From Siphonodentalium dalli (lineage: Eukaryota > Mollusca > Scaphopoda > Gadilida > Siphonodentaliidae): DNA of 64,000 nucleotides. Location: assembly GCA_032622095.1 (NCBI GenBank), contig CP136062.1:3782001-3846000 (forward strand), given 5' to 3'. The first letter of the stretch is position 1. Every line of letters starts with the position of its first letter. Below, one piece after another: positions 1 to 64,000 of this stretch. The notes beneath the pieces were generated by a model that made no database searches, was not told the DNA's origin, and saw only the letters and a list, made by a program, of their open reading frames with translations. Made by a program: the position numbers and the translations under genes.

Positions 1-2970
1 TCAAAATGTATTCAGAACCAGTAAATGTCAGATCACAGAGTTGAACTTCTGATAGTTGATATAGTTATATGTGTGATAAGCAGGATGTAGATCCAAAATA
101 TCCCTGAAAATAGAAAATAAAGCACTTTAAGTATACAATAATACATACCGGTACACAATACAGACATGATTTAAAAAAGTGTGGTTGCACAACTAATCAA
201 TTGATCAAGTGTATGCTGCATTGTAAGTACTATGGCTTCTTTTCATGGAGTTTGAACAGCTAAATAAAAGGAACGACCAACAGTCCTTTTTTATGCCAAG
301 CAGTTTGATCTATCGAGTACAACCATGTAAATTTTTGCTGACATCTAAAAGCATTGTTGTCAACATTAAAAATAAACAGTAGTAACTACTACTGTAGCTG
401 GGATACTGGAGTTTGCTTTAATGAGGGTTAAATAATTTAATTCATCCAAGCTAATTACTAGTGTCTCTTTGATTTGCCGCACCTATTCCATGAGACACCC
501 GAGACAGTTCCCCCTACATATATTCTAAGCTGATGACAAACACTCTTTATTGCTAATTATTAGTGCCACTTTAAAATCATCTGAGAAACACAGCACCTAT
601 CCCACGACAATCCATGGGTCATGTTACAGTACCCCTGTGTATTAATTTTCCTACATACCCGGTATATTATCTTCTAAGCTGATACTACTTCTTAGCTCAT
701 CAATGCTATTTATTAACCCTTTCCTAACTGGAGCTTCCTGAAATTTTGCAAAAACCCTGTGCCAATGCTTTCTCTTATATACCGGTATGCGAGTCGCCAA
801 TATGGCACCTCACCTACAATGTACTAGTATAAAAGAGAATGCATTGGCCAAGTCTTTCCCAGGAAAAGGGAGCGATTGCTCCCACACCTATAATTACTGG
901 CAATATTTTATTCGCAGGTGCCAAAATTTGCACTTGTAAAAATGTTCACGGTCACTGTAATAGTTGATTAAGGTATATATGTTGATGAACTTGATCGAAT
1001 GTATATTTATAACCTTTCCCATCAGTTAAGTTATGGGCATGTGAAAAGTTTAACTGACATATGTCTATCCCACAGGTATTTTTTTTTGCCTAATATGTTT
1101 GAGGATTATCAGCGTTGGCCATGTGTTCTGTGATGGGAACCATTACTTAAACAGTTGCTACTATGATGCTAATAAGACATATATCTTTCAAGCTAAGTTT
1201 GCAGCGGTACAAGTAACTTAAAATGGTTGAGTTTTAACATGTACGTTTCCATGGTACTAATAACTGCGATGAACAGTGGATTGTCACTGGGGATCAGTGT
1301 CCACTGAGCCACTGACCAAGCACATGAGAAGATAAATTTACTTTGAGAAAAGTTCTACTTGTGTAAACTTGTGTGAAACGAAAGAAGAAAAATGTAATTG
1401 TACTTGCTCTCACTGATCGTTAGCTGACTAAACAATAAAAGAATTGAAAGACAGACCAATTGGTTTTAACATTATAACCACAAATCATGTATGGTAGCGA
1501 TTTTGCATTCAGTAAGTTAATCCATTTTTATATATCAGCTCACACATGGATAGGCCTACATGTACATGGGGAAACCGAAAGCTTGCATGATAGTTGTTTC
1601 GGTTTAATGTATAGTGTTTTCACAATGGAGTTGTGTTAGAAATTTGTTTTGTATTTATAACAGGAAGAGGCAAAAGTGTGTAACAGTAAGTTTGGCAACA
1701 CAATTATTGCTGTCGAGTGAAAAAAAATTAGGTTTGAGGTCCTGAACATGGATTTTGGTCAGTCGAAACATGGACATTATTTGGACCTTTTTATATGTAC
1801 CGGTACAGGTGCATGCAGTACATTTACATGTATGTTGTGCATGGCGGTTCTCAAATATATATTCAACATCGATTAAGAACTGTATCTGTAGCTGCGTAAA
1901 TTTAAAACTGAGCGAAAAATAATAATGTTCATACATGCGTGTCAAATATTACAAATATTAGGATGAAAGTTTAAACAAAATAATAGCTGGATCCAAGACA
2001 ATTCCCGCTACGTACCGTATTTCCTTAAAGTGTATAAACATGCTAGTTAGTGGTGTGAAGGTGAGGCCATTTGGTATTGCAGAATGGTTAATAATAATAC
2101 CAGTTTACTCTGACAAGTTTCAAAACTGAAAACAAACGGTACTGTACTGTAGTCAGTGTTGTGTACGTCAGACTTATTGTATTATTCCATACTTTCTGAT
2201 CAGGATTATCACCATGAAAATCATTTTACCATCGCCGTGTGTCAGTGTTATATCATTCGAAAAGTCAACAATGCGAGAATTCGATCGCTTCCGTTCTGTC
2301 TAAATAAGTTTTGGTCACAGGTAATGCCACCTTTGACAAAACTGTGTTCATAAATTAATTTTGTCGCTGTGTAGCCTGCAGATAACAACATAGTACTCGC
2401 AAGTATAATCACAAATAAAGTAGATGCTTGATTCGTTCAAATTGTGATTTCTAAATTTGTTGCAAGAATGAATCGGGGAATTATGACTTTGAACCCGAGT
2501 CACTAAACTTGGAGTCAACTGTCAAGAGTCAGTCTGCCATACCCTGGAAATTGGCTGGAATTGGTGAATTTGTTATATTCGCGGCCAAACAAGGCGTACA
2601 ATGTTACATCCTACATCCGATACTGATCATGTACATGTACTCACCTTGTGTATCATAAATGTAAGCAGTTTTTTTCTCGCCCAACGCGTGTGTTGTAATT
2701 GGCAATTCGTGGAAATAATAATCCGAGGTGGCGATTTTCGACTTTGTTTGAATAGCATCACTTGCCTAACAACCGTCTGCGAGCAGCGTTGATTCTGATT
2801 GGTTAAGACAAACGCGATTATCCAATCGCTGCATATGTGGCTTGGGAAGACGAGTTCAAAGTTCAAAGAGCGTTTCAAAGGTCAATTTATTTTTGGAAAG
2901 ATATTTTTTCGTTTAACAGTATTGCAGATTATATGCTCTCCCAGCGTCGAGTGTGTATACGCAGTACTCA
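1..2970. other. Low-information intergenic DNA
   Basis: I see no gene here. All open frames are short, AT-rich and without a recognisable domain. Bases 1-115 are homologous, in inverse orientation, to about 38895-39015, so the left edge starts inside a dispersed repeat. CCAAT-like words lie near 2797-2830, but nothing else supports a promoter. Confidence 0.5.
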
Positions 2971-2971
2971 C

Positions 2972-3015
2972 TTAAGCCCACGGCTAGCCGCTTCGCGGCT
3001 AGCCTACGTGGGCTT
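2972..3015. repeat. GC-rich near-perfect palindrome (~42 bp)
   Basis: The left arm reads AGCCCACG then GCTAGCCGC. After a TTC loop the arm is mirrored as GCGGCTAGC, two extra bases, then CGTGGGCT. It resembles the terminal hairpins of other non-autonomous elements in this window (about 13.2, 49.5, 49.76 and 61.2 kb), so it is probably the end or relic of a miniature element. No matching partner end was found. Confidence 0.6.
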
Positions 3016-3615
3016 ATAAATAATGTTAACTGGACGGACCATATGGACGGAAAGTAATGAACGTATCACTGATGAGCAGAAGCATATTCAAGCCCCTTAG
3101 ACTGGAAAATAACAAGTTCCCTGCTAACTCGACGGTAGTCGTGCTTAGCCAGAACGCGCTGTGACCACTCTCAGCTGCCCAAAAATAGCTATTCATATTA
3201 CTAACTTGGACTTTCATAACTATCCAACCCTTATTCATATTACAGCCTAATCACCAATATTTGCCAGTGACACAGACAGTGATAATTCTGCCCCCCCCCC
3301 ACTGACTATTCGGCAGATGAGAGCATCCCCACAACGGTGTTATCCATTAATTAACCGTGCTTGGGTAGTGAGCTTGCCCGAACATGGACTACCCACAGAA
3401 GCACTATCCACGAACAAACCTGTAAAAACCTGTCCAACCGTGATCTATTTGATCGCGTCACTACATTCACCCTCTGGGGACCTCATTCAGCAAATGACAG
3501 GCACAATAAACTCTGGCTTGGTCAGAAAGTCGGTTTTCCGGACTAGAATTGAAGCACACACACCTATGTACACAATGCGGCACTTTGTTTGGGTTGTCGT
3601 GGAAAAATCGCTAAC
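3016..3615. other. Intergenic, with a short relic of the 90-bp hairpin repeat
   Basis: A CCCTCTGGGGACCTCATTC word near 3470-3490, followed by a CAAATGACAGGCAC-like stretch, matches one arm and flank of the hairpin repeats at 44.3 and 44.8 kb. A C homopolymer lies near 3291. No coding feature is supported. Confidence 0.4.
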
Positions 3616-3866
3616 ACGCTCAACATTATTCCATTACAGAAAGAGAAAGTAACGTCAGGCACGGGAGGATATTGCTCTGCGAGAATATCTCTCTTGTAGA
3701 CCCCCATTGCATCTCCGAAACTCCCTACGCTTTCTCCATCGAAGAGGTCAACCAGTGCCTGGACGAGTTTTATATCGGTGTAATGTGCTTGCATATTCGC
3801 AGAGCAATATCCTCCCGTGCCTGACGTTACTTTCTCTTTCTGTAATGGAATAATGTTGAGTGTTGT
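3616..3866. repeat. Inverted repeat, ~75-85 bp arms, ~95 bp loop
   Basis: The left arm (about 3617-3700) runs from CTCAACATTATTCC through AACGTCAGGCACGGGAGG to GCTCTGCGAGA. The right arm (about 3790-3866) is its nearly exact reverse complement. Such high arm identity with an unrelated loop suggests a recent foldback or MITE-like insertion, or an inverted duplication. The loop has no recognised coding content. Confidence 0.8.
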
Positions 3867-3869
3867 AAC

Positions 3870-5640
3870 CATATGGGGGTGGTGTCTCAGTTGGTTAGGT
3901 GCAATAATTTATCTTATTAACCATATACTCAGTTGGTTAGGGGCAGTGCGCAACAGTTTATCTTATTCGTGTATCTGGTCAAGTTTGACAGAGCTTTGCG
4001 CATTTGACCAACATAATTGAAGCCGTCAAGCGTACCAATCGCGACAAACGTAATAATGTATGGATCACACACATGGATGACAATTTGATTCGTGTATCTG
4101 GGCAAGTTTATCAGAGCATTACGCTCAAATCGCGAAAGGTGGTGTTTATGTGACCGTGCTATTTTATATACCAAATCAGTATATGCCTTTATTACATGCT
4201 ACACATGTATACTAATTAAGTTATTATACCTAACTAACTAATATACATTTTATAGCCGCATTGTAATCATTTCATTCCGCGTACTTGGTTCATTCCATTC
4301 CGCGCTATTCCGTTCTATACATTTCCCATCCCCAGTCGCATACCTGTTCTGTATTTTGCTATTTCCTATTTCTATCTACGCCCAATCTCTTACCCGCTTA
4401 AGTCTTCCTCTGTCTAGTTCATCGCACAATTTGAGATCTAACTGTCGGACACTAAGGTGTCTTAGCCAATCACAGGTAAGCTTATTTGCCGCGCTTTTCA
4501 GTTGATAATTAGCGTTCGATGTGACAACATCGTTCCGTCGTTAAACACTCAGTGTAATCGTACATTCTTCTATGCCTGAAGAATGTCACAGTTATAAAGT
4601 TTAATGTAAACTACGTTATGACATCTTGACCTATGCTTTCCAAAGGATGGTATGTAATATTTGTTATATGTTTTCACCCGTTATTATAGTTTGTATTTTA
4701 ATAATATTGTCTTCGGTTTTGAAACTTTAGTGTTGGTCACATTTGCATAAATACATTTGCTCCATAATGTAGGGATTTAGGAAATCGCACGCTGCGTTCA
4801 TAATTTCCCTTTTATACTAGCAATATAGGTTTTATTTCTAACTGTTCGTCACAGTTAGGATTGTGTCAAAATAGTTGTTTATATCGACAATAGGGAAGTT
4901 GGTTTTTGACACAATCACATTTCACATATTTATTCATATCCATTCTGGATATGTAACTAGGCAGCAACTACAACCTATGTATTTGTTCGCCAGGGTCCTG
5001 TAACTCCTGTTGGTTATTTCGTTGGATCTCTGGATTGATGTCTGATGTTTGATGTTGTTGGAACTTGGAAGTCAAGCTGTCCATATAGACGTGTGTGATG
5101 TCATCCATGTGTCTTGTGATGTGATGTCGGATTGTGTTCACTGTTCCGTTTGCATAAGTATCGAATAAATGCATGATGAAGACTTTTAAAGGTAGGCTCA
5201 TTTTACTATAGACCCTGTCAGATGTTTAGACTCAGAGCCCTACAAATGTTTGTGATAGCGACATGGTTCTCTTAAGACCCACCCCTGTGCTCTACCACAT
5301 TTGCACAACCGTTCTGGACGACTATCCGAAAGGTGAGGTGTATTGCGTATTGGTCTGACATTAGGAAGTAGAGGGATTGCAATCATATTTGTGTATCTCG
5401 TTCACAAAAGCATTGAGCATTGGGCTAACATGAGCAGCCCGTCGAAGAATCGTCTTGATTCAAATATGACCGGTTCTAATGCTGCGGATCAGACAATGGG
5501 TGGTAATCTGATTAATGTATCTGGGCGAGTGTGTTTCAGCGTGCGGGTCTATTTGCGATAGCTGCGGATTTCCAAACGTTCAAGACAGTGAGTGCGGAAC
5601 ACAGCGCATTAGTCCAACGTAAGCAAACACAAGGCAAGTA
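3870..5640. repeat. Degenerate short repeats, no gene
   Basis: TCAGTTGGTTAGG occurs at about 3887 and 3930. A GTATCTGG(G/T)CAAGTTT-type unit recurs near 3970 and 4095, with a looser relative near 5515. The first motif looks like a tRNA A box, but no B box follows. A small hairpin built on TTGTGTCAAAA lies near 4860-4915. The rest is unassigned. Confidence 0.4.
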
Positions 5641-5689
5641 TATGTCATCACGGAACCCTGAACATGGCAAAGTAGATAAGATTGGATAG

Positions 5690-6482
5690 TTACCCATGGG
5701 TATGACACAAGGTCAATTCACATGCCCCGTGGTGATAAACTAGGTCTTCACGGACCACAAAAATGTAGGGAAATTATACGATATTCGATATTTACCTTAG
5801 GGTATGAGACAAGAATATTTCACAGGCCCCGTGGGGGCCATATCGGGAAACAGTTGGACGGTTCTGAAATCCTGGCCCATTTATACCGAAAAAGGACCGC
5901 ACGCCGCTAGGCTTTTGATAAACTAGGTCATCACGGAACCCATATTATAGGGAAATTCGAAAATTATTCAATATTTACCATAGGGTATGAGACAAGGCCA
6001 ATTCTGAGGCCCCGGGGTGGACATACCGGGGCACACTTGGGATTTTCTAAAAAAAACTGGCATATGTATACTAGCTAGGCTTTTGATAAACTAGGACACC
6101 ACGGACCCCATAACTAGGGAAATTAAATGTTTATTCGATATTTACCCTATGGTATGAAACATGGTCTATTCACAGGTCCCGTGGGGGAAACAACGGGGCA
6201 CATTGGGGTTTTTCTGATATATTTCGACACATAAACCGGAAAAGGACCATACCATAAATTAGGTCATCACGGAACACCAAAATTTGGAAATTACATGATA
6301 CTCTATATTTACTGTCGGGTATGAGTCAAGGTATTTTCCATACCCCATGGTGGACATATCGGGGCACCTTGGGACTACGTATATCGGAACCGCACCACAC
6401 ATAGCTAGGCTTTCGATGAATTAGGTTATCATGGAATACCAAAATATGGAAATTGTATGATATCAGATATTTACCCTAGAGT
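5690..6482. repeat. Tandem array, ~170 bp units, about five copies
   Basis: The word ATAAACTAGGTCATCACGGA (or a close variant) recurs at about 5737, 5920, 6085, 6257 and 6416, so units are 160-183 bp. Each unit also carries GATATTTACC, GGTATGAGACAAGG and a GCCCCGTGG-type word. The array is diverged. The L1/Tx1-like LINE inserted at its right edge. Confidence 0.8.
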
Positions 6483-6498
6483 ATAAGAGTAATATGAC
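6483..6498. repeat. Target-site duplication, left copy (16 bp)
   Basis: ATAAGAGTAATATGAC is repeated exactly at 9792-9807, after the A-rich tail of the LINE. It defines the 5' boundary of the insertion. The A-rich edge makes the first base or two ambiguous. Confidence 0.85.
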
Positions 6499-9373
6499 GG
6501 GCGCTTCCTTACCTTTTTGCTCTCATTTATCTAAACTAAGAAAATGTAAAGAGACTAAATTAATTGAACAAATAACAAATCTAGAGAAAATTACAACGGA
6601 AAAAGAAAGTTTAGAAATGGAGAAGCTTAAACGTGAATTAGAAACATTACGAGAAGAAAAACTAAATGGAATATTTGTTAGATCACGTGCTAGATGGATT
6701 GGTGACGGGGAGAAGCCAAGTAAATATTTCTTAAATTTAGAAAAACGAGATTTTACGTCTAAAACCATCCAAAAATTACAGGCAGATAACGGAGACATGA
6801 TATATGAACAACATGAAATCCTTCAAGAGACAAACCATTTCTATAAACGTCTTTATAAAAACCAAGATGCAGAAACACATTCCTTAAACATTGATAACTT
6901 AATAACTAACGTGTGTGATATAAATGACAAAGTTGAAATAAATAAATTAACGCTAGAGACTGGTCGATGTTTGGAAGGAGAAATTAGTTACAGCGAAGCG
7001 CTAAATTACTTGAAAAAAATGAAAAATAATAAATGCACTGGAAACGATGGATATTCTGTAGAGTTTTTTAAATTCTTCTGGCGAGATGTTGGAACCTACC
7101 TGGTCAGATCACTTAACTACGGCATGAAAGTTGGAAAACTATCTGTTACACAGAGGCAGGGAATAGTAACACTCCTCCCCAAAGACAACAAACCACGACA
7201 ATTTCTTAAAAACTGGAGACCAATATCCTTATTAAATGTGACATATAAAATTCTTACAGGAGTCCTATCTGAAAGATTAAAACAAGTTTTACCATTTCTA
7301 ATACATTCAGATCAAACCGGATTTATATCTGGACGGTATATTGGGGAGAATATTCGACTAGTGATGGACATGATGCTACATACAAAGCAAAATAAAATAC
7401 CGGGACTCTTGCTATTGATAGATTTTGAAAAAGCATTTGATTCGATATCCTGGAAATTTATATACAGTGTACTAAAATACTTTAATTTTAGTCAACCATT
7501 TATCGATTATATAAAGACTTTATATTGTGATACTTCATCATGTATAAATTTAAATGGGCAAATATCAGACTTTTTCAACTTAGAGAGAGGATGTAGACAA
7601 GGCGATCCAATATCCCCATATATTTTTTTATTATGTGCAGAAATTCTTGGTATTATGGTACGATTCTCAAAAAACATAAATGGTATCAATGTTGGTAATA
7701 AGAATATAAGAATGTCGCAATATGCCGATGATACATCTCTTTTCCTCGATGGGTCACCAGATTCTCTAGAAGCAGCTATGAAAGTACTTGATAACTATAA
7801 ATATGTATCGGGTCTAAAAATTAACTATGACAAAACACACGCAGTGTGGATTGGTACAAAGGCAGACAGCACGGAACAGATATGTGACCGATGGAAATTA
7901 AACTGGAATCCAGAAACCTTTAAAATACTTGGTATAGAATTTCATCATGACACTAAACGTATGATTGACATAAATTTTACAAACGGGCTTATGCAATTAA
8001 AGAACATACTGGCAATGTGGAGTAAACGTAACCTAACTGTTCTCGGTAAAATAACTGTTGTCAAATCGCTAGCTATTTCAAAATTAGTACACCTGTTCCT
8101 TGCACTACCGAACCCCACAGATGAATATATAAAAAATTTAAATAAACTGCTCTTTGGTTTCATTTGGAACCAAGGTCCAGATAGAATAAGTAGAAAACTG
8201 CTCACTCAGAACTATGCTTCTGGTGGGTGTAAAATGATTGATATTAAGACTTTCATAAATTCTATGAAGATATCATGGGTTAAGCGAGTTATCACACAAC
8301 GGGCTTCCTGGGTTACAGTTTTCGAACACTCTTGTAGTATATTTTGTAATAGTTGGTATCTAATGTCATCTACAATTTTAAAAAACCAATCTAAAACACT
8401 TGATAACAATTTCTGGAAAGATGTAGTAAATGCCTGGATTCTGTACTGTGACAAACTAGCACCGGTGATTCAATGTGATCTCCTCACTACACCTTTAGTA
8501 GGATTCGAGGATACGGTAAAACTGGTGAAGCCACGATTGAAACTGTTCATGACTGATAAGCTTATATACATATTCGATTTTCAAGACAATTTAGGAAAGT
8601 ACCTGTCACAGGAAGAATTTAACGCTCTACACAAAACAAACATCGACTTTCTAACTTTTAACGGAATTGTAAAATCAATCAAGAAAAGAGATAAATTTTT
8701 AAGTAAAAGCGACAGGGTTTTGCGCCCTCATATACCATTTCAATTAATAAATTTACTTGCTCCGAACAGTGCTAAATCCACGTATAAAACAATGTTACCA
8801 ATTGAATCACCCCATAAACAAATAAGTAAATGGGAACGAAAGTTGAACCGAACATATAATGTCGAGTTCTGGACTGAAGTATATAGATGCCCATTTATTT
8901 ACGTCACCGATACCAAACTTAAGTGGTTCCAATACCGAATAAATACACATATCATCGGTACAAAACAACTTTTGAAAAAAATGAAAATATCTGACGACGA
9001 CTCATGCACCTTCTGTAAATCTAATACTGAATCGATCATTCACATTTTCTGGGAATGTCCAAACATACAATATTTTTGGAATACGGTCGAAAATTGGGTA
9101 TTTTATAATACGAGTACTAGATTACAACTCACACGTGAAACTGCAATATTTAGCAGCCGCCCTGGAAAATATACCAGTCCTTGGATAATATTCCTTCTTA
9201 TCTTTGTTAGATATCACATTTATAGATCAAAGATGAATAACTCTATGCCAAACCTCACCGGACTTAAAAAAGAACTTAGTTTATATTTCCATTCTGAGCG
9301 TGTTTTTTATTATAATAAAGGTCAATACACTAAATTTAAACAAAGATGGTCTTATCTAGAAGAACTATTTTAA
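6494..9373 (+). CDS. LINE reverse transcriptase, L1/Tx1-like, N-terminally truncated
   Basis: This frame encodes 959 residues of a non-LTR retrotransposon ORF2 protein, whose known role is copying element RNA into DNA at a nicked target. Residues 62-85 carry a RARWIGDGEKPSKYF-type block that precedes the RT in the L1/Tx1 group. RT motifs follow in order: DFEKAFD (310-316), RQGDP (368-372) and YADD (410-413), so all catalytic Asp residues are present. A C-terminal CCHC-like finger is at C838, C841, H850 and C855. Full-length ORF2 proteins also carry an N-terminal endonuclease, which is missing. The first ATG lies inside the target duplication, so the first codons are host DNA and this is not a natural start. 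No internal stop or frameshift is present. The protein is unlikely to support its own mobility. Confidence 0.93.
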   Translation: MTGASLPFCSHLSKLRKCKETKLIEQITNLEKITTEKESLEMEKLKRELETLREEKLNGIFVRSRARWIGDGEKPSKYFLNLEKRDFTSKTIQKLQADNGDMIYEQHEILQETNHFYKRLYKNQDAETHSLNIDNLITNVCDINDKVEINKLTLETGRCLEGEISYSEALNYLKKMKNNKCTGNDGYSVEFFKFFWRDVGTYLVRSLNYGMKVGKLSVTQRQGIVTLLPKDNKPRQFLKNWRPISLLNVTYKILTGVLSERLKQVLPFLIHSDQTGFISGRYIGENIRLVMDMMLHTKQNKIPGLLLLIDFEKAFDSISWKFIYSVLKYFNFSQPFIDYIKTLYCDTSSCINLNGQISDFFNLERGCRQGDPISPYIFLLCAEILGIMVRFSKNINGINVGNKNIRMSQYADDTSLFLDGSPDSLEAAMKVLDNYKYVSGLKINYDKTHAVWIGTKADSTEQICDRWKLNWNPETFKILGIEFHHDTKRMIDINFTNGLMQLKNILAMWSKRNLTVLGKITVVKSLAISKLVHLFLALPNPTDEYIKNLNKLLFGFIWNQGPDRISRKLLTQNYASGGCKMIDIKTFINSMKISWVKRVITQRASWVTVFEHSCSIFCNSWYLMSSTILKNQSKTLDNNFWKDVVNAWILYCDKLAPVIQCDLLTTPLVGFEDTVKLVKPRLKLFMTDKLIYIFDFQDNLGKYLSQEEFNALHKTNIDFLTFNGIVKSIKKRDKFLSKSDRVLRPHIPFQLINLLAPNSAKSTYKTMLPIESPHKQISKWERKLNRTYNVEFWTEVYRCPFIYVTDTKLKWFQYRINTHIIGTKQLLKKMKISDDDSCTFCKSNTESIIHIFWECPNIQYFWNTVENWVFYNTSTRLQLTRETAIFSSRPGKYTSPWIIFLLIFVRYHIYRSKMNNSMPNLTGLKKELSLYFHSERVFYYNKGQYTKFKQRWSYLEELF

Positions 9374-9791
9374 TTTAATGTGTGACTGCACATGCCAACC
9401 CTAAAACCTGCGTAACGCACCAACACACCCTGACATTGGTTTTCGGCAAGCAATCAAATATATATGCTGCTGGTGTAACATAATTAATATTAGAGATCCA
9501 ATTTTCTGATTCCAAATAACAGCAATATACAATACAAACTTGAACAATAACTTATAGTATACATCGTTATATATAGAATAGTGAATAAAACATGGGTCGT
9601 TTTTTCTTTTGCCCCCCCCCCTTCCCCACCCGGGTCCAAAATTATGGGGGGAAAATGACAAGTTAAAGTATATTACACAATACAATATTCCTGAATTTCT
9701 ATTGATACAAATCTACCATGTGTAATGTCAACGTTATGTTTTGTAAGACTATATATTTTGTCGCAATAAAAATATTAAAAAAAATAAATAA
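6499..9791 (+). mobile_element. 5'-truncated L1/Tx1-like LINE insertion (~3.3 kb)
   Basis: The element is bounded by an exact 16 bp duplication and ends in an A-rich (TAAA)n-like tail at about 9765-9791. Both are hallmarks of target-primed reverse transcription. It retains the reverse transcriptase and C-terminal region but has lost ORF1 and the apurinic endonuclease. The long undamaged frame and exact duplication imply a relatively young insertion. Confidence 0.9.
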
Positions 9792-9807
9792 ATAAGAGTA
9801 ATATGAC
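9792..9807. repeat. Target-site duplication, right copy (16 bp)
   Basis: An exact copy of the 16 bases at 6483-6498, directly after the A-rich LINE tail. Confidence 0.85.
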
Positions 9808-9959
9808 TATACGTAAACGTAATTTGCGAGCCCTCAAGTGTAGGCCTACTTTTATGACAATAACGAATGCATGAATTCACAAATAGAAATGGGACATAAA
9901 TTTGCACCCACTGGGTTGGAATTTTGCAACAGTTAACAGTTATTTCAATACTTTCAACT

Positions 9960-12030
9960 GTTGGAAAAATTAATTGAATCAACCCTTTGGCTTGGAACTT
10001 TCCATAGATTACCATATATATGGAACTTGTATATATCTGTGCAGGAGATGTCCCTTTTACCAAATACACTAGAGCTCTGGGTGGAGATAAAGATTCATGG
10101 GGCAGGGATGCTGATATGCATTAGGACATATGTTTTTCTTCCAGTTTCGAGTCTATGTAGGTCCACCACATGAGGGAAGCAGGCCCTGTAACCCCTAATT
10201 CCATTTTTATGACCATGGATATTGTATGTATCTGTGCATGAGATGCTCCTTTATTCAAATATACTAGAGTTCCAGAATGGAGACATACTTGCATGGGGCA
10301 AGGATGCTGATGACATCAAAATAGGGTTGTTTACCCAATTTTAAGTCAATAAGTACAGTAAAGCCCTAAGTAATCGAGTCCTTAACCACAGCAAAATTAA
10401 GGGTAACTTTTCAGGATTTAGTCGGAAATATGGATTGTTGCCATTCATCGGAAAGCTGTACACCATATGAGGGAAGCAAACCCCCCACCATGGACCCCTA
10501 ATTCCCTGTTTATGACCATGAAACTTGTATATAATTTTATACATATGCAGGAGATGTCCCTTTTACCAAAAACACTAGAGCTCCGGATGGAGATAAACAA
10601 TCATGGGCAGTGATGCTGATATGCATTAGGAAATATGTTTTTTCTTCAATTTTCGAGTCTATATAGGACCATCACACGAGGGAAGCAGGCCCCATGTAGC
10701 CCTTTACCTGTATGCCCACCATATGATGGAAGCAGGCCCCCTGTAACCCCTAGTTCGCTTGTTATGACCATGGATATTGTATGTATCTGTGCAGGAGATG
10801 CCCCTTTATTCAAATACACTAGAGCTCCAGGATGGTGAGAAACCTGCATGGGCAGGGATTCTGATGACATGAAAATAGGGGTTTTTACCAAATTTTAAGT
10901 CAATAAGTACACCATATGAGGGAAGCAAGCCCCCCCCCCCCCCGGGCCCATAATTCCTTGTATGACCATGCAGCTTGTAAATATCTGTTCAGGAGATGTC
11001 CCTTTTATCAGATACACTAGAGCTCCGGGTGGAGACACTCATTCATGGGCAAGTATGCTGATATGCATTAGGAAATACAAATGTACATGTACATGTACAT
11101 TGTACATGTATGTGTTTCCTTCAATTTTCAAGTCTACTAGTATATACATGTAGGTCCAGCACAGGAGGGAAGCAGGTGTACCATGTAACCCATAATTCCC
11201 TTTTTATGACCATGTATATTGTATGCATCTGTGCAGGATATGTCCCTTCATTATAATACACTAGAGCTCCAGGATGGTGACATACTTGCATGGGGCAGGG
11301 ATGTTGATGATATGAAAATAGGGGTTGTTACCCAAATGTTAAGTCAATAAGTACACCATATGAGGGAAGCAAGCCCCCAGGGACCCTTAATTACCTTTGT
11401 ATGACCATGGAACTTGTTTAAATAGGTGCAGGAGATGTCCCTTTTATCAAATACACTAGAGCTCCGGGTGGATTAGGAAATATGTTTTTCTTCAATTTTC
11501 AAGTCTATATAGGCCCACCACATCAGGGAAGCAGGCATCCTGTAACCCTAATTACCTTTTTATAACCATGGATATTGTATGTATCTGTGCAGGAGATGCC
11601 CCATTTTTCAGATACACTAGAGTTCCAGGATGGTGACATACTTGCATGGGGCAGGGATGCTGATGACATGAAAATAGGGGTTTTTAGCAATTTTAAGTCA
11701 ATAAGTACACCATACTAGTACATGCACGAGGGAAGCAAGCCCTCATTGACCCCTAATTTCCCTTGTATGACCATGGAACTTGTATATATGTGTGCAGGAG
11801 ATGTCCCTTTATCAAAAACTCTAGAGCTCCGGGTTGAGACACACATTCATGGGGTAGGTATGCTGATATGCATTAGGAAATATGTTTTTTCTTCAATTTT
11901 CGAGTCTATATACATGCACATGTAGGCCCACCACATGAGGGAAGCAGGCCCCTTGTAACCACTAAAAAAGGCAATAATTCCCTTTTTATGACCAGGGATA
12001 TTATATGCATCTGTGCAGGAGATGCCACAT
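9960..12030. repeat. Higher-order tandem array of two alternating ~160-250 bp monomers
   Basis: ATGACCATGG-type words recur at about 10209, 10512, 10762, 10962, 11206, 11400, 11559, 11767 and 11988. Two monomer types alternate: one continues with a GAACTTGTATAT-type word, the other with GATATTGTATGTATCTG. The basic unit is therefore a dimer of about 400-450 bp. Both types share GCAGGAGATGTCCC, ACACTAGAGCTCC and GAGGGAAGCA. Short open frames inside are by-products of the repeat. Confidence 0.85.
10356..10455. mobile_element. Truncated CAGTAATG-family MITE inside the tandem array
   Basis: After GTA, the sequence begins CAGTAAAGCCCTAAGTAAT and continues with TTAACCACAGCA and TTTTCAGGATTTAGTCGG. 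It matches the left half of the MITE at 38746-38852. The right inverted terminus is missing. It lengthens one array unit to about 300 bp. Confidence 0.65.
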
Positions 12031-12600
12031 TATTCAGATTGAAGTTCTACAGTTGAAGTTTGTAATGCACACCCATTGAGTACCTCAATTATGTATTTTA
12101 TCTTCTGCAAATTAGGGGAACATAAAAACTGAACAGAAAGGCAAGTCAAAAAGTAACTAAAACAAAATTTCAATTTGATACTTAAGATACTTCCCAGAAG
12201 ATGATGCCTAAGCAGAATTAGGTCCCTGGAGGGTGTATTTGGTGATGCTAGCCTGTTGTACAGGGTAGCAACACTAAATTATCTGAGGACCTAATTCTGC
12301 AAATGTCAGACACACTAAATTCAGTCAGTTTGTTTCAATTTCTAGCAGTGTTGTTTACAAACAAGGCTGCCATATGACATATATTATTCTAATCTAGATT
12401 AATGACATGTGTGTCTCTCTCTCTATCTGCCGAGATATATCTGCTTGTGGATAGAACAGGTATTAAAAGTTGGAAGTTGGAGATGATATTGGTTGGAAGG
12501 GATGTTGGTTGGGTGCATGGTGGGGGGGGGGGGTCATGTGGGTGGAGGTGGGGTTGGTAATGGAATATTTCGGTAAATTCATTAAAGATTAAAGTTTCAG
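12030..12600 (-). mobile_element. Inverted fragment of the 42.7-46.1 kb Pearl-like element
   Basis: Read as reverse complement, this interval follows about 43540-44280. It contains the A/T-rich TTTGCAGAAGATAAA stretch, the ACTTCCCAGAAGATGA word, the 90-bp hairpin (12212-12300) and a C-rich CCCCACATGACC-type segment. It is an internal fragment without element termini. Confidence 0.7.
12212..12300. repeat. 90-bp hairpin repeat
   Basis: The arms start and end with GCAGAATTAGGTCC and GGACCTAATTCTGC. The interior carries GGTGATGCTAGCC. Same family as the hairpins at 27.34, 44.03, 44.32 and 44.78 kb. Confidence 0.75.
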
Positions 12601-13150
12601 AACTCTGCAGATGTTAATAATGTTAGTTTTAACTAAAGACCTGTTCTGCCCGTATACACATGCATGACATTTGTAACAGTTTAAAACATTTTGTAAATCG
12701 GTTGAAAAATGTAGAAATTGTTGCCCATTAATTCTTATCAAGTTTACACAAGATACACTATGGATTTAAATTTCTACAACCAATCGTCACTTTTTTGGTG
12801 TCATTCGATGGGGAATTTCTAGTACTTCTAAATGATTACCTACTTACCGTATTATATTGATGGAAGCCAGAGATAATCGAAATGTATATACTGAACAGCA
12901 TATATATAGGCCTACATAGTAGAATATCGCCACAATATCTTATTAAAACCCTACTATATAATAAAGGGGCATCAATTGCGAACACAATCACGCAAAAAAT
13001 TAGCTCGATATCTTGAAAATTGGCCGAGATATGGTGACTTTTCTACCCGCGTCACCTAATTCCGAGGTATGGCTGGGGGTCACACCAGAACGTTCCAACT
13101 GAACACAGAAATGTCAAGAAACCGTACTATCGACATACCAATCAATTCCG
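12600..13150. other. Intergenic, nothing recognised
   Basis: AT-rich sequence without repeats matched elsewhere in the window and without coding features. Confidence 0.4.
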
Positions 13151-13154
13151 CGCG

Positions 13155-13270
13155 ATTTCCTTATTATACTTCCATGTTTTACATGGAAGTATATTGTTTT
13201 TGTGATTTTTATTTTTCTCTATTATTATACTTCCATGGTGTAACCAAGGAAGTATATTGTTTTTGTACTG
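13155..13270. repeat. Two consecutive TATACTTCCATG hairpins
   Basis: ATTATACTTCCATG, a short loop, then CATGGAAGTATATTG occurs first. About 60 bp later ATTATACTTCCATGG and CCAAGGAAGTATATTG repeat the arrangement. Both are followed by TTTTTGT. The layout resembles the terminal hairpins of Pearl-like elements, possibly one element end inserted next to another. Confidence 0.6.
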
Positions 13271-13554
13271 GTGCCGTTTTCCGTTTCTTTGGAAATACTC
13301 AGAAAGTAATTGCAGTAGATACGCGAAACCTGTAGCGAATATGTAGGCATCGGAGGTCTACTAAAAGTGAAGGTATCCGCATGTCGGTCCATTGTTTCTT
13401 GACGGAGTTATGGCCCTTTTACGATTGTTTTTCACTATTATTATTATTATTATACTCAACACTTTTGCAACGCCTTAATATCTGAAAGTATGGGGAGTAT
13501 CGAACTGAAAGTTTGTATGTATGTTGGGGTCAACGAGTTCTAACCCTCGGCATA

Positions 13555-13915
13555 CAACGAATATTGTCCGCGTTTACCCCGCGGAGTTATCTCCCTTTAT
13601 ATGAAACAAATGTCATTTATTATCTCGGAAATTATAAGGAGCAGAGCATCGAAAATTGGACCGTATGAACACCTCGATATGCCCTACTGCCCACGGGCAT
13701 CAAAACTTGTGTCCGCGCTTTCCCTGAAGAGTTACCGCCCATAAATAGGCAAACCTCTATTTGATTTACTAGGCTGTACTCTCCTATCATTCCAGATAAC
13801 TGCATTTGGATTTCACAGTCGTTTTGCCCGTTGTCAGTTTAGTTTGAGAAAGAAAATTGGACAGGGTCGGACATATATTTTGACGCTGGGGTGGGGGCAA
13901 AATTTTCAAAAAAAC
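13555..13915 (+). repeat. Dispersed direct repeat, copy 1
   Basis: Homologous to about 14840-15150 on the same strand. Shared words include GAGTTATCTCCCTTTAT, AAGGAGCAGAGCA(T/C), AACCTCTAT and GGACAGGGTCGGAC, then GGGTGGGGGC. Probably two copies of one element or a segmental duplication. Confidence 0.7.
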
Positions 13916-14838
13916 ATTTTGATTGACATTCATCTATTTAAGTATGTGGATTCCCTGAACGAAAACGAACCCGTACCGGAAAGGATTTTTGAAATTTTAG
14001 AAGAAATGCAAGAGTTACGGGCCCTCAAAGTTCGCAATTTGGGCCCATGTGCTTGTGAACACAGGGGTAAGCACTCAGCTAGCATTATCGATTTGTATAT
14101 AGTTATCTTTCGATTACAGTTAACTCTATTTCAATGACGTTAATTACTATAGGGTAGCGATGACGCATTGAATACTAATTAATTAATTAACCAAGCGGTC
14201 TTTCCTCCGCCAATACAAATTAAAAAGATTCTGAATCCGAAACTGGAAGAACTAGTCAATAAATGCGATATAACAGAGTTATGGTACATTAATATGCTTT
14301 AAACCCCTTTGATCTGCATGTGGATTACGATAAAATCAAACACGCCAAATTTCGTCGTTGAATATGATATGGGCGTCCTGGCGAGGGGTTATAATTAGCT
14401 ATAAAATGTATCCCTGCCGAATAAAAATGAATTGATTGTCTGGGGTGAATGCTGTCTCAATTTATCACGACCATGATGCAATATAATGTTATTAATCACC
14501 CACGGTCGGTCGAACTAAATGACATAAACCTTTGGAATATATATCTTATTTATAAATGTCAATGCAAGTCCACCATCAGATCACACAGCACCAATATGCA
14601 TTCGCATGAAGAGGAACACACCTTTACGCATAACATGCACATGGAATGGGATACCATGGAAGTATATCTGATGCCATGGAAACTGACCTCTAGTTATTAT
14701 TTTTATTATTTGCCTTCTTAGCAATTTTATAATGAGCATAGTTCAGTCAATACAAGAGTTAGAAAGCTAAAACTGGGTACGTATATATATGTATACAAAC
14801 TCTAGTGCTTAGGCCTATTGAGAATCATGTCCTCACTT
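13916..14838. other. Spacer between the two direct repeats; weak coding-like patch
   Basis: Bases 13930-14063 read as an acidic, low-complexity peptide (containing EPVPERIFEILEEMQELRAL) followed by GGTAAGC, which could be a splice donor. I cannot link it to any family and no partner exon is visible, so I do not call a gene. GCATGAAGAGGA and TACCATGGAAG words nearby have no interpretation. Confidence 0.25.
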
Positions 14839-14839
14839 G

Positions 14840-15150
14840 ACTTGCAGAGCTATCTCCCTTTATGTGAAAAGTTGGTGTTTTCAGAATATAAGGAGCACAG
14901 CACTGAAATTTGGTTGATAGATACATCTTGATATCCACTGAATCGTGAGCAAATCAATAACTTTGTACGTCTTTCCTTTCCAGAGTTATCTCCCATATAT
15001 ATGTCAACCTCTATATCTTTCTGATCGCCTGTTCTCACTTAGCAATACAGATAGCTGGATTTAGTTTTATGGTAGTTGTCAATATACTACACACAAATAT
15101 TTTGGACAGGGTCGGACTCACATTTTCTGGTTAGGGTGGGGGCGAAATTT
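14840..15150 (+). repeat. Dispersed direct repeat, copy 2
   Basis: Partner of 13555-13915, diverged by substitutions and small gaps but collinear throughout. Confidence 0.7.
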
Positions 15151-15699
15151 TCGCAATTTGTTTTTTGCGATGATTTAAACCATTTTTACTACCATGTATC
15201 TACATGACGTACTAATGATCCTCCTGAAATAATTTTGTATATCGGTTGATAAATGTCAAAGCTACAGACCATCGAAAAATGTAATCATACATTGATTGGG
15301 GGGGATTTCTAGCCAGATCTTCTCCTAGACGAAGCGCTACAGCTGGATTTGTTCATGTTAGTACTCTGTGTTATTACATTACACAGAGTAATAACATCAC
15401 ACTAACACGCTGCAACTTGCGTAATATTTATGATTGGCATAAGAACAAGGTTTGTCTATAATATAATATCATTTCTTTATATGGCGGTATTAACGGATGT
15501 GACTATTTCAACAGCATTACAATCTACACACCCAAATGCTTACCGTATCTTTAACAAGATCCTCATGGATGTATTATTTTGTTCAACTGACAACAAACTA
15601 ATAGTCTAATATACAGCGGTATCACAAACAAATGGTACCGTAACTCCACCGCAGGGACCATGTTGATATCGATGTGGATACCCTATACTACCGTGGTCA

Positions 15700-16743
15700 T
15701 TTAGACACCAACTAGAGAGATATGAGTGTATTACTCTGATAGAAACGTGGCATCAAGATTCATCAGAAATTGATTTAGAAGGCTACGAAAATCTAAATTT
15801 AAGTCGTGGCAAGGGCAAGAAAAAAGGAGGTATCGCCTTTTATTTCCTCTCAAAATTCAAAAAGTACATGCGAAAAGTCTACACTGTAAACGAAGTAGCA
15901 CTAATTGTTGAGTTCGATGGTAAATTACTTAACCAATCCACAAAGGTAATATTTGTATCATTGTACATGAAAGATAAAGATGATGATATTTTTGAGTGTG
16001 TCGAGTAGGCATTAGCTCGGTACAAGAACAATGAACTTTTGATTATCGGCGGGGATTTTAATGCACGCACAGGTGAATTGCCAGACCACGTGGTATCTGA
16101 CAGTGATCAGCACACGCCGCTCCCAGATGATTATATAATAGACACGTGCCCTAATAGAGTCAGTATGGATAGTCGTGTAAACTCTTTTGGACGTCAGCTC
16201 ATTACTCTTTGCCAAAGTAGTGGTATTCGTATAATTAATGGACGATCTACAGGCGATCGACTTGGTCATCTCACAAGCTATCAATATAATGGGGTGAGCG
16301 TCGTTGATTATATCCTTATAACAGAGAGTTTTCTTTGTGCCGTTGATTACTTTTGCGTTAAACTTCCAACGGAATTCTCTGACCATTGTCGATTAGTTCT
16401 TCACTTAAAATATGATAATGAACGATGCCAATCATCAAACAAATACTCATATACCCGAATAAGAACACATCTTAATAGTGATGAGAAATTGCGTGACGTC
16501 ATGCATAATACGTCCATGCGAGGACGCTTATCTAACTATAAAACGTATCCCTATCAGCACGATGTTTGCGGTGCCACAAATGCGACCAAAGACCTTATGC
16601 AAATAATAAAAGACGTGAACATGTACGCATGTTCACGTCTGGTAGTCAAGAGGAAGAGAACACCACGTAAAAGAAAGTGGTTCGATGGGCATTGTAGGGA
16701 ACTTAAGCGTGATCATTATCGATATGAGGAAGAACCCACTTGA
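15700..16743 (+). pseudogene. LINE X endonuclease segment (in-frame stop)
   Basis: The frame shows the LIETW block (the Glu motif of APE endonucleases) near 15735-15750, then IIGGDFNARTG starting at about 16039, and FSDHCRLVLH near 16377. These correspond to the metal-binding Glu, the GGDFN block and the terminal SDH block. The enzyme nicks target DNA to prime reverse transcription. A TAG at 16006-16008 interrupts the frame between the first two motifs. The frame is lost near 16715-16740 and the sense continues in another frame. A perfect 30-bp hairpin lies at 16611-16640. Confidence 0.85.
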
Positions 16744-18301
16744 AACAAACCTAAGAACACGATATCATGTGAAACGGAAAGCATACAAAAAGTCGCTTAA
16801 GACTAAACGACGGGCATTTTACGCAGATATATATTGTAAACTAGATACGTTAGAGACAACCAACCCAAAACAATATTGGGAAATCATAACAAAAACGCGA
16901 CAGAAACAGGTTTCCCAAAATGAACTTGATGCTGATAGATCAGTTGATTTCTTCACTAAGCTTTATTGTCCGGAACCTGATAACCCAGATTGTGGATTAC
17001 CTTCGGTCATATATAAATCTTCCAATCAATCTATTAATAATGATGTCATCACGACAGAGGAAGTACTTGGTGCTACACGAGAATTAAAAAACGGAAAGGC
17101 AATTGGACCCGACCAAGTTTCTAACGAATTGCTTAAGTCGCTCGTTCCTTTGATGATTGATGAAATTGTAAAATTGTTTAACTTAATTCTAGAGACAGGA
17201 CAGTATCCGAGTGAGTGGAGTGAATCTACCCTCACTTTAATTCATAAAAAAGGAGACAAAAGTGATCCCAATAACTACCGGGCAATAGCAGTATCATCGT
17301 CGGTCGGTAAATTGTTTAATAAAATAATTAATCGTCGATTAATCGCGTTCTTGGATGTAAACAATATTATTAGCGAAAACCAATTTGGTTTTTCGAAAGG
17401 GAAGAGCACCATTGATGGAGCGTTTGTTCTACACGCGGCCATACAAACATACAACGGAATGGGCAAGCCGCTATATGCTGCGTTCATAGATTTCAGAAAG
17501 GCGTTCGACACAGTTAACAGGCAAATACTTAAAAAAAAATTGAAATGCGTGGGGATTAAGGGACACATAATGCGGGTAATTCAGTCACTATATGACAATA
17601 GCTATTATATCACCAAATCAAACAAAGGGTTGGGGCCTTCGTGCTTGTCCACGATAGGTGTCAGACAAGGGTACATATTGTCACCAAATTTGTTCAAAAT
17701 CTTTATTGATGACATTAAAAATGTGTTTGACAGCCCTTGCGATGCTGTCCGTATAGGCAATGATTCACTTAATCAAATTTTATTCGCTGACGACCTAGTT
17801 TTACTTTCGGATACTCCAAATGGGCTTCAGCGGTGTCTAAACAGACTAAATAGATACACGGAGACCAACAAACTCGCCGTGAACACTGATAAAACTAAAT
17901 GTATGGTGTTTAGACCTAGGAAAGCTAAAACTTCACCAGACTTTCACATTGGAAATCAAAAGTTGGAAAATGTCACTGAATACAACTATCTTCGAATTAA
18001 ATTTAGTAATACTGGTAGATTCATACATGCAATGGAAGAGTTAAGTGCTAAAGGTCTCAAAGCAATGCATTCACTAATTAATGCATGTACAAAAGACGCA
18101 CCGATTCCAATATCGACGTCTTTAAAACTCTTCGATAGATTAATTAAGCCGATACTATTATATGGAAGCGAATTATGGGGCGTTGAAATAACCACTAAAA
18201 ATCACGACCGCCTGCAATGTGAAAAGGTACACTTAAATACTGTAAAAGGTTACTCGGAGTCGGTAAATTTTCTTCAAACAACGCTGTCCGCGCCGAGTTA
18301 G
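16685..18301 (+). pseudogene. LINE X reverse transcriptase segment
   Basis: Genuine homology starts about 10 codons after the first ATG, where the frame takes over from the endonuclease segment. Residue landmarks: GKAIGPDQVSNELL (138-150), HKKGD.....NYRAIAVSS (187-205), QFGFSKGKST (233-241), DFRKAFDT (269-276), RQGYILSPNLF (327-337) and FADD (367-370). The catalytic Asp residues are intact. RQGY has Tyr where Cys or Asp is common. The frame is abandoned around 18240, so this part cannot make a full ORF2 protein. Confidence 0.88.
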
Positions 18302-19011
18302 GGAGCCACCCACTATTCATTGATGTGGCATGCAGACTTTCAACATATGTAATTAAGTTAATGTCACGGTCGGACTGTAAACTTCTCCGCAGTGCTGCGT
18401 TGGAACAACAGATGGCATCGGTTAAGAAATCAATCTTTAAAACGGCAGAATCACTGGGGTGGAATATTGCAGACCTCCAAAACGCTGGTCCCGTACTGTG
18501 TCAATTCAAAAGAAATCTTATTGAAGATTATTATATATATTTTAGACAGAGTCTCACTGACGAATGTTCAAAAAAGGGAAGTAATAAGTTACGAACATAC
18601 CGACTTTTCAAACTTAAGTACGAAATAGAACCTTATCTTCTTCACACAACATCAATAGAAAATATAATTGTTTTCACTAGACTGCGAATAAGTAATCATA
18701 AATTGGCTATCGAAAAGGGACGCCACACACAACCGCCGACGGCAGTGGAACAAAGGTTTTGTATATTTTGTTCCGATAATGCTATTGAAGACGAAAAACA
18801 TTTTCTTTTAGAATGCAGCGCTTACCGCACACAACGTCTCGAGCTCACAAACCTTATGAAGACACAGTTCTCAGACTTTGAAAGCATGACCCAAACTGAA
18901 CAGCTTGTCAAAATCTTATCGAACAATGTGTCAAATACATGCACTTCAATTTGTCATATCATCCGAAGATTATTCTCCGCACGTGATGAGCATCGTATCA
19001 TAAATCAATGA
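18240..19011 (+). pseudogene. LINE X ORF2 C-terminal segment with CCHC-like finger
   Basis: This is the third frame. It continues the polypeptide from CKRLLGVGKFSSN through LGSHPLFIDV to RLRISNHKLAIEKGRH, then CIFC and HFLLEC, a Cys-Cys-His-Cys arrangement common at the C terminus of APE-type LINE proteins. The ATG at 18325 is internal to the protein and is not a start. The stop at 19009-19011 appears to be the natural end. A homologous, more decayed copy of this part lies at 21172-21560. Confidence 0.85.
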
Positions 19012-19304
19012 ACAAATACAGAATAGATGATCCATTGCACATTCAGCTTGACCTTATATTAATATCATTTATTATACTGTTCAATACACAATGTACAATT
19101 ATATGTTATTATGTATGCATACTATCCTTATAAGGATGTTTTTGCCAATTAAACTTATCTTACCGGGGTATCACCCCGTTTTTCAAGTCATATTACTTTG
19201 ATTGTAGTGGGATACCCACTTCGAAGGCTGCCCGTATCTTTAACCCTTCAAATTATCAAAAATAAAACACACTCATATGATTCCTTGACATTGTCTACAT
19301 GTAC

Positions 19305-19312
19305 TAACTAAC
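19305..19312. repeat. 8-bp target duplication, left (TAACTAAC)
   Basis: Identical to 20368-20375. Together they bracket the element between them. Confidence 0.85.
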
Positions 19313-20367
19313 CAGAGACGTGGCGACAGGGGGTTGGCGGGGTGTCTCGCCCCCCAACTTTGGTCAAAATATTCAACACTTGGAAATTTCATACCTGACG
19401 CAACATCAGTTGGAAATTTCACACCAACAATAGGTTGAAAATGTTCTTGTAGTTTGATTTTCAAACAATTTATTCGGGGGAATTTATTGTTTTTCGACCA
19501 ATAGTTACATATTTTCCAATTGTTTTTTCAAAATTTGCACTGAAATTGTCATGAGTTGGACATTTTCCAAACTTAAGGGGGGAGATGTCAGATTGGAAAT
19601 TTCCAACACTTGAAAAGCTTGTGTCCTGGTACCTCCCCCGTGGCCAATACAAAACTAATAGTTAATTTAAGAAAACAATATTATTATAGATTTTGTCAAC
19701 ATTGTCATCAGTTGGAAATTTTCCAACCTAAGTGGGAGGTGTTCGCTTTGAAATTTCAAACGCTAGGAAGGCTTGAGGCTAGTATAGGTGCTAGGATTGT
19801 GCGATTTTCTTAATCAGAGTTCGAAATTTTCACACACCGGGTCGAACCATGGTCTGCCCGGTGTGATGGCCCCTCCCAACGGCCAATAAAAAAACAGCTA
19901 TTGGTTTTATTAAAACAATACTTTACTACATTTGGTCAAAAGTATGGACTGAAATGGTCAATAGTTGCCAAAATTTCCAACCTAAAGGTGAGTATGAGGT
20001 TTTAAATTACCAACACTAGGAAAGCTGGAGGCCAGTCTAGATGCTAGGATTTTGCGATTTTCTTCTTGTTTAGTTTCAAAATTTTCTCACACCGTGTCCT
20101 CGTTTCTAGCTGTCTGGAGTTGGACCACTAGATGTTATGATTTATGCAATTTTCAGGTTCAAATATTTCAAATGTTCTCATACCTAGTATATAGAACCAT
20201 GGTTGATGAATATATAGGCTATTAGGCCTGAGCACTGAGGTGCAAGTGGGGTGCAAATTGAATTATGCATACCTTGTGTTTGGTCAGTCGGATTCAAGGG
20301 GGGGGGGTGCAACTGGTATTTTCCAGAAGTGGACACCCCCGACGGAGACACTCTAGCCACGTCCCTG
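19313..20367. mobile_element. hAT-like non-autonomous element J (1,055 bp)
   Basis: The left end reads CAGAGACGTGGC and the right end, reverse-complemented, CAGGGACGTGGC. The element is bracketed by an exact 8-bp duplication, TAACTAAC. A CAGRG start with an 8-bp duplication is typical of hAT transposons. The interior consists of diverged repeats rich in TTGGAAATTTCCAAC-type words and has no transposase. Its right half, inverted, is homologous to the interior of the elements at 56378-57285 and 60124-62862. Confidence 0.85.
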
Positions 20368-20401
20368 TAACTAACATGTAATGGTATTTTGTATGTTAGT
20401 C

Positions 20402-20492
20402 GATAATTAAAGCCAAGTTCTTAATATCAACACTATATACATGTACACCTGTATATTACTGTTGATATTCAGAACTTGGCTTTAGTTATCAA
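20402..20492. repeat. Inverted repeat, ~30-bp arms
   Basis: GATAATTAAAGCCAAGTTCT is mirrored by AGAACTTGGCTTTAGTTATC, and AATATCAAC by GTTGATATT, around a ~30 bp loop containing ACATGTACA. A MITE-like foldback, or the remnant of one. Confidence 0.75.
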
Positions 20493-20499
20493 CTGACTT

Positions 20500-21170
20500 T
20501 CAATTAAGTGACATTTTCCATTCATATTCCTCTCAAAGCGTGCAACCATCTAGCCATCGTTGAGGGAATCGATGGATCTTGCCTTATTCGTTAAAGGTGT
20601 ATGATACATGTACAATATCCCAAAAACACTCATTTTGCTGAACTTGCTGAAGAGCTCATTCCAAATTTGAATTAAAGGTTTTGGTTCGAACAGGCTCAGT
20701 ACAGACACTGTGGAGGATCTATTCCTAGGAACGTGGTGCTCTACCAATTGTTTGAGCAATTTTTATCGTGACATTCCGGTGCTTTACTGGGGATTTTTTA
20801 TTTTGGCCGCACAAAAGTTAAGAAAAATTACAGATTATGTAATTATATCGCAGGTTTCTTTTAACCAATTGATTATTTATATTGATGTTCACATTGATAT
20901 GCGAGAAAATGTAAGAAATCCCATATGAATGCCCGTAAATCGACATTTTATAATTATATTCCGATACTTTACAGAGTGCTCAGTGCTCTCCCAATAGTCA
21001 AGTGCTCTCCCCAGGATCATGTATTGTGCTATAACAAGCAAAAAAGCGAATAAATACTAAATATTATGCGTTGGTTAGGGGGTAATAAACTTAATATGTT
21101 ATTTTGCGTCACATATACGTCCATAAAGGCTTACTTTGTTCGTTTAATCACGTATTTCATGGGTAGCAAA
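20500..21170. other. Intergenic, nothing recognised
   Basis: AT-rich. Short frames only; no repeat partner found in the window. Confidence 0.4.
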
Positions 21171-21171
21171 C

Positions 21172-21801
21172 GCAACCCGAACCATATCTGTTATATACAA
21201 CTTCGATGAAAGATCTTGAACAATTCTGTAGACTCCGAATCAGTTGTCATTCATTAGAAATAGAAAAAGGTCGACACAAACGCCCACCGACACCAGCTGA
21301 TAAGCGCATATGCAAAATGTGCAATGCTAACTCAGTGGAAGACGAGAAGCATTTTGTCCTCCATTGTGCTAAATACGACAATTTGAGAAAACGTTTATTC
21401 GAACAACTGAATTATAAAAGCAACGCATTTCTAAGAGCTAGTAATATCTAAAAATTTATATACATAATGCGAAACGACCAACCAAATACAAGTCGTGTGA
21501 TCAGTCGAGCTATCAAAGAATTCTTTGAAACGAGAGAAAAAGCCCGTGATTGAGGTATGAATTAATAATTATTTTCTACTCCACACGATATCATAGGTCA
21601 GCTTACAGATTATTTACACGCTTATAGTTTTGAGTGTCTATTAAGTCACATTGTATAAATGTAGTTTGAATATAGGTTGAAAGTTTATTATATGAAAAAT
21701 GTATGTATAATTATGTAAATTATATGTCTTCTTATTATGTAATGCATATGGCTCACATGACTGTTTTTATGCCAATACATATCATATCATATCATATCAT
21801 A
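21172..21801 (+). mobile_element. 3' fragment of LINE family X
   Basis: From 21183 the frame reads EPYLLYTTS, then RLRISCHSLEIEKGRH, CKMC and HFVLHC. This matches the C-terminal part of the LINE at 18240-19011 across its zinc-finger region. An in-frame TAA lies at about 21449-21451, after which the same frame continues to a TGA near 21551. The 3' end has TTTTTATGCCAAT followed by an (ATCAT)n run at about 21778-21801. Severe 5' truncation is normal for LINEs. Confidence 0.85.
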
Positions 21802-22735
21802 TGAAAGAACTATGTAATCTATAATTATTTCCATGTGTTCTATTGGATATAACTGATAACAAACGCTCAATTCTTGTTCAGGAAATGATTGTCGAACGTA
21901 TTTTTATTGTGTAACTGTAATTGTGGCCAATCTTGGAATGTGACATAGTTGGTTGGTCAAGTTTATGGCAATTAATAGGTCATTATCCTTGTCATATCCC
22001 CAACATAAACTGTTGCACTAGTGTTCACAAATATCATGTTTCATGTAAAATATCATGCTGAGATTTTGAAACAACCGAGCAGTCGAAACCGGAAAACCTC
22101 AAACATTCTTACGTAGTTTGGTGGAATAACCGCGAAAAACTAAACACGATATTGGGTATGACTATACACAGGTTCATGCAATTAGGTCCATTCGAGCAAA
22201 ACTTACAACACAATCGGGTAGTAAGAGTGTTTTAATAGAGTAATCCCACGCTACTGTTCCTGATGTGGCTAAAAAGAGCTAAACTACACTTTACATGTGT
22301 ATCACGGGGTGATAGAACGTTGATGGACCAGTGGGGGTGTTTTTATTCTCATCGTTCAGTGATGTTCCCCGATAATCGTGACCAGATTGTCATTGCGAAC
22401 TCGAACGCCAAATTACAAACCCGCCAAATTACAAACCCGCAAATGTGTAAGTGTATACATATAATATGTTTATATGTGTATTGGCCGTTTGTATGTATAA
22501 TTGTTTTATTTCGACATTTGCGTCGTTTTGGTGGTCAGTGCTCTGTTTCTGATTTGTGACGCCATCATACATGTGTGTATGCACCAATGTTGGATTTTCA
22601 TTATTCGTATTTATAGCAACCACCAAGGGTGCTTTTTACCTAAATGCGGGTGAATTATGACGTCATATATTTTTTCTATATTTCTATATATTTCTATACC
22701 AAGAGCGAAAATAGCGTGTATGCTTTTTTGTAAAT
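21802..22735. other. Intergenic, nothing recognised
   Basis: A CCAAATTACAAACCCG word is nearly duplicated at about 22409-22440. No other structure or coding homology is seen. Confidence 0.4.
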
Positions 22736-22924
22736 TTCACACGTGACTTCCGGGAGGTTACTGCGCAGAATCCAGCTCAATGACAGCTCGCGAGTAGATT
22801 AATTACTCGCTTGATTTTGTTTTCTCCACTTCACTTCCACTTTTCAGCATAATCGACATTTACTATAATTAACACTTTGTGGGATATCTGGAGAAGTCGG
22901 ATTAACCTCCCAAAAAAGGTGAGT
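22736..22924 (+). promoter_or_regulatory. Candidate promoter and non-coding first exon
   Basis: An E box overlapping an ETS site (CACGTGACTTCCGG, about 22740-22753) is followed by TGCGCAG and, ~150 bp on, by AAAAAAGGTGAGT, a strong splice-donor match with GT at 22919-22920. E box, ETS and NRF1-like sites grouped just upstream of a non-coding exon are usual for broadly expressed genes. No downstream coding exon could be identified here, so the gene itself is unproven. The element at 23.3 kb would lie in its first intron. Confidence 0.35.
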
Positions 22925-23280
22925 TTGACGCCTGAAATTCTTGTCATGTCAGCGTTTATCTGCAACTAGTCATGACTCCTGCATGAACCTGGCCTGCAGT
23001 CAAAAGTCAGTGATTCCAACTTTGGTGTACACCCTTGAATAATTTATAAACACAGCTTTGTGTCGGTGTTTGTAACAACGACCGAAAGTTTTATCGACAA
23101 ACCGGAAACTCATTGTCGAGAAAGTTGTTAACTTTTCAAATGTTATTCATAATTCAGAATTTCAGTGCTAGAAAACACACCGGCGAAGATGATAACATGG
23201 GTTTCATGGTGATAAGCTGGTTGTGAAAGTATGGAATAATGCAATTGTCTTCAGTACAGTTTATTAACAGTTGAGACATA

Positions 23281-23874
23281 AAGGGGTACTGTACGCCATT
23301 TTCAATAAATTCCCGGTGATAACAACGATCTATTATCGATACTATATAGAAATATAAGTAATTTGAGTCGAAGATGTATTCTGTAAACGCTCAGGTTAAT
23401 AGGCTATCTTAAAATTTAATAATTTAAAAGTTAATAATTTAATATAAATTGATTTTATGGCTCCAGCCATAAAATGGCGTCTCTTAAAATTCGAATTTCC
23501 GTGTACAAAACGTAATCAAATTATAATTGAGGGATATTGGATTAGGAAAACAATTGCACACACGATCGTTTGAAACATTATGCTTATACGGGGAGAAAAC
23601 CCAAGCCACTCATTGACTAGTGACGGTACACTAACTTAAATGAGTATATGGGACTACTAACCATATAATATAATGTTTATTTGATTCATTTGGTTGAAAA
23701 CTTTACAAAAATTACTCGACAACGACAATTTGTATTTTTGCATTCCGGTAAATTTGCCATCCGTAACAATACTTCGTACTCAACAAACTTTCAAAAAATG
23801 GAAAAGTTGTTACATTATTCTCCGACTCGGGGATTATATAAACCAACAACAACATCTTGGGTACAGTACCCCTT
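23281..23874. mobile_element. TA-flanked TIR element E1 (~594 bp)
   Basis: It begins AAGGGGTACTGTACG and ends TACAGTACCCCTT, with TA on both outer sides. No transposase is encoded. About 200 bp at its left end, including ATAAATTCCCGGT and TTATGGCTCCAGCCATAAA, matches 58376-58568 in inverse orientation. A non-autonomous cut-and-paste element is the best reading. Confidence 0.7.
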
Positions 23875-23879
23875 TAAGT

Positions 23880-24460
23880 AAACATGTTTGGTAAAAATTA
23901 AAATGATGGGTGTCCAACATGTGCAAAATTTTCAGCACGCGAAATTAGGAAAATGTCCAAAAGTCTAGAAAATTCAATGCTATGGCATAAAACTTAGGGT
24001 ACGTCCACGATGCAATCGTAAGTGGAACGATTTCCGTAAAATAATATCAAGTGCTGTTTGATTTTAGATGCGAAATCGTATCGTATCCTTTGTTACCTCC
24101 ACTTTCGACGGAATTGCAGTCACATGAAAGATTGTACGGTAGTAATCAGGAGGTTAACCATGGCTTAACAACAACCCACGATACACTCATCTGCAACAAC
24201 ATTGCGATCGTGTGAATTCGTTGTTCATATTTAAATCCGCGCATAATTATATTTTGCTTAGTTTTAAATTTGGCAATTTTGCGCAATTTGAATTTGGTCA
24301 AGGCTGGTGCATATGCAGTTGCATGTGCAGTTCTTTATCGATGCTGAAGATAGATTTGTTCTCCATGCACAATATAAACTGGCCTATGCTATAATACATG
24401 GCATTTTTCTCAGTGGCATTTACATGCATTCAAATTAAGTAAACGGAGTGGCTAAACAAC
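23880..24460. other. Intergenic, nothing recognised
   Basis: AT-rich sequence without identified repeats or coding features. Confidence 0.4.
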
Positions 24461-24464
24461 GGTA

Positions 24465-25200
24465 TACCGGTACTGCTCTTTAGCACTGAGGGCTAAAGAA
24501 CGTTATACCTCTCTTTAGCGATGAGGGCTAAAAACTAGTAAAGAGCGATACTGATTATAACATACAATGTACGTTGGTGCAATGCGCAGAATATCTTGGC
24601 AACGCACGTGACGCTCGTCCAACATAGACCGCTCTTTAGCGCTGAGGGCTAAAGAATGGCACACCGCTCATTAGCTATGAGGGCTAAAAAGCGTTACGAA
24701 TTATAACATTATACGTTTGGCACAATGAGCAAAATATCTGGGCAATACACCTGCCGGTCATCCAACATCTACCGCTCTTTAGCACTGAGGGCTAAAGAAC
24801 GGCACACCGCTCTTTAGCGATAAGGACTAAAGAGCGGTACGGATTATAACGTTGTGTGTTGGCGCAATGTGCAAACTATTTTGGCAACGCACGTGCTGCT
24901 CATCCAACATGGACCGCTCTTTAGCACCTACTGCTAAAGAGCAGTATACCGTTCTTTAGCACCAGACGCTAAAGAGCGGTATACCGTTCATTAGCGGATC
25001 AGGCCCATATAGCTAAGGCATGGTATACCGCCTTTTAGCATTTGCCACTAAAGAGCAGTACCGGTATACTGTTCTTTAGCACCAAATGCTAAAAGAGCGG
25101 TATACTGTTAATTAGCGTATCAGGCCCACATAGCTAAAGCGCGGTATACCACTCATTAGCATTTGGTACTAAAGAGCTGTATACCATTCTTTATCCACGG
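24465..25200. repeat. Tandem array of CTCTTTAGC / GCTAAAGAG palindromes
   Basis: Units of about 140-158 bp each carry paired hairpins built from CCGCTCTTTAGC and GCTAAAGAGCGG. Starts fall near 24471, 24629, 24773 and 24912. The pairs are separated by a conserved ~70 bp spacer with ATTATAAC, GCGCAATG and ATCCAACAT. After 24950 the spacer is lost and the palindromes follow one another closely, joined by GGTATACC and by ATCAGGCCCA(T/C)ATAGCTAA. No gene is present. The array is probably derived from a hairpin-bearing element. Confidence 0.85.
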
Positions 25201-25667
25201 CCATACCATACCGGTATATAAGTAAATCTGAAATGACATCAATGACATAGGCTGCTGACTTTAAAAAGTTGGAGTTACCTCGTATTCTTATTATTAATTT
25301 TGGAGAGAATTTCCAACAATAGCTATTATTTGGCTTTGAGACATAGAGCGAAATTGCCATTACTATTATCAAATTCAGCCTAAATCCCTGCTATCACGAT
25401 TATCAGGCAATCATGATTATTGGCACCTGAGAGTATGTTACATATGATTAGTATACAAGTAGATGATATCACATGAGTTTCTATTTTATGCAAAATTTAT
25501 GAACCAAGTTCACTAAATTAGATTTGAGCCGAGGTTTACCGAGGCTCAAATAGAATTCAGTGGACGAGGTTGATAAATTACGTATAAAATAGAACGAGTT
25601 TGAGAAATCTTTGATCATATGATCAAATAAACGCGAAGTATTCATCGAATACAATTTTACACCAATC
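25201..25667. other. Intergenic, nothing recognised
   Basis: AT-rich spacer between the palindrome array and the TIR element. No support for the reverse-strand frames that cross it. Confidence 0.4.
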
Positions 25668-26365
25668 AGGCCAAAACAAAATGAATGCATGTTTCCCGTA
25701 TCAAGCCCAAAAAAAATATTTTTCCATTTTTTTTGTATTGTCTCGTGTGGGCCATGCCTAATCACCATCAAACACAATACAATGACCCGAGCAACCAACA
25801 CATTGGTGATAAAACTGATATATGGAAACAAGATATAATTATATATATTTTTACGGAATAAGTTAAATTATTTACCAAACAGTAAATATATCGTAGATAT
25901 AAAATATCTAGTTTAATCAGCTGGTTTGATGCCAACAAAATGGGAATGACAATTATGTGTCCCCAGTGAGCAGTATTAAACAAATATCTCCACGATAAGA
26001 AATGTTATCAAGAGTCGGGGTACAATGTTTACTTTAGTGATAGTCGCCATTCATTTCCCTGGCCGCTGTAGCTTCCTACTGCACATGTCTTATAAGTCAC
26101 AGCTTGTTATGCTCAAATACATGTACACTCAACAATAGTCCATATCAACACGTGCTTCCTGTCAGCGAAGGGGAACAATAACCTGTAATCTTCCGGTATT
26201 GCGTCCGGTCGTAATTTGATTTTCTGTTTGAAGAGTGACGATGTGGCTTTGCGAAAAATATATAAATATATCAAAGATATCATTTATCTCGCGAGGTGAA
26301 TCAGATAAAATGGAACCACGCGTACATAGTTTGGTTATCAGTGTGGTCGGTCAGTTAATAGATTT

Positions 26366-29242
26366 GTTTTTTAGCTCACCTGAGACGAAGTCTCCGGTGG
26401 AGCTATAGTCATCACTCTTCGTCCGTCGTCCGTCCGTCCGTCTGTCCATCAACAATTCTTTAAACATCTTCTCCTCTGAAACCATGAGACCGATTGGGTT
26501 TATATTTGTTGTGGATGTTCCCTAGGTGACTCTTATTCAGATTTATTCAAATGAGGTCACCAAGTCAAATAGTTTTGATGTCAGGACCATAACTAATTTT
26601 CCACATAGTAATTCTTAAAACGACTTCTTTTCTGAAGTTGTCGGGCCGACTGGGTTCATATTTGGTATGAGGGTACCTTGGGTGACTGTGGTTCAGATTT
26701 GTTCAAATGAGGTCATGGGTCAAATGTGGGTGGGGCTATGGACATAAATCTGAAGAAATATTTTTTTTTAGATTTAACTTATTGCTCAATTTAACCAACA
26801 AAAACAATTATATATATTTTATTTTTAATAAATAATTTTTGTTATTAAATAAAATATTTTTAATTTAAATAAAATAAAAAACATTTAATTAAAATTTTGA
26901 AGAACTTATGACATTACATCTTCGGGGGTAAGGTACTTCTAGTCACCCCATTCAATTTGGTTGAAATCCGGGGTTTGGGAGAAACATGAGCAGACAGTTG
27001 TACAGAAATGTTCAGTAAATTCCTTTTAATACTAGTATCTGTGCATTACCATTACAAGCCAACTCTGCTCGGAACTGCCAGGCTGACAGACATGACACAT
27101 GTTGTTTATAATCAGGGCCAGATAGATAGATAATAGAACTTCTGTAGCTATACTGGTAGGCAGAGTCCCCAGGAAGTGTATTCATGTCATGTCATGTCAT
27201 AATTTAATTGAGATTAATAGTGTTGTACATTTGTTTTCTAAAGTTGTCAGTAGCACCATCATTGTTTACAATACACTGGTCATTAATATCAGATTAAATT
27301 CCTTTTCTCAGAGCTTTGAGTGTGTCTGGCATTTGTAGAATGAGGTTCCCAGAGGGTGAATTTAATTATGCTACCCTGCACGGTAGGCTAGCATCGCCAA
27401 ATACACCCTACGAGGACCTCATTCTGCTTAGGCTTCATCTTCTGGGAAGTATCTAGAGTCACAAATTGACATTTTTAGCAGCTCTTTTCCCTTCTGTTCA
27501 GATTCTAAAATGCATAATTGAGGTGTCAAATGGGTGCGCATACTGTCATACCGGTATGTCAGTAATGTCACCAACTTCAGCTGGAGAACTTCTGTCTGTC
27601 CCTAGGTCTCCCATAGCAGTTGAGGACTAAGTAAAATTGGGTTCCCAGATGGTGAATTTGGTGATGCTAGCCCACCTTACAGAATAGCATCACTACATTC
27701 ACCCTTTTGGGACCTCAGACACACTAAATTTACGCTTGGCTGTTCCAATATTATTTTCTTAACCACTTATCTATGCGAACTCATTATACCTTATTATGGA
27801 CAAAAAAGTGGGGGGGGGGGTATATTGGATTAAAACTGTTGGTCTGTCGGAGTGTCCTTCCATCCATTGTTCTGTCCATCCATCCATCAACAATTGTTTT
27901 CTTCTCGAGATCTATATGAATTCCCTACCTGTATGTGACTCACATTCAGATTTGTTCAAATAAGTTCATCAGGTCAAATAGGAGGGATGCCAGGGCCATA
28001 ACGTTTTCCCTCCATAGTAATTCTAACAACTAGTACTAATCAAGAACCATCAAGTCTATTTAGCTTATATTTTTGTATGCAGGGTCCTTAGGTGGCATGT
28101 TTAGATCTGTTCCAATGGGGGGCTTTTTGGAAAATCAATTAACTTCAACTCTTAAAAGCGAATGTTTATAATTATAAGATGAATAGATATCAGAGATGGG
28201 GATTCATGTTTGTTCAAATAGGGGCAGAGACCCCACCCACACTACCTGTATATATGCTGTACGCTACTGGAATAATAAGATAATGTCATATTCTTGCAGG
28301 GATGTCTCCACAGTGTTGGGGAGGTGATTTACAGATTTGTTCAATGAAATGTAATTTTTGAGTTCACCTGAGACGAAGCTATCGTCATCACTTCTCATCT
28401 GTCACCTGTTCATCTTTCTGTCCGTCCTTCAATCTGTCAACAATTCTGTGAACATCTTCTCTAGATCATAAGACTGAATGGGTTCATATTTGGTGTGGAT
28501 TTTCCCTAGATGACTCACATTCAGATTTTTTCAAATGAGGTCACTCTTTCAAATGGTTGTGAAGCCAGGGCCATAACTCTTGCCCTCCATAGTAATTTTT
28601 AAAAACGACTTCTTCTCATCTACCATCAGGTATAGGGTGGGACCAGAGACATAACTGTATGCCTCTATAGTAATACTTAAAATGTCTTCTCAAGAGAGGT
28701 TGGACTATTTAGCTTACATATAGTATGGAGGATCCTTTGGTGACTGAGATTCAGATTTGTTAACATGAGGCAACCTGTTAAGAAATGACAGGTCTATGGG
28801 GACTTAACACTTTTGTGTCTAATAAAATCATTAAAATACAAAATTCATTAAAACATCTACCTTGGATTTACCTGACTGATTAATCTGACATACATACATG
28901 CATATGCTGTTTTTGGGTCCTTGGATAATTGGGCTTCAAACATGTCTAAATAGTTTTATAAAAAGGTGCTTGTGAGATTGGAAATTTCCAACAATAGAGA
29001 AAGTTTGAGATGTCGGTTGTGAAATTCCAATCTAAGACTTGGGAGTCTGGAGCCTGGTCGGGAAAGGACATGACAGTAGCGTACAGTTGGTACATGAAGC
29101 CTCTCTATCCACATATTCTGTTTAGATCTACTTCTTTTAAAGTGATTATGAAAAGTTCTAACTGTTATGGTCTCCAAAGTCCCAGTCTTATCAGTCTTTG
29201 CAGTCTGGTGAGCGACCCCACAGTCTTTGACTGTCTTGTTTT
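26366..29242. mobile_element. Pearl-like element K, copy 1, nested in element A
   Basis: It starts TTTTTTAGCTCACCTGAGAC with an imperfect hairpin (AGCTCACCTGAGAC / GTCTCCGGTGGAGCT). A (GTCC)n run near 26420 comes next, then diverged ~170 bp units sharing TTCAGATTTGTTCAAATGAGG and CAGGGCCATAAC. A second, weaker hairpin plus unit block starts near 28358. The 90-bp hairpin repeat occurs at 27336-27427, with a related one near 27642-27720. The end (TGACTGTCTTGTT) matches that of copy 2 at about 46145. Published Pearl elements of bivalves, treated as non-autonomous Helitron relatives, have this layout. No protein is encoded. Confidence 0.75.
27336..27427. repeat. 90-bp hairpin repeat
   Basis: GTAGAATGAGGTTCCC is answered by GAGGACCTCATTCTGC. 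The interior carries paired GGGTGAATTTA / AAATACACCC words. Confidence 0.7.
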
Positions 29243-29334
29243 ATTTAAAACCAATAAAATGAACTTGGGTCGGGGCACCGTTTGAAGACTGTCGGTCGGG
29301 TTACGGGAAACACACACTCATTTTGTTTTGGCCT

Positions 29335-29998
29335 CATAAACTTCAGCGATCGCAAGTCGTTAAATAATGGCATGATGTCATGATACATCGCACGCGTTAA
29401 TATTACACGTGTGTCTTCACCAATAATAATGAAGTTGGTTGTGTGGGTTAATTATGTGATAAACCACTTTATTCCCACCAGTTTGTGCCTAATTCTTTAA
29501 ATTGTACTATTATTCAGTCAGTTTTAAATTAGCGCACTTCAAATCAGCCATTGAAATTAGGAAAAGTTCCAGCTAATTTAATGCTGTGGCATGTTAGATT
29601 TAACAATTTGGCAATGGCATTCCCACGGCATTGCTTATTTCCATGGCCAATTTCGAGGACTGGAAAATTAATACCATTCATGAGTATTGCAGGCTTTGAG
29701 CAAAACTAGTTTATATGTTAACTTAAATGTTATACCCGGTAAATCTAATTTTACAAAATGACATGTTATAATTCCACATGCAGGTATGTACATGTAAAGG
29801 ATATGCAAAGGAATATTCTTAGGTAAGCATGACAGCAGGGGCATGTCTGAGAATATTTTTGGGACAACTATTGTTGTGCCAAGGATGTCCCAATAGATTA
29901 TTGGGTATTAAACTATTAATATTTATCAACACCACATAAGTGTTGTTCCTACTTGTCACAAATTGAACCCTACAAGACGTGGATAAAAAACTGAAACA
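29335..29998. other. Intergenic, nothing recognised
   Basis: AT-rich spacer with no recognised coding or repeat content. Confidence 0.4.
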
Positions 29999-30118
29999 AT
30001 GAAATTTCATAATTATACCAGTTGTTGATCAATATACATGGGAATCTATATATACACTAAGCCTAAATGTATAAATTCCCATGGATATTGATCAACAACC
30101 GTATAAATAATGAAATTT
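29999..30118. repeat. ~120-bp inverted repeat (MITE-like)
   Basis: TGAAATTTCATAATTATACC and TTGTTGATCAATATACATGG on the left are mirrored by CCATGGATATTGATCAACAA and TGAAATTTCA on the right, with a ~25 bp loop. The arms are nearly identical. Confidence 0.75.
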
Positions 30119-30198
30119 CAATTAATTATTTTGTTATAAAGAGTTAATATGGACTTGGACATTTGTTATAGAGTTAAGTTGGACGTGCAAAATTTGGG

Positions 30199-31210
30199 CA
30201 TATTTCAGGTACATTAAGGGCTTTGTGGACCCAATTTTTTCAAAATTTCCCAAAATTTTATAGAGTCCAAATAAAGGATTATGTTCATGTATATTAGTAA
30301 TAATAGAAAGTATACTTCATGGTGGATTATGTTAGAAATACAAAATGTGAACTTTATTGAGATTTAAGAAAAAATTAATTTACAGGCAATGGTCCAAGAA
30401 AAACAAAGTCCAAATCTAAGAATCAAATATGGGAATATTTACTGAACACTGTGATGAATGATGTATTACAAAAAAAATATTATATTTCTTTAGTGTAACT
30501 GTGTTCTTTGATAAAATAACTTTGAACCGGTTGTTGACAAATGATATATACTTGCTTAAACGTTGGCTATGTGGGTGGTAGCAGGCACGGGTTAACAGCT
30601 GGCCATTGTAACTGCTCTGGACTCTGTTGACAATAGAATGCTAGTCCTCAATCATACCCCTACCAGATCACCATACTAATTCTAGTAAGTAGGTCACCAT
30701 TCACTCAGTGTGATCACTCATGTGGAAGTTTGACACTGGTAAAAAGCCATTCACACCAGACTGGACATCAGCCATGAAAGGTTGACCCATTAACTGCTGC
30801 CTCTCAGTCAACCATATTATGAAGTTAGTATATCATTTGTCAACAACCGGTTCAAAGTAATTTTTATCAAAGAACACTCAAGAAATATAATATTTTTTTT
30901 GTAATACATCATTCATCACAGTGTTCAGTACATATTCCCATTTTTGATTCTTAGATTTGGACTTTGTTTTTCTTGGACCATTGCCTGTAAATTAATTTTT
31001 TTTAAATCTCAATAAAGTTCACATTTTGTATTTCTAACATAATCCACCATGAAGTACCGGTATACTCTCAAAATGTTGCATCAATGGGCATGGTTTCTAT
31101 TATTACTAATATACATGAACAGAATCCTTTATTTGGACTCTATAACATTTTGGGAAATTTTGGAAAAATTGGGTCCACAAAGCCCTTAAATATGTCCTGG
31201 ATATGCGTGA
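30199..31210. mobile_element. Foldback element Q, ~360-bp arms, ~270-bp centre
   Basis: The left arm (about 30199-30556) runs from TTAAGGGCTTTGTGGACCC to GAACCGGTTGTTGACAAATG. The right arm (about 30830-31210) is its reverse complement with small indels, including ATACCGGTATACTCTC-type extra bases. The unrelated centre has no open frame of interest. Long inverted arms with a short unique middle match foldback-type elements, or two head-to-head copies of one repeat. Confidence 0.8.
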
Positions 31211-31412
31211 CAAGTATAAAGATACAATTCTACCTGTTCCATCTCACAAGCCTTGAGTAGAACACACAGAGAACAGAAAGTATCAACCAGACGCTGTTTC
31301 ATGCAAACGTTCATATGTGTTATCTAATTCTGAGAACCAGTTATTTTGTTGTGTTCAGTTCTGTATCTGTATCTGTAATGTTCCTGTGCAGTAGCCAATG
31401 CTGGCTTTAGGC

Positions 31413-32021
31413 TCACTGAGATGAGGTGTGTGATGTTTTTCCAGGAGGCTGCGATTGGTGGAACTCTCCTGGAGTAGCGATCCTACTTTTTCGGAGTGCC
31501 CCTACGAATTCCTCCGAATCGCTAGCGCACACAACAGAATCCTCAAGTTGGTTCCAGTCAATTGTCGTTTTTACGAAGAAGGAGTGTTTGTAATGGTCGC
31601 AGCTAGTACGCCTGAGTTGGAACGGCCATTTATTATTACAAACCTCCTTTTCGACTATGTTGGTGGAGATGTAGTCCGAGAAATTTGTTGCAGTTATCTT
31701 TCTGCTTTCCTTTTTTGGGGTTTGGAAGTCATGCACATCAAGAGCTGGCACCATCCCCCTCACTATCTTGTGGAACTGTGTCAGTTTTATTTCCTGGCGT
31801 CTTTCTTGGAGTGATGTTAGTTCCAGTTCATCAAGCATGTTGGTTACAGATACCCCCATTCGCCTATAGTTGTTCTTGATAAATCTGGCGCCACGTCTTT
31901 GCACTTTCTCAATTGATGTTATATCCTCCTTTTCGTGTGGATCCCAAACTGCTGCTCCATATTCAAGCGTCTGTCTGACTAGGGCTATGTATGCTGTTTT
32001 TTTTACATTTCTCCGGTGCAT
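31413..32021 (-). pseudogene. CR1-like LINE ORF2, C-terminal segment
   Basis: This continues the RT polypeptide after a frameshift. It starts near VKKTAYIALVRQTLEYGAAV, then RRGARFIKN and a region rich in charged residues. These blocks are characteristic of the region after the RT palm in CR1-like elements. The ATG at 32021 is internal to the protein. The change of frame coincides with eight consecutive T (A on the coding strand) at 31997-32004, a likely slippage site. Confidence 0.88.
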
Positions 32022-33561
32022 GTCTGATGTTCCTGCGGAGAGTGCAGTTTGCTCTTTTGGTTATTTTCCTCACATGTGATGACCATGATAAATCGTCGGT
32101 GATGGTTAATCCGAGATATTGTGTGTCGTGGACCGTTTGGAGGATGTCATTGTTTAGTTGGTACATGTGCGATGAGCGGTTCCGAATGCTCATGATGAAA
32201 CATTTTTGTGTGTTAAATCGCATTCCCCATGTATTTGCCCAATCTTCAAGAGCTTTCAGGTCATTCTGGAGGATCTTGTGGTCCTCTTGTTTGTTGATGT
32301 TTCTATATATGAGACAGTAATCTGCGAAGAGTCTTATTTGGGAATTTACGCAGTTTGATATGTCGTTTGCATGTACGAGGAACAGGAGGGGTCCCAGTAC
32401 GTTACCTTGTGGAACTCCAGAGTCCACTGGTAGGTATAAAGAGCATGTTCCCTCAACTGCTACCCACATACGCCTGTTTGTCAGGAAAGATATCAGCCAA
32501 TCTAGTATGTTGTTTCGGATCCCGTAAATTTCAAGCTTCTGCAGTAATTTGTTGTGGGGCACAGTATCGAATGCTTTGGAGAAGTCCAATATGGCTACAT
32601 CGGTTTGGATTGTCTTGTCATATGATGATAGTAGGTCCTCAGTTGTTGTTAGGAGTTGTGTGACACACGAGTAGCCTCTTCTAAAGCCATGATTTAATTT
32701 TGTTAATATGTCGTGTTTGTCCAGATGGTCTAGGATGTGGCGGCATATTATGTGCTCCATTATTTTGCAGGATACTGATGTTAGCGATACGGGACGATAA
32801 TTTTCGGATTTGTGGACATCACCTTTTTTGAAAATTGGTGCGATGTTTGCATCTTTCCAATCCTGTGGTAGTTCTCCTGACTTCAAAGACTTCGAGAATA
32901 TGTATGTCAGTCCGGGTGCTATGGCTGTTGCACACATTTTCAGGACCTTGTTGGGGATGTCGTCCGGTCCGGAAGCCTTTCCTGGGTTTACATCTTTCAG
33001 CAATTTTTCTACGCCTTGGGTGGATATATTGAGGTCTTCTATTGATGGTTTGCTGGGTGGTAGTTTTATGTTGGCTTGGCTTGAGCCTTTTGTGAACACT
33101 GACCGGAACTGGTTATTAAGAATTTCGGCCTTTCGTTCTGGGTCATTTGTTAGGCTACCATGTTCTTTCAGTGGAGCTATTCCGATGTTATCTCTTCTTC
33201 TCGCTTTTAGGTAGTTCCAGAATGGTTTTGTGTTGTTTTCTGCCAAGCCCTCTTCTACTACTTTGTTCACGTGCTCCCATTCAGCCCGCCTTAATTCTCG
33301 ACGACACGTTTTTTGGAATTTGCGGTATTTGTTCCACTTTTGTTGTTCTTTTGCTTGTTTGTGGAGTTTAGCCTTTTTTTTTAGCATTTTGATCATTTTC
33401 CAATCCAGCCAGGGTAGTTGGTTTCTTCTTCTTCTGCCAGATGTTGGGATGTGTTTGTCCATGTGTTTTTTTATTCCATCTCTGAACGACTCCCAGATGG
33501 TGTTTATACTGGCGTTTACTGGTAGTGTTCTCAGCTCTTCTGATAATATCCTAATATCCAA
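31963..33561 (-). pseudogene. CR1-like LINE reverse transcriptase segment
   Basis: Landmarks by residue: a basic linker (40-100), GKASGPDDIPNKVLK (194-208), FKKGD....ENYRPVSLTSV (244-263), DFSKAFDTVPH (326-336), VPQGNVLGPLLF (383-394) and LFADYCLIYR (411-420). The RT copies element RNA at the nicked target. The second Asp of the FADD catalytic pair is Tyr here (codon at 32317-32319), a change expected to abolish polymerisation. VPQG is followed by Asn where Thr or Ser is usual. The frame joins the endonuclease segment near 33585 after a frameshift, so the ATG at 33559-33561 is internal. Confidence 0.92.
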
Positions 33562-34568
33562 GGAGAAGCTGGTCCAATCTGCCTTCTTAATGCATAACGT
33601 TTCCTTGTTTGGCTCTTTTCTTGCCGATATGGTGTAATTTGGCAGTCGGTGACTATCATGTCGTGATCAGAGAAACCTGGTATGCTCTGTGCGGTCTTTA
33701 TCAGTGAGGCATTGTTTGTAAGTACCAGGTCAATGAGGTTGTTTTCTCGGGTTGTATTTCTGTGGATTTGAGTCAGTCCTTTCCGGATGCAGATATCTAG
33801 TAGCGCTCGTTGGATATCAGCGTCTGCTGCTCCGGGTGTTACGGAGAGTTTCTCCCAGTCAATGTGCGGGCAGTTGAAGTCTCCGCCAAGTATGACATTT
33901 TTGTATCCCTTCTCCTGCAATAGATCCAGGGACGTCTCCAGTTTGTTCAGGTCATCCATATTCCGGTGTGCCATGTAGAAAACCCCAACATAGAAGGATT
34001 TGCTGTTGGATGTAGTTATTAGCGCCCATTCCAGCTCACAGTCAGTTATGAGGTCAAGTTGTTCGACCGCTGTCAGCTCTTCGTGTGTGGCGATAAAGAC
34101 ACCACCTCCTCTGGAACCTCTGTCATTTCGCAGTACTTTATAGTCAGTGGGAAAGTCTTCTGCGGAATTGATGGCATCTGGTTCTGGTGGCTTTCCTGGA
34201 CGGATGCCTTTAAGCCAGGATTCTGTTCCCAGGATAATGTCAGGTTTTGTATAGAAAGCAGCTGTTGCTAACTCGGCTTTATTTTTCTGTGCACTTCTGC
34301 AGTTTACTGTAAGTAGTCGTAGATTGTCTTTCTCGTTTAGGTGGTATATGCTACTTTTTGATATGCTGGTGGAATATCGTTGTGATTGTGATATATTTGC
34401 AGGCTCGGTTTTATTTATCGTGGAGACTGGGCTGCTTGTGTGCAATGGATCAAAGATGGTGGAGGTCGTGCTGTTAATTGTCGACTCAAAGCCGCTTCCT
34501 GGTTGATGTTGTATTGAGGAGCTGAATTCATAACTGTGGAATGTGAAGCTGTCCGCATTTATACTGTC

Positions 34569-34721
34569 GCATATATTGCAGAACCACTTTACATCACTGT
34601 TTTCCAGTTGTTCAAATTCGCCTGTGCAGAAATCCAAGCATGATCGGTGATACCAGACGTCGCACTCGTCACAGCAAACTCCCTTTGTTTCCCAGGTGAC
34701 TCCAATCTCGCAGAACCCACA
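34569..34721 (-). other. PHD-type zinc finger coding segment
   Basis: This encodes a C4HC3 pattern (C-x2-C, C-x2-C, H-x2-C, C-x2-C) with the Trp two residues before the His. PHD fingers bind histone tails in chromatin proteins. In CR1-like LINEs their role is unproven. Confidence 0.88.
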
Positions 34722-34748
34722 CGGGTATACGGATATTTCCGTCTTCCT

Positions 34749-34808
34749 TGGGCCTGGGTTTTGTTCGATCCCTGCGATGAGTAACAGAAGGAGTATGAGT
34801 AACGCCGA
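34749..34808 (-). other. 2A-like ribosome-skipping motif
   Basis: A Leu/Ile-rich run leads into GIEQNPGP, ten residues before the PHD finger. The 2A consensus is D-x-E-x-N-P-G then P, where the ribosome omits the Gly-Pro bond and releases the upstream peptide. 2A-like motifs have been reported in other APE-type LINEs. Here Asp is replaced by Gly, so activity is uncertain. Confidence 0.75.
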
Positions 34809-35312
34809 TCTTTTCTGTTGGTTTGTTGGATCTTTGGCTGAGGTGTTTGGTTTCTGTTGGTATTTCAGCCTGAATGTTGCAACGCATACATATTTTACAA
34901 TGATGTCCATGTGAGGTGTCCCTAGTAGAGCTTTTTGGATTGTTAGGAATATCAAGCAGATGAGTATGGTAGGCAGCAAACTCATATGTGTAGGTGGTCT
35001 TTTCCTCTTTCTTTGTGCATGTCGGGTATAGCATGGTTTCGTGTCAGCACAGCGCGGTCTAGCCCACACACTCTGACACCCTGGCATAGCGCGGTCTAGC
35101 CCACACAGCTCAGGTGCAAAACTCATGCTATACTCTCCAGCAATCGTTTGCCACACGATTTCTGATCTTCGCAGCCAGACTTTGCTTAGTGTGGTATCGG
35201 GGTGTATTCCGTCTTCCGTGAGACTGAAAGAATGCTTTGTTACTGTACGGTGGGTTTGACCTTGGTGGTTTTTAACTCTCTGCTTAGATGTTCTAGCTAG
35301 GTCGCAGGAGAA

Positions 35313-35879
35313 TTATGGGGAGCGAGATCCAATACTCCTGTTGAGATCCTTGACAGCTTTATTTAAGTTTCTGATGATGTTTGCTAGCTGTGTGTCTTGG
35401 TTTCCTATATCGGGAAGGCTTGGTATGGTGGGATACCTTCTTCGGTCTCTCTGGTCTTTCAAAGTTGCTCTTTCCACAACAGATTTGTTCCATTCAGTAA
35501 TTGAATACACTGGTGTCTCAAGAATGGTGATTTGAGCTCTGCGGTGTCGTCTAACAGTGTCAATTACTTGTTGGTATCGTTGGATTACTTCTGTGACCGT
35601 TATGGTTGGGTCTAATGATGAAAACCCGTGCCTGCCCAAACTGGTAAGGTCACATGTGCCTGTCCATAGATAGAAGTGGACAGGATGGTCAGTTGATTCC
35701 TTTACAATGTCTGCGATGTTACTGCTGAGCCAGGTGTTTATTTTGGTTGAGTTTGCCCCTGATGCTGGGTGCCAGCCGAAGGCTTTTTCGACGTTATCTT
35801 CTTTGTTGCAAACTTCTTGCAGGTAACGTACTTTGCTTGTGTGTCTTCCTTCCTTCTGGACAGACTCTCTCTCTGTGAT
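35313..35879 (-). pseudogene. CR1-like LINE ORF1 remnant, esterase (SGNH-hydrolase)-like
   Basis: The frame opens right after a stop near 35879 and closes at a TAA near 35313, about 160 bp before the first ATG of ORF2. It contains VHFYLWTGTCDLTSLG, then QRYQQVIDTVRRH, AQITILETPVYSITEWN and a C-terminal helix-like tail. The G-T-C-D stretch sits where SGNH hydrolases have their block III (G-x-N-D), followed by the expected strand. CR1-like elements are known to encode an esterase domain in ORF1. The start is missing: the first in-frame ATG is at 35639, inside the domain, so this copy is 5'-truncated or decayed. Catalytic Ser and His cannot be assigned. Confidence 0.65.
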
Positions 35880-36394
35880 TTAGGTATTTATTCAGCTTTG
35901 ATAAAGACATAGGAAATTTATTCACGTACAGTTTGGTTATAACTTAATATAAGACTAGTTTGGGTCCGTGCCAGCTCTGGTTTAAGTTTCCAGCGTCGTA
36001 TTTAAGCAACACACTAGTATATTATCACATTTAGAGGAATCACTGAACTAAATAGCGCAGTGTTAACGTTTCGACCGAATTCTTTGAATTTAAGCCTACA
36101 GGCTATTCCATTGATGTTTACCCAGCTAGATTGACACCAGTTGATCACAAAAGTGCAAGAAAAATCAATGGTCATGCATTTACTTTTTTTAATAAATCCA
36201 CACTGAATTGTGTTGAAATTGTACGACAGGGCTATCCCACAGATTTATTTTGACTGGGAAAAAGCAAGAACTACAGCAGCTAGATAAATCAATTTCTCAC
36301 TCACAAAAAATCCATTCCCACATTAATTCACCAATTTAAATTATTCAGATATGATGTACAAATCAAATAAACACAATGTCCACCTTTAATAATA
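35880..36394. other. Intergenic, nothing recognised
   Basis: Begins with a short CT run at the 5' break of the LINE; otherwise AT-rich and featureless. Confidence 0.4.
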
Positions 36395-37212
36395 AGGCCA
36401 AAACAAAATGAATGCGTGTTTCCCGTAACCCGATCCAAGTTCATTTTATTTGTTTAAAATAAAAAAATAAAATCTATAAACCGACCGACCACACTGATAT
36501 TAACCAAACTATTTATGCGTGGTTCCATTTTATCTGATTCACCTCGCGAGATAAATGATATCTTTGATATATTTATATATTTTTCGCAAAGCCACATCGT
36601 CACTCTTCAAACAGTTCTAGTCAAATTACGACCGGACTCAATACCAGAAGAGTACAGGTTATCGTTCCTCTTCGCTGACCGGAAGCACGTGTTTGTGTTG
36701 ATATCGAGTACCGGTATTGTTGAGTGTATTTGAGCAAAAAAGTTGTAACCGGCTGTTACTTATAAGACATGCGCAGTAGGAAGCTACAGCGGCCAGGGAA
36801 ATGAATGGCGACTATCACTAAAGTAAACATTGTACCCCGACTCTGATAGGAGAATTTCTCATCGTGGAGATATTTTTTTTTTTAAACTGCTCCCTGGGGA
36901 CACATACATTGTAATTGTCATTCCCATTTTGTTGGCATCAAACTAGATATTTTATATCTATGATATATTTCCTGTTTGGTGGATAATTAAACTTATTATC
37001 GTAAAAATATATATAATTATATCTTGTTTGCATATATCGGTTTTATCACCAATTTGACGGTTGATCGGGTCATTGTATGGTGTTTGATTGTGGTTAGGCG
37101 TGGCCCACACGAGACCATAACAAAATAAAATAAAATAATATGAAAAGCCTACCGCCCGCCCCTATTATTTGGGGCATGTTACGGGAAACACACATTCATT
37201 TTGTTTTGGCCT
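36395..37212. mobile_element. TIR element B (GGCCAAAAC family), complete 818 bp
   Basis: Termini AGGCCAAAACAAAATGAATG and its near-exact complement. Subterminal GTGTTTCCCGTAACCCG is mirrored by TACGGGAAACAC. The interior matches element A in inverse orientation, including CACCTCGCGAGATAAATG and TTGGCATCAAACTAG. This is the uninterrupted form of the family. Non-coding. Confidence 0.82.
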
Positions 37213-37451
37213 AACGTTTCATATGTATTAGGTGAAGGTCACTCTTCAGTTATCTTCACCTTTAGGTTTCCCGGTGTACTCGCTCCCCGACTTCGGAACA
37301 CATTCAGCTCCCTGATGCCTAGAGATATATACAAGTTTCGCATTGTAGTTTCTCTTTGTAAAACAGATTTGTCAATCTCACACGACTTCCCTATCAGTAA
37401 ATCTTTGGCTAAAAATTGTTAGAGTGTACTGCCAATCCGCTGTCTTATCTA

Positions 37452-37862
37452 CCCTGCTGGACAAAACAAGTGTCCATTGGCACCGCAGTGTATTTGCCGT
37501 TTGGCTGCAGTGTCAGAGTTTGTAAATTCTGCAGTTGAGTACCGCGGCCGAGCGGCAAGTACACCACGGCCGAACGACAAGTACACATGTACACCGTGGC
37601 CGAAAAGCAACTACATGTACAACAGGGCCGGATGGCATGTACACCATGGTTAGATTTCTGGTTTGTAGTGTTTTTTTTTCAGTTTAATGAATGTACATGT
37701 ACACCGCGGCAACTACATTTACACCATGGCCGAATGGCAAATTCACCGCGGCCCAACTGTAGTTAGCCATTGGAGCCGCGGTGTACATGTAGTTGCATTT
37801 CGGCTGCGGTGGCAATGCTAACCGCAACGTGTTTAAGTGGACACTTGTTTTGCCTAGCAGGG
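37452..37862. mobile_element. TA-flanked TIR element D1 with CGGCCGAA minisatellite (411 bp)
   Basis: Ends CCCTGCTGGACAAAACAAG and CTTGTTTTGCCTAGCAGGG, with TA on both outer sides, suggesting a Tc1/mariner-type insertion. The interior is built from ~20-25 bp units around CGGCCGAACGGCAAGTACACC-like words in both orientations. Related copies lie at 47837-48199 and 57735-58705. Confidence 0.8.
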
Positions 37863-37945
37863 TACATGTATGTACCAACCTTGCCAGGTTTATTAAAAAA
37901 ACTCAAAATAGTGTGTGACGACAAGGAAGTTTCAATTCTATTTAA

Positions 37946-38416
37946 AGGTACTCAGTCTGATTCGATAGTCCCCATATCATTAGATTCGAACAACATTTTG
38001 TTTAAATATGCTTCAGTCAGAATCTATTAAGGGGAAGGTCAAGTGAACAATCTTGATAGGGGATTTCCATGCAAATCTCTTTAACAGAAGTTACGTAGTT
38101 GCATACATGAATACATGTAATTCTGACTGATTTGGTGTGGTAATTAAAACAAAGGATTGTCAAATATCAGATACACAAAAGCCACTTGACTTTAGAGTTA
38201 TCCATCTTCATACGCAATTTGATCCGAGAACTTCTTCTCGTTTACTTTTTGCCATGCCACTAAAAAGTACCGGTGGTGAAAAATAATGGATTGCCAAAAT
38301 TTTTTATCTGATCACTCTGAGCTTTGATGGGTGGGTTCCTCGACTCAAATGAAATATTTGTTTCCCCAAAGCCAAAGAAATAGTAATTTGCGAGCGTTAA
38401 TTCGGATTATATATCT
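37946..38416. mobile_element. TTAA-flanked TIR element L2 (471 bp, decayed)
   Basis: Starts AGGTACTCAGTCTGATTCG after TTAA; the right end, ATTCGGATTATATATCT, precedes TTAA. The interior GAGCTTTGATGGGTG and TTCCTCGACTC words match the better-preserved copy at 52988-53457. A TTAA target points to piggyBac- or Kolobok-type mobilisation. Confidence 0.72.
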
Positions 38417-38745
38417 TTAAATAGGATAATCGCATTAGAGCTGAAATGAGGGAATGAATAAATAAATGAATGTATACAAAGTGAAATAAAACATTGCTTT
38501 TTGTTTGAGAATATTGCCATTTGATTGAAAGAATTATAGATTTCTGAAAAATGGATGAATATATACCGGTATCAGGAATAATATTTTGTTTATTAGTCTC
38601 ACTAATCGTTCTCAGTGTTTCTTAAATCAGCGACTTCATCACATGTACTGTCATTTCATGTTCATGTACAGAGAAAATTACTGTTCAAACTTACGAAAGT
38701 TGTAGGTGATTTCATTTATCAGGTCTTTACTGTATGTTACATATA

Positions 38746-38852
38746 CAGTAATGCCATAATTAATTGACTCCATAACCACAGCATAATTATGGGTAAATTT
38801 TCAGTATTTAGTCGGAAAGCTCTCGTCGAGTCGATTAATTAGGGCATTACTG
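38746..38852. mobile_element. CAGTAATG MITE, single copy (107 bp)
   Basis: A TA-flanked inverted repeat beginning CAGTAATGCCATAATTAAT and ending AATTAGGGCATTACTG. Same family as the tandem copies at 51.6-52.1 kb. Ends and TA target fit Tc1/mariner-type MITEs. Confidence 0.8.
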
Positions 38853-38894
38853 TACATGTACATGTATACTTATTACAGTGTTTTTTTTCCTATT

Positions 38895-39015
38895 TTTCCA
38901 GATTTTTCAGAGATGCTTCAGATCTACCGGTACATCCTGTTCATCACATGCACTATCTATCAGAAGTTCAATTCTGTGATCTGAGATCTCACATGTACTG
39001 GTTTCTGAATAAATT
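38895..39015 (-). repeat. Dispersed repeat matching bases 1-115
   Basis: Reverse-complemented, it shares TTCAGAAACCAGTA, AGATCACAGA, TTGAACTTCTGATAG and AACAGGATGTA with the left edge of the window. Confidence 0.7.
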
Positions 39016-40285
39016 AGCAAATGTTGTCTGACAACTTCCTTGAACAGGTGTAAAATTCACATTCACAAGCAGTGATTAAATGGAACTGTAAAGCCAATAT
39101 GTTTTGTGTGACCCTGCGAGCTCGCATGATGGAAATACAATATCTACAACAAGGACCAATGATTTTCAAGAATTTGCATCTTATAACGAACCAAAAACGC
39201 TTTGGGTCGTATATAGGCTATATCTGATTTTGTGACGTCACCAATTTTTAAGTAATACGACCCTTGAATTTTGAATTTTGGATAGCACGAATGTAGGACA
39301 TAGGATCGGTGGGCCTAAAGCATTATTGTCGTAAAATGCTGTCAAGATGCCAACACAAATCAGTCGATCTGCAACATTCTCCTACATGTATTTCTATAAA
39401 CGACGATTAAACGTCATACAATCATTGATGTACTTTGTTATTTACAAGGGCAAGGAGCCAGTTTATAATGTATTTCCAACAGGTCTATACACTCTATTTG
39501 ATTATAATTGGAAACAAATCAAACTAAAGCGCAAGAGTTAAAACAAAGCGTGAATTAAATTGCATGAAAAAGTTTTGTTTACAAATTAAAAAAAAATATT
39601 AAAAATATTTGCCCAGAAAATGAATTCCAGCCGCATGAATGCACATGTAGAGACTATTTTCAATTTTCTATCGGTATTTTCGCCTGAAAGATTGATGCAT
39701 TATTCACAAAGTTCAAACCGAAACTATAAGATTCGATTGAATGCTTCAGCCAGATTTTTATCGATACTAGTACCAAAGTAAATAATAAAATTGGAAGATA
39801 ACAAGATATAGTTCCAAACGTATTAACCATTTAAACCCATACTATTCTGTGATTGTGTGAAACAAACTATTTATGTAGTTATAAGTATTGAAAATATTAT
39901 GTATTTCTGCCAACAACGGCTGAACGAGCGAAGAGATATAAGTTTGTGCTATGAATTAGTACGCAATCACAAAAAGAAAAAAGTCCTGCCACAATTTCGC
40001 GAACAAGGTCAGTGCTGGTGATTGTCGTTAACACAACAACTGAGATAAACTGAGCAGGTAAGCTATATGTGCATATTTGTGAACTCAATTCTTCTAAGCA
40101 TATGTAGGCCTACATGTAGATACTTTTAGCGTGATGACAGGCAAAAATGAAAACACAAAAATTGCATTCCGAAAATTCGATGCACCATGTGGTAATTGGT
40201 ATGTCAATGTGAATGTCATTCTGACTCTGAGCACAGCATCAAATTTCTACATGGTGATCAACAACCATTGATTGGTGTCAACATA
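39016..40285. other. Intergenic, no repeat or gene recognised
   Basis: One of the longer stretches without internal homologues. A 64-codon frame at 39347-39541 has no recognised domain and no splice or start context. Confidence 0.4.
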
Positions 40286-40365
40286 GAGTAGAGACCTGCG
40301 AATATTCAAGATTCAATTCGATGTCAATATCGGGGACCTGTTTCGACGTCGACACCACATATTTT
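40286..40365. mobile_element. hAT-like terminus fragment (GACCTGCGAATATTC)
   Basis: AGAGACCTGCGAATATTC followed by GATTCAATTCGATGTCAATATCGG closely matches the complement of 58770-58860. It looks like one end of an element with alternating CGAT/ATCG words near its terminus. No opposite end was found. Confidence 0.45.
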
Positions 40366-40835
40366 CAAATCGGTGTTACTTTGGTGTAACCTTGTTTTTT
40401 GCGTTAGATAACATATGGCAAATGACCTAAGATCACAAAAATTGGAACACAAGGTTGCCAAGTTAGAAAACGTAGGTCATTTTGAATGTATGCCGTTCAA
40501 AATAGACATGCATTATGCAAAGTAGGCACTTCGATCGCAACCTGTGGCGGTAATTAATCGCCGCATATATTTGTAATCTGTATCGACACTGTATAAATTG
40601 TCTACACGGTGCGTGATCGCTAGATGCAGAACGCAATTGATTACCTTATGTTTAGATCATGTCATGAATAAATGTTATCGACCGTAGAGATCATATATTC
40701 CACCAGTACAAAACCCGGGAACTTTTGTAAGTTTTGACAGGGAACATTTTAAAGTCAAAATATAACGCGGGGAATGTACTTCTTTGTTCATACCTGTTGC
40801 TTAATGATTTATTCATCGGAACGTGAAGATCCCAG

Positions 40836-40843
40836 CTCGAGAT
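40836..40843. repeat. 8-bp target duplication, left (CTCGAGAT)
   Basis: Identical to 42302-42309. Confidence 0.88.
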
Positions 40844-41083
40844 TAGGCCTGTAACGATACGCTTGGTCACGATACGTATCGCGATACGGGGCAAACGATA
40901 CGATGCGTGTCACAATACGCAAAATTTTATCCCACGAGTAAATAGCTATTCAACACTCCAAATTTGCTCAACACTCACGTTGAGTTTTAATGATAGTTTT
41001 TTCTAATATTACTGTGGAGTTTCATAATTGTTTAGTTCTACCGGTTTGTGTATGTAGTAATGTAGTATGCTCGTACAATACCA

Positions 41084-41090
41084 GTACAAC
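41084..41090. repeat. 7-bp direct repeat flanking nested element G (left)
   Basis: GTACAAC, repeated at 41639-41645. Confidence 0.65.
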
Positions 41091-41638
41091 CAGGGGGGGG
41101 GGTGAAAAAAAAATTCCGGCACGTATGCCGGGGTGGGTGGGTGGTCAAAGCCACCAACAAGCAATTTTTTCCGCAACTAAAAACAAAAATTCCTGCTTAT
41201 TTTTTAGTGTTTTGGCAATGAGTTGGGCTTCAAACCCACTTTGAATGAGAGAAATAATGTAATTCTAACTGTAAACTGACTGCAGGCAGTTATCGTATTG
41301 TATTTTGTTGCAAATTTTAAAATCCAAGATGGCCACTGGCAGCCATGTTTTTTTGGCCGAATGACCTCAAAATGACTCATTCCTATTTACATGTCCATGT
41401 TAACATCCATGATAAATAGTATGCACAGAAATTCATATACAGCTGTTTACAGTGAATTTCCCCCCGCAAATCTCTGTTTTAGTGTTAAAAGGGGGGGTGG
41501 GTGTCAAAAAATGGTCGGAAAAAACTGCCGAAAACGGAAAAAAAATTGGCGGTGGGGGTGGGTGGGTACAAAAAATGATCGAAAGGGAAAAAATGCCATA
41601 CGTGCCTGAAATTTTTGTCCGACCCCCCCCCCCCCCTG
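41091..41638. mobile_element. Nested element G with CAGGGGGG termini (548 bp)
   Basis: Starts CAGGGGGGGG and ends CCCCCCCTG inside element F. Both subtermini carry CACGTATG(C/G)C in opposite orientation. It is flanked by GTACAAC on both sides. CAG-initial termini suggest a hAT-like element, though hAT duplications are normally 8 bp. G- and C-homopolymers give long spurious Pro/Gly frames; none is a gene. Confidence 0.65.
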
Positions 41639-41708
41639 GTACAACATGACATATTGATACTGAAGTCGGTAAAAGAGTTGAAAAGTTTCTCACTCATCTG
41701 TTTATATA

Positions 41709-41921
41709 TCACATAATCACAACAGCTGGCTGGGAATGATGTCGTTTCAAATGGTGCGACATGTTGGTCGTGACACCAGTCTTGTAAGAGGTTGCCGTCG
41801 AACATAATTTGCAGATCTTTATAATTCTGTCTGTCTTAATGCATGGCTTTCCATCCTCTTCAACTGTGTACGGATTGACAAGTTTTAAGCTTTCTTGAGC
41901 AGACATCTTTCCACGGCCCAC
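41709..41921 (-). pseudogene. hAT transposase N-terminal BED-finger remnant
   Basis: The 70-codon frame contains KICKLC (C37, C40), then TTNMSHHLKRHH (H57, H62). This spacing and the TTN-x-x-x-HL-x-x-x-H signature define BED zinc fingers, the DNA-binding domain at the N terminus of hAT transposases. Full transposases run to roughly 600-700 residues with a C-terminal dimerisation domain; nothing of the catalytic part remains. The frame lies between nested element G and the right end of element F, reading inward, as expected for a transposase reduced by internal deletion. Confidence 0.82.
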
Positions 41922-42387
41922 GTGTTGTTGTTTTGCGCAGACGATATATCCAATATACTATTATTGATTTTTTCATCAAATTAAACCAATAGGAGCATGG
42001 CTTACAGTCTGAGTCTAGGTTACGGAGGTCAGTCATTTCACTTCCGCCAACGTTTGTGTCAAAGGTCAAAGTGCGAGCTCAAGGAAACAAACAAAATTTA
42101 CAGATTTCCTTCCGATAACAAGTAGTAAGCATTCACAGCTTACGGAAACGAACGAGGGGACCCGATTGACTTCGTATGGTAACTGCATAATATGGAAGCG
42201 GAACTGTATCATAGTGTATCGAAATTACAAATGAATCACATATAGAATCGTGAATGACGAATCGCGATGAATCGAAATCGCGATAAATCGTTACAGGCCT
42301 ACTCGAGATTACATTATTTACGTGACTTTTGAGACCCGATTCCATGATCAATATTTATTTTATTCCCTGTCGCCAAATTCAGGACGT

Positions 42388-42446
42388 AAGCGACCGCACC
42401 CGGAAGCAGTTCTGATTGGTCGACTTCATGACCGAAAGTGAAAGTA
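42388..42446. promoter_or_regulatory. ETS, CCAAT and ISRE-like motif cluster
   Basis: CACCCGGAAGCAG (ETS-like), CTGATTGGTC (inverted CCAAT box) and GAAAGTGAAAGT (interferon-response-like, 42434-42445) fall within 60 bp just outside hAT element F. The motifs are clear, but there is no attached gene, so a regulatory role is speculation. Confidence 0.2.
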
Positions 42447-42484
42447 TAACTGAATTAAATACAACAGGTGATTTTTTGGGCTGA

Positions 42485-42690
42485 CTTATGGAAAGTTGGT
42501 AGCCGAGAGGTAGCACACTGGTCGTTCATGCCAGCGGACCTGGGATCACAACCTGGTCAGAGTATTCTGATAAAAAAATCAGAAATCGGCCAGGTACCAA
42601 GTTCGGTATCTGCAAATTACAGACTTCCCCCATTACAACATTTGTCCTGGTATATTGTCATGGGTGCATCTGTCCACAGATACACATGGA
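42485..42690 (+). mobile_element. tRNA-derived SINE candidate
   Basis: GGTAGCCGAGAGGTAGCACA resembles a polymerase III A box in context, and GACCTGGGATCACAACC sits ~41 bp downstream where a B box would lie, though degenerate. A ~120 bp tail ending in a small hairpin (TCTGTCCACAGATAC) follows, directly against the Pearl-like element. It could instead be a decayed tRNA pseudogene. Confidence 0.45.
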
Positions 42691-44030
42691 CTTTTTAGCT
42701 CACCTGAGACGAAGTCTCCGGTGGAGCTATAGTCATCACTCCTCGTCCGTCCGTCCGTCGAGCCGTCCATCCGTCCGTCAACAATTCTTTGAACATCTTC
42801 TTCTGAAGTTCCATTGGACCGAATTGGTTCATATTTGGTGTGGATGTTCCCTAGGTGACTCATTCAGATTTGTTCAAATGAGGTCACTGGGTCAAATAGT
42901 TGCGAAACCAGGGCCATAACTCTATTCATCCATAGTAATTCTTACAACAACTTCTGGTCCATAACCATTGTGCCGATTTAGCTAATATTTGGTATGGAGG
43001 GTGACTGGTGTTCAGATTTGTTCAAATGAGGTCACCCGGTCAATTCATTGAGAAACCAGGGCCATAACTCATAGTAATTCTTACAATGACTTTTTCTAAA
43101 AAATATTGGGCCGATTTAACTTATATTTGGTACTGAGGGACCTTGGGTGACTGGGAATCAGATTTGTTCAAATTGGGTCACTGGGTCAAATAGGGGCAGA
43201 GCCAGGGACATAACTCTTAACAAAATTACATTTTTGCATTTTGATCAGATTTGGTGTGGATGTTCCCTAGGTGACTGTCATTCAGATTTGTTCAAATGAG
43301 GTCAGTGTGTCAAATAGTTGCGAAACCAGGGCCATAACTATATTCCTCCTTGGTAATTCTTATAACGACTTCTTGTCTAGAACCATTATGCCGGTTTAGT
43401 TTATATTTGGTACGGGGGGTCATTGAATGACTGGGGTTCAGATTTGTTCAAATGGGGTCGCTGGGTCAAATAGGGGTGGAGCCAGGGCCATAATTCCAAA
43501 CAAAATAATAAAAAATTCAGGAACTCCTTGATCAATTTAACATACACAAACAAATATCACCCTCCCCCACATGACCCAGAACCTCACCCTGCCCCCAACC
43601 AACAGCATTCCACCCTATCTCATCTCCTAACTTACAGGATCTCTCCCACCAGCAGATTAAGTCAATTGTATTAACCTGAATTTAGTGTGTCTGGTATTTG
43701 CAGAATGAGGTCCCCTGAGGGTGAATTTAGTTATGCTACCCTGCACAGCAGTCTAGCATCACCAAATACACTAGCCTTATGCCTCATCTTCTGGGAAGTA
43801 TATAGGCACTTAAGTTGACATTTTTACCTACTTTTTCCCTTCTGTTTAGTTTCTATATCCCCTAATTTGTGAATATAAAATGCATAATTGAGGTGCCCAA
43901 TGGGTGCACATCACCAATTTTAACTGGAGAATCTTTCAAGATATGTTTATAAACATTCCTTGCAGATCTGCTAGAAGTCATTAATTCCCAATCTATCATG
44001 TATTGTTCATATTAGGACTAATGTCATTTG

Positions 44031-44117
44031 CAGAATGAGGCTCCCAGAGGGTGAATTTAGTGATCCCACACAGCGGCCTAGCATCACCAAATTCACCCTC
44101 TGGAGACCTCATTCTGC
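44031..44117. repeat. 90-bp hairpin repeat
   Basis: CAGAATGAGGCTCCC is mirrored by GGAGACCTCATTCTG, with GGGTGAATTT / AAATTCACCC pairing inside. Confidence 0.75.
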
Positions 44118-44317
44118 TTAGGCCTCATCTTCTGGGAAGTATCTATAGTATCAAATTAACATTGTTGTTAGTTACATTTCCCTTCTAGGAAGTTTCTATA
44201 TCCCCTAATTTGCAGAAGATAAATTCATAATTAAGGTGCCCAATGGGTGAACATCACCAAGTTCAACTGGGGAACTTCAATCTTATCCTAGGTCTGCCAT
44301 AGCAGTTGGGGGCCTTA

Positions 44318-44410
44318 GCAGAATGAGGTCCCCAGAGGGTGAATTTAGTGATGCTAGCCCACTGTGCGGGATAGCGTCACTAAATTCACCCTCTGCGGAC
44401 CTCATTCTGC
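44318..44410. repeat. 90-bp hairpin repeat (best preserved)
   Basis: GCAGAATGAGGTCCCCAGAG is answered by CGGACCTCATTCTGC. GGTGAATTTAGTGATGCTAG pairs with AGCGTCACTAAATTCACC. Nearly the whole unit folds on itself. Confidence 0.85.
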
Positions 44411-44776
44411 AAATGACAGACACACTATCACACTATTTCAAGGCGTGATTGTATAATACATTGTGTTGCTTGAGGCCAGACATGCACAATGTAGGAACAG
44501 ACATGCTTTTAGTGATGCTATCCCACACAGCGGGCTAGCATCACCAAATTTACCATCTGGAGACCTCATTCTGCTTAGGCCTCATCTTCTGGGAAGTGTC
44601 AATAGTATCAAATTTACATTGTTGTTAGTTAAATTTCCGTTCTAGGAAGTTTCTATATATCCTAATTTGCAGAAGATAAAATTCACAATTGAGGTGCCCA
44701 ATGGGTGAACATCACCAACTTCAACTGGGGAACTTCAATCTTATTCTAGGTCTTCCATAGCAGTTGAGGGCCTTAT

Positions 44777-44868
44777 CAGAATGAGGTCCCCATAGGGTGA
44801 ACTTAGTGATGCTAGCCTGCTGTGCGGGATAGCATCACTAAATTCACCCTCTGGGGACCTTATTCTGC
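44777..44868. repeat. 90-bp hairpin repeat
   Basis: CAGAATGAGGTCCCCATAG pairs with GGGGACCTTATTCTG. It lies ~458 bp from the previous hairpin, in the next large repeat unit. Confidence 0.8.
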
Positions 44869-46272
44869 AAATGACAGACACACTATCACACTATTTCAAG
44901 GCTTGATTGTATAATACATTGTGTTGCTTGAGGCCAGGCATGCACAATGTAGGAACAGACACGCTTTTGGTGATGCTACCCCACACAGCGGGCTAGCATC
45001 ACCAAATTCACCACCCTCTGGAGATCTCATTCTGCTTAGGCCTCATCTTCTGGGAAGTATCTATAGTATCAAATTTACATTGTTATTAGTTAAATTTCCC
45101 TTCTAGGAAGTTTCTATATCCCCTAATTTGCAGAAGATAAAATTCATAAATGAGGTGCCCACTGGGTGAATATCACCAACTTCAACTGGGGAACTTAAAT
45201 CTTATCCTTATCAGATTTGTGAAAATGGGATCACAAAGTCAAATAAGGGCAGAGCCAGAGACTTAACTATTTCACTACATAGTAATTCTTAAAATATGTT
45301 TGCAAGAACTAGTTGGCTTATATAGCATGGAATGTTCTTCCTTGACTGCAATTCAGATTTTTTTAAATGGGGTCACCCTCTTAATATGCTTCCTTCACAA
45401 GGACTATCAGGTCTATTTTACTGATATTTATGATATGTATGAAGGGTTCTTTGGTGTCTGGGATTCAAATTTATTCAGATGTGGTCACCAGGTGAAATAG
45501 GGTGGGACCTTAAAATGTCTTCTCAAGAGAGTTTGGACTATTTAGCTTACATATAATATGGAAGAATCAGGAGGATCCTTTAGTGACTGAGATTCAGATT
45601 TGTTAAAATGAGGTCAACCTGTCAAGAAATGGCAGGCTATGGGGAGTTAACACTTTTGTGTCTAATAAAATCATTGAAATACCAAATTCATTAAAACATC
45701 TACCATGGAACCACCTGACTGATTGGTCTGACATACTAGTACATGTATTGTGTTTTGGGTCCATGGATAATTGGGCTTCAAACATGTCTAAATGGTTTTA
45801 GAAAAAAGGCGCTTGTGAGATTGGAAATTTCCAACAATTGAGAAAGTTTGAGGTGTCGGTGGTGAAATTCCAACCTAAGACTTGGGAGTCTGGAGCCCGG
45901 TCAGGAGGGGACTTGTTGAGCTGGAGGAGGGGGTGATCAGTAGTGTACAGTTGGCAATGTCAAGGTGGATTTTTACCAATCTACATACTTGAAGTCTCTT
46001 TAGCCACATATCCTGTTTAAATCTACTTCTTTTAAAGTGATTATGAAAAGTGCTGACTGTTTTGGTCTCCAGAGTGGCAGAGTCCCAGTCTTATCAGTCT
46101 TTGAAGTCTGGTGGGCGACCCCACAGTCATTGACTGTCTTGTTTTTACAGTGACAACCGCCTCTCCCAAGCCCACCCACCATGAGTTTATAATGTTTTAC
46201 AACTTTTGTGGAGTTTGTGTCTTTGTGGTGTAACTCTTTAAACATGGCCGTTATTTCGTAAAAGTGATATTT

Positions 46273-47739
46273 AGGCCAAAACGAAGACCTGTGTTTAGGG
46301 TAACCCGCCCGCCCCTACTCAAAATCTGCTGCCAAATTCCATTTTATCGTTTTTCAAAAATTTCCTCAGACTTCATTTTATTTTTTTTATAATTAGGAAT
46401 TCGCGACTACGGAATTAGCTTAAACAAGTAAACCATTTCCTTGCAAATATCGTCAATTCTCGAAAAACGGAAGTGCCGCCATTGTTGTTGAAGTATATTC
46501 GTATTCCCTCGTCATTGTTCGGCAAACCTCGCCGATTTCTCGAAAGCGGAACAGAAAACACGCGATACTTGTGCCGGAATATGTATTAACTAGAAAATCG
46601 AAAGTAACCGGATATTTTGCCGATTTCACATGGCGATTGAATATGGCGGAAACACTTCCGTGTGCGGATAGATCCTGCATTTTAGCCATTAAACTTCATA
46701 AATGCATTCATATGAATCAGAATAGAAACATCATGGCGCCTGTCAACTATAGCACAGACATGTTGTCGTGCGTGAACCGGTACCACACGGATTCTGAACT
46801 GACAGAAAAGGACATAGTAATAAAATGTCAGATTAAAAATAATTCTGACACTTTTGAAATCGACCCAAAGCTCAAAATTCCTGGCATTATTATAGTTTAT
46901 CCACCTCTCACCGCATCCACCCTAAAAATTATAAGCCTGTCGTAACATGAGTCTGTGTGTACCCATGCAGTAGGAGTGGTATGTGCCTGGTAGAACTTAA
47001 TTGTTTCCTAGTAGAACTATTTCTCATTAAATATTCATTAGTTCTACAGAAAAAACGGACCCGATTAATCAACATCTTCTGTGTTGCAATGATCCGAATG
47101 CAACATCAGTCATAGGGTAATCAATGCACATATATTGTTCTTGGTGCTTACTTTGTTTTACATGTGTGAATGCCACCACCGCTTTGCATATTGATTATGT
47201 TATGTACATCACGTTGGTGTTGCCGCATGTATGTGCCATTTCCAATGGAGGAACTCTTGTTAAATTCACCTTCTGTGTTGAATATTTCGCAAAATTTCTT
47301 AGTATTCGAGTCGGTGGATAAACAAAATATCATTTTAAAGTGTCTTGTGTGGGAAATTGAACAGTAATATGTCCACTCGTATGATTCGGCCTGTAATATC
47401 CGAGCTTCAGCGAATCAACGTGAACATAAACCGTTTAATTTTCAACACTAGACACTTATTATATATATAATATCATTTAATATCATGCTGTATACATGTC
47501 ATTGAACTTCTGCAACACCATTAAACTGATTAAAGCTACCATGGCATTGATTAGTGTGACAATGACTTGCACAAGCTATATACGAGTGACACTGGCAGAC
47601 GATTAGAAGGCACGAATACTTAAATATTATTCCCCGTGAAACATAAAATGAAAAAATAAAATAAAATGAAGTACCGCCTGCCCGCCCCTGTTTTTTTCCC
47701 TCATGTTACCCTAAACTCAGGTATTCTTCCTTTTGGCCT
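46273..47739. mobile_element. TIR element C (GGCCAAAAC family, ~1.47 kb)
   Basis: The left end AGGCCAAAAC is followed by GGGTAACCCGCCCGCCCC. The right end carries GCCCGCCCCTG then CATGTTACCC and closes TTTTGGCCT. The AAAATAAAATAAAATG stretch near the right end is shared with element B. The interior differs from A and B. It includes a CGGAAGTGCCGCCATTGTTG word (ETS next to YY1-like) at about 46469 and a 124-codon frame at 46571-46945 with no recognised domain. Confidence 0.72.
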
Positions 47740-47836
47740 TAACAAAATGACAGGCATCTTAGAATAATCTCTCATTTTCAAAACATACCGGTAAGCATTG
47801 GGCACTGTCGTATTGAATTCCATACTATGCCAACTA

Positions 47837-48199
47837 CCTCGGACAAAATAAGTGTCCATTGGCACTGCAGTGTATTTGCCATTCGGCTGAAGTGTCAGAG
47901 TTTGTAACTGCATTTGAACACTGCGGCCGAACGGCAGGTACACCACGGCCAAACGACAACTAGACCCCGACTGAGCGGCATGTACACTGTGGTCAGATTT
48001 CTGGTTTGTATTGTTTTTTTGTTTCAGTTTAAGGAACGACACCGCGGCAACTACACCATGGCCGAACAGCAAGTACACCGTGGGCCAACTGTAGTTAGCC
48101 GGTGCAGCCGCGGTGTAGTTGCATTTTGGCTGCGGTGGCAATGCTAACTGCACCACGGTTACTACCAGTGTAAGTGGACACTTGTTTTGGTCAGCAGGG
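47837..48199. mobile_element. TA-flanked TIR element D2 (~363 bp)
   Basis: Right end CTTGTTTTGGTCAGCAGGG followed by TA; left end degraded to CCTCGGACAAAATAAG. The interior has the same GCGGCCGAACGGCAGGTACA-type minisatellite units as D1. A reverse-strand open frame crosses it and is not a gene. Confidence 0.75.
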
Positions 48200-48429
48200 T
48201 AGGTGACGTGTAGTAATATTATTAATAACAAAATTATCTAGAATCTACCGTAGATGAACAAATAGCATTGCGAATCTAAAAGCTCTAAATACGTTAATAG
48301 AAGCTACATGTCATGTACTGTGTGTGTTGAAAATTAAGACTCCTAACTTCGCCAAGTCGTGCACACATCTAGAACAGGCTACATAACTCATTTTGTTTAT
48401 AGTTTGATGATAGCGCGATTGAGCTTCAT

Positions 48430-49500
48430 TTTTAGCTCAACTTTGCTATTGCCATGGCTTTGTCGTCCGTCGTCCATGTGTGCGTGTGTACGTGTGCATG
48501 ATTTGTAAACAATACAGGCTACAGGTCGTAAATATGGTCGGATCATTATGAAATTTGTCATAGCTGTTGACATCAACATTTAGACCGGAACGATTCATTT
48601 TGGGCTCATTCGGAAAAAAAAACATGGCCTCCAGCTGCCATCTTCGATTTCAAAATTCAATCCATTAGCACGGGCTACAGGTCGTACTGTTCGTTTGATC
48701 ATCATGAAATTTGTCGTGGATATTAATATTGACATGTACATGTAGATGGGAGCGAGTAATGTTGGGATCATTTGGCCAAAAAACATGGCCGCTGGCAGCC
48801 ATCTTAGATTTTACTCTTTGCATGACTAAATCCTTTAGCACGGACTACAGGTCATACCTTTGGTCAGATCATCATGTAATTGGTCATGGATGTTAACAAT
48901 GACATGTAGATGGGAATGAGTCATTTTGGGGCCATTCGGCCAAAAAACATGGCCACCAGCAGCCATATTGTATTTTACTCTTTGTATGGCTAGATCATTT
49001 AGCACAGGCTACAGGTCGTACCTTTAGTCTGATCATTTTAAAATTTGTTACGGCTGTTGAAATTGGAATTTAGATGGGAACGAGTCATTTTGGGGTCATT
49101 CCACAAAAAACACGGCCGCCTGTGGCCATCTTGGATTTCAAAATTCAATCCATTAGCACGGGCTACAGGTCGTTTTGTACATCTGATCATCATGAAATTT
49201 GTCGTGGGTGTTAATATTGACTTGTAGATGGGAACGAGTAATTTTGGGGTCATTAGGCCAAAAAACATGGCCACCAGCAGCCATCTTGGATTTTACTCTT
49301 TGTATGGCTAAATCCTTTAGCACGGGCTACAAGTCGTACCTTTAGTCTGATCAACATAAAATTTGTCACGGATGTTGAAATTGGAATGCAGATGGGAACG
49401 AGTCATTTTGGGGTCATTCGGACAAAAAACTTGGCCACCAGCTGCCATCTTGGATAACAAAATTCAATCCATTAGCACGGGCTATAGGTCGTACCTTTGG
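48430..49500. mobile_element. Pearl-like element, GGCTACAGGTCGTA family
   Basis: Opens with TTTTTAGCTCAAC and a GTCGTCCGTCGTCC run near 48465. Seven core units follow, identified by (G/C)ACTACAGGTCGTA-like words at about 48518, 48673, 48840, 49005, 49158, 49320 and 49478 (spacing 153-167 bp). Each unit also carries GATGGGAACGAGTCATTTTG and AACATGGCC. The end is cut by the next element. Confidence 0.75.
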
Positions 49501-49504
49501 ATTT

Positions 49505-49790
49505 TTGTCCCCCGACGTTTCCGTCGGAGGACTATAGAAATGACCCTCGTCCGTCCGTCCGTCCGTCCGTGCGTCCGTGTGTCCGTGCGTCCGTGCGTCC
49601 GAGATCGGGTACCTTCATGGTGTAATCAACTCCTCCTACAGTTTTAAACGTAGAGATTTGAAACTCTGGGATATTGTTCCTAACATGTTGGTGATTTGCA
49701 ACATCTATATAGCTAATCAAAAATATAATTTTTTCCATATTTTTCACCCACTGACCAACGCGCGAAGCGCGTTCAGTGGGTGTACTATAA
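49505..49790. mobile_element. Pearl-like element start, CCCCCGACG hairpin family
   Basis: TTTTGTCCCCCGACGTTTCC with CGTCGGAGGAC forms a hairpin, followed by (GTCC/GTGC)n near 49547-49600. One core unit (GTACCTTCATGGTGTAATCA onward) matches the 191-bp tandem at 53.8 kb. The interval ends at another hairpin, CACCCACTGA..GCGCGAAGCGCG..TCAGTGGGTG (about 49747-49782). Confidence 0.72.
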
Positions 49791-50435
49791 TCGTAGGACT
49801 TATGCGTTTCTGCTGAATTGAACTAGTGCCTATGCGTTTCTGCAGGGCTGCACTGACGTTTGATCGCAAAATAAAATTATAACCATTATCAAAGCACACG
49901 TTTGGATAACACCGCCATAAACAGTGACATATTATGATGTTGAGCTCGTATCGTCAATAAAATTAGAGTTATGACTTATAAAACTAAGAATTACTGCTAA
50001 AGTATTTCTACCAATTAGGTCACTAGATTCGTGTTGAGCTGGAACTTGAGAAATTTTAATTTCAACCAATTGAAATGCCGTTGAAAACTGAAGAGTTAAG
50101 CGATTATCGCAATAGGATATTGGAACACGTGTGCGTAACGTAACTATCACAAGTATAACGTACTCTGATAAGTTATCGCCAAATTCGTGCTTCAAACAGT
50201 TTAAACATGTCATCTTCGGCTTTTTTGTTTTTATGAAAATGAATAATAAATGGTGTGATAAATATGTATAATATGTATATAACGACAAATAGAGTAAAAT
50301 TAGACATTTCCCCTTGAAACTTAGGATTGGAAAGCCAGGTACAAAAATTGGTGAAATATGAGTACGAACGTCAAAGTGTTCCCTGTGTATCGTGATAATT
50401 GCCAACCATGCGAAGCGAAGCCTCCTTTGGCGATT
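49791..50435. other. Intergenic, no recognised gene
   Basis: A 157-codon reverse-strand frame (49932-50405) is open but shows no domain, a hydrophobic, AT-driven composition and no homologue here. Confidence 0.35.
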
Positions 50436-50439
50436 ATTT

Positions 50440-50985
50440 TACGCTGGATTTTTATCATCGAAACAAATCAATTTCTTCCACCTAAAAGATAATTACGTGC
50501 TTAACCCTGCCGTTTTCGGAATATATAGGTATTCCACGCAGAAACACCTAGTCTCAGCTTAAATTTTTGAAAAATAACAGTTTTATCGACATAAATAGAT
50601 TTGAATTGGACAATTCCATGTTAAAATTTATCATCGAAAAAAATTCAATTTCTTCCATCTAAAACATAATTACGCGATGGACTCTGTCATTTTAGGAACA
50701 TATATGTATCCCACGCACATGCACCAAGTCTCAGCCTAAAGGTTTGAAAAAAGACAGTTTTATCGACATAAATCGATGTTAATGGTAAATTCCATGTTAA
50801 ATTTTATCATTGAAAAAAATTCATTTCTTCCATCTAAAACATAATTACGTGCTGTACTCTGTCATTTTAGGAATATGTAGGTATCCCACACACACACTCC
50901 AAGTCTCAGCTTAAAATTTTGAAAAATGACAGTTTTATCGATATAAATCGATTTTAATGGCAAATGCGGTGTTAAATAAATTTTA
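50440..50985. repeat. Tandem repeat, three ~178-bp units
   Basis: TTTATCATCGAAA(A) recurs at about 50451, 50629 and 50807. Each is followed by TTTCTTCCA(C/T)CTAAAA, CATAATTACG and ACAGTTTTATCGA(C/T)ATAAAT. Confidence 0.82.
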
Positions 50986-51639
50986 GGGCCCTGCCAATGT
51001 TTTCTGAGCTGTTCTAAATTGGTCACTAGAGTCCATATTTGACCGGTTACACCTGATAATTATCCGACAGTACAGTCGCGTTACTTTATAGGTCAACATT
51101 GGTCATTATCACCCGACAAATTTATTTCGGTCTATCGTATCAACCCCTATTTTCTCCCGCGTAGCCTGACTAAATGTCAACATTGGTCTTTATCGCTCCA
51201 CTAATTTGTATCGTTTCATCGGTATGAATTCCATATCCAATTATCAACATATAACCAACCCAACCTCTAATCCCGGTCCAATTTTTTTATTTCTTTCATC
51301 GGTATAGTCACGTTACGTAATATTTTATCATGTGATACTTGTACTTATTTGTCTATGGTATTACTATAGTATACCGTATACGTATATCAATTGCTATTCC
51401 TTTCTATATAATCCTGGTGCTATCTATAGAGATAGATAATTTCCGCTGCAGACAATATAAAACTGACGACATTTTGAAATGTAAGCAGGCTTCAAACTCA
51501 TCTTATCCAAGAAAAACTCTGGTTACATAAGAAATTTGTGTATAAGGTGTATGCGCATTTGTCGCGTTAAAAACAAAAGGTCCCAAGTCAAGGTCCAAAT
51601 CCCCAACACACTCATGTGAGGTTTAACTCCATCCTCATA
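50986..51639. other. Intergenic, nothing recognised
   Basis: Includes loosely similar TATAGGTCAACATTGGTCATTA and TGTCAACATTGGTCTTTA stretches near 51090 and 51175; otherwise unassigned. Confidence 0.4.
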
Positions 51640-52117
51640 CAGTAATGTCCAAAGTAATTGACCACTTAACCACAGCATAATTATTGGTAATTTGTCAGGA
51701 TTTTAAATGCTGAACAAATACCCATAATTCTGCTGTGGTTAAGTGGTCAATTACTTTGGGCATTACTGTAACCAATATAAGGATTTGAGGTGTAATGATA
51801 ACTCAATCCTCATACAGTAATGTACAAAGTAATTGACTACTTAACCACAGCATAATAATGGGTAATTTGTCAGGATTTTAAATGCTGAAAAAATACCCAT
51901 AATTCTGCTGTGGTTAAGTGGTCAATTACTTTGGAAATTACTGTAACCAATATAAGGATTTGAGGTGTAATGATAACTCAATCCTTTACAGTAATGACCA
52001 AAGTAATTGACCACTTAACCACAGCATAATTATTGGTAATTTTTCAGGATTTTAAATCCTGAAAAATTACCAATAATTATTATGTGGTTAAGTGGTCAAT
52101 TACTTTGGGCATTACTG
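51640..52117. repeat. CAGTAATG MITE amplified as a ~175-bp satellite (3 copies)
   Basis: Three 129-bp palindromic MITEs occupy 51640-51768, 51815-51943 and 51989-52117. Each starts CAGTAATG and ends with its complement (ATTACTG), with TA outside. They are separated by 46- and 45-bp spacers of the same sequence (AACCAATATAAGGATTTGAG and on). The period is 175 then 174 bp. Related single copies are at 38746 and, truncated, at 10356. Confidence 0.9.
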
Positions 52118-52495
52118 TAACCGATATAAGGATGTGAGGTTTAATTAGAACTTCATCCACATAACTAATAAATATGTGTGAAAATTAAACCAAAAAAAAT
52201 AAATTCCATGATGGCGTCCAATATGGACTGCCTAATTCTGCTCCAAAACATGTATATTGAATATATGGTTGTTTATTGGGGAAAACCGATTATTTCAATA
52301 ATATTTTCATTAACTGGGATCCAAAACCCGACTTACGGGAGCGCGCTTCGTGCGCGACTGTATCTTAAGCATATGTGCATATTTAATGAGCCAACAATTT
52401 GAATCCCAATAGAGAAGATTGGCACGTCGCCCTTGCGCATAGACATCATTGATGATCTCTATGGGAATCAAAATTGATATTTAATAGACAATTTT
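52118..52495. other. Intergenic
   Basis: The satellite spacer continues for ~40 bp, then unassigned sequence. A small GAGCGCGCTTCGTGCGCGAC hairpin lies at about 52339-52358. Confidence 0.45.
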
Positions 52496-52539
52496 GATTA
52501 ACCGCAATAACTTAAGGAATCTCTAATTGCGCTTAAGCC

Positions 52540-52925
52540 CAATGAGAATGCAATAAGACATTCCTTATTATGCTTAACCCCAATTACTTCCCATTCCACT
52601 TAAACACAATTAATATATCTCTCATTAGATCACCCTTCTGAAAATAGTAGAATAATTCTATATTTGTTCCACCCATTGTGCCATGGAGAATGGAGATGGA
52701 CTACACCATCTGTATTATAAGGAGTTTATGTACTATATATAATATATTATTCTTTAATAAGATATTCATTATTAGGCTTTATCAGCGAAATTTGAATATT
52801 CTTCATTGCGCTTAAGCGCAATTAAATATTCCCTTATTGCGCTTAAGCACAATAGAGATTCCCTTATTGAGCTTATAAGCGCAATAAGGAATATCCCTTA
52901 TTGTGCTTAAGCACAATTAGCTCTT
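52540..52925. repeat. Array of TTGCGCTTAAGCGCAA palindromes
   Basis: TTGCGCTTAAGCGCAATTAA, TTGCGCTTAAGCACAAT, AGCTTATAAGCGCAATAAGG and TTGTGCTTAAGCACAATTA follow one another between 52800 and 52925. Weaker matches lie from 52540. The spacers read (A)TTCCCTTA. This is a cluster of short palindromes, not a gene. Confidence 0.8.
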
Positions 52926-52987
52926 CTTGCTCTTAATTAAAAAAAAAACAGTTATAATTGTATTGTAACTATTGGTTTGTACTTTAA

Positions 52988-53457
52988 AGGTACTCAATCC
53001 GAAAAGAGGGTCCCCATCTCAAGAGATTCCAACAACAACAATCCGATCAGAGGGTCCTATATTACTATTTCTTTGGCTTTGGGGGTAAAAAATATTTGAT
53101 TCGAGTCGAGGAAACCATCAAACAAAGCTCAGAGTTATTAGATATTGATTTTTGAAATTTGTTAATTGCTCGAGATGAGTACTAATAACTGCCGTCAATT
53201 TGGTAACCTGCTCGAGATTTTACGCCAAAACTCTATTCAAACAGACAAGGATGGATAACTCTATAATCAGGGTACGCAATTTTGAATGTCTTCTGGGCCA
53301 GAAAGAATTCCCGATAATGAAAAATAATAGATTTCTAAAATCGATATCTAACAAATCTGAGCTTTGATGGGTGACTTCCTCGACTCGAATCAAATATTTT
53401 TGACCCCCGAAGCCATTGAAATAGTAATTGAGATGAGTTTTATCGGATTGAGTACCT
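52988..53457. mobile_element. TTAA-flanked TIR element L1 (470 bp)
   Basis: Begins AGGTACTCAATCCGA and ends CGGATTGAGTACCT, with TTAA immediately outside on both sides (52984-52987 and 53458-53461). Longer inner arms (ATTTGATTCGAGTCGAGGAA / TTCCTCGACTCGAATCAAAT) make much of it foldable. TTAA duplication fits piggyBac- or Kolobok-type MITEs. Confidence 0.82.
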
Positions 53458-53461
53458 TTAA

Positions 53462-53790
53462 TATTTCCATACATCATGCCCACATATATTATAAAAGAAT
53501 AGTACTATTATTATGCTCGTAGTAGTTAATACCACCTTACCGTCAATATTCTAGCATGGTTAATTTCAAAATCACAACGTTAATTGTTATTACTATTTGT
53601 GTGTACTGTATATGTACATCAGTCACCAATTGAGAAACTTAAGCACAGTCTGGTTGAATATCTACCATATATGGTGGATTATTCTCACATCCAAGCTGTT
53701 GGTGTCATTCGTGTTATTTTGCATGCGAAGTGGTAGACCCCCCTAATAGCTTACCACTTCGGACGGTGGGTGTTTTTCCTCAATTAATTG
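53462..53790. other. Intergenic, nothing recognised
   Basis: AT-rich lead-in to the 191-bp tandem; no gene. Confidence 0.4.
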
Positions 53791-53799
53791 AATTTCTTG

Positions 53800-54440
53800 T
53801 TGGGGGGGTATTCGACTTAAAAAATTTGGAACATTTTTGCCTTTTGGATGAGATTGGGTACCTTCATGGTGTAATCAACTCCTCCTACAGTTTTAAATGT
53901 AGAGATTTGAAACTCTGGGATATTGTTCCTAACATGTTGGTGATTTGCAACATCTATATAGCTAATAAAAAATATCATTTTTTCCATATTTTTGGGGGGT
54001 TTTCGACTTAGAAAATTTGGAACATTTTTGCCTTTTGGATGAGATTGGGTACCTTCATGGTGTAATCAACTCCTCCGACAGTTTTAAATGTAGAGATTTG
54101 AAACTCTGGGATATTGTTCCTAACATGTTGGTGATTTGCAACATTTATATAACTAATACAAAATATCATTTTTTCCATATTTTTGGGGGGTTTTCGACTT
54201 AGAAAATTTGGAACATTTTTGCCTTTTGGATGAGATTGGGTACCTTCATGGTGTAATCGACTCCTCCTACAGTTTTAAATGTAGAGATTTTAAACTTTGG
54301 GATATTGTTCCTAACATGTTGGTGATTTGCAACATCTATATAGCTAATATTTTTTTTATGGAGTTATTAACCCTTTTCGACTTTTTTAATTTCTTTAACC
54401 AAGCGGCATCGACTTGCCATGTTGTCGGGGGACACTGTGG
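53800..54440. repeat. 191-bp tandem repeat, three units (Pearl-like core)
   Basis: GAGATTGGGTACCTTCATGG recurs at intervals of exactly 191 bp for the first three units (about 53850, 54041 and 54232). Each is followed by AACTCCTCC, TGGGATATTGTTCCTAACAT and GGTGATTTGCAAC. One core unit at 49605-49745 shows that it belongs to the CCCCCGACG-hairpin family. A GTCGGGGGACAC word near 54424 is its probable other end. Since 191 is not a multiple of three, the repeated short frames are artefacts. Confidence 0.88.
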
Positions 54441-54690
54441 TCTGCTGACCTTTTATTCTCTTTGTACATGTATGACTAAATATTTCTTCAAAATCCATGC
54501 TAAGGGTTATAGACCGATCTGTTTGTTTGATCTTCATGAATGTTGACATTGACATGTACCGGTAGATGGGAACGAGTCATATTGGGGTCATTCGGCAAAA
54601 AAATGGCCGCCGATGGCCATTTTAGGATTTACTCTAAAGTAAATTAAGTTGCATCACTAAATCCTTCGGCACAGCCTACAGACCACATCC
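54441..54690. mobile_element. Fragment of the GGCTACAGGTCGTA Pearl-like family
   Basis: TAGATGGGAACGAGTCATAT, TTGGGGTCATTCGGCAAAAA, ATGGCCGCCGATGGCCAT and a GGCACAGCCTACAGACC word correspond to about 1.5 core units of the 48.4-49.5 kb array. Confidence 0.65.
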
Positions 54691-54855
54691 CTCCATTTAC
54701 TGTCAAGCATCAAATTGTTCCCCTACCTAAGTTGAGCGACAGTGTCATTGACACTTTCATTTTTTCTATTTTAACATGTCTGTATTAATTTTGGGCATAC
54801 CACGGAAAAGCACAAATAGAATTGATGTTTATTAGTTGTGTGCCAGTATCCTGTC

Positions 54856-55130
54856 TAGGGGTGGCATGATTAATCTTGTAATCGATGAACTGTTGATAAA
54901 ACAGATAATCGATTACCATTTCTGTTTTCGATTAATCTGCGTTATTTATTTCGGACGTTGGAAAATGCCAGTTATTGTTGAATACCCTGATTGTACACTT
55001 TTACAGACTTTTAATCTACAACCGAGGGGGTTAACAACCTTTGATAATGTATCAGATATTTCGACAACATGAATACTAATATGACCATATAGCTAGCATT
55101 ATTAACGAACCACAGCTAAACCACTGGCAT
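54856..55130. mobile_element. TAGGGGTGGCATG hAT-like element, left part only
   Basis: TAGGGGTGGCATGATTAATC, ATAATCGATTACCATTTC and TTATTTATTTC follow the left half of element H (60212-60733), including AACAACCTTTGATAATG further in. No right terminus was found. Confidence 0.6.
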
Positions 55131-56368
55131 AAGCTATGATATACTAGTACATGTATCTGTCTGTTTTAATCTTATAAAAAAATAACTTCATAGATGTGTA
55201 TTCCCATCAAATAGGATTCACTTAGGCCTTATATCGTGGTATGATTATGATTCATTTCAATCCAGACATGCGCAAGGGTTCGTCGAAAGAGTGGGTCTTA
55301 TAGCTAGCAACTCAGAGTATAAATTAGGTCAATCATACATCAGGGCATGTGAGAAATCAGAGTCTAAATGCAAACAGACTATGAGCTCACCACCTTCGAC
55401 TTAAAGCTTCAAACCAAACAAAAAAAATTAAATGCCGTTCCTTTTGTACAAACTATTATACAATATAACTTCCCAACATCAAACTGAAACTAATCAAAAG
55501 TCATGACTGTTGGTTCTTGTCCTGAGGGGAGTATTTTACTGAAATGCACATATTGTCAATCCAATTAAGATGTGTACTATACAAAGAAGCTTGTTGAAGA
55601 ACCAACGCGTTCGATTTCCCGGGAAACAAACTGAAAGTGGGAAATTTATAGGAATTCTACCGGCGGTGTCTACGGCCCTGCGAATCGGGTGTTTTCATTT
55701 CGAATCGAATCTCGAATCAAATCAGGCAAACGATTCAAAATCGTATCTTGAATCGAATCATTGTTACGGAACCAATAGAGTTCGATCACACCGCTTCTGA
55801 GAATGTCCGAGCACTCTTTCACCTTTCACCCTGCCACTGTCGTTGGAATTGATGGCAGGGACATTTCCAGGGCTGTTTTGATACCTGTTACAGGTATGGG
55901 CGCCCAAACTTGAGAAGCCTAAATGACCCCAAACTCCTAGTGGACAGTATTGAGTCAACCTGAATTTTCAAGGCAATTCAACAATATGCGCTGTAAATAA
56001 ACATCTGCAGTTGCAATACAGCCTTCATTTGCATGTTGAATTTTTAAATCAGAAATATTATGTCATATTTATAATATATGCATCTGTATCTGTGTTGGTT
56101 CGGTGTAGAAGCCGTATTTTAAAGTTATATTGGGATATCGGTACATCCTCTGTTGGAAACAGGTGCCCCCAAATTACATTGTATCTCTGGATTCTTCCCT
56201 GAATGATGGGTTAATGATTAAGGATTGTCCGCACATGTGGTGTTGTTTTTAAAGAGCGTTTATATACACAAGTATAAATACGGCTCAATCGGTGTGCTAA
56301 CTCAGTTGTATTTCTGCGCACTCCGTACTCAGTTGTCAGCGGTGACATCGACGTAAAATGTATGTTAT
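55131..56368. other. Intergenic; one GAATCGAATC-rich patch
   Basis: Bases 55680-55760 are dense in (T)CGAATC / GATTCG words, resembling the subterminal region of hAT-like elements at 40.3 and 58.8 kb, but no terminus is visible. Nothing else is recognised. Confidence 0.35.
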
Positions 56369-56369
56369 G

Positions 56370-56377
56370 TATGGTCA
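56370..56377. repeat. 8-bp target duplication, left (TATGGTCA)
   Basis: Identical to 57286-57293. Confidence 0.88.
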
Positions 56378-57285
56378 CAGAGGCGGAATGGGCCAAAAAA
56401 CCGGCCCGGGAAATTAATATAATACCGGCCCATCTGTTCGGGGGGTGTCCACAGTCCACCTTGGGAACTTCCAACTGCACCCCCCTCCCTTGAATCAGAT
56501 GCAGACAAAATACATGTTTTTGCATAATTCCATTTGCACCTCTGGCCTAATATCCTATATATTCATAAACCTTGGTTCTATATATTCCCGTTATGAGACC
56601 ATTCAGATATTTTTACCTGAAAAAATTGCATAAATTCTAACATCTAGCGGTCTAACACCAGACAAATGCACATGGCTACGGACAAGAGACCAGGACACAT
56701 CGGTCTTTTCATGGTTGTTCGGCCCTGGGTGAGAAAATTTTGAAAATTATACAAGAAAATCGCGAATCCTAGCATCTAGACTGGCATCAACTGAAGCATT
56801 CCTATTTTGTTGTAAATTTCAATTGGGGGAGGGGTGCGTGAGAATTTTTTTGGGATTTACAGCTGGGAGTTACCGTTATAATCTCGAGATTAACGGGGTC
56901 TTTACGTGGTGTTATATGATGCTGACAAGTACATTTAATGACAAAATTACGATTAGCCATTTGATTCGGCTGGTTAAACAACACATGTGGCGGCCCACGT
57001 CTGGAATTTTCCCGGTCACCCGATCGACCAGTCCGCCTCTCCCCCCCCCCCCCCCCGAACGTCACATTATACTGTACTCACACGGGGAACCTGCAAACTT
57101 CACAATTTAGGTAACTTCTGTCTTTTCTCTCTGGTTTTCCGCTTCTCAGGTGTACCCCCCCCCCCCCAAACCGTAAACAAACATCGGATTCTCGCTTGAT
57201 AGAAAATCACGTGGAATTATAATTTTTCCGGGCCTCCGGCCCATCATGAAATTTCCCAGTCCGCCGATCAGCCAGTCCGCATCTG
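56378..57285. mobile_element. hAT-like element I, copy 1 (908 bp)
   Basis: Starts CAGAGGCGGAATGG. The right end, complemented, is CAGATGCGGACTGG. An exact 8-bp duplication TATGGTCA brackets it. The interior from about 56440 to 56800 is homologous, inverted, to the right half of element J. A run from GGGATTTACAGCTGGGAG to CACATGTGGCGGCCCAC is shared with copy 2. Two C runs (57041-57057 and 57155-57169) produce spurious Pro-rich frames. Confidence 0.87.
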
Positions 57286-57294
57286 TATGGTCAA

Positions 57295-57512
57295 CTCAGG
57301 ACAGGGAATATTTTTGTCGGGTTATTTTGTCCACCCAACATGTCCTTGAAACGGGTACCCGCAAATGACCTTGGGCGATATTTCGGCATCAACGTGAAAT
57401 TTGTTTGGTCAACTCGGGGGCGTGGAATATTTTTGTCCGGTCAGATTGTCCACCCGACGTGACCTTGATCTTGAAACGGGTACCCGCAAATGATATTTCG
57501 GGCATCAGTATG
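57295..57512. repeat. Two direct ~122-bp units
   Basis: GGAATATTTTTGTC, TTGTCCACCC and TTGAAACGGGTACCCGCAAA occur in the same order twice, about 122 bp apart. Confidence 0.75.
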
Positions 57513-57734
57513 CTGTCGGCGTGCATGTACAGGGTTACCTTGAAAAACTAAAATTAATCAATCAACCAAAGCCATAGGACCAGTGGCGGGCTAATATGCT
57601 AGTATTCATATAAACTGATTTGGATATATGAAGTTCTAAACATACCGTAAGGTAATCAATTGAGTTCCGCATCTAGCGATCACGAACCATGTAAAGAATT
57701 TGCATAGTGTCGATACAGATTACAGATACATGTA

Positions 57735-58705
57735 CCCCGCTCGACAAAACAAGTGTCCATTGGCACCGTTGTGTATTTGCCATTCGGCCGCGGTGTCAGC
57801 GTTTGTAGCTGTGGTTAAAAGGCAAGTACACTTCGGCCGAACGGCAAGTACAGGTACACCATGGCTGAAAGGCAACTACAATGCGGCCAAATTGCATGTA
57901 CACCGTGGTTATATTTATGTTTTGTAATTTGTATCATCTTTTTTCAGTTTACACAGAGATAGGCAATTTTTTTATTTACTCCCATTGACATAACTTTCAA
58001 GTTAGATTGTGTTCGTGTTATATGAGTTTCGTTTAAACCTAATTTAGCGACGAAAATATTGATCTTGGAAATAAAAATATTACGATTTCAAACTACGCGC
58101 CATGTTTTTTACCTTCACCGGAGAAGACGCAGGTTGCAGGATGAACCAGAAGTTCAATTGATGCCTGCAATCTCTTCCATCGAACAATCTCACCCCCTAT
58201 AAAAATACTTGACGCTTTATGAATCTTGTTTCTTCTCTTTTTTTCCAAATTGGTTATAGCGGGAATTCCTTTTGCATGTAACATGTTTTGTTCGCAACTC
58301 AATAATGTTCGTTGTAAACGGCCGTCGATAAAAGACACCCAACATGTGAGATTTCAAGAACGGTAACACGTAATGGCATAATTCGCCATTTTATGACTCC
58401 AGCCATAAATTCATTTATATTAAATAATTCAATTTGACTTTTATGATAGCCTGTTAACTGGAACGTTTTCAGTCGACATACTCAAATACGTTATTTTAAA
58501 ATATAATATTGATATTAGATCGCAATTGTTACCGGGAATTTATTGAAATTGGCGTACAGTACCCCTTTAATGAACGTACACCGCTGCAATTACACCATGG
58601 CTGAATGGCAAGTACACTGCGGCCCAACTGTAGTTAGCCAGTGGAGACGCAGAGTTGTTATATTTCGGCCGCGGTGGCCACGCTAAGCGCACCGTGGTTA
58701 AGTGG
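57735..58705. mobile_element. TA-flanked TIR element D3, interrupted
   Basis: Left end CCCCGCTCGACAAAACAAG after TA, then CGGCCGAACGGCAAGTACA units to about 57950. The D sequence resumes at 58569 with GAACGTACACCGCTGCAATT and ends in a worn terminus near 58705. The ~620 bp between is a different element. Confidence 0.75.
57951..58568 (-). mobile_element. AAGGGGTACTGTACG element E2, inserted in D3
   Basis: The right edge ends GTACAGTACCCCTT next to TA. About 190 bp inward matches element E1 (23281-23475) in inverse orientation, including the CTCCAGCCATAAA hairpin. D1 shows the uninterrupted target (CAGTTTAATGAA), consistent with a TA duplication. The left edge lacks a matching terminus and the interior differs from E1. 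Confidence 0.68.
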
Positions 58706-58739
58706 ATACTAGTTATTTAGACGCAAAAAAACGAGATTA

Positions 58740-58860
58740 CACCAAAGTAAATACCGATTCAAAAATATCTGAATCAGTGGGTCGATTCGGTGTCGATCTT
58801 GAATCGGGTGCCCGATATCGACATCGAATCGAATCGATTCTCGTATATTCGCAGGTCCCT
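58740..58860 (-). mobile_element. hAT-like terminus fragment (GACCTGCGAATATAC)
   Basis: Complemented, it starts AGGGACCTGCGAATATACG and continues with TCGATTCGATTCGATGTCG, matching the fragment at 40286. No second terminus was found. Confidence 0.45.
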
Positions 58861-58864
58861 AAGC

Positions 58865-59070
58865 CATTCAAAGTTTCAAAGAACTAGCTCAGACTGTGTA
58901 AAGTTAATAGTAAAGATACGGTACTACTGTACTGCCCTGCATGTAAGTAATCAACCAAGTACATGTAACTGGGATTTTTTAATATGCGATTATGACTGCA
59001 GTCAAACCATAACTCCAAAATAATTTATAGTTCTGTGACTGCATTATATGCAGTTTTAAAAGAACCCTGG
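58865..59070 (+). repeat. Direct repeat, copy 1 (~205 bp)
   Basis: Collinear with 59270-59470. Shared words include TAAAGTTAATAGTAAA, GACTGCAGTCAAACCATAAC and CTGTGACTGCATTATATGCA. Confidence 0.82.
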
Positions 59071-59269
59071 TTATATTCATTGAGAAATGTCATGTCAATT
59101 TAAACGAAACTCGATGAACGTCATCATGTACGGTAGCTTTCACTCACCCAAACAAGTACATATTGGTAATATGTCTAAGCATGAAGTATTACCTGTATAT
59201 AACAGAACTGTATTATACAAAGCACAAAAATAATGTATGGAATATTCACTATATTGATGTACATACAGC

Positions 59270-59470
59270 TATTCAAACAACCAGCTCAGACTATGTAAAG
59301 TTAATAGTAAACATACTACTGTACTGCCCTACCAGTAAGTAATTGACCAAGTAACTGGGGATATTTAATGTGAATTTATGACTGCAGTCAAACCATAACT
59401 CCATGATAATTAACAGTTCTGTGACTGCATTATATGCAGTATTAAAAGAAACCGTGGTTATATTCATTGA
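59270..59470 (+). repeat. Direct repeat, copy 2 (~200 bp)
   Basis: Partner of 58865-59070, ~400 bp downstream. Confidence 0.82.
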
Positions 59471-60115
59471 CGGCTGCTGATACAGTTACATACATGTACA
59501 GCTTGTCGCACTTGTACTGGAAGTTACTGTTTCATACCAGTTGATGTTTACATGCGTTTTAACCATGCACTCCTGTCAGTGGTTGTCTTGCATTTGATAG
59601 CCACATTTAAAGTCCTTACCAAAAGTCTACCTGGCCCAGTGGGGTGCCAATCCGGTTCAGTGAGTCATTTACTCTGACAGGGCAGTACAGTGGGGCTTTT
59701 TTAACAATACACGGTTTGGACACGGTAAGATATGAGACGCGATACATGATCAGCGATACAATATGAATTTGTGAAACATGATCAACAATACGATTAGTCG
59801 ATACATATCACTGTACACTAAATATCAGAACCAACATGTACTGGAGATGGAGATGGAGTTCATGTTAAACAAAAATGCAGTTGTATACATGTACATGTAG
59901 TTATCTACATGTACATGTTAGATGAGTCAAATACACATACATGTACATGTAATTAAGGATGTGCCCTATCCATGAATTTTCAAACAATGTCAATTTCTAA
60001 AAGTTAAACAAAATTGTCATGTACCATACCAGTACATGTACATTGTAGGTCACTAGATAGTTTGAAGGGAGGTATTTGCAAAAGAACATTGCATTATCCA
60101 TCATTATCTACATGT
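59471..60115. other. Intergenic with ACATGTAC microsatellite patches
   Basis: TACATGTACATGTAG runs near 59886-59955. GATACATGATCAGCGATACA-like words near 59740-59815 recall hAT subterminal repeats without a terminus. No gene. Confidence 0.4.
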
Positions 60116-60211
60116 AGCGTATTCAGAGGCAGACTGGGCCAAAAAACCGGTCCGGGAAATTAATATAATACCGGCCCATCTGCACCGCTCCCCCCCCCCT
60201 AGAATCATAAT

Positions 60212-60733
60212 TAGGGGTGCCACGATTAATCGTATAAAGCCGATAATCGATTACCATTTCCATAGTCGAATAATCTCTGTTATTTATTTCTGACGACGTG
60301 CTGGGTATTATTGAATACCGTGTTTGTTTTACAGTTTAACAACCTTTGATCATGCATCAGAAAGAGTCTGACAACATGAGCATTCTGGTACTTAGATATT
60401 ACTAGTACAGTCTATCACTTATCGTGTGGTGACTGCTAAATGAAACTCACTATTTATTATAACCTTGACAATTTGACATCGCCGAGATATGTGGTGGTAT
60501 TGAATACATGTACATTGTGCTCATTAGTCATTACCGGTGGTTTATGGTGGACATTATTAGCATAAAAATTGCATCAGCCAAGTATTTTAATCAACAGATT
60601 CAACACCCACCCAATAGGCCATATTACGGAATACGGTACATCCACTGTTGATATTAGGTACGATTAATCGATTATAAATTGATTATTGACAACCGATTAT
60701 CGATTATCAAAATAAATAATCATGGCACCTCTA
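60212..60733. mobile_element. TAGGGGTG hAT-like element H (522 bp)
   Basis: TAGGGGTGCCACGATTAATC at the left is answered by ATGGCACCTCTA at the right, with ATCGATTA/TAATCGAT words near both ends. The flanking octamers ATCATAAT and TTCAGAAT agree at 6 of 8 positions. Non-coding. Confidence 0.72.
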
Positions 60734-61174
60734 TTCAGAATCTGTTCAGGGGATGTCCACCTTGGGGAAACTCCAACTGCACCCTTGAATCAGAATCAGA
60801 ATCTGTTCAGGGGGTGTCCACCTTGGGGAAATTACAACTGCACCACCCCTCCCCCCTTGAATCAGAATCAGACCAAATACATGTTTTTGCATAATTCCAT
60901 TTGGAGCCCCTTGCACCTCAGAGCTCTGGCCTAATATCATATATATTCATAAACCATGGTTCTACATATTGCCTGTATGAGACCATTCAGTTATTTTTAC
61001 CTGAAAAATTGCATAAATTATAACATCTAGCGGTCTAACTCCAGACAAATGCACACGGCTACGGACAAGAGACCAGGACACATCGGGCTGTCCATGGTTT
61101 TTCGGCCCTGGGTGAGAAAAATTTGAAAACTGTAGGGGAAACCCGGGCAAAGCGGATTGCCCGGGCAAAGCCGA

Positions 61175-62250
61175 TCACCTTTATTATACCCCCTTTTAAG
61201 AAAAAAAGGGGGGGTATACTGTTTTGCACCTGTCCGTCTGTGTGTACCGGACATACGTCCGTCCTATGTCTGTTCATGTCATAACTTGAACAGAAGTGCT
61301 CGGATATCAATGAAATTAGGTTTGGATGTTCACTACTATGAGCACATTAAATGGAGGGTCCCATCGTTTTGTTCGGATTTACCATTCTAGAGTTATTCAT
61401 CTTTGTTTATCTGGAATAGTGGCTTTTTGGTCCGTCTGGTGTCTGTTCATATCGTAACTTCAACAGTTGTGGTGGGATCTCAACCAAATTTGGTGTGGAT
61501 GTTCACAACTACCCTGTATGAGGACATTAAATAGAGGGTTCCATTGTTATGTTCGGATTTTCCATTCTAGAGTTATTCATCTTTGTTGTAATACTAGTAC
61601 ATGTATCTTGAAATGTTGGATTTTTAGTCCGTCTGGTGTCTGTTCATGGCATAACTTGAACAGTCGTGCTGGGATCTCAATGAAATGTTGTATGGATGTT
61701 CACTACTATCAGGGCATTCAATAGAGTGTTTCATCGTTTTGTTGGGATTTTCCATTCTAGAGTTATTCATCTTTGTTTATCTGGAAATGTTGGCTTTTTG
61801 GTCTGTCTGGTGTCTATTCATATCGTAATTTCAACAGTTGTGCTGGGATCTTAATGGAATTTTGTATGGATGTTCACTGCTATGAGGACATTCAACATGG
61901 GGTTCCATTGTTCTGTTCCGCTTTTCCATTATAGAGTTATTCATCTTTGTTTATCTGGAAATGTTGGCTGTGTGGTCCATCCGATGTCTGTTCAGCTCAT
62001 AACTTGAACAGTAATGTTCGGATCTCATGAACTTTTGTATGGATGTTCATCAATATGAGGACATTTACATGTAGTGGCACATTCAAATGTTTTTTGTTTG
62101 TTTTTTGTTCCATAGTTATTCATCTTTGTTTATATGAAAATGCTGATTTCTGGGTTCATATGTCTGAGTATAGCCATGATAAGTTATAGATGTGCCCACA
62201 TTAGGCGGTATGCCACGAGTGGGTATGCACCGGACGACAGTCCATCTCTT
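61175..62250. mobile_element. Pearl-like element, TATACCCCC hairpin family
   Basis: TTATACCCCCTTTT, a short loop and AAAAGGGGGGGTATA form the leading hairpin, followed by CTGTCCGTCTGTG. Four units spaced ~175-196 bp share TCTGGTGTCTGTTCAT (about 61437, 61633, 61808 and 61985), GGATGTTCACTACTATGAGG-like words and TCTAGAGTTATTCATCTTTG. The TATGCCACGAGTGGGTATGC hairpin near 62210-62230 may be the other end. Confidence 0.75.
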
Positions 62251-62869
62251 GTTATTTCAATACTATCAAATTATTCCTTATCTATCGGTATTTTAGAATA
62301 AGGTCGTTTCGTGTTGGGTTAGTTTTTATATATTTCCACAATACATGTGTGGAATAATACAATATGACAATTTGCTAAATTCGATAGGGCACCCGCGTAA
62401 TGCCCCAGATTGTAAAAAGATGTGCTGTGGGCAAAGCGGATCATTCATACCATGACTAACTTCCGGCACACATGCGTAGATTAAGTGAATTTGGATAAAT
62501 CTAATAAGATGGTTCGACAAAACTCGTGCCTTGTCGGAGCATATCCATAATTGAAAACTTTGAACGTTAGAAAAAACGCTATTTTAATTATTTGCAATAA
62601 ATATGAGGTGTGCTTGAATTTTTTTGGGATTTACAGCTGGGAGTTGCCGTAAAAACCTCGAGATTAACGGGGTCTTTACGTGGTGTTATATGATGCTGAC
62701 AAGTTCATTTAATGTCAAAATTACTATTAGCCAATTAGGCTGGTTAAACATCACATGTGGCGGCCCACATCGGTTTCATTTGCGGCCCAACCACATATAC
62801 CACCCACGGCCTCGAGCCCATCAGGAATTTTTCTGGTTTCCCGATCGGCCAGTCCGCCTCTGAGCTTGT

Positions 62870-64000
62870 TATCCCAACTACCCGGTAGGGTCAGTACTCG
62901 GTCTACTAAATGAGAATTTTTTAAAATTAACTTGTAGGTTGCCTTCTTACCATGTATACGGTGCTTGAGAAGTTGAGAGAACATTGCTGCATTTGCAGGT
63001 GTTGCTCTTATGCACATGCCCATCTTCAGAACTTCTATTATTTCCCATATTGCGATAAATATGATGCAATACGATACATGTATTATTTGAAATGTACATG
63101 TATATCGGTACACTGGATTTACGATGAATCTTTACTGGCCGACAGTTTAGTAATGTACCGGTAGTACGGTAGATCTGTTATTGATCAATCTGATGAATAT
63201 CCTAATATGTAATTAGCCTCCTGGCACATTAGTTATTTTTATCAAATCTTACTGCTACATGTAATGTGCAAATATTGTATTGTTCCGAATTTAGTCAAGC
63301 GATCAGATGGCATCGTTCAAATAGTTCAGTGATTACATGAAAATATAAAGGCAAAATGCATTTAATATATTTTATTCCAATATACGGCACAGTAACATGT
63401 CAACTTATGTTATTGTGACTGACATTACACAAACCTTTCAAAGATACATGGCAACTGGATTTCAAATTTAATTTATAGAAGTGAATATATATATGCATTG
63501 CTGATTTGTCTTACATACTAGTACATGTACATGTTACACTGACTTATTAACTCTCTTGATAAAATTACTATTTCTGCACAAACATAACAAAATATTTGGT
63601 GTCACGCTTGTACTGTAACAGTCTGTTGATCTCAGTGATCTGTTTTCAAACAAAGACAAAAAAATTTGTTCAATTGTATCCAATGAACCTTATTTGTTCA
63701 AGTTATCAAGGGCGGATCTTGCGCTTAATATTGCAAACATACAACATGTACATGCATATACATGTATATACACAGCAGTTTACTTAATCTGACTCAAGTA
63801 CAGTTATTTCAACTGTGGATGAATGCATATCCATGCAAGGGCGAAAACAACATCCTGTGATGTGTGCGCGCCCCACGTGGACTCTTTTCGCCATGCTGAG
63901 CACAATAATTCTGTTGACATTTTGTTTCTGGGCGTCAAGGTTTAGGCGCCCAAAGTTTTTCTATTAACATAGATATAGCAATTCTAACTGTTGTGTCAAA
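62870..64000. other. Intergenic, nothing recognised
   Basis: AT-rich with scattered ACATGTAC and ACCGGTA palindromes. No repeat partner or coding homology. The right edge of the window is not a feature boundary. Confidence 0.4.

Follow-up and report, generated by a model that had tools for sequence, protein, structure and literature searches.

A 2A-like motif with glycine at its first core position, ahead of the PHD finger of a CR1-like LINE

Why would the nuclear enzyme of a retrotransposon sit behind a hydrophobic leader, only to be released from it by the ribosome? This question is raised by a degraded LINE on the minus strand of the window, the whole stretch of 64,000 nucleotides that was analysed. 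The element extends from about 35880 to 31413 or beyond. One of its frames (35312..33531, minus strand, 593 aa) runs from the end of an ORF1-like piece through a hydrophobic leader and the octapeptide GIEQNPGP into a PHD finger and an APE-type endonuclease. Judged from the sequence, GIEQNPGP is likely to be a StopGo (2A) site of a CR1/L2-like family of APE-type LINEs, one that would free a PHD-endonuclease-reverse transcriptase (RT) protein from its leader.

The motif and the element that carries it

The residues coded at 34808..34749 on the minus strand are SALLILLLLLIAGIEQNPGP, with NPGP at 34760..34749. This confirmed the original prediction that a 2A-like motif stands ahead of the PHD finger of a LINE: GIEQNPGP follows a Leu/Ile run, chance would give only about 0.0002 cores of this kind in the window, and the octapeptide fits the StopGo core consensus within an open coding frame, that of 593 aa. 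The predicted distance of ten residues from motif to PHD finger was right to within one residue, the first PHD cysteine lying nine residues after NPGP. Read against the published description, the upstream context LLLLLIAG fits the Leu-rich class that ends in (A/G/S)G at p12. The features of the element are as follows.

34749..34772, minus strand: StopGo/2A core octapeptide GIEQNPGP (p12-p19), matching (D/G/C/N)(V/I)ExNPGP of PMC12846837
34754-34752 / 34751-34749, minus strand: predicted skip between Gly and Pro, inside the GIEQNPGP core
34773..34808, minus strand: Leu/Ile-rich run SALLILLLLLIA, directly 5' of the core, with a 15-residue Kyte-Doolittle peak of 2.6
34749..34985, minus strand: predicted leader of 79 aa, from Met at 34985 through NPGP, with an N-terminal hydrophobic segment, SLLPTILICLIFLTI, and the 2A run
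34569..34721, minus strand: PHD finger (PF00628), first Cys codon from 34721, last Cys ending at 34569
33654..34313, minus strand: APE-type endonuclease domain, frame residues 334-553 (PF14529 and PF03372)
31963..33666, minus strand: reverse-transcriptase frame (RVT_1), set off from the endonuclease by a frame break; FADY at 32328-32317
31413..32060, minus strand: C-terminal ORF2 piece, in another frame after a second frame break, 35% to the C-terminal part of L017
35166..35879, minus strand: ORF1 remnant, possibly SGNH-esterase-like, sharing its frame with the leader (L094 alignment and motifs)

The core (D/G/C/N)(V/I)ExNPGP is expected 0.00017 times in the six frames of the window, given its base composition, and 4e-6 times in the 593-aa ORF, given its own amino-acid make-up. 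Bare NPGP was found three times in the window and is expected 0.3 times; in a shuffle control, its DNA pattern occurred 0.5 times on average and reached three in 3 of 100 shuffles. The other two occurrences (51269 and 5868, both plus strand) lie in short frames and have neither core nor Leu run. The motif in the window copy is very probably real.

The PHD finger (PF00628, residues 198-248 of the 593-aa frame) scored 23.1 bits, just under the curated cut-off of 24, and its Cys/His/Trp columns are common to four relatives in the alignment. After it, the same frame matches Exo_endo_phos_2 (2e-11) and Exo_endo_phos (4.6e-10) in Pfam, and the frame next to that of the endonuclease matches RVT_1 (1.1e-31). 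A PHD finger beside the endonuclease occurs in many CR1/L2 subgroups, not in all. By its APE endonuclease, RVT_1 and adjoining PHD finger, the element appears to be a CR1-like LINE (CR1/L2, Jockey superfamily), a label that comes from its domains; the RT tree described below holds fetched and window rows only. The window copy is dead, since it has an in-frame TAA, two frame breaks and FADY as its RT catalytic box, where the frame of the related L017 has FADD. As the copy is defective, its exact sequence serves no purpose today.

Upstream, in the same frame as the 2A, the ORF1-like piece extends from 35879 through a TAA at 35315-35313, with GTCDLT (from 35660) before the stop and DGIHP (35213-35199) after it. 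A search with this piece gave a match in one of the seven assemblies described below (L094, 8.6e-9). The L094 frame, in G001, aligns on both sides of the TAA (29%, E 7e-11; 33%, E 0.001, against a single sequence), contains DSK, GTCDLT and DGIHP, and reads through the position of the stop, which makes a nonsense change a more likely source of the TAA than a natural end of ORF1. Gag-like sequence from another retroelement comes after L094, whose membership of a LINE is putative. The motifs named here, which we take to be of the SGNH hydrolase type, are the basis of the esterase label, by which the remnant is possibly SGNH-esterase-like; Pfam gave no match for the ORF1 piece or L094, and a PDB sequence search gave weak unrelated matches or none. 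From the end of ORF1 (WLRR) to the leader Met, 60 codons are open in the same frame in the window copy. A direct repeat, GCGCGGTCTAGCCCACAC, lies between the ORF1 piece and the leader, at 35052-35069 and 35089-35106.

The window holds other elements too. Just past its 3' end is an inverted repeat (30214-30548 and 30829-31189) with arms of 335 and 361 bp that are 280 bp apart and identical at 319 of 370 aligned positions, the longest gap being 28; it looks like a foldback DNA element. A blastn match at first suggested another copy of the LINE 3' end; it proved to be this repeat. On the plus strand, a 970-aa frame at 6461-9373 with RVT_1 and zf-RVT belongs to another LINE, L1/Tx1-like by our reading of its domain order. 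A third LINE (16009-19011, plus strand) has broken overlapping frames with an RT and a weakly matched endonuclease, and its RT is closest to that of L074 (40%) among the tree rows.

NPGP among related elements

Relatives were obtained by scanning GTDB genomes with a CR1/L2-type RT motif pattern, which gave eight stretches in seven assemblies. Three of these assemblies bear titles that name symbionts of mussels or a snail, and the LINE contigs are apparently animal DNA, as judged for the other four from the LINEs themselves. Bacterial assemblies, several of them from animal symbionts (G001-G006; L012, L014-L019), contain LINEs, presumably as host contamination, and are a source of invertebrate elements. 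The 2A-PHD-endonuclease protein of the window matched in three of the seven assemblies and its RT in six, at 42 places. All contigs with an RT place were fetched, long ones in part, and their loci received L-numbers. The relatives counted here all come from the RT-similarity list, with NPGP not a criterion; frames were counted if open and at least 600 aa long, and those with more than 20 unknown residues were set aside.

NPGP was present in 8 of the 27 frames that qualified, once in each and N-terminal, and the remaining 19 were without it. It stands just before a PHD-type finger in L029, L031, L032 and L034, and directly before the endonuclease in the PHD-less L033, L064, L071 and L072. Of the fetched frames, four have a PHD-type finger, and each of these carries NPGP (Pfam PHD was above the cut-off in three, and the finger of L034 was recognised by pattern only). 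Since it occurs with and without the finger, NPGP is not a PHD feature. L029 has two tandem PHD fingers after its 2A (ORF residues 112-162 and from 233), apparently a duplication.

A midpoint-rooted RT tree, built from 17 selected rows, groups the window with L029, L030 and L090 (100/99) inside a 13-row clade (99/100). Ten of the 12 fetched rows of this clade have the N-terminal region, L030 and L090 being without it, and L029 is the nearest relative that has it. NPGP is retained, between two coding modules, in eight of these ten, or in seven of nine without L034, whose very long branch leaves its position in the clade doubtful. Family members lacking NPGP had been named in advance as evidence against a functional motif: two relatives in the clade, L046 and L085, lack it, L085 having a hydrophobic N-terminus but no NPGP, and the other eight have kept it. 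Pairwise identity among the relatives that share NPGP is 20-48%, and one pair reaches 69%. In L030 and the L035 minus-strand remnant, the sequence ahead of the endonuclease showed neither NPGP nor PHD when its three frames were read by eye; the missing stretch is probably due to 5' truncation.

Two shorter frames, both under 600 aa, also carry the motif. One, in L035, is a second element with Gly, reading LLIAGIE-x-NPGP, i.e. LLIAGIESNPGP, and this copy is broken as well. The other is the L089 ORF1 on the contig of L014, with LLLLSGDVETNPGP. This ORF1 (minus strand, 373-1458 of the reverse complement) has the motif about 105 residues in and belongs to a two-ORF LINE; a hydrophobic N-terminal segment precedes the 2A, a leader-2A design but in ORF1.

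IMG/VR scans with the 2A-PHD-endonuclease protein, the RT, the RT motifs and a 2A-PHD profile gave no relative with the architecture of the window element, and among 11 loci from one of these scans the single RT match was short (L005) and NPG(P/M/W) was absent. With the 2A-PHD profile (cut-offs 1e-3, 1e-6, then 1e-8), further genomes gave matches in 1 of 83 (G003), 1 of 42 (G005) and 1 of 369 (G003), all in assemblies already known; the sets of 3, 395 and 397 genomes, which were without a positive control, gave none.

Eleven sequences were aligned on NPGP: the window, the eight ORF2 frames, L035 and the L089 ORF1. Mean pairwise identity was 0.09 at positions -30 to -13 and 0.36 in the Leu run (-12 to -5); it was 0.37 for p12-p15 and 0.08 in the 12 positions that follow NPGP. 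The value of 1.00 for NPGP itself is circular, because NPGP served to select and align the rows, and those for the Leu run and p12-p15 are unaffected. At p12, seven sequences have D, two N and two G; at p14, eight have E, two H (L032, L033) and one S (L031); L029 has D at p12 and T at p13. The core variants in L029, L031, L032 and L033 therefore suggest that selection is looser on the full core than on NPGP. Conservation of the motif against a drifting neighbourhood, which had been proposed as a sign of function, held for NPGP in most relatives that could be checked, all from other animals, and more loosely for the full core, which varies at p12, p13 and p14.

Synonymous codons vary at p11-p19 among the aligned sequences. 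In the pair L071/L072, dN/dS was about 0.25 for the leader before its last 20 residues (pN 0.286, pS 0.637), and the 20-residue 2A had pN 0.206 and pS 0.864; three further pairs gave leader values of 0.35 to 0.54. All these dN/dS values are rough because synonymous sites are near saturation. This showed that the L071/L072 leader is under protein-level constraint, with weaker values in the three other pairs.

Glycine at p12, the leader and the predicted skip

The p12 Gly codon of the window copy is GGG (34772..34770), two substitutions from either Asp codon, GAT or GAC, so one substitution in an Asp codon does not account for the Gly; a small deletion that kept the frame is a possible explanation. 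In L029, a member of the RT clade that holds the window, p12 is Asp and, by eye, the Leu run stands three residues further from the core. The core has been broadened to (D/G/C/N)(V/I)ExNPGP in a 2026 survey covering the proteomes of RNA viruses (PMC12846837). This survey finds G at p12 in 1,207 of 1,557 one-off octapeptides and describes G as being as prevalent there as D in RNA-virus StopGo sites. In its Leu-rich upstream motifs 2 and 6, (A/S/C)G precedes p12, whereas Leu-rich motif 5 ends in (A/G/S)G at p12; in the part of the survey available, motif 5 is outside the four motifs assayed. The original prediction had read Gly in place of Asp as a sign that this copy may be inactive. That reading found no support: Gly is frequent at p12 and typical of one Leu-rich class, L035 has it too, though in a broken copy, and GGG is two changes away from Asp.

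The leader was foreseen as short and hydrophobic. It is indeed hydrophobic, with two peaks (15-residue Kyte-Doolittle means 2.57 and 2.60), and was revised to about 79 aa with two segments and an ORF1 remnant upstream in the same frame. Its start at 34985 is the presumed one, as two further Met codons lie upstream in frame; from this Met, 75 residues before NPGP, the 2A is not at the extreme N-terminus. A hydrophobic leader is common among the 2A relatives, and its form varies. With a peak threshold of 1.9 (L064 left out; L071 and L072 being L015 and L018 in this comparison), L029, L031 and L032 have an N-terminal peak and 2A runs below 1.9; in L033, L071 and L072 the 2A run itself forms a peak, to which L072 adds a second, internal one; and L034 and L035 have no peak above the threshold. 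The full two-segment leader was seen in the window copy only, among the leaders compared. Because it is hydrophobic, with two segments in the window copy, the leader is probably membrane-associated, and the Leu/Ile run may serve both as the exit-tunnel context of a 2A and as a membrane segment. The leaders of the PHD-less L033, L064, L071 and L072 begin MGN(S/D), which we take to resemble an N-myristoylation start.

We propose that a ribosome on the main ORF would make a leader ending in the Leu-rich run and GIEQNPG, leave the Gly-Pro bond at NPGP unformed and release the leader. Translation would then resume at Pro, giving a PHD-endonuclease-reverse transcriptase that starts PRKTEISVYPC. As the leader is probably membrane-associated, skipping would detach a nuclear enzyme from its membrane or secretory leader; where skipping is incomplete, part of the enzyme would stay tethered. 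A leader with two destinations, as first suggested, is possible. The window copy would be a dead fossil of a 2A-bearing element, and its skipping activity is a prediction from the residues it encodes. In some contexts, 2A can be inhibited by upstream sequences that are translocated (PMC2978324), and some 2A motifs are inactive (PMC11512398). A membrane step in LINE life cycles is plausible given that a LINE esterase binds lipids (PMC3905857).

Three other accounts were weighed alongside the StopGo reading. The hydrophobic run could be an ordinary signal or anchor and NPGP a C-terminal turn or signal-peptidase region, with one chain and no skipping. The two hydrophobic segments of the window leader would suit this, as would the sea urchin NLR sequences that double as signal and skip site (PMC4981915). 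However, neither a turn nor a cleavage site needs a fixed NPGP, which recurs after runs of differing hydrophobicity (means 0.68 to 2.81), and a PHD-endonuclease-RT needing chromatin would be stranded; we regard this account as improbable. That NPGP arose by chance within a Leu-rich stretch is far less probable still. The two more bare NPGPs in the window show that the tetrapeptide can turn up, as it does by chance in other fetched DNA (L013; L034 plus strand), and two IMG/VR contigs have exact AG(V/I)ExNPGP matches, which lack a Leu run and were set down to chance. Against this stand the expectation of 0.00017 cores per window and the presence of NPGP in eight of ten relatives, which are diverged and not near copies of one another.

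Compatible with the StopGo reading, the 2A of the family may be active, now or once, and the window version with its Gly and shorter spacing a decayed one. The stop, the two frame breaks and FADY show that decay has reached this copy, and L029 has both the Asp and the three more residues. Yet Gly at p12 matches the frequent Leu-rich class (PMC12846837), LLIAGIESNPGP recurs in L035, though that copy is likewise broken, and a single point change is insufficient to reach GGG from Asp, where an in-frame deletion could. We consider decay of the motif itself rather unlikely. A further, tentative idea, drawn from the 60 open codons between WLRR and the leader Met and from the MGN starts of the PHD-less leaders, is that the 2A replaces a second start site. 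One frame would then encode a membrane module (esterase-like ORF1 and leader, the released leader being functional at membranes) and next a soluble PHD-endonuclease-RT, with the level of skipping setting the share of enzyme at nucleus and membrane.

Comparison with known systems

Active 2A sequences reportedly occur in four clades, Rex1, L2, CR1 and Ingi, and are correlated with elements that have one ORF. Recoding by 2A sequences in APE-type non-LTR retrotransposons is the subject of Odon 2013 (Mol Biol Evol); as in those elements, the 2A of the window LINE lies inside an ORF of an APE-type LINE, whereas Gly at p12, an in-frame ORF1 remnant upstream and a PHD finger right after the motif may set it apart. 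The N-terminal PHD finger has precedents in CR1 subgroup 6 and L2 subgroup 4, apparently single-ORF LINEs in which, as here, it stands at the N-terminus of the endonuclease-RT ORF (PMC4120745; Metcalfe and Casane 2014). The term '2A-like' is absent from that paper. Both 2A in APE-type LINEs and an N-terminal PHD finger on CR1/L2 elements are already known; among the papers listed, no title or abstract joined the two. PMC4120745 places CR1/L2 esterase ORF1s in vertebrate groups only, whereas two of the three nearest RT relatives of the window (L029, L030) come from a mussel-symbiont assembly; LINE esterases also occur in cnidarians and sponges (PMC3905857).

Two 2A types outside LINEs resemble the window sequence. 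StopGo motif 5 (PMC12846837) is likewise Leu-rich, with (A/G/S)G and Gly at p12 followed by (V/I)ExNPGP; unlike the window, which has Q at p15, it prefers P there and comes from RNA viruses. The sea urchin NLR 2A, described as a signal sequence with dual targeting (PMC4981915; Roulston et al. 2016), is hydrophobic and, as may be the case here, serves as signal and skip site. There it takes up 26 residues at the N-terminus of an immune receptor, whereas the 2A of the window ends a leader of about 79 residues. Taken together, the window LINE would add a Gly-type 2A to those of LINEs, and its relatives in mussel-associated and other assemblies keep the motif before the PHD finger or endonuclease while its surroundings drift.
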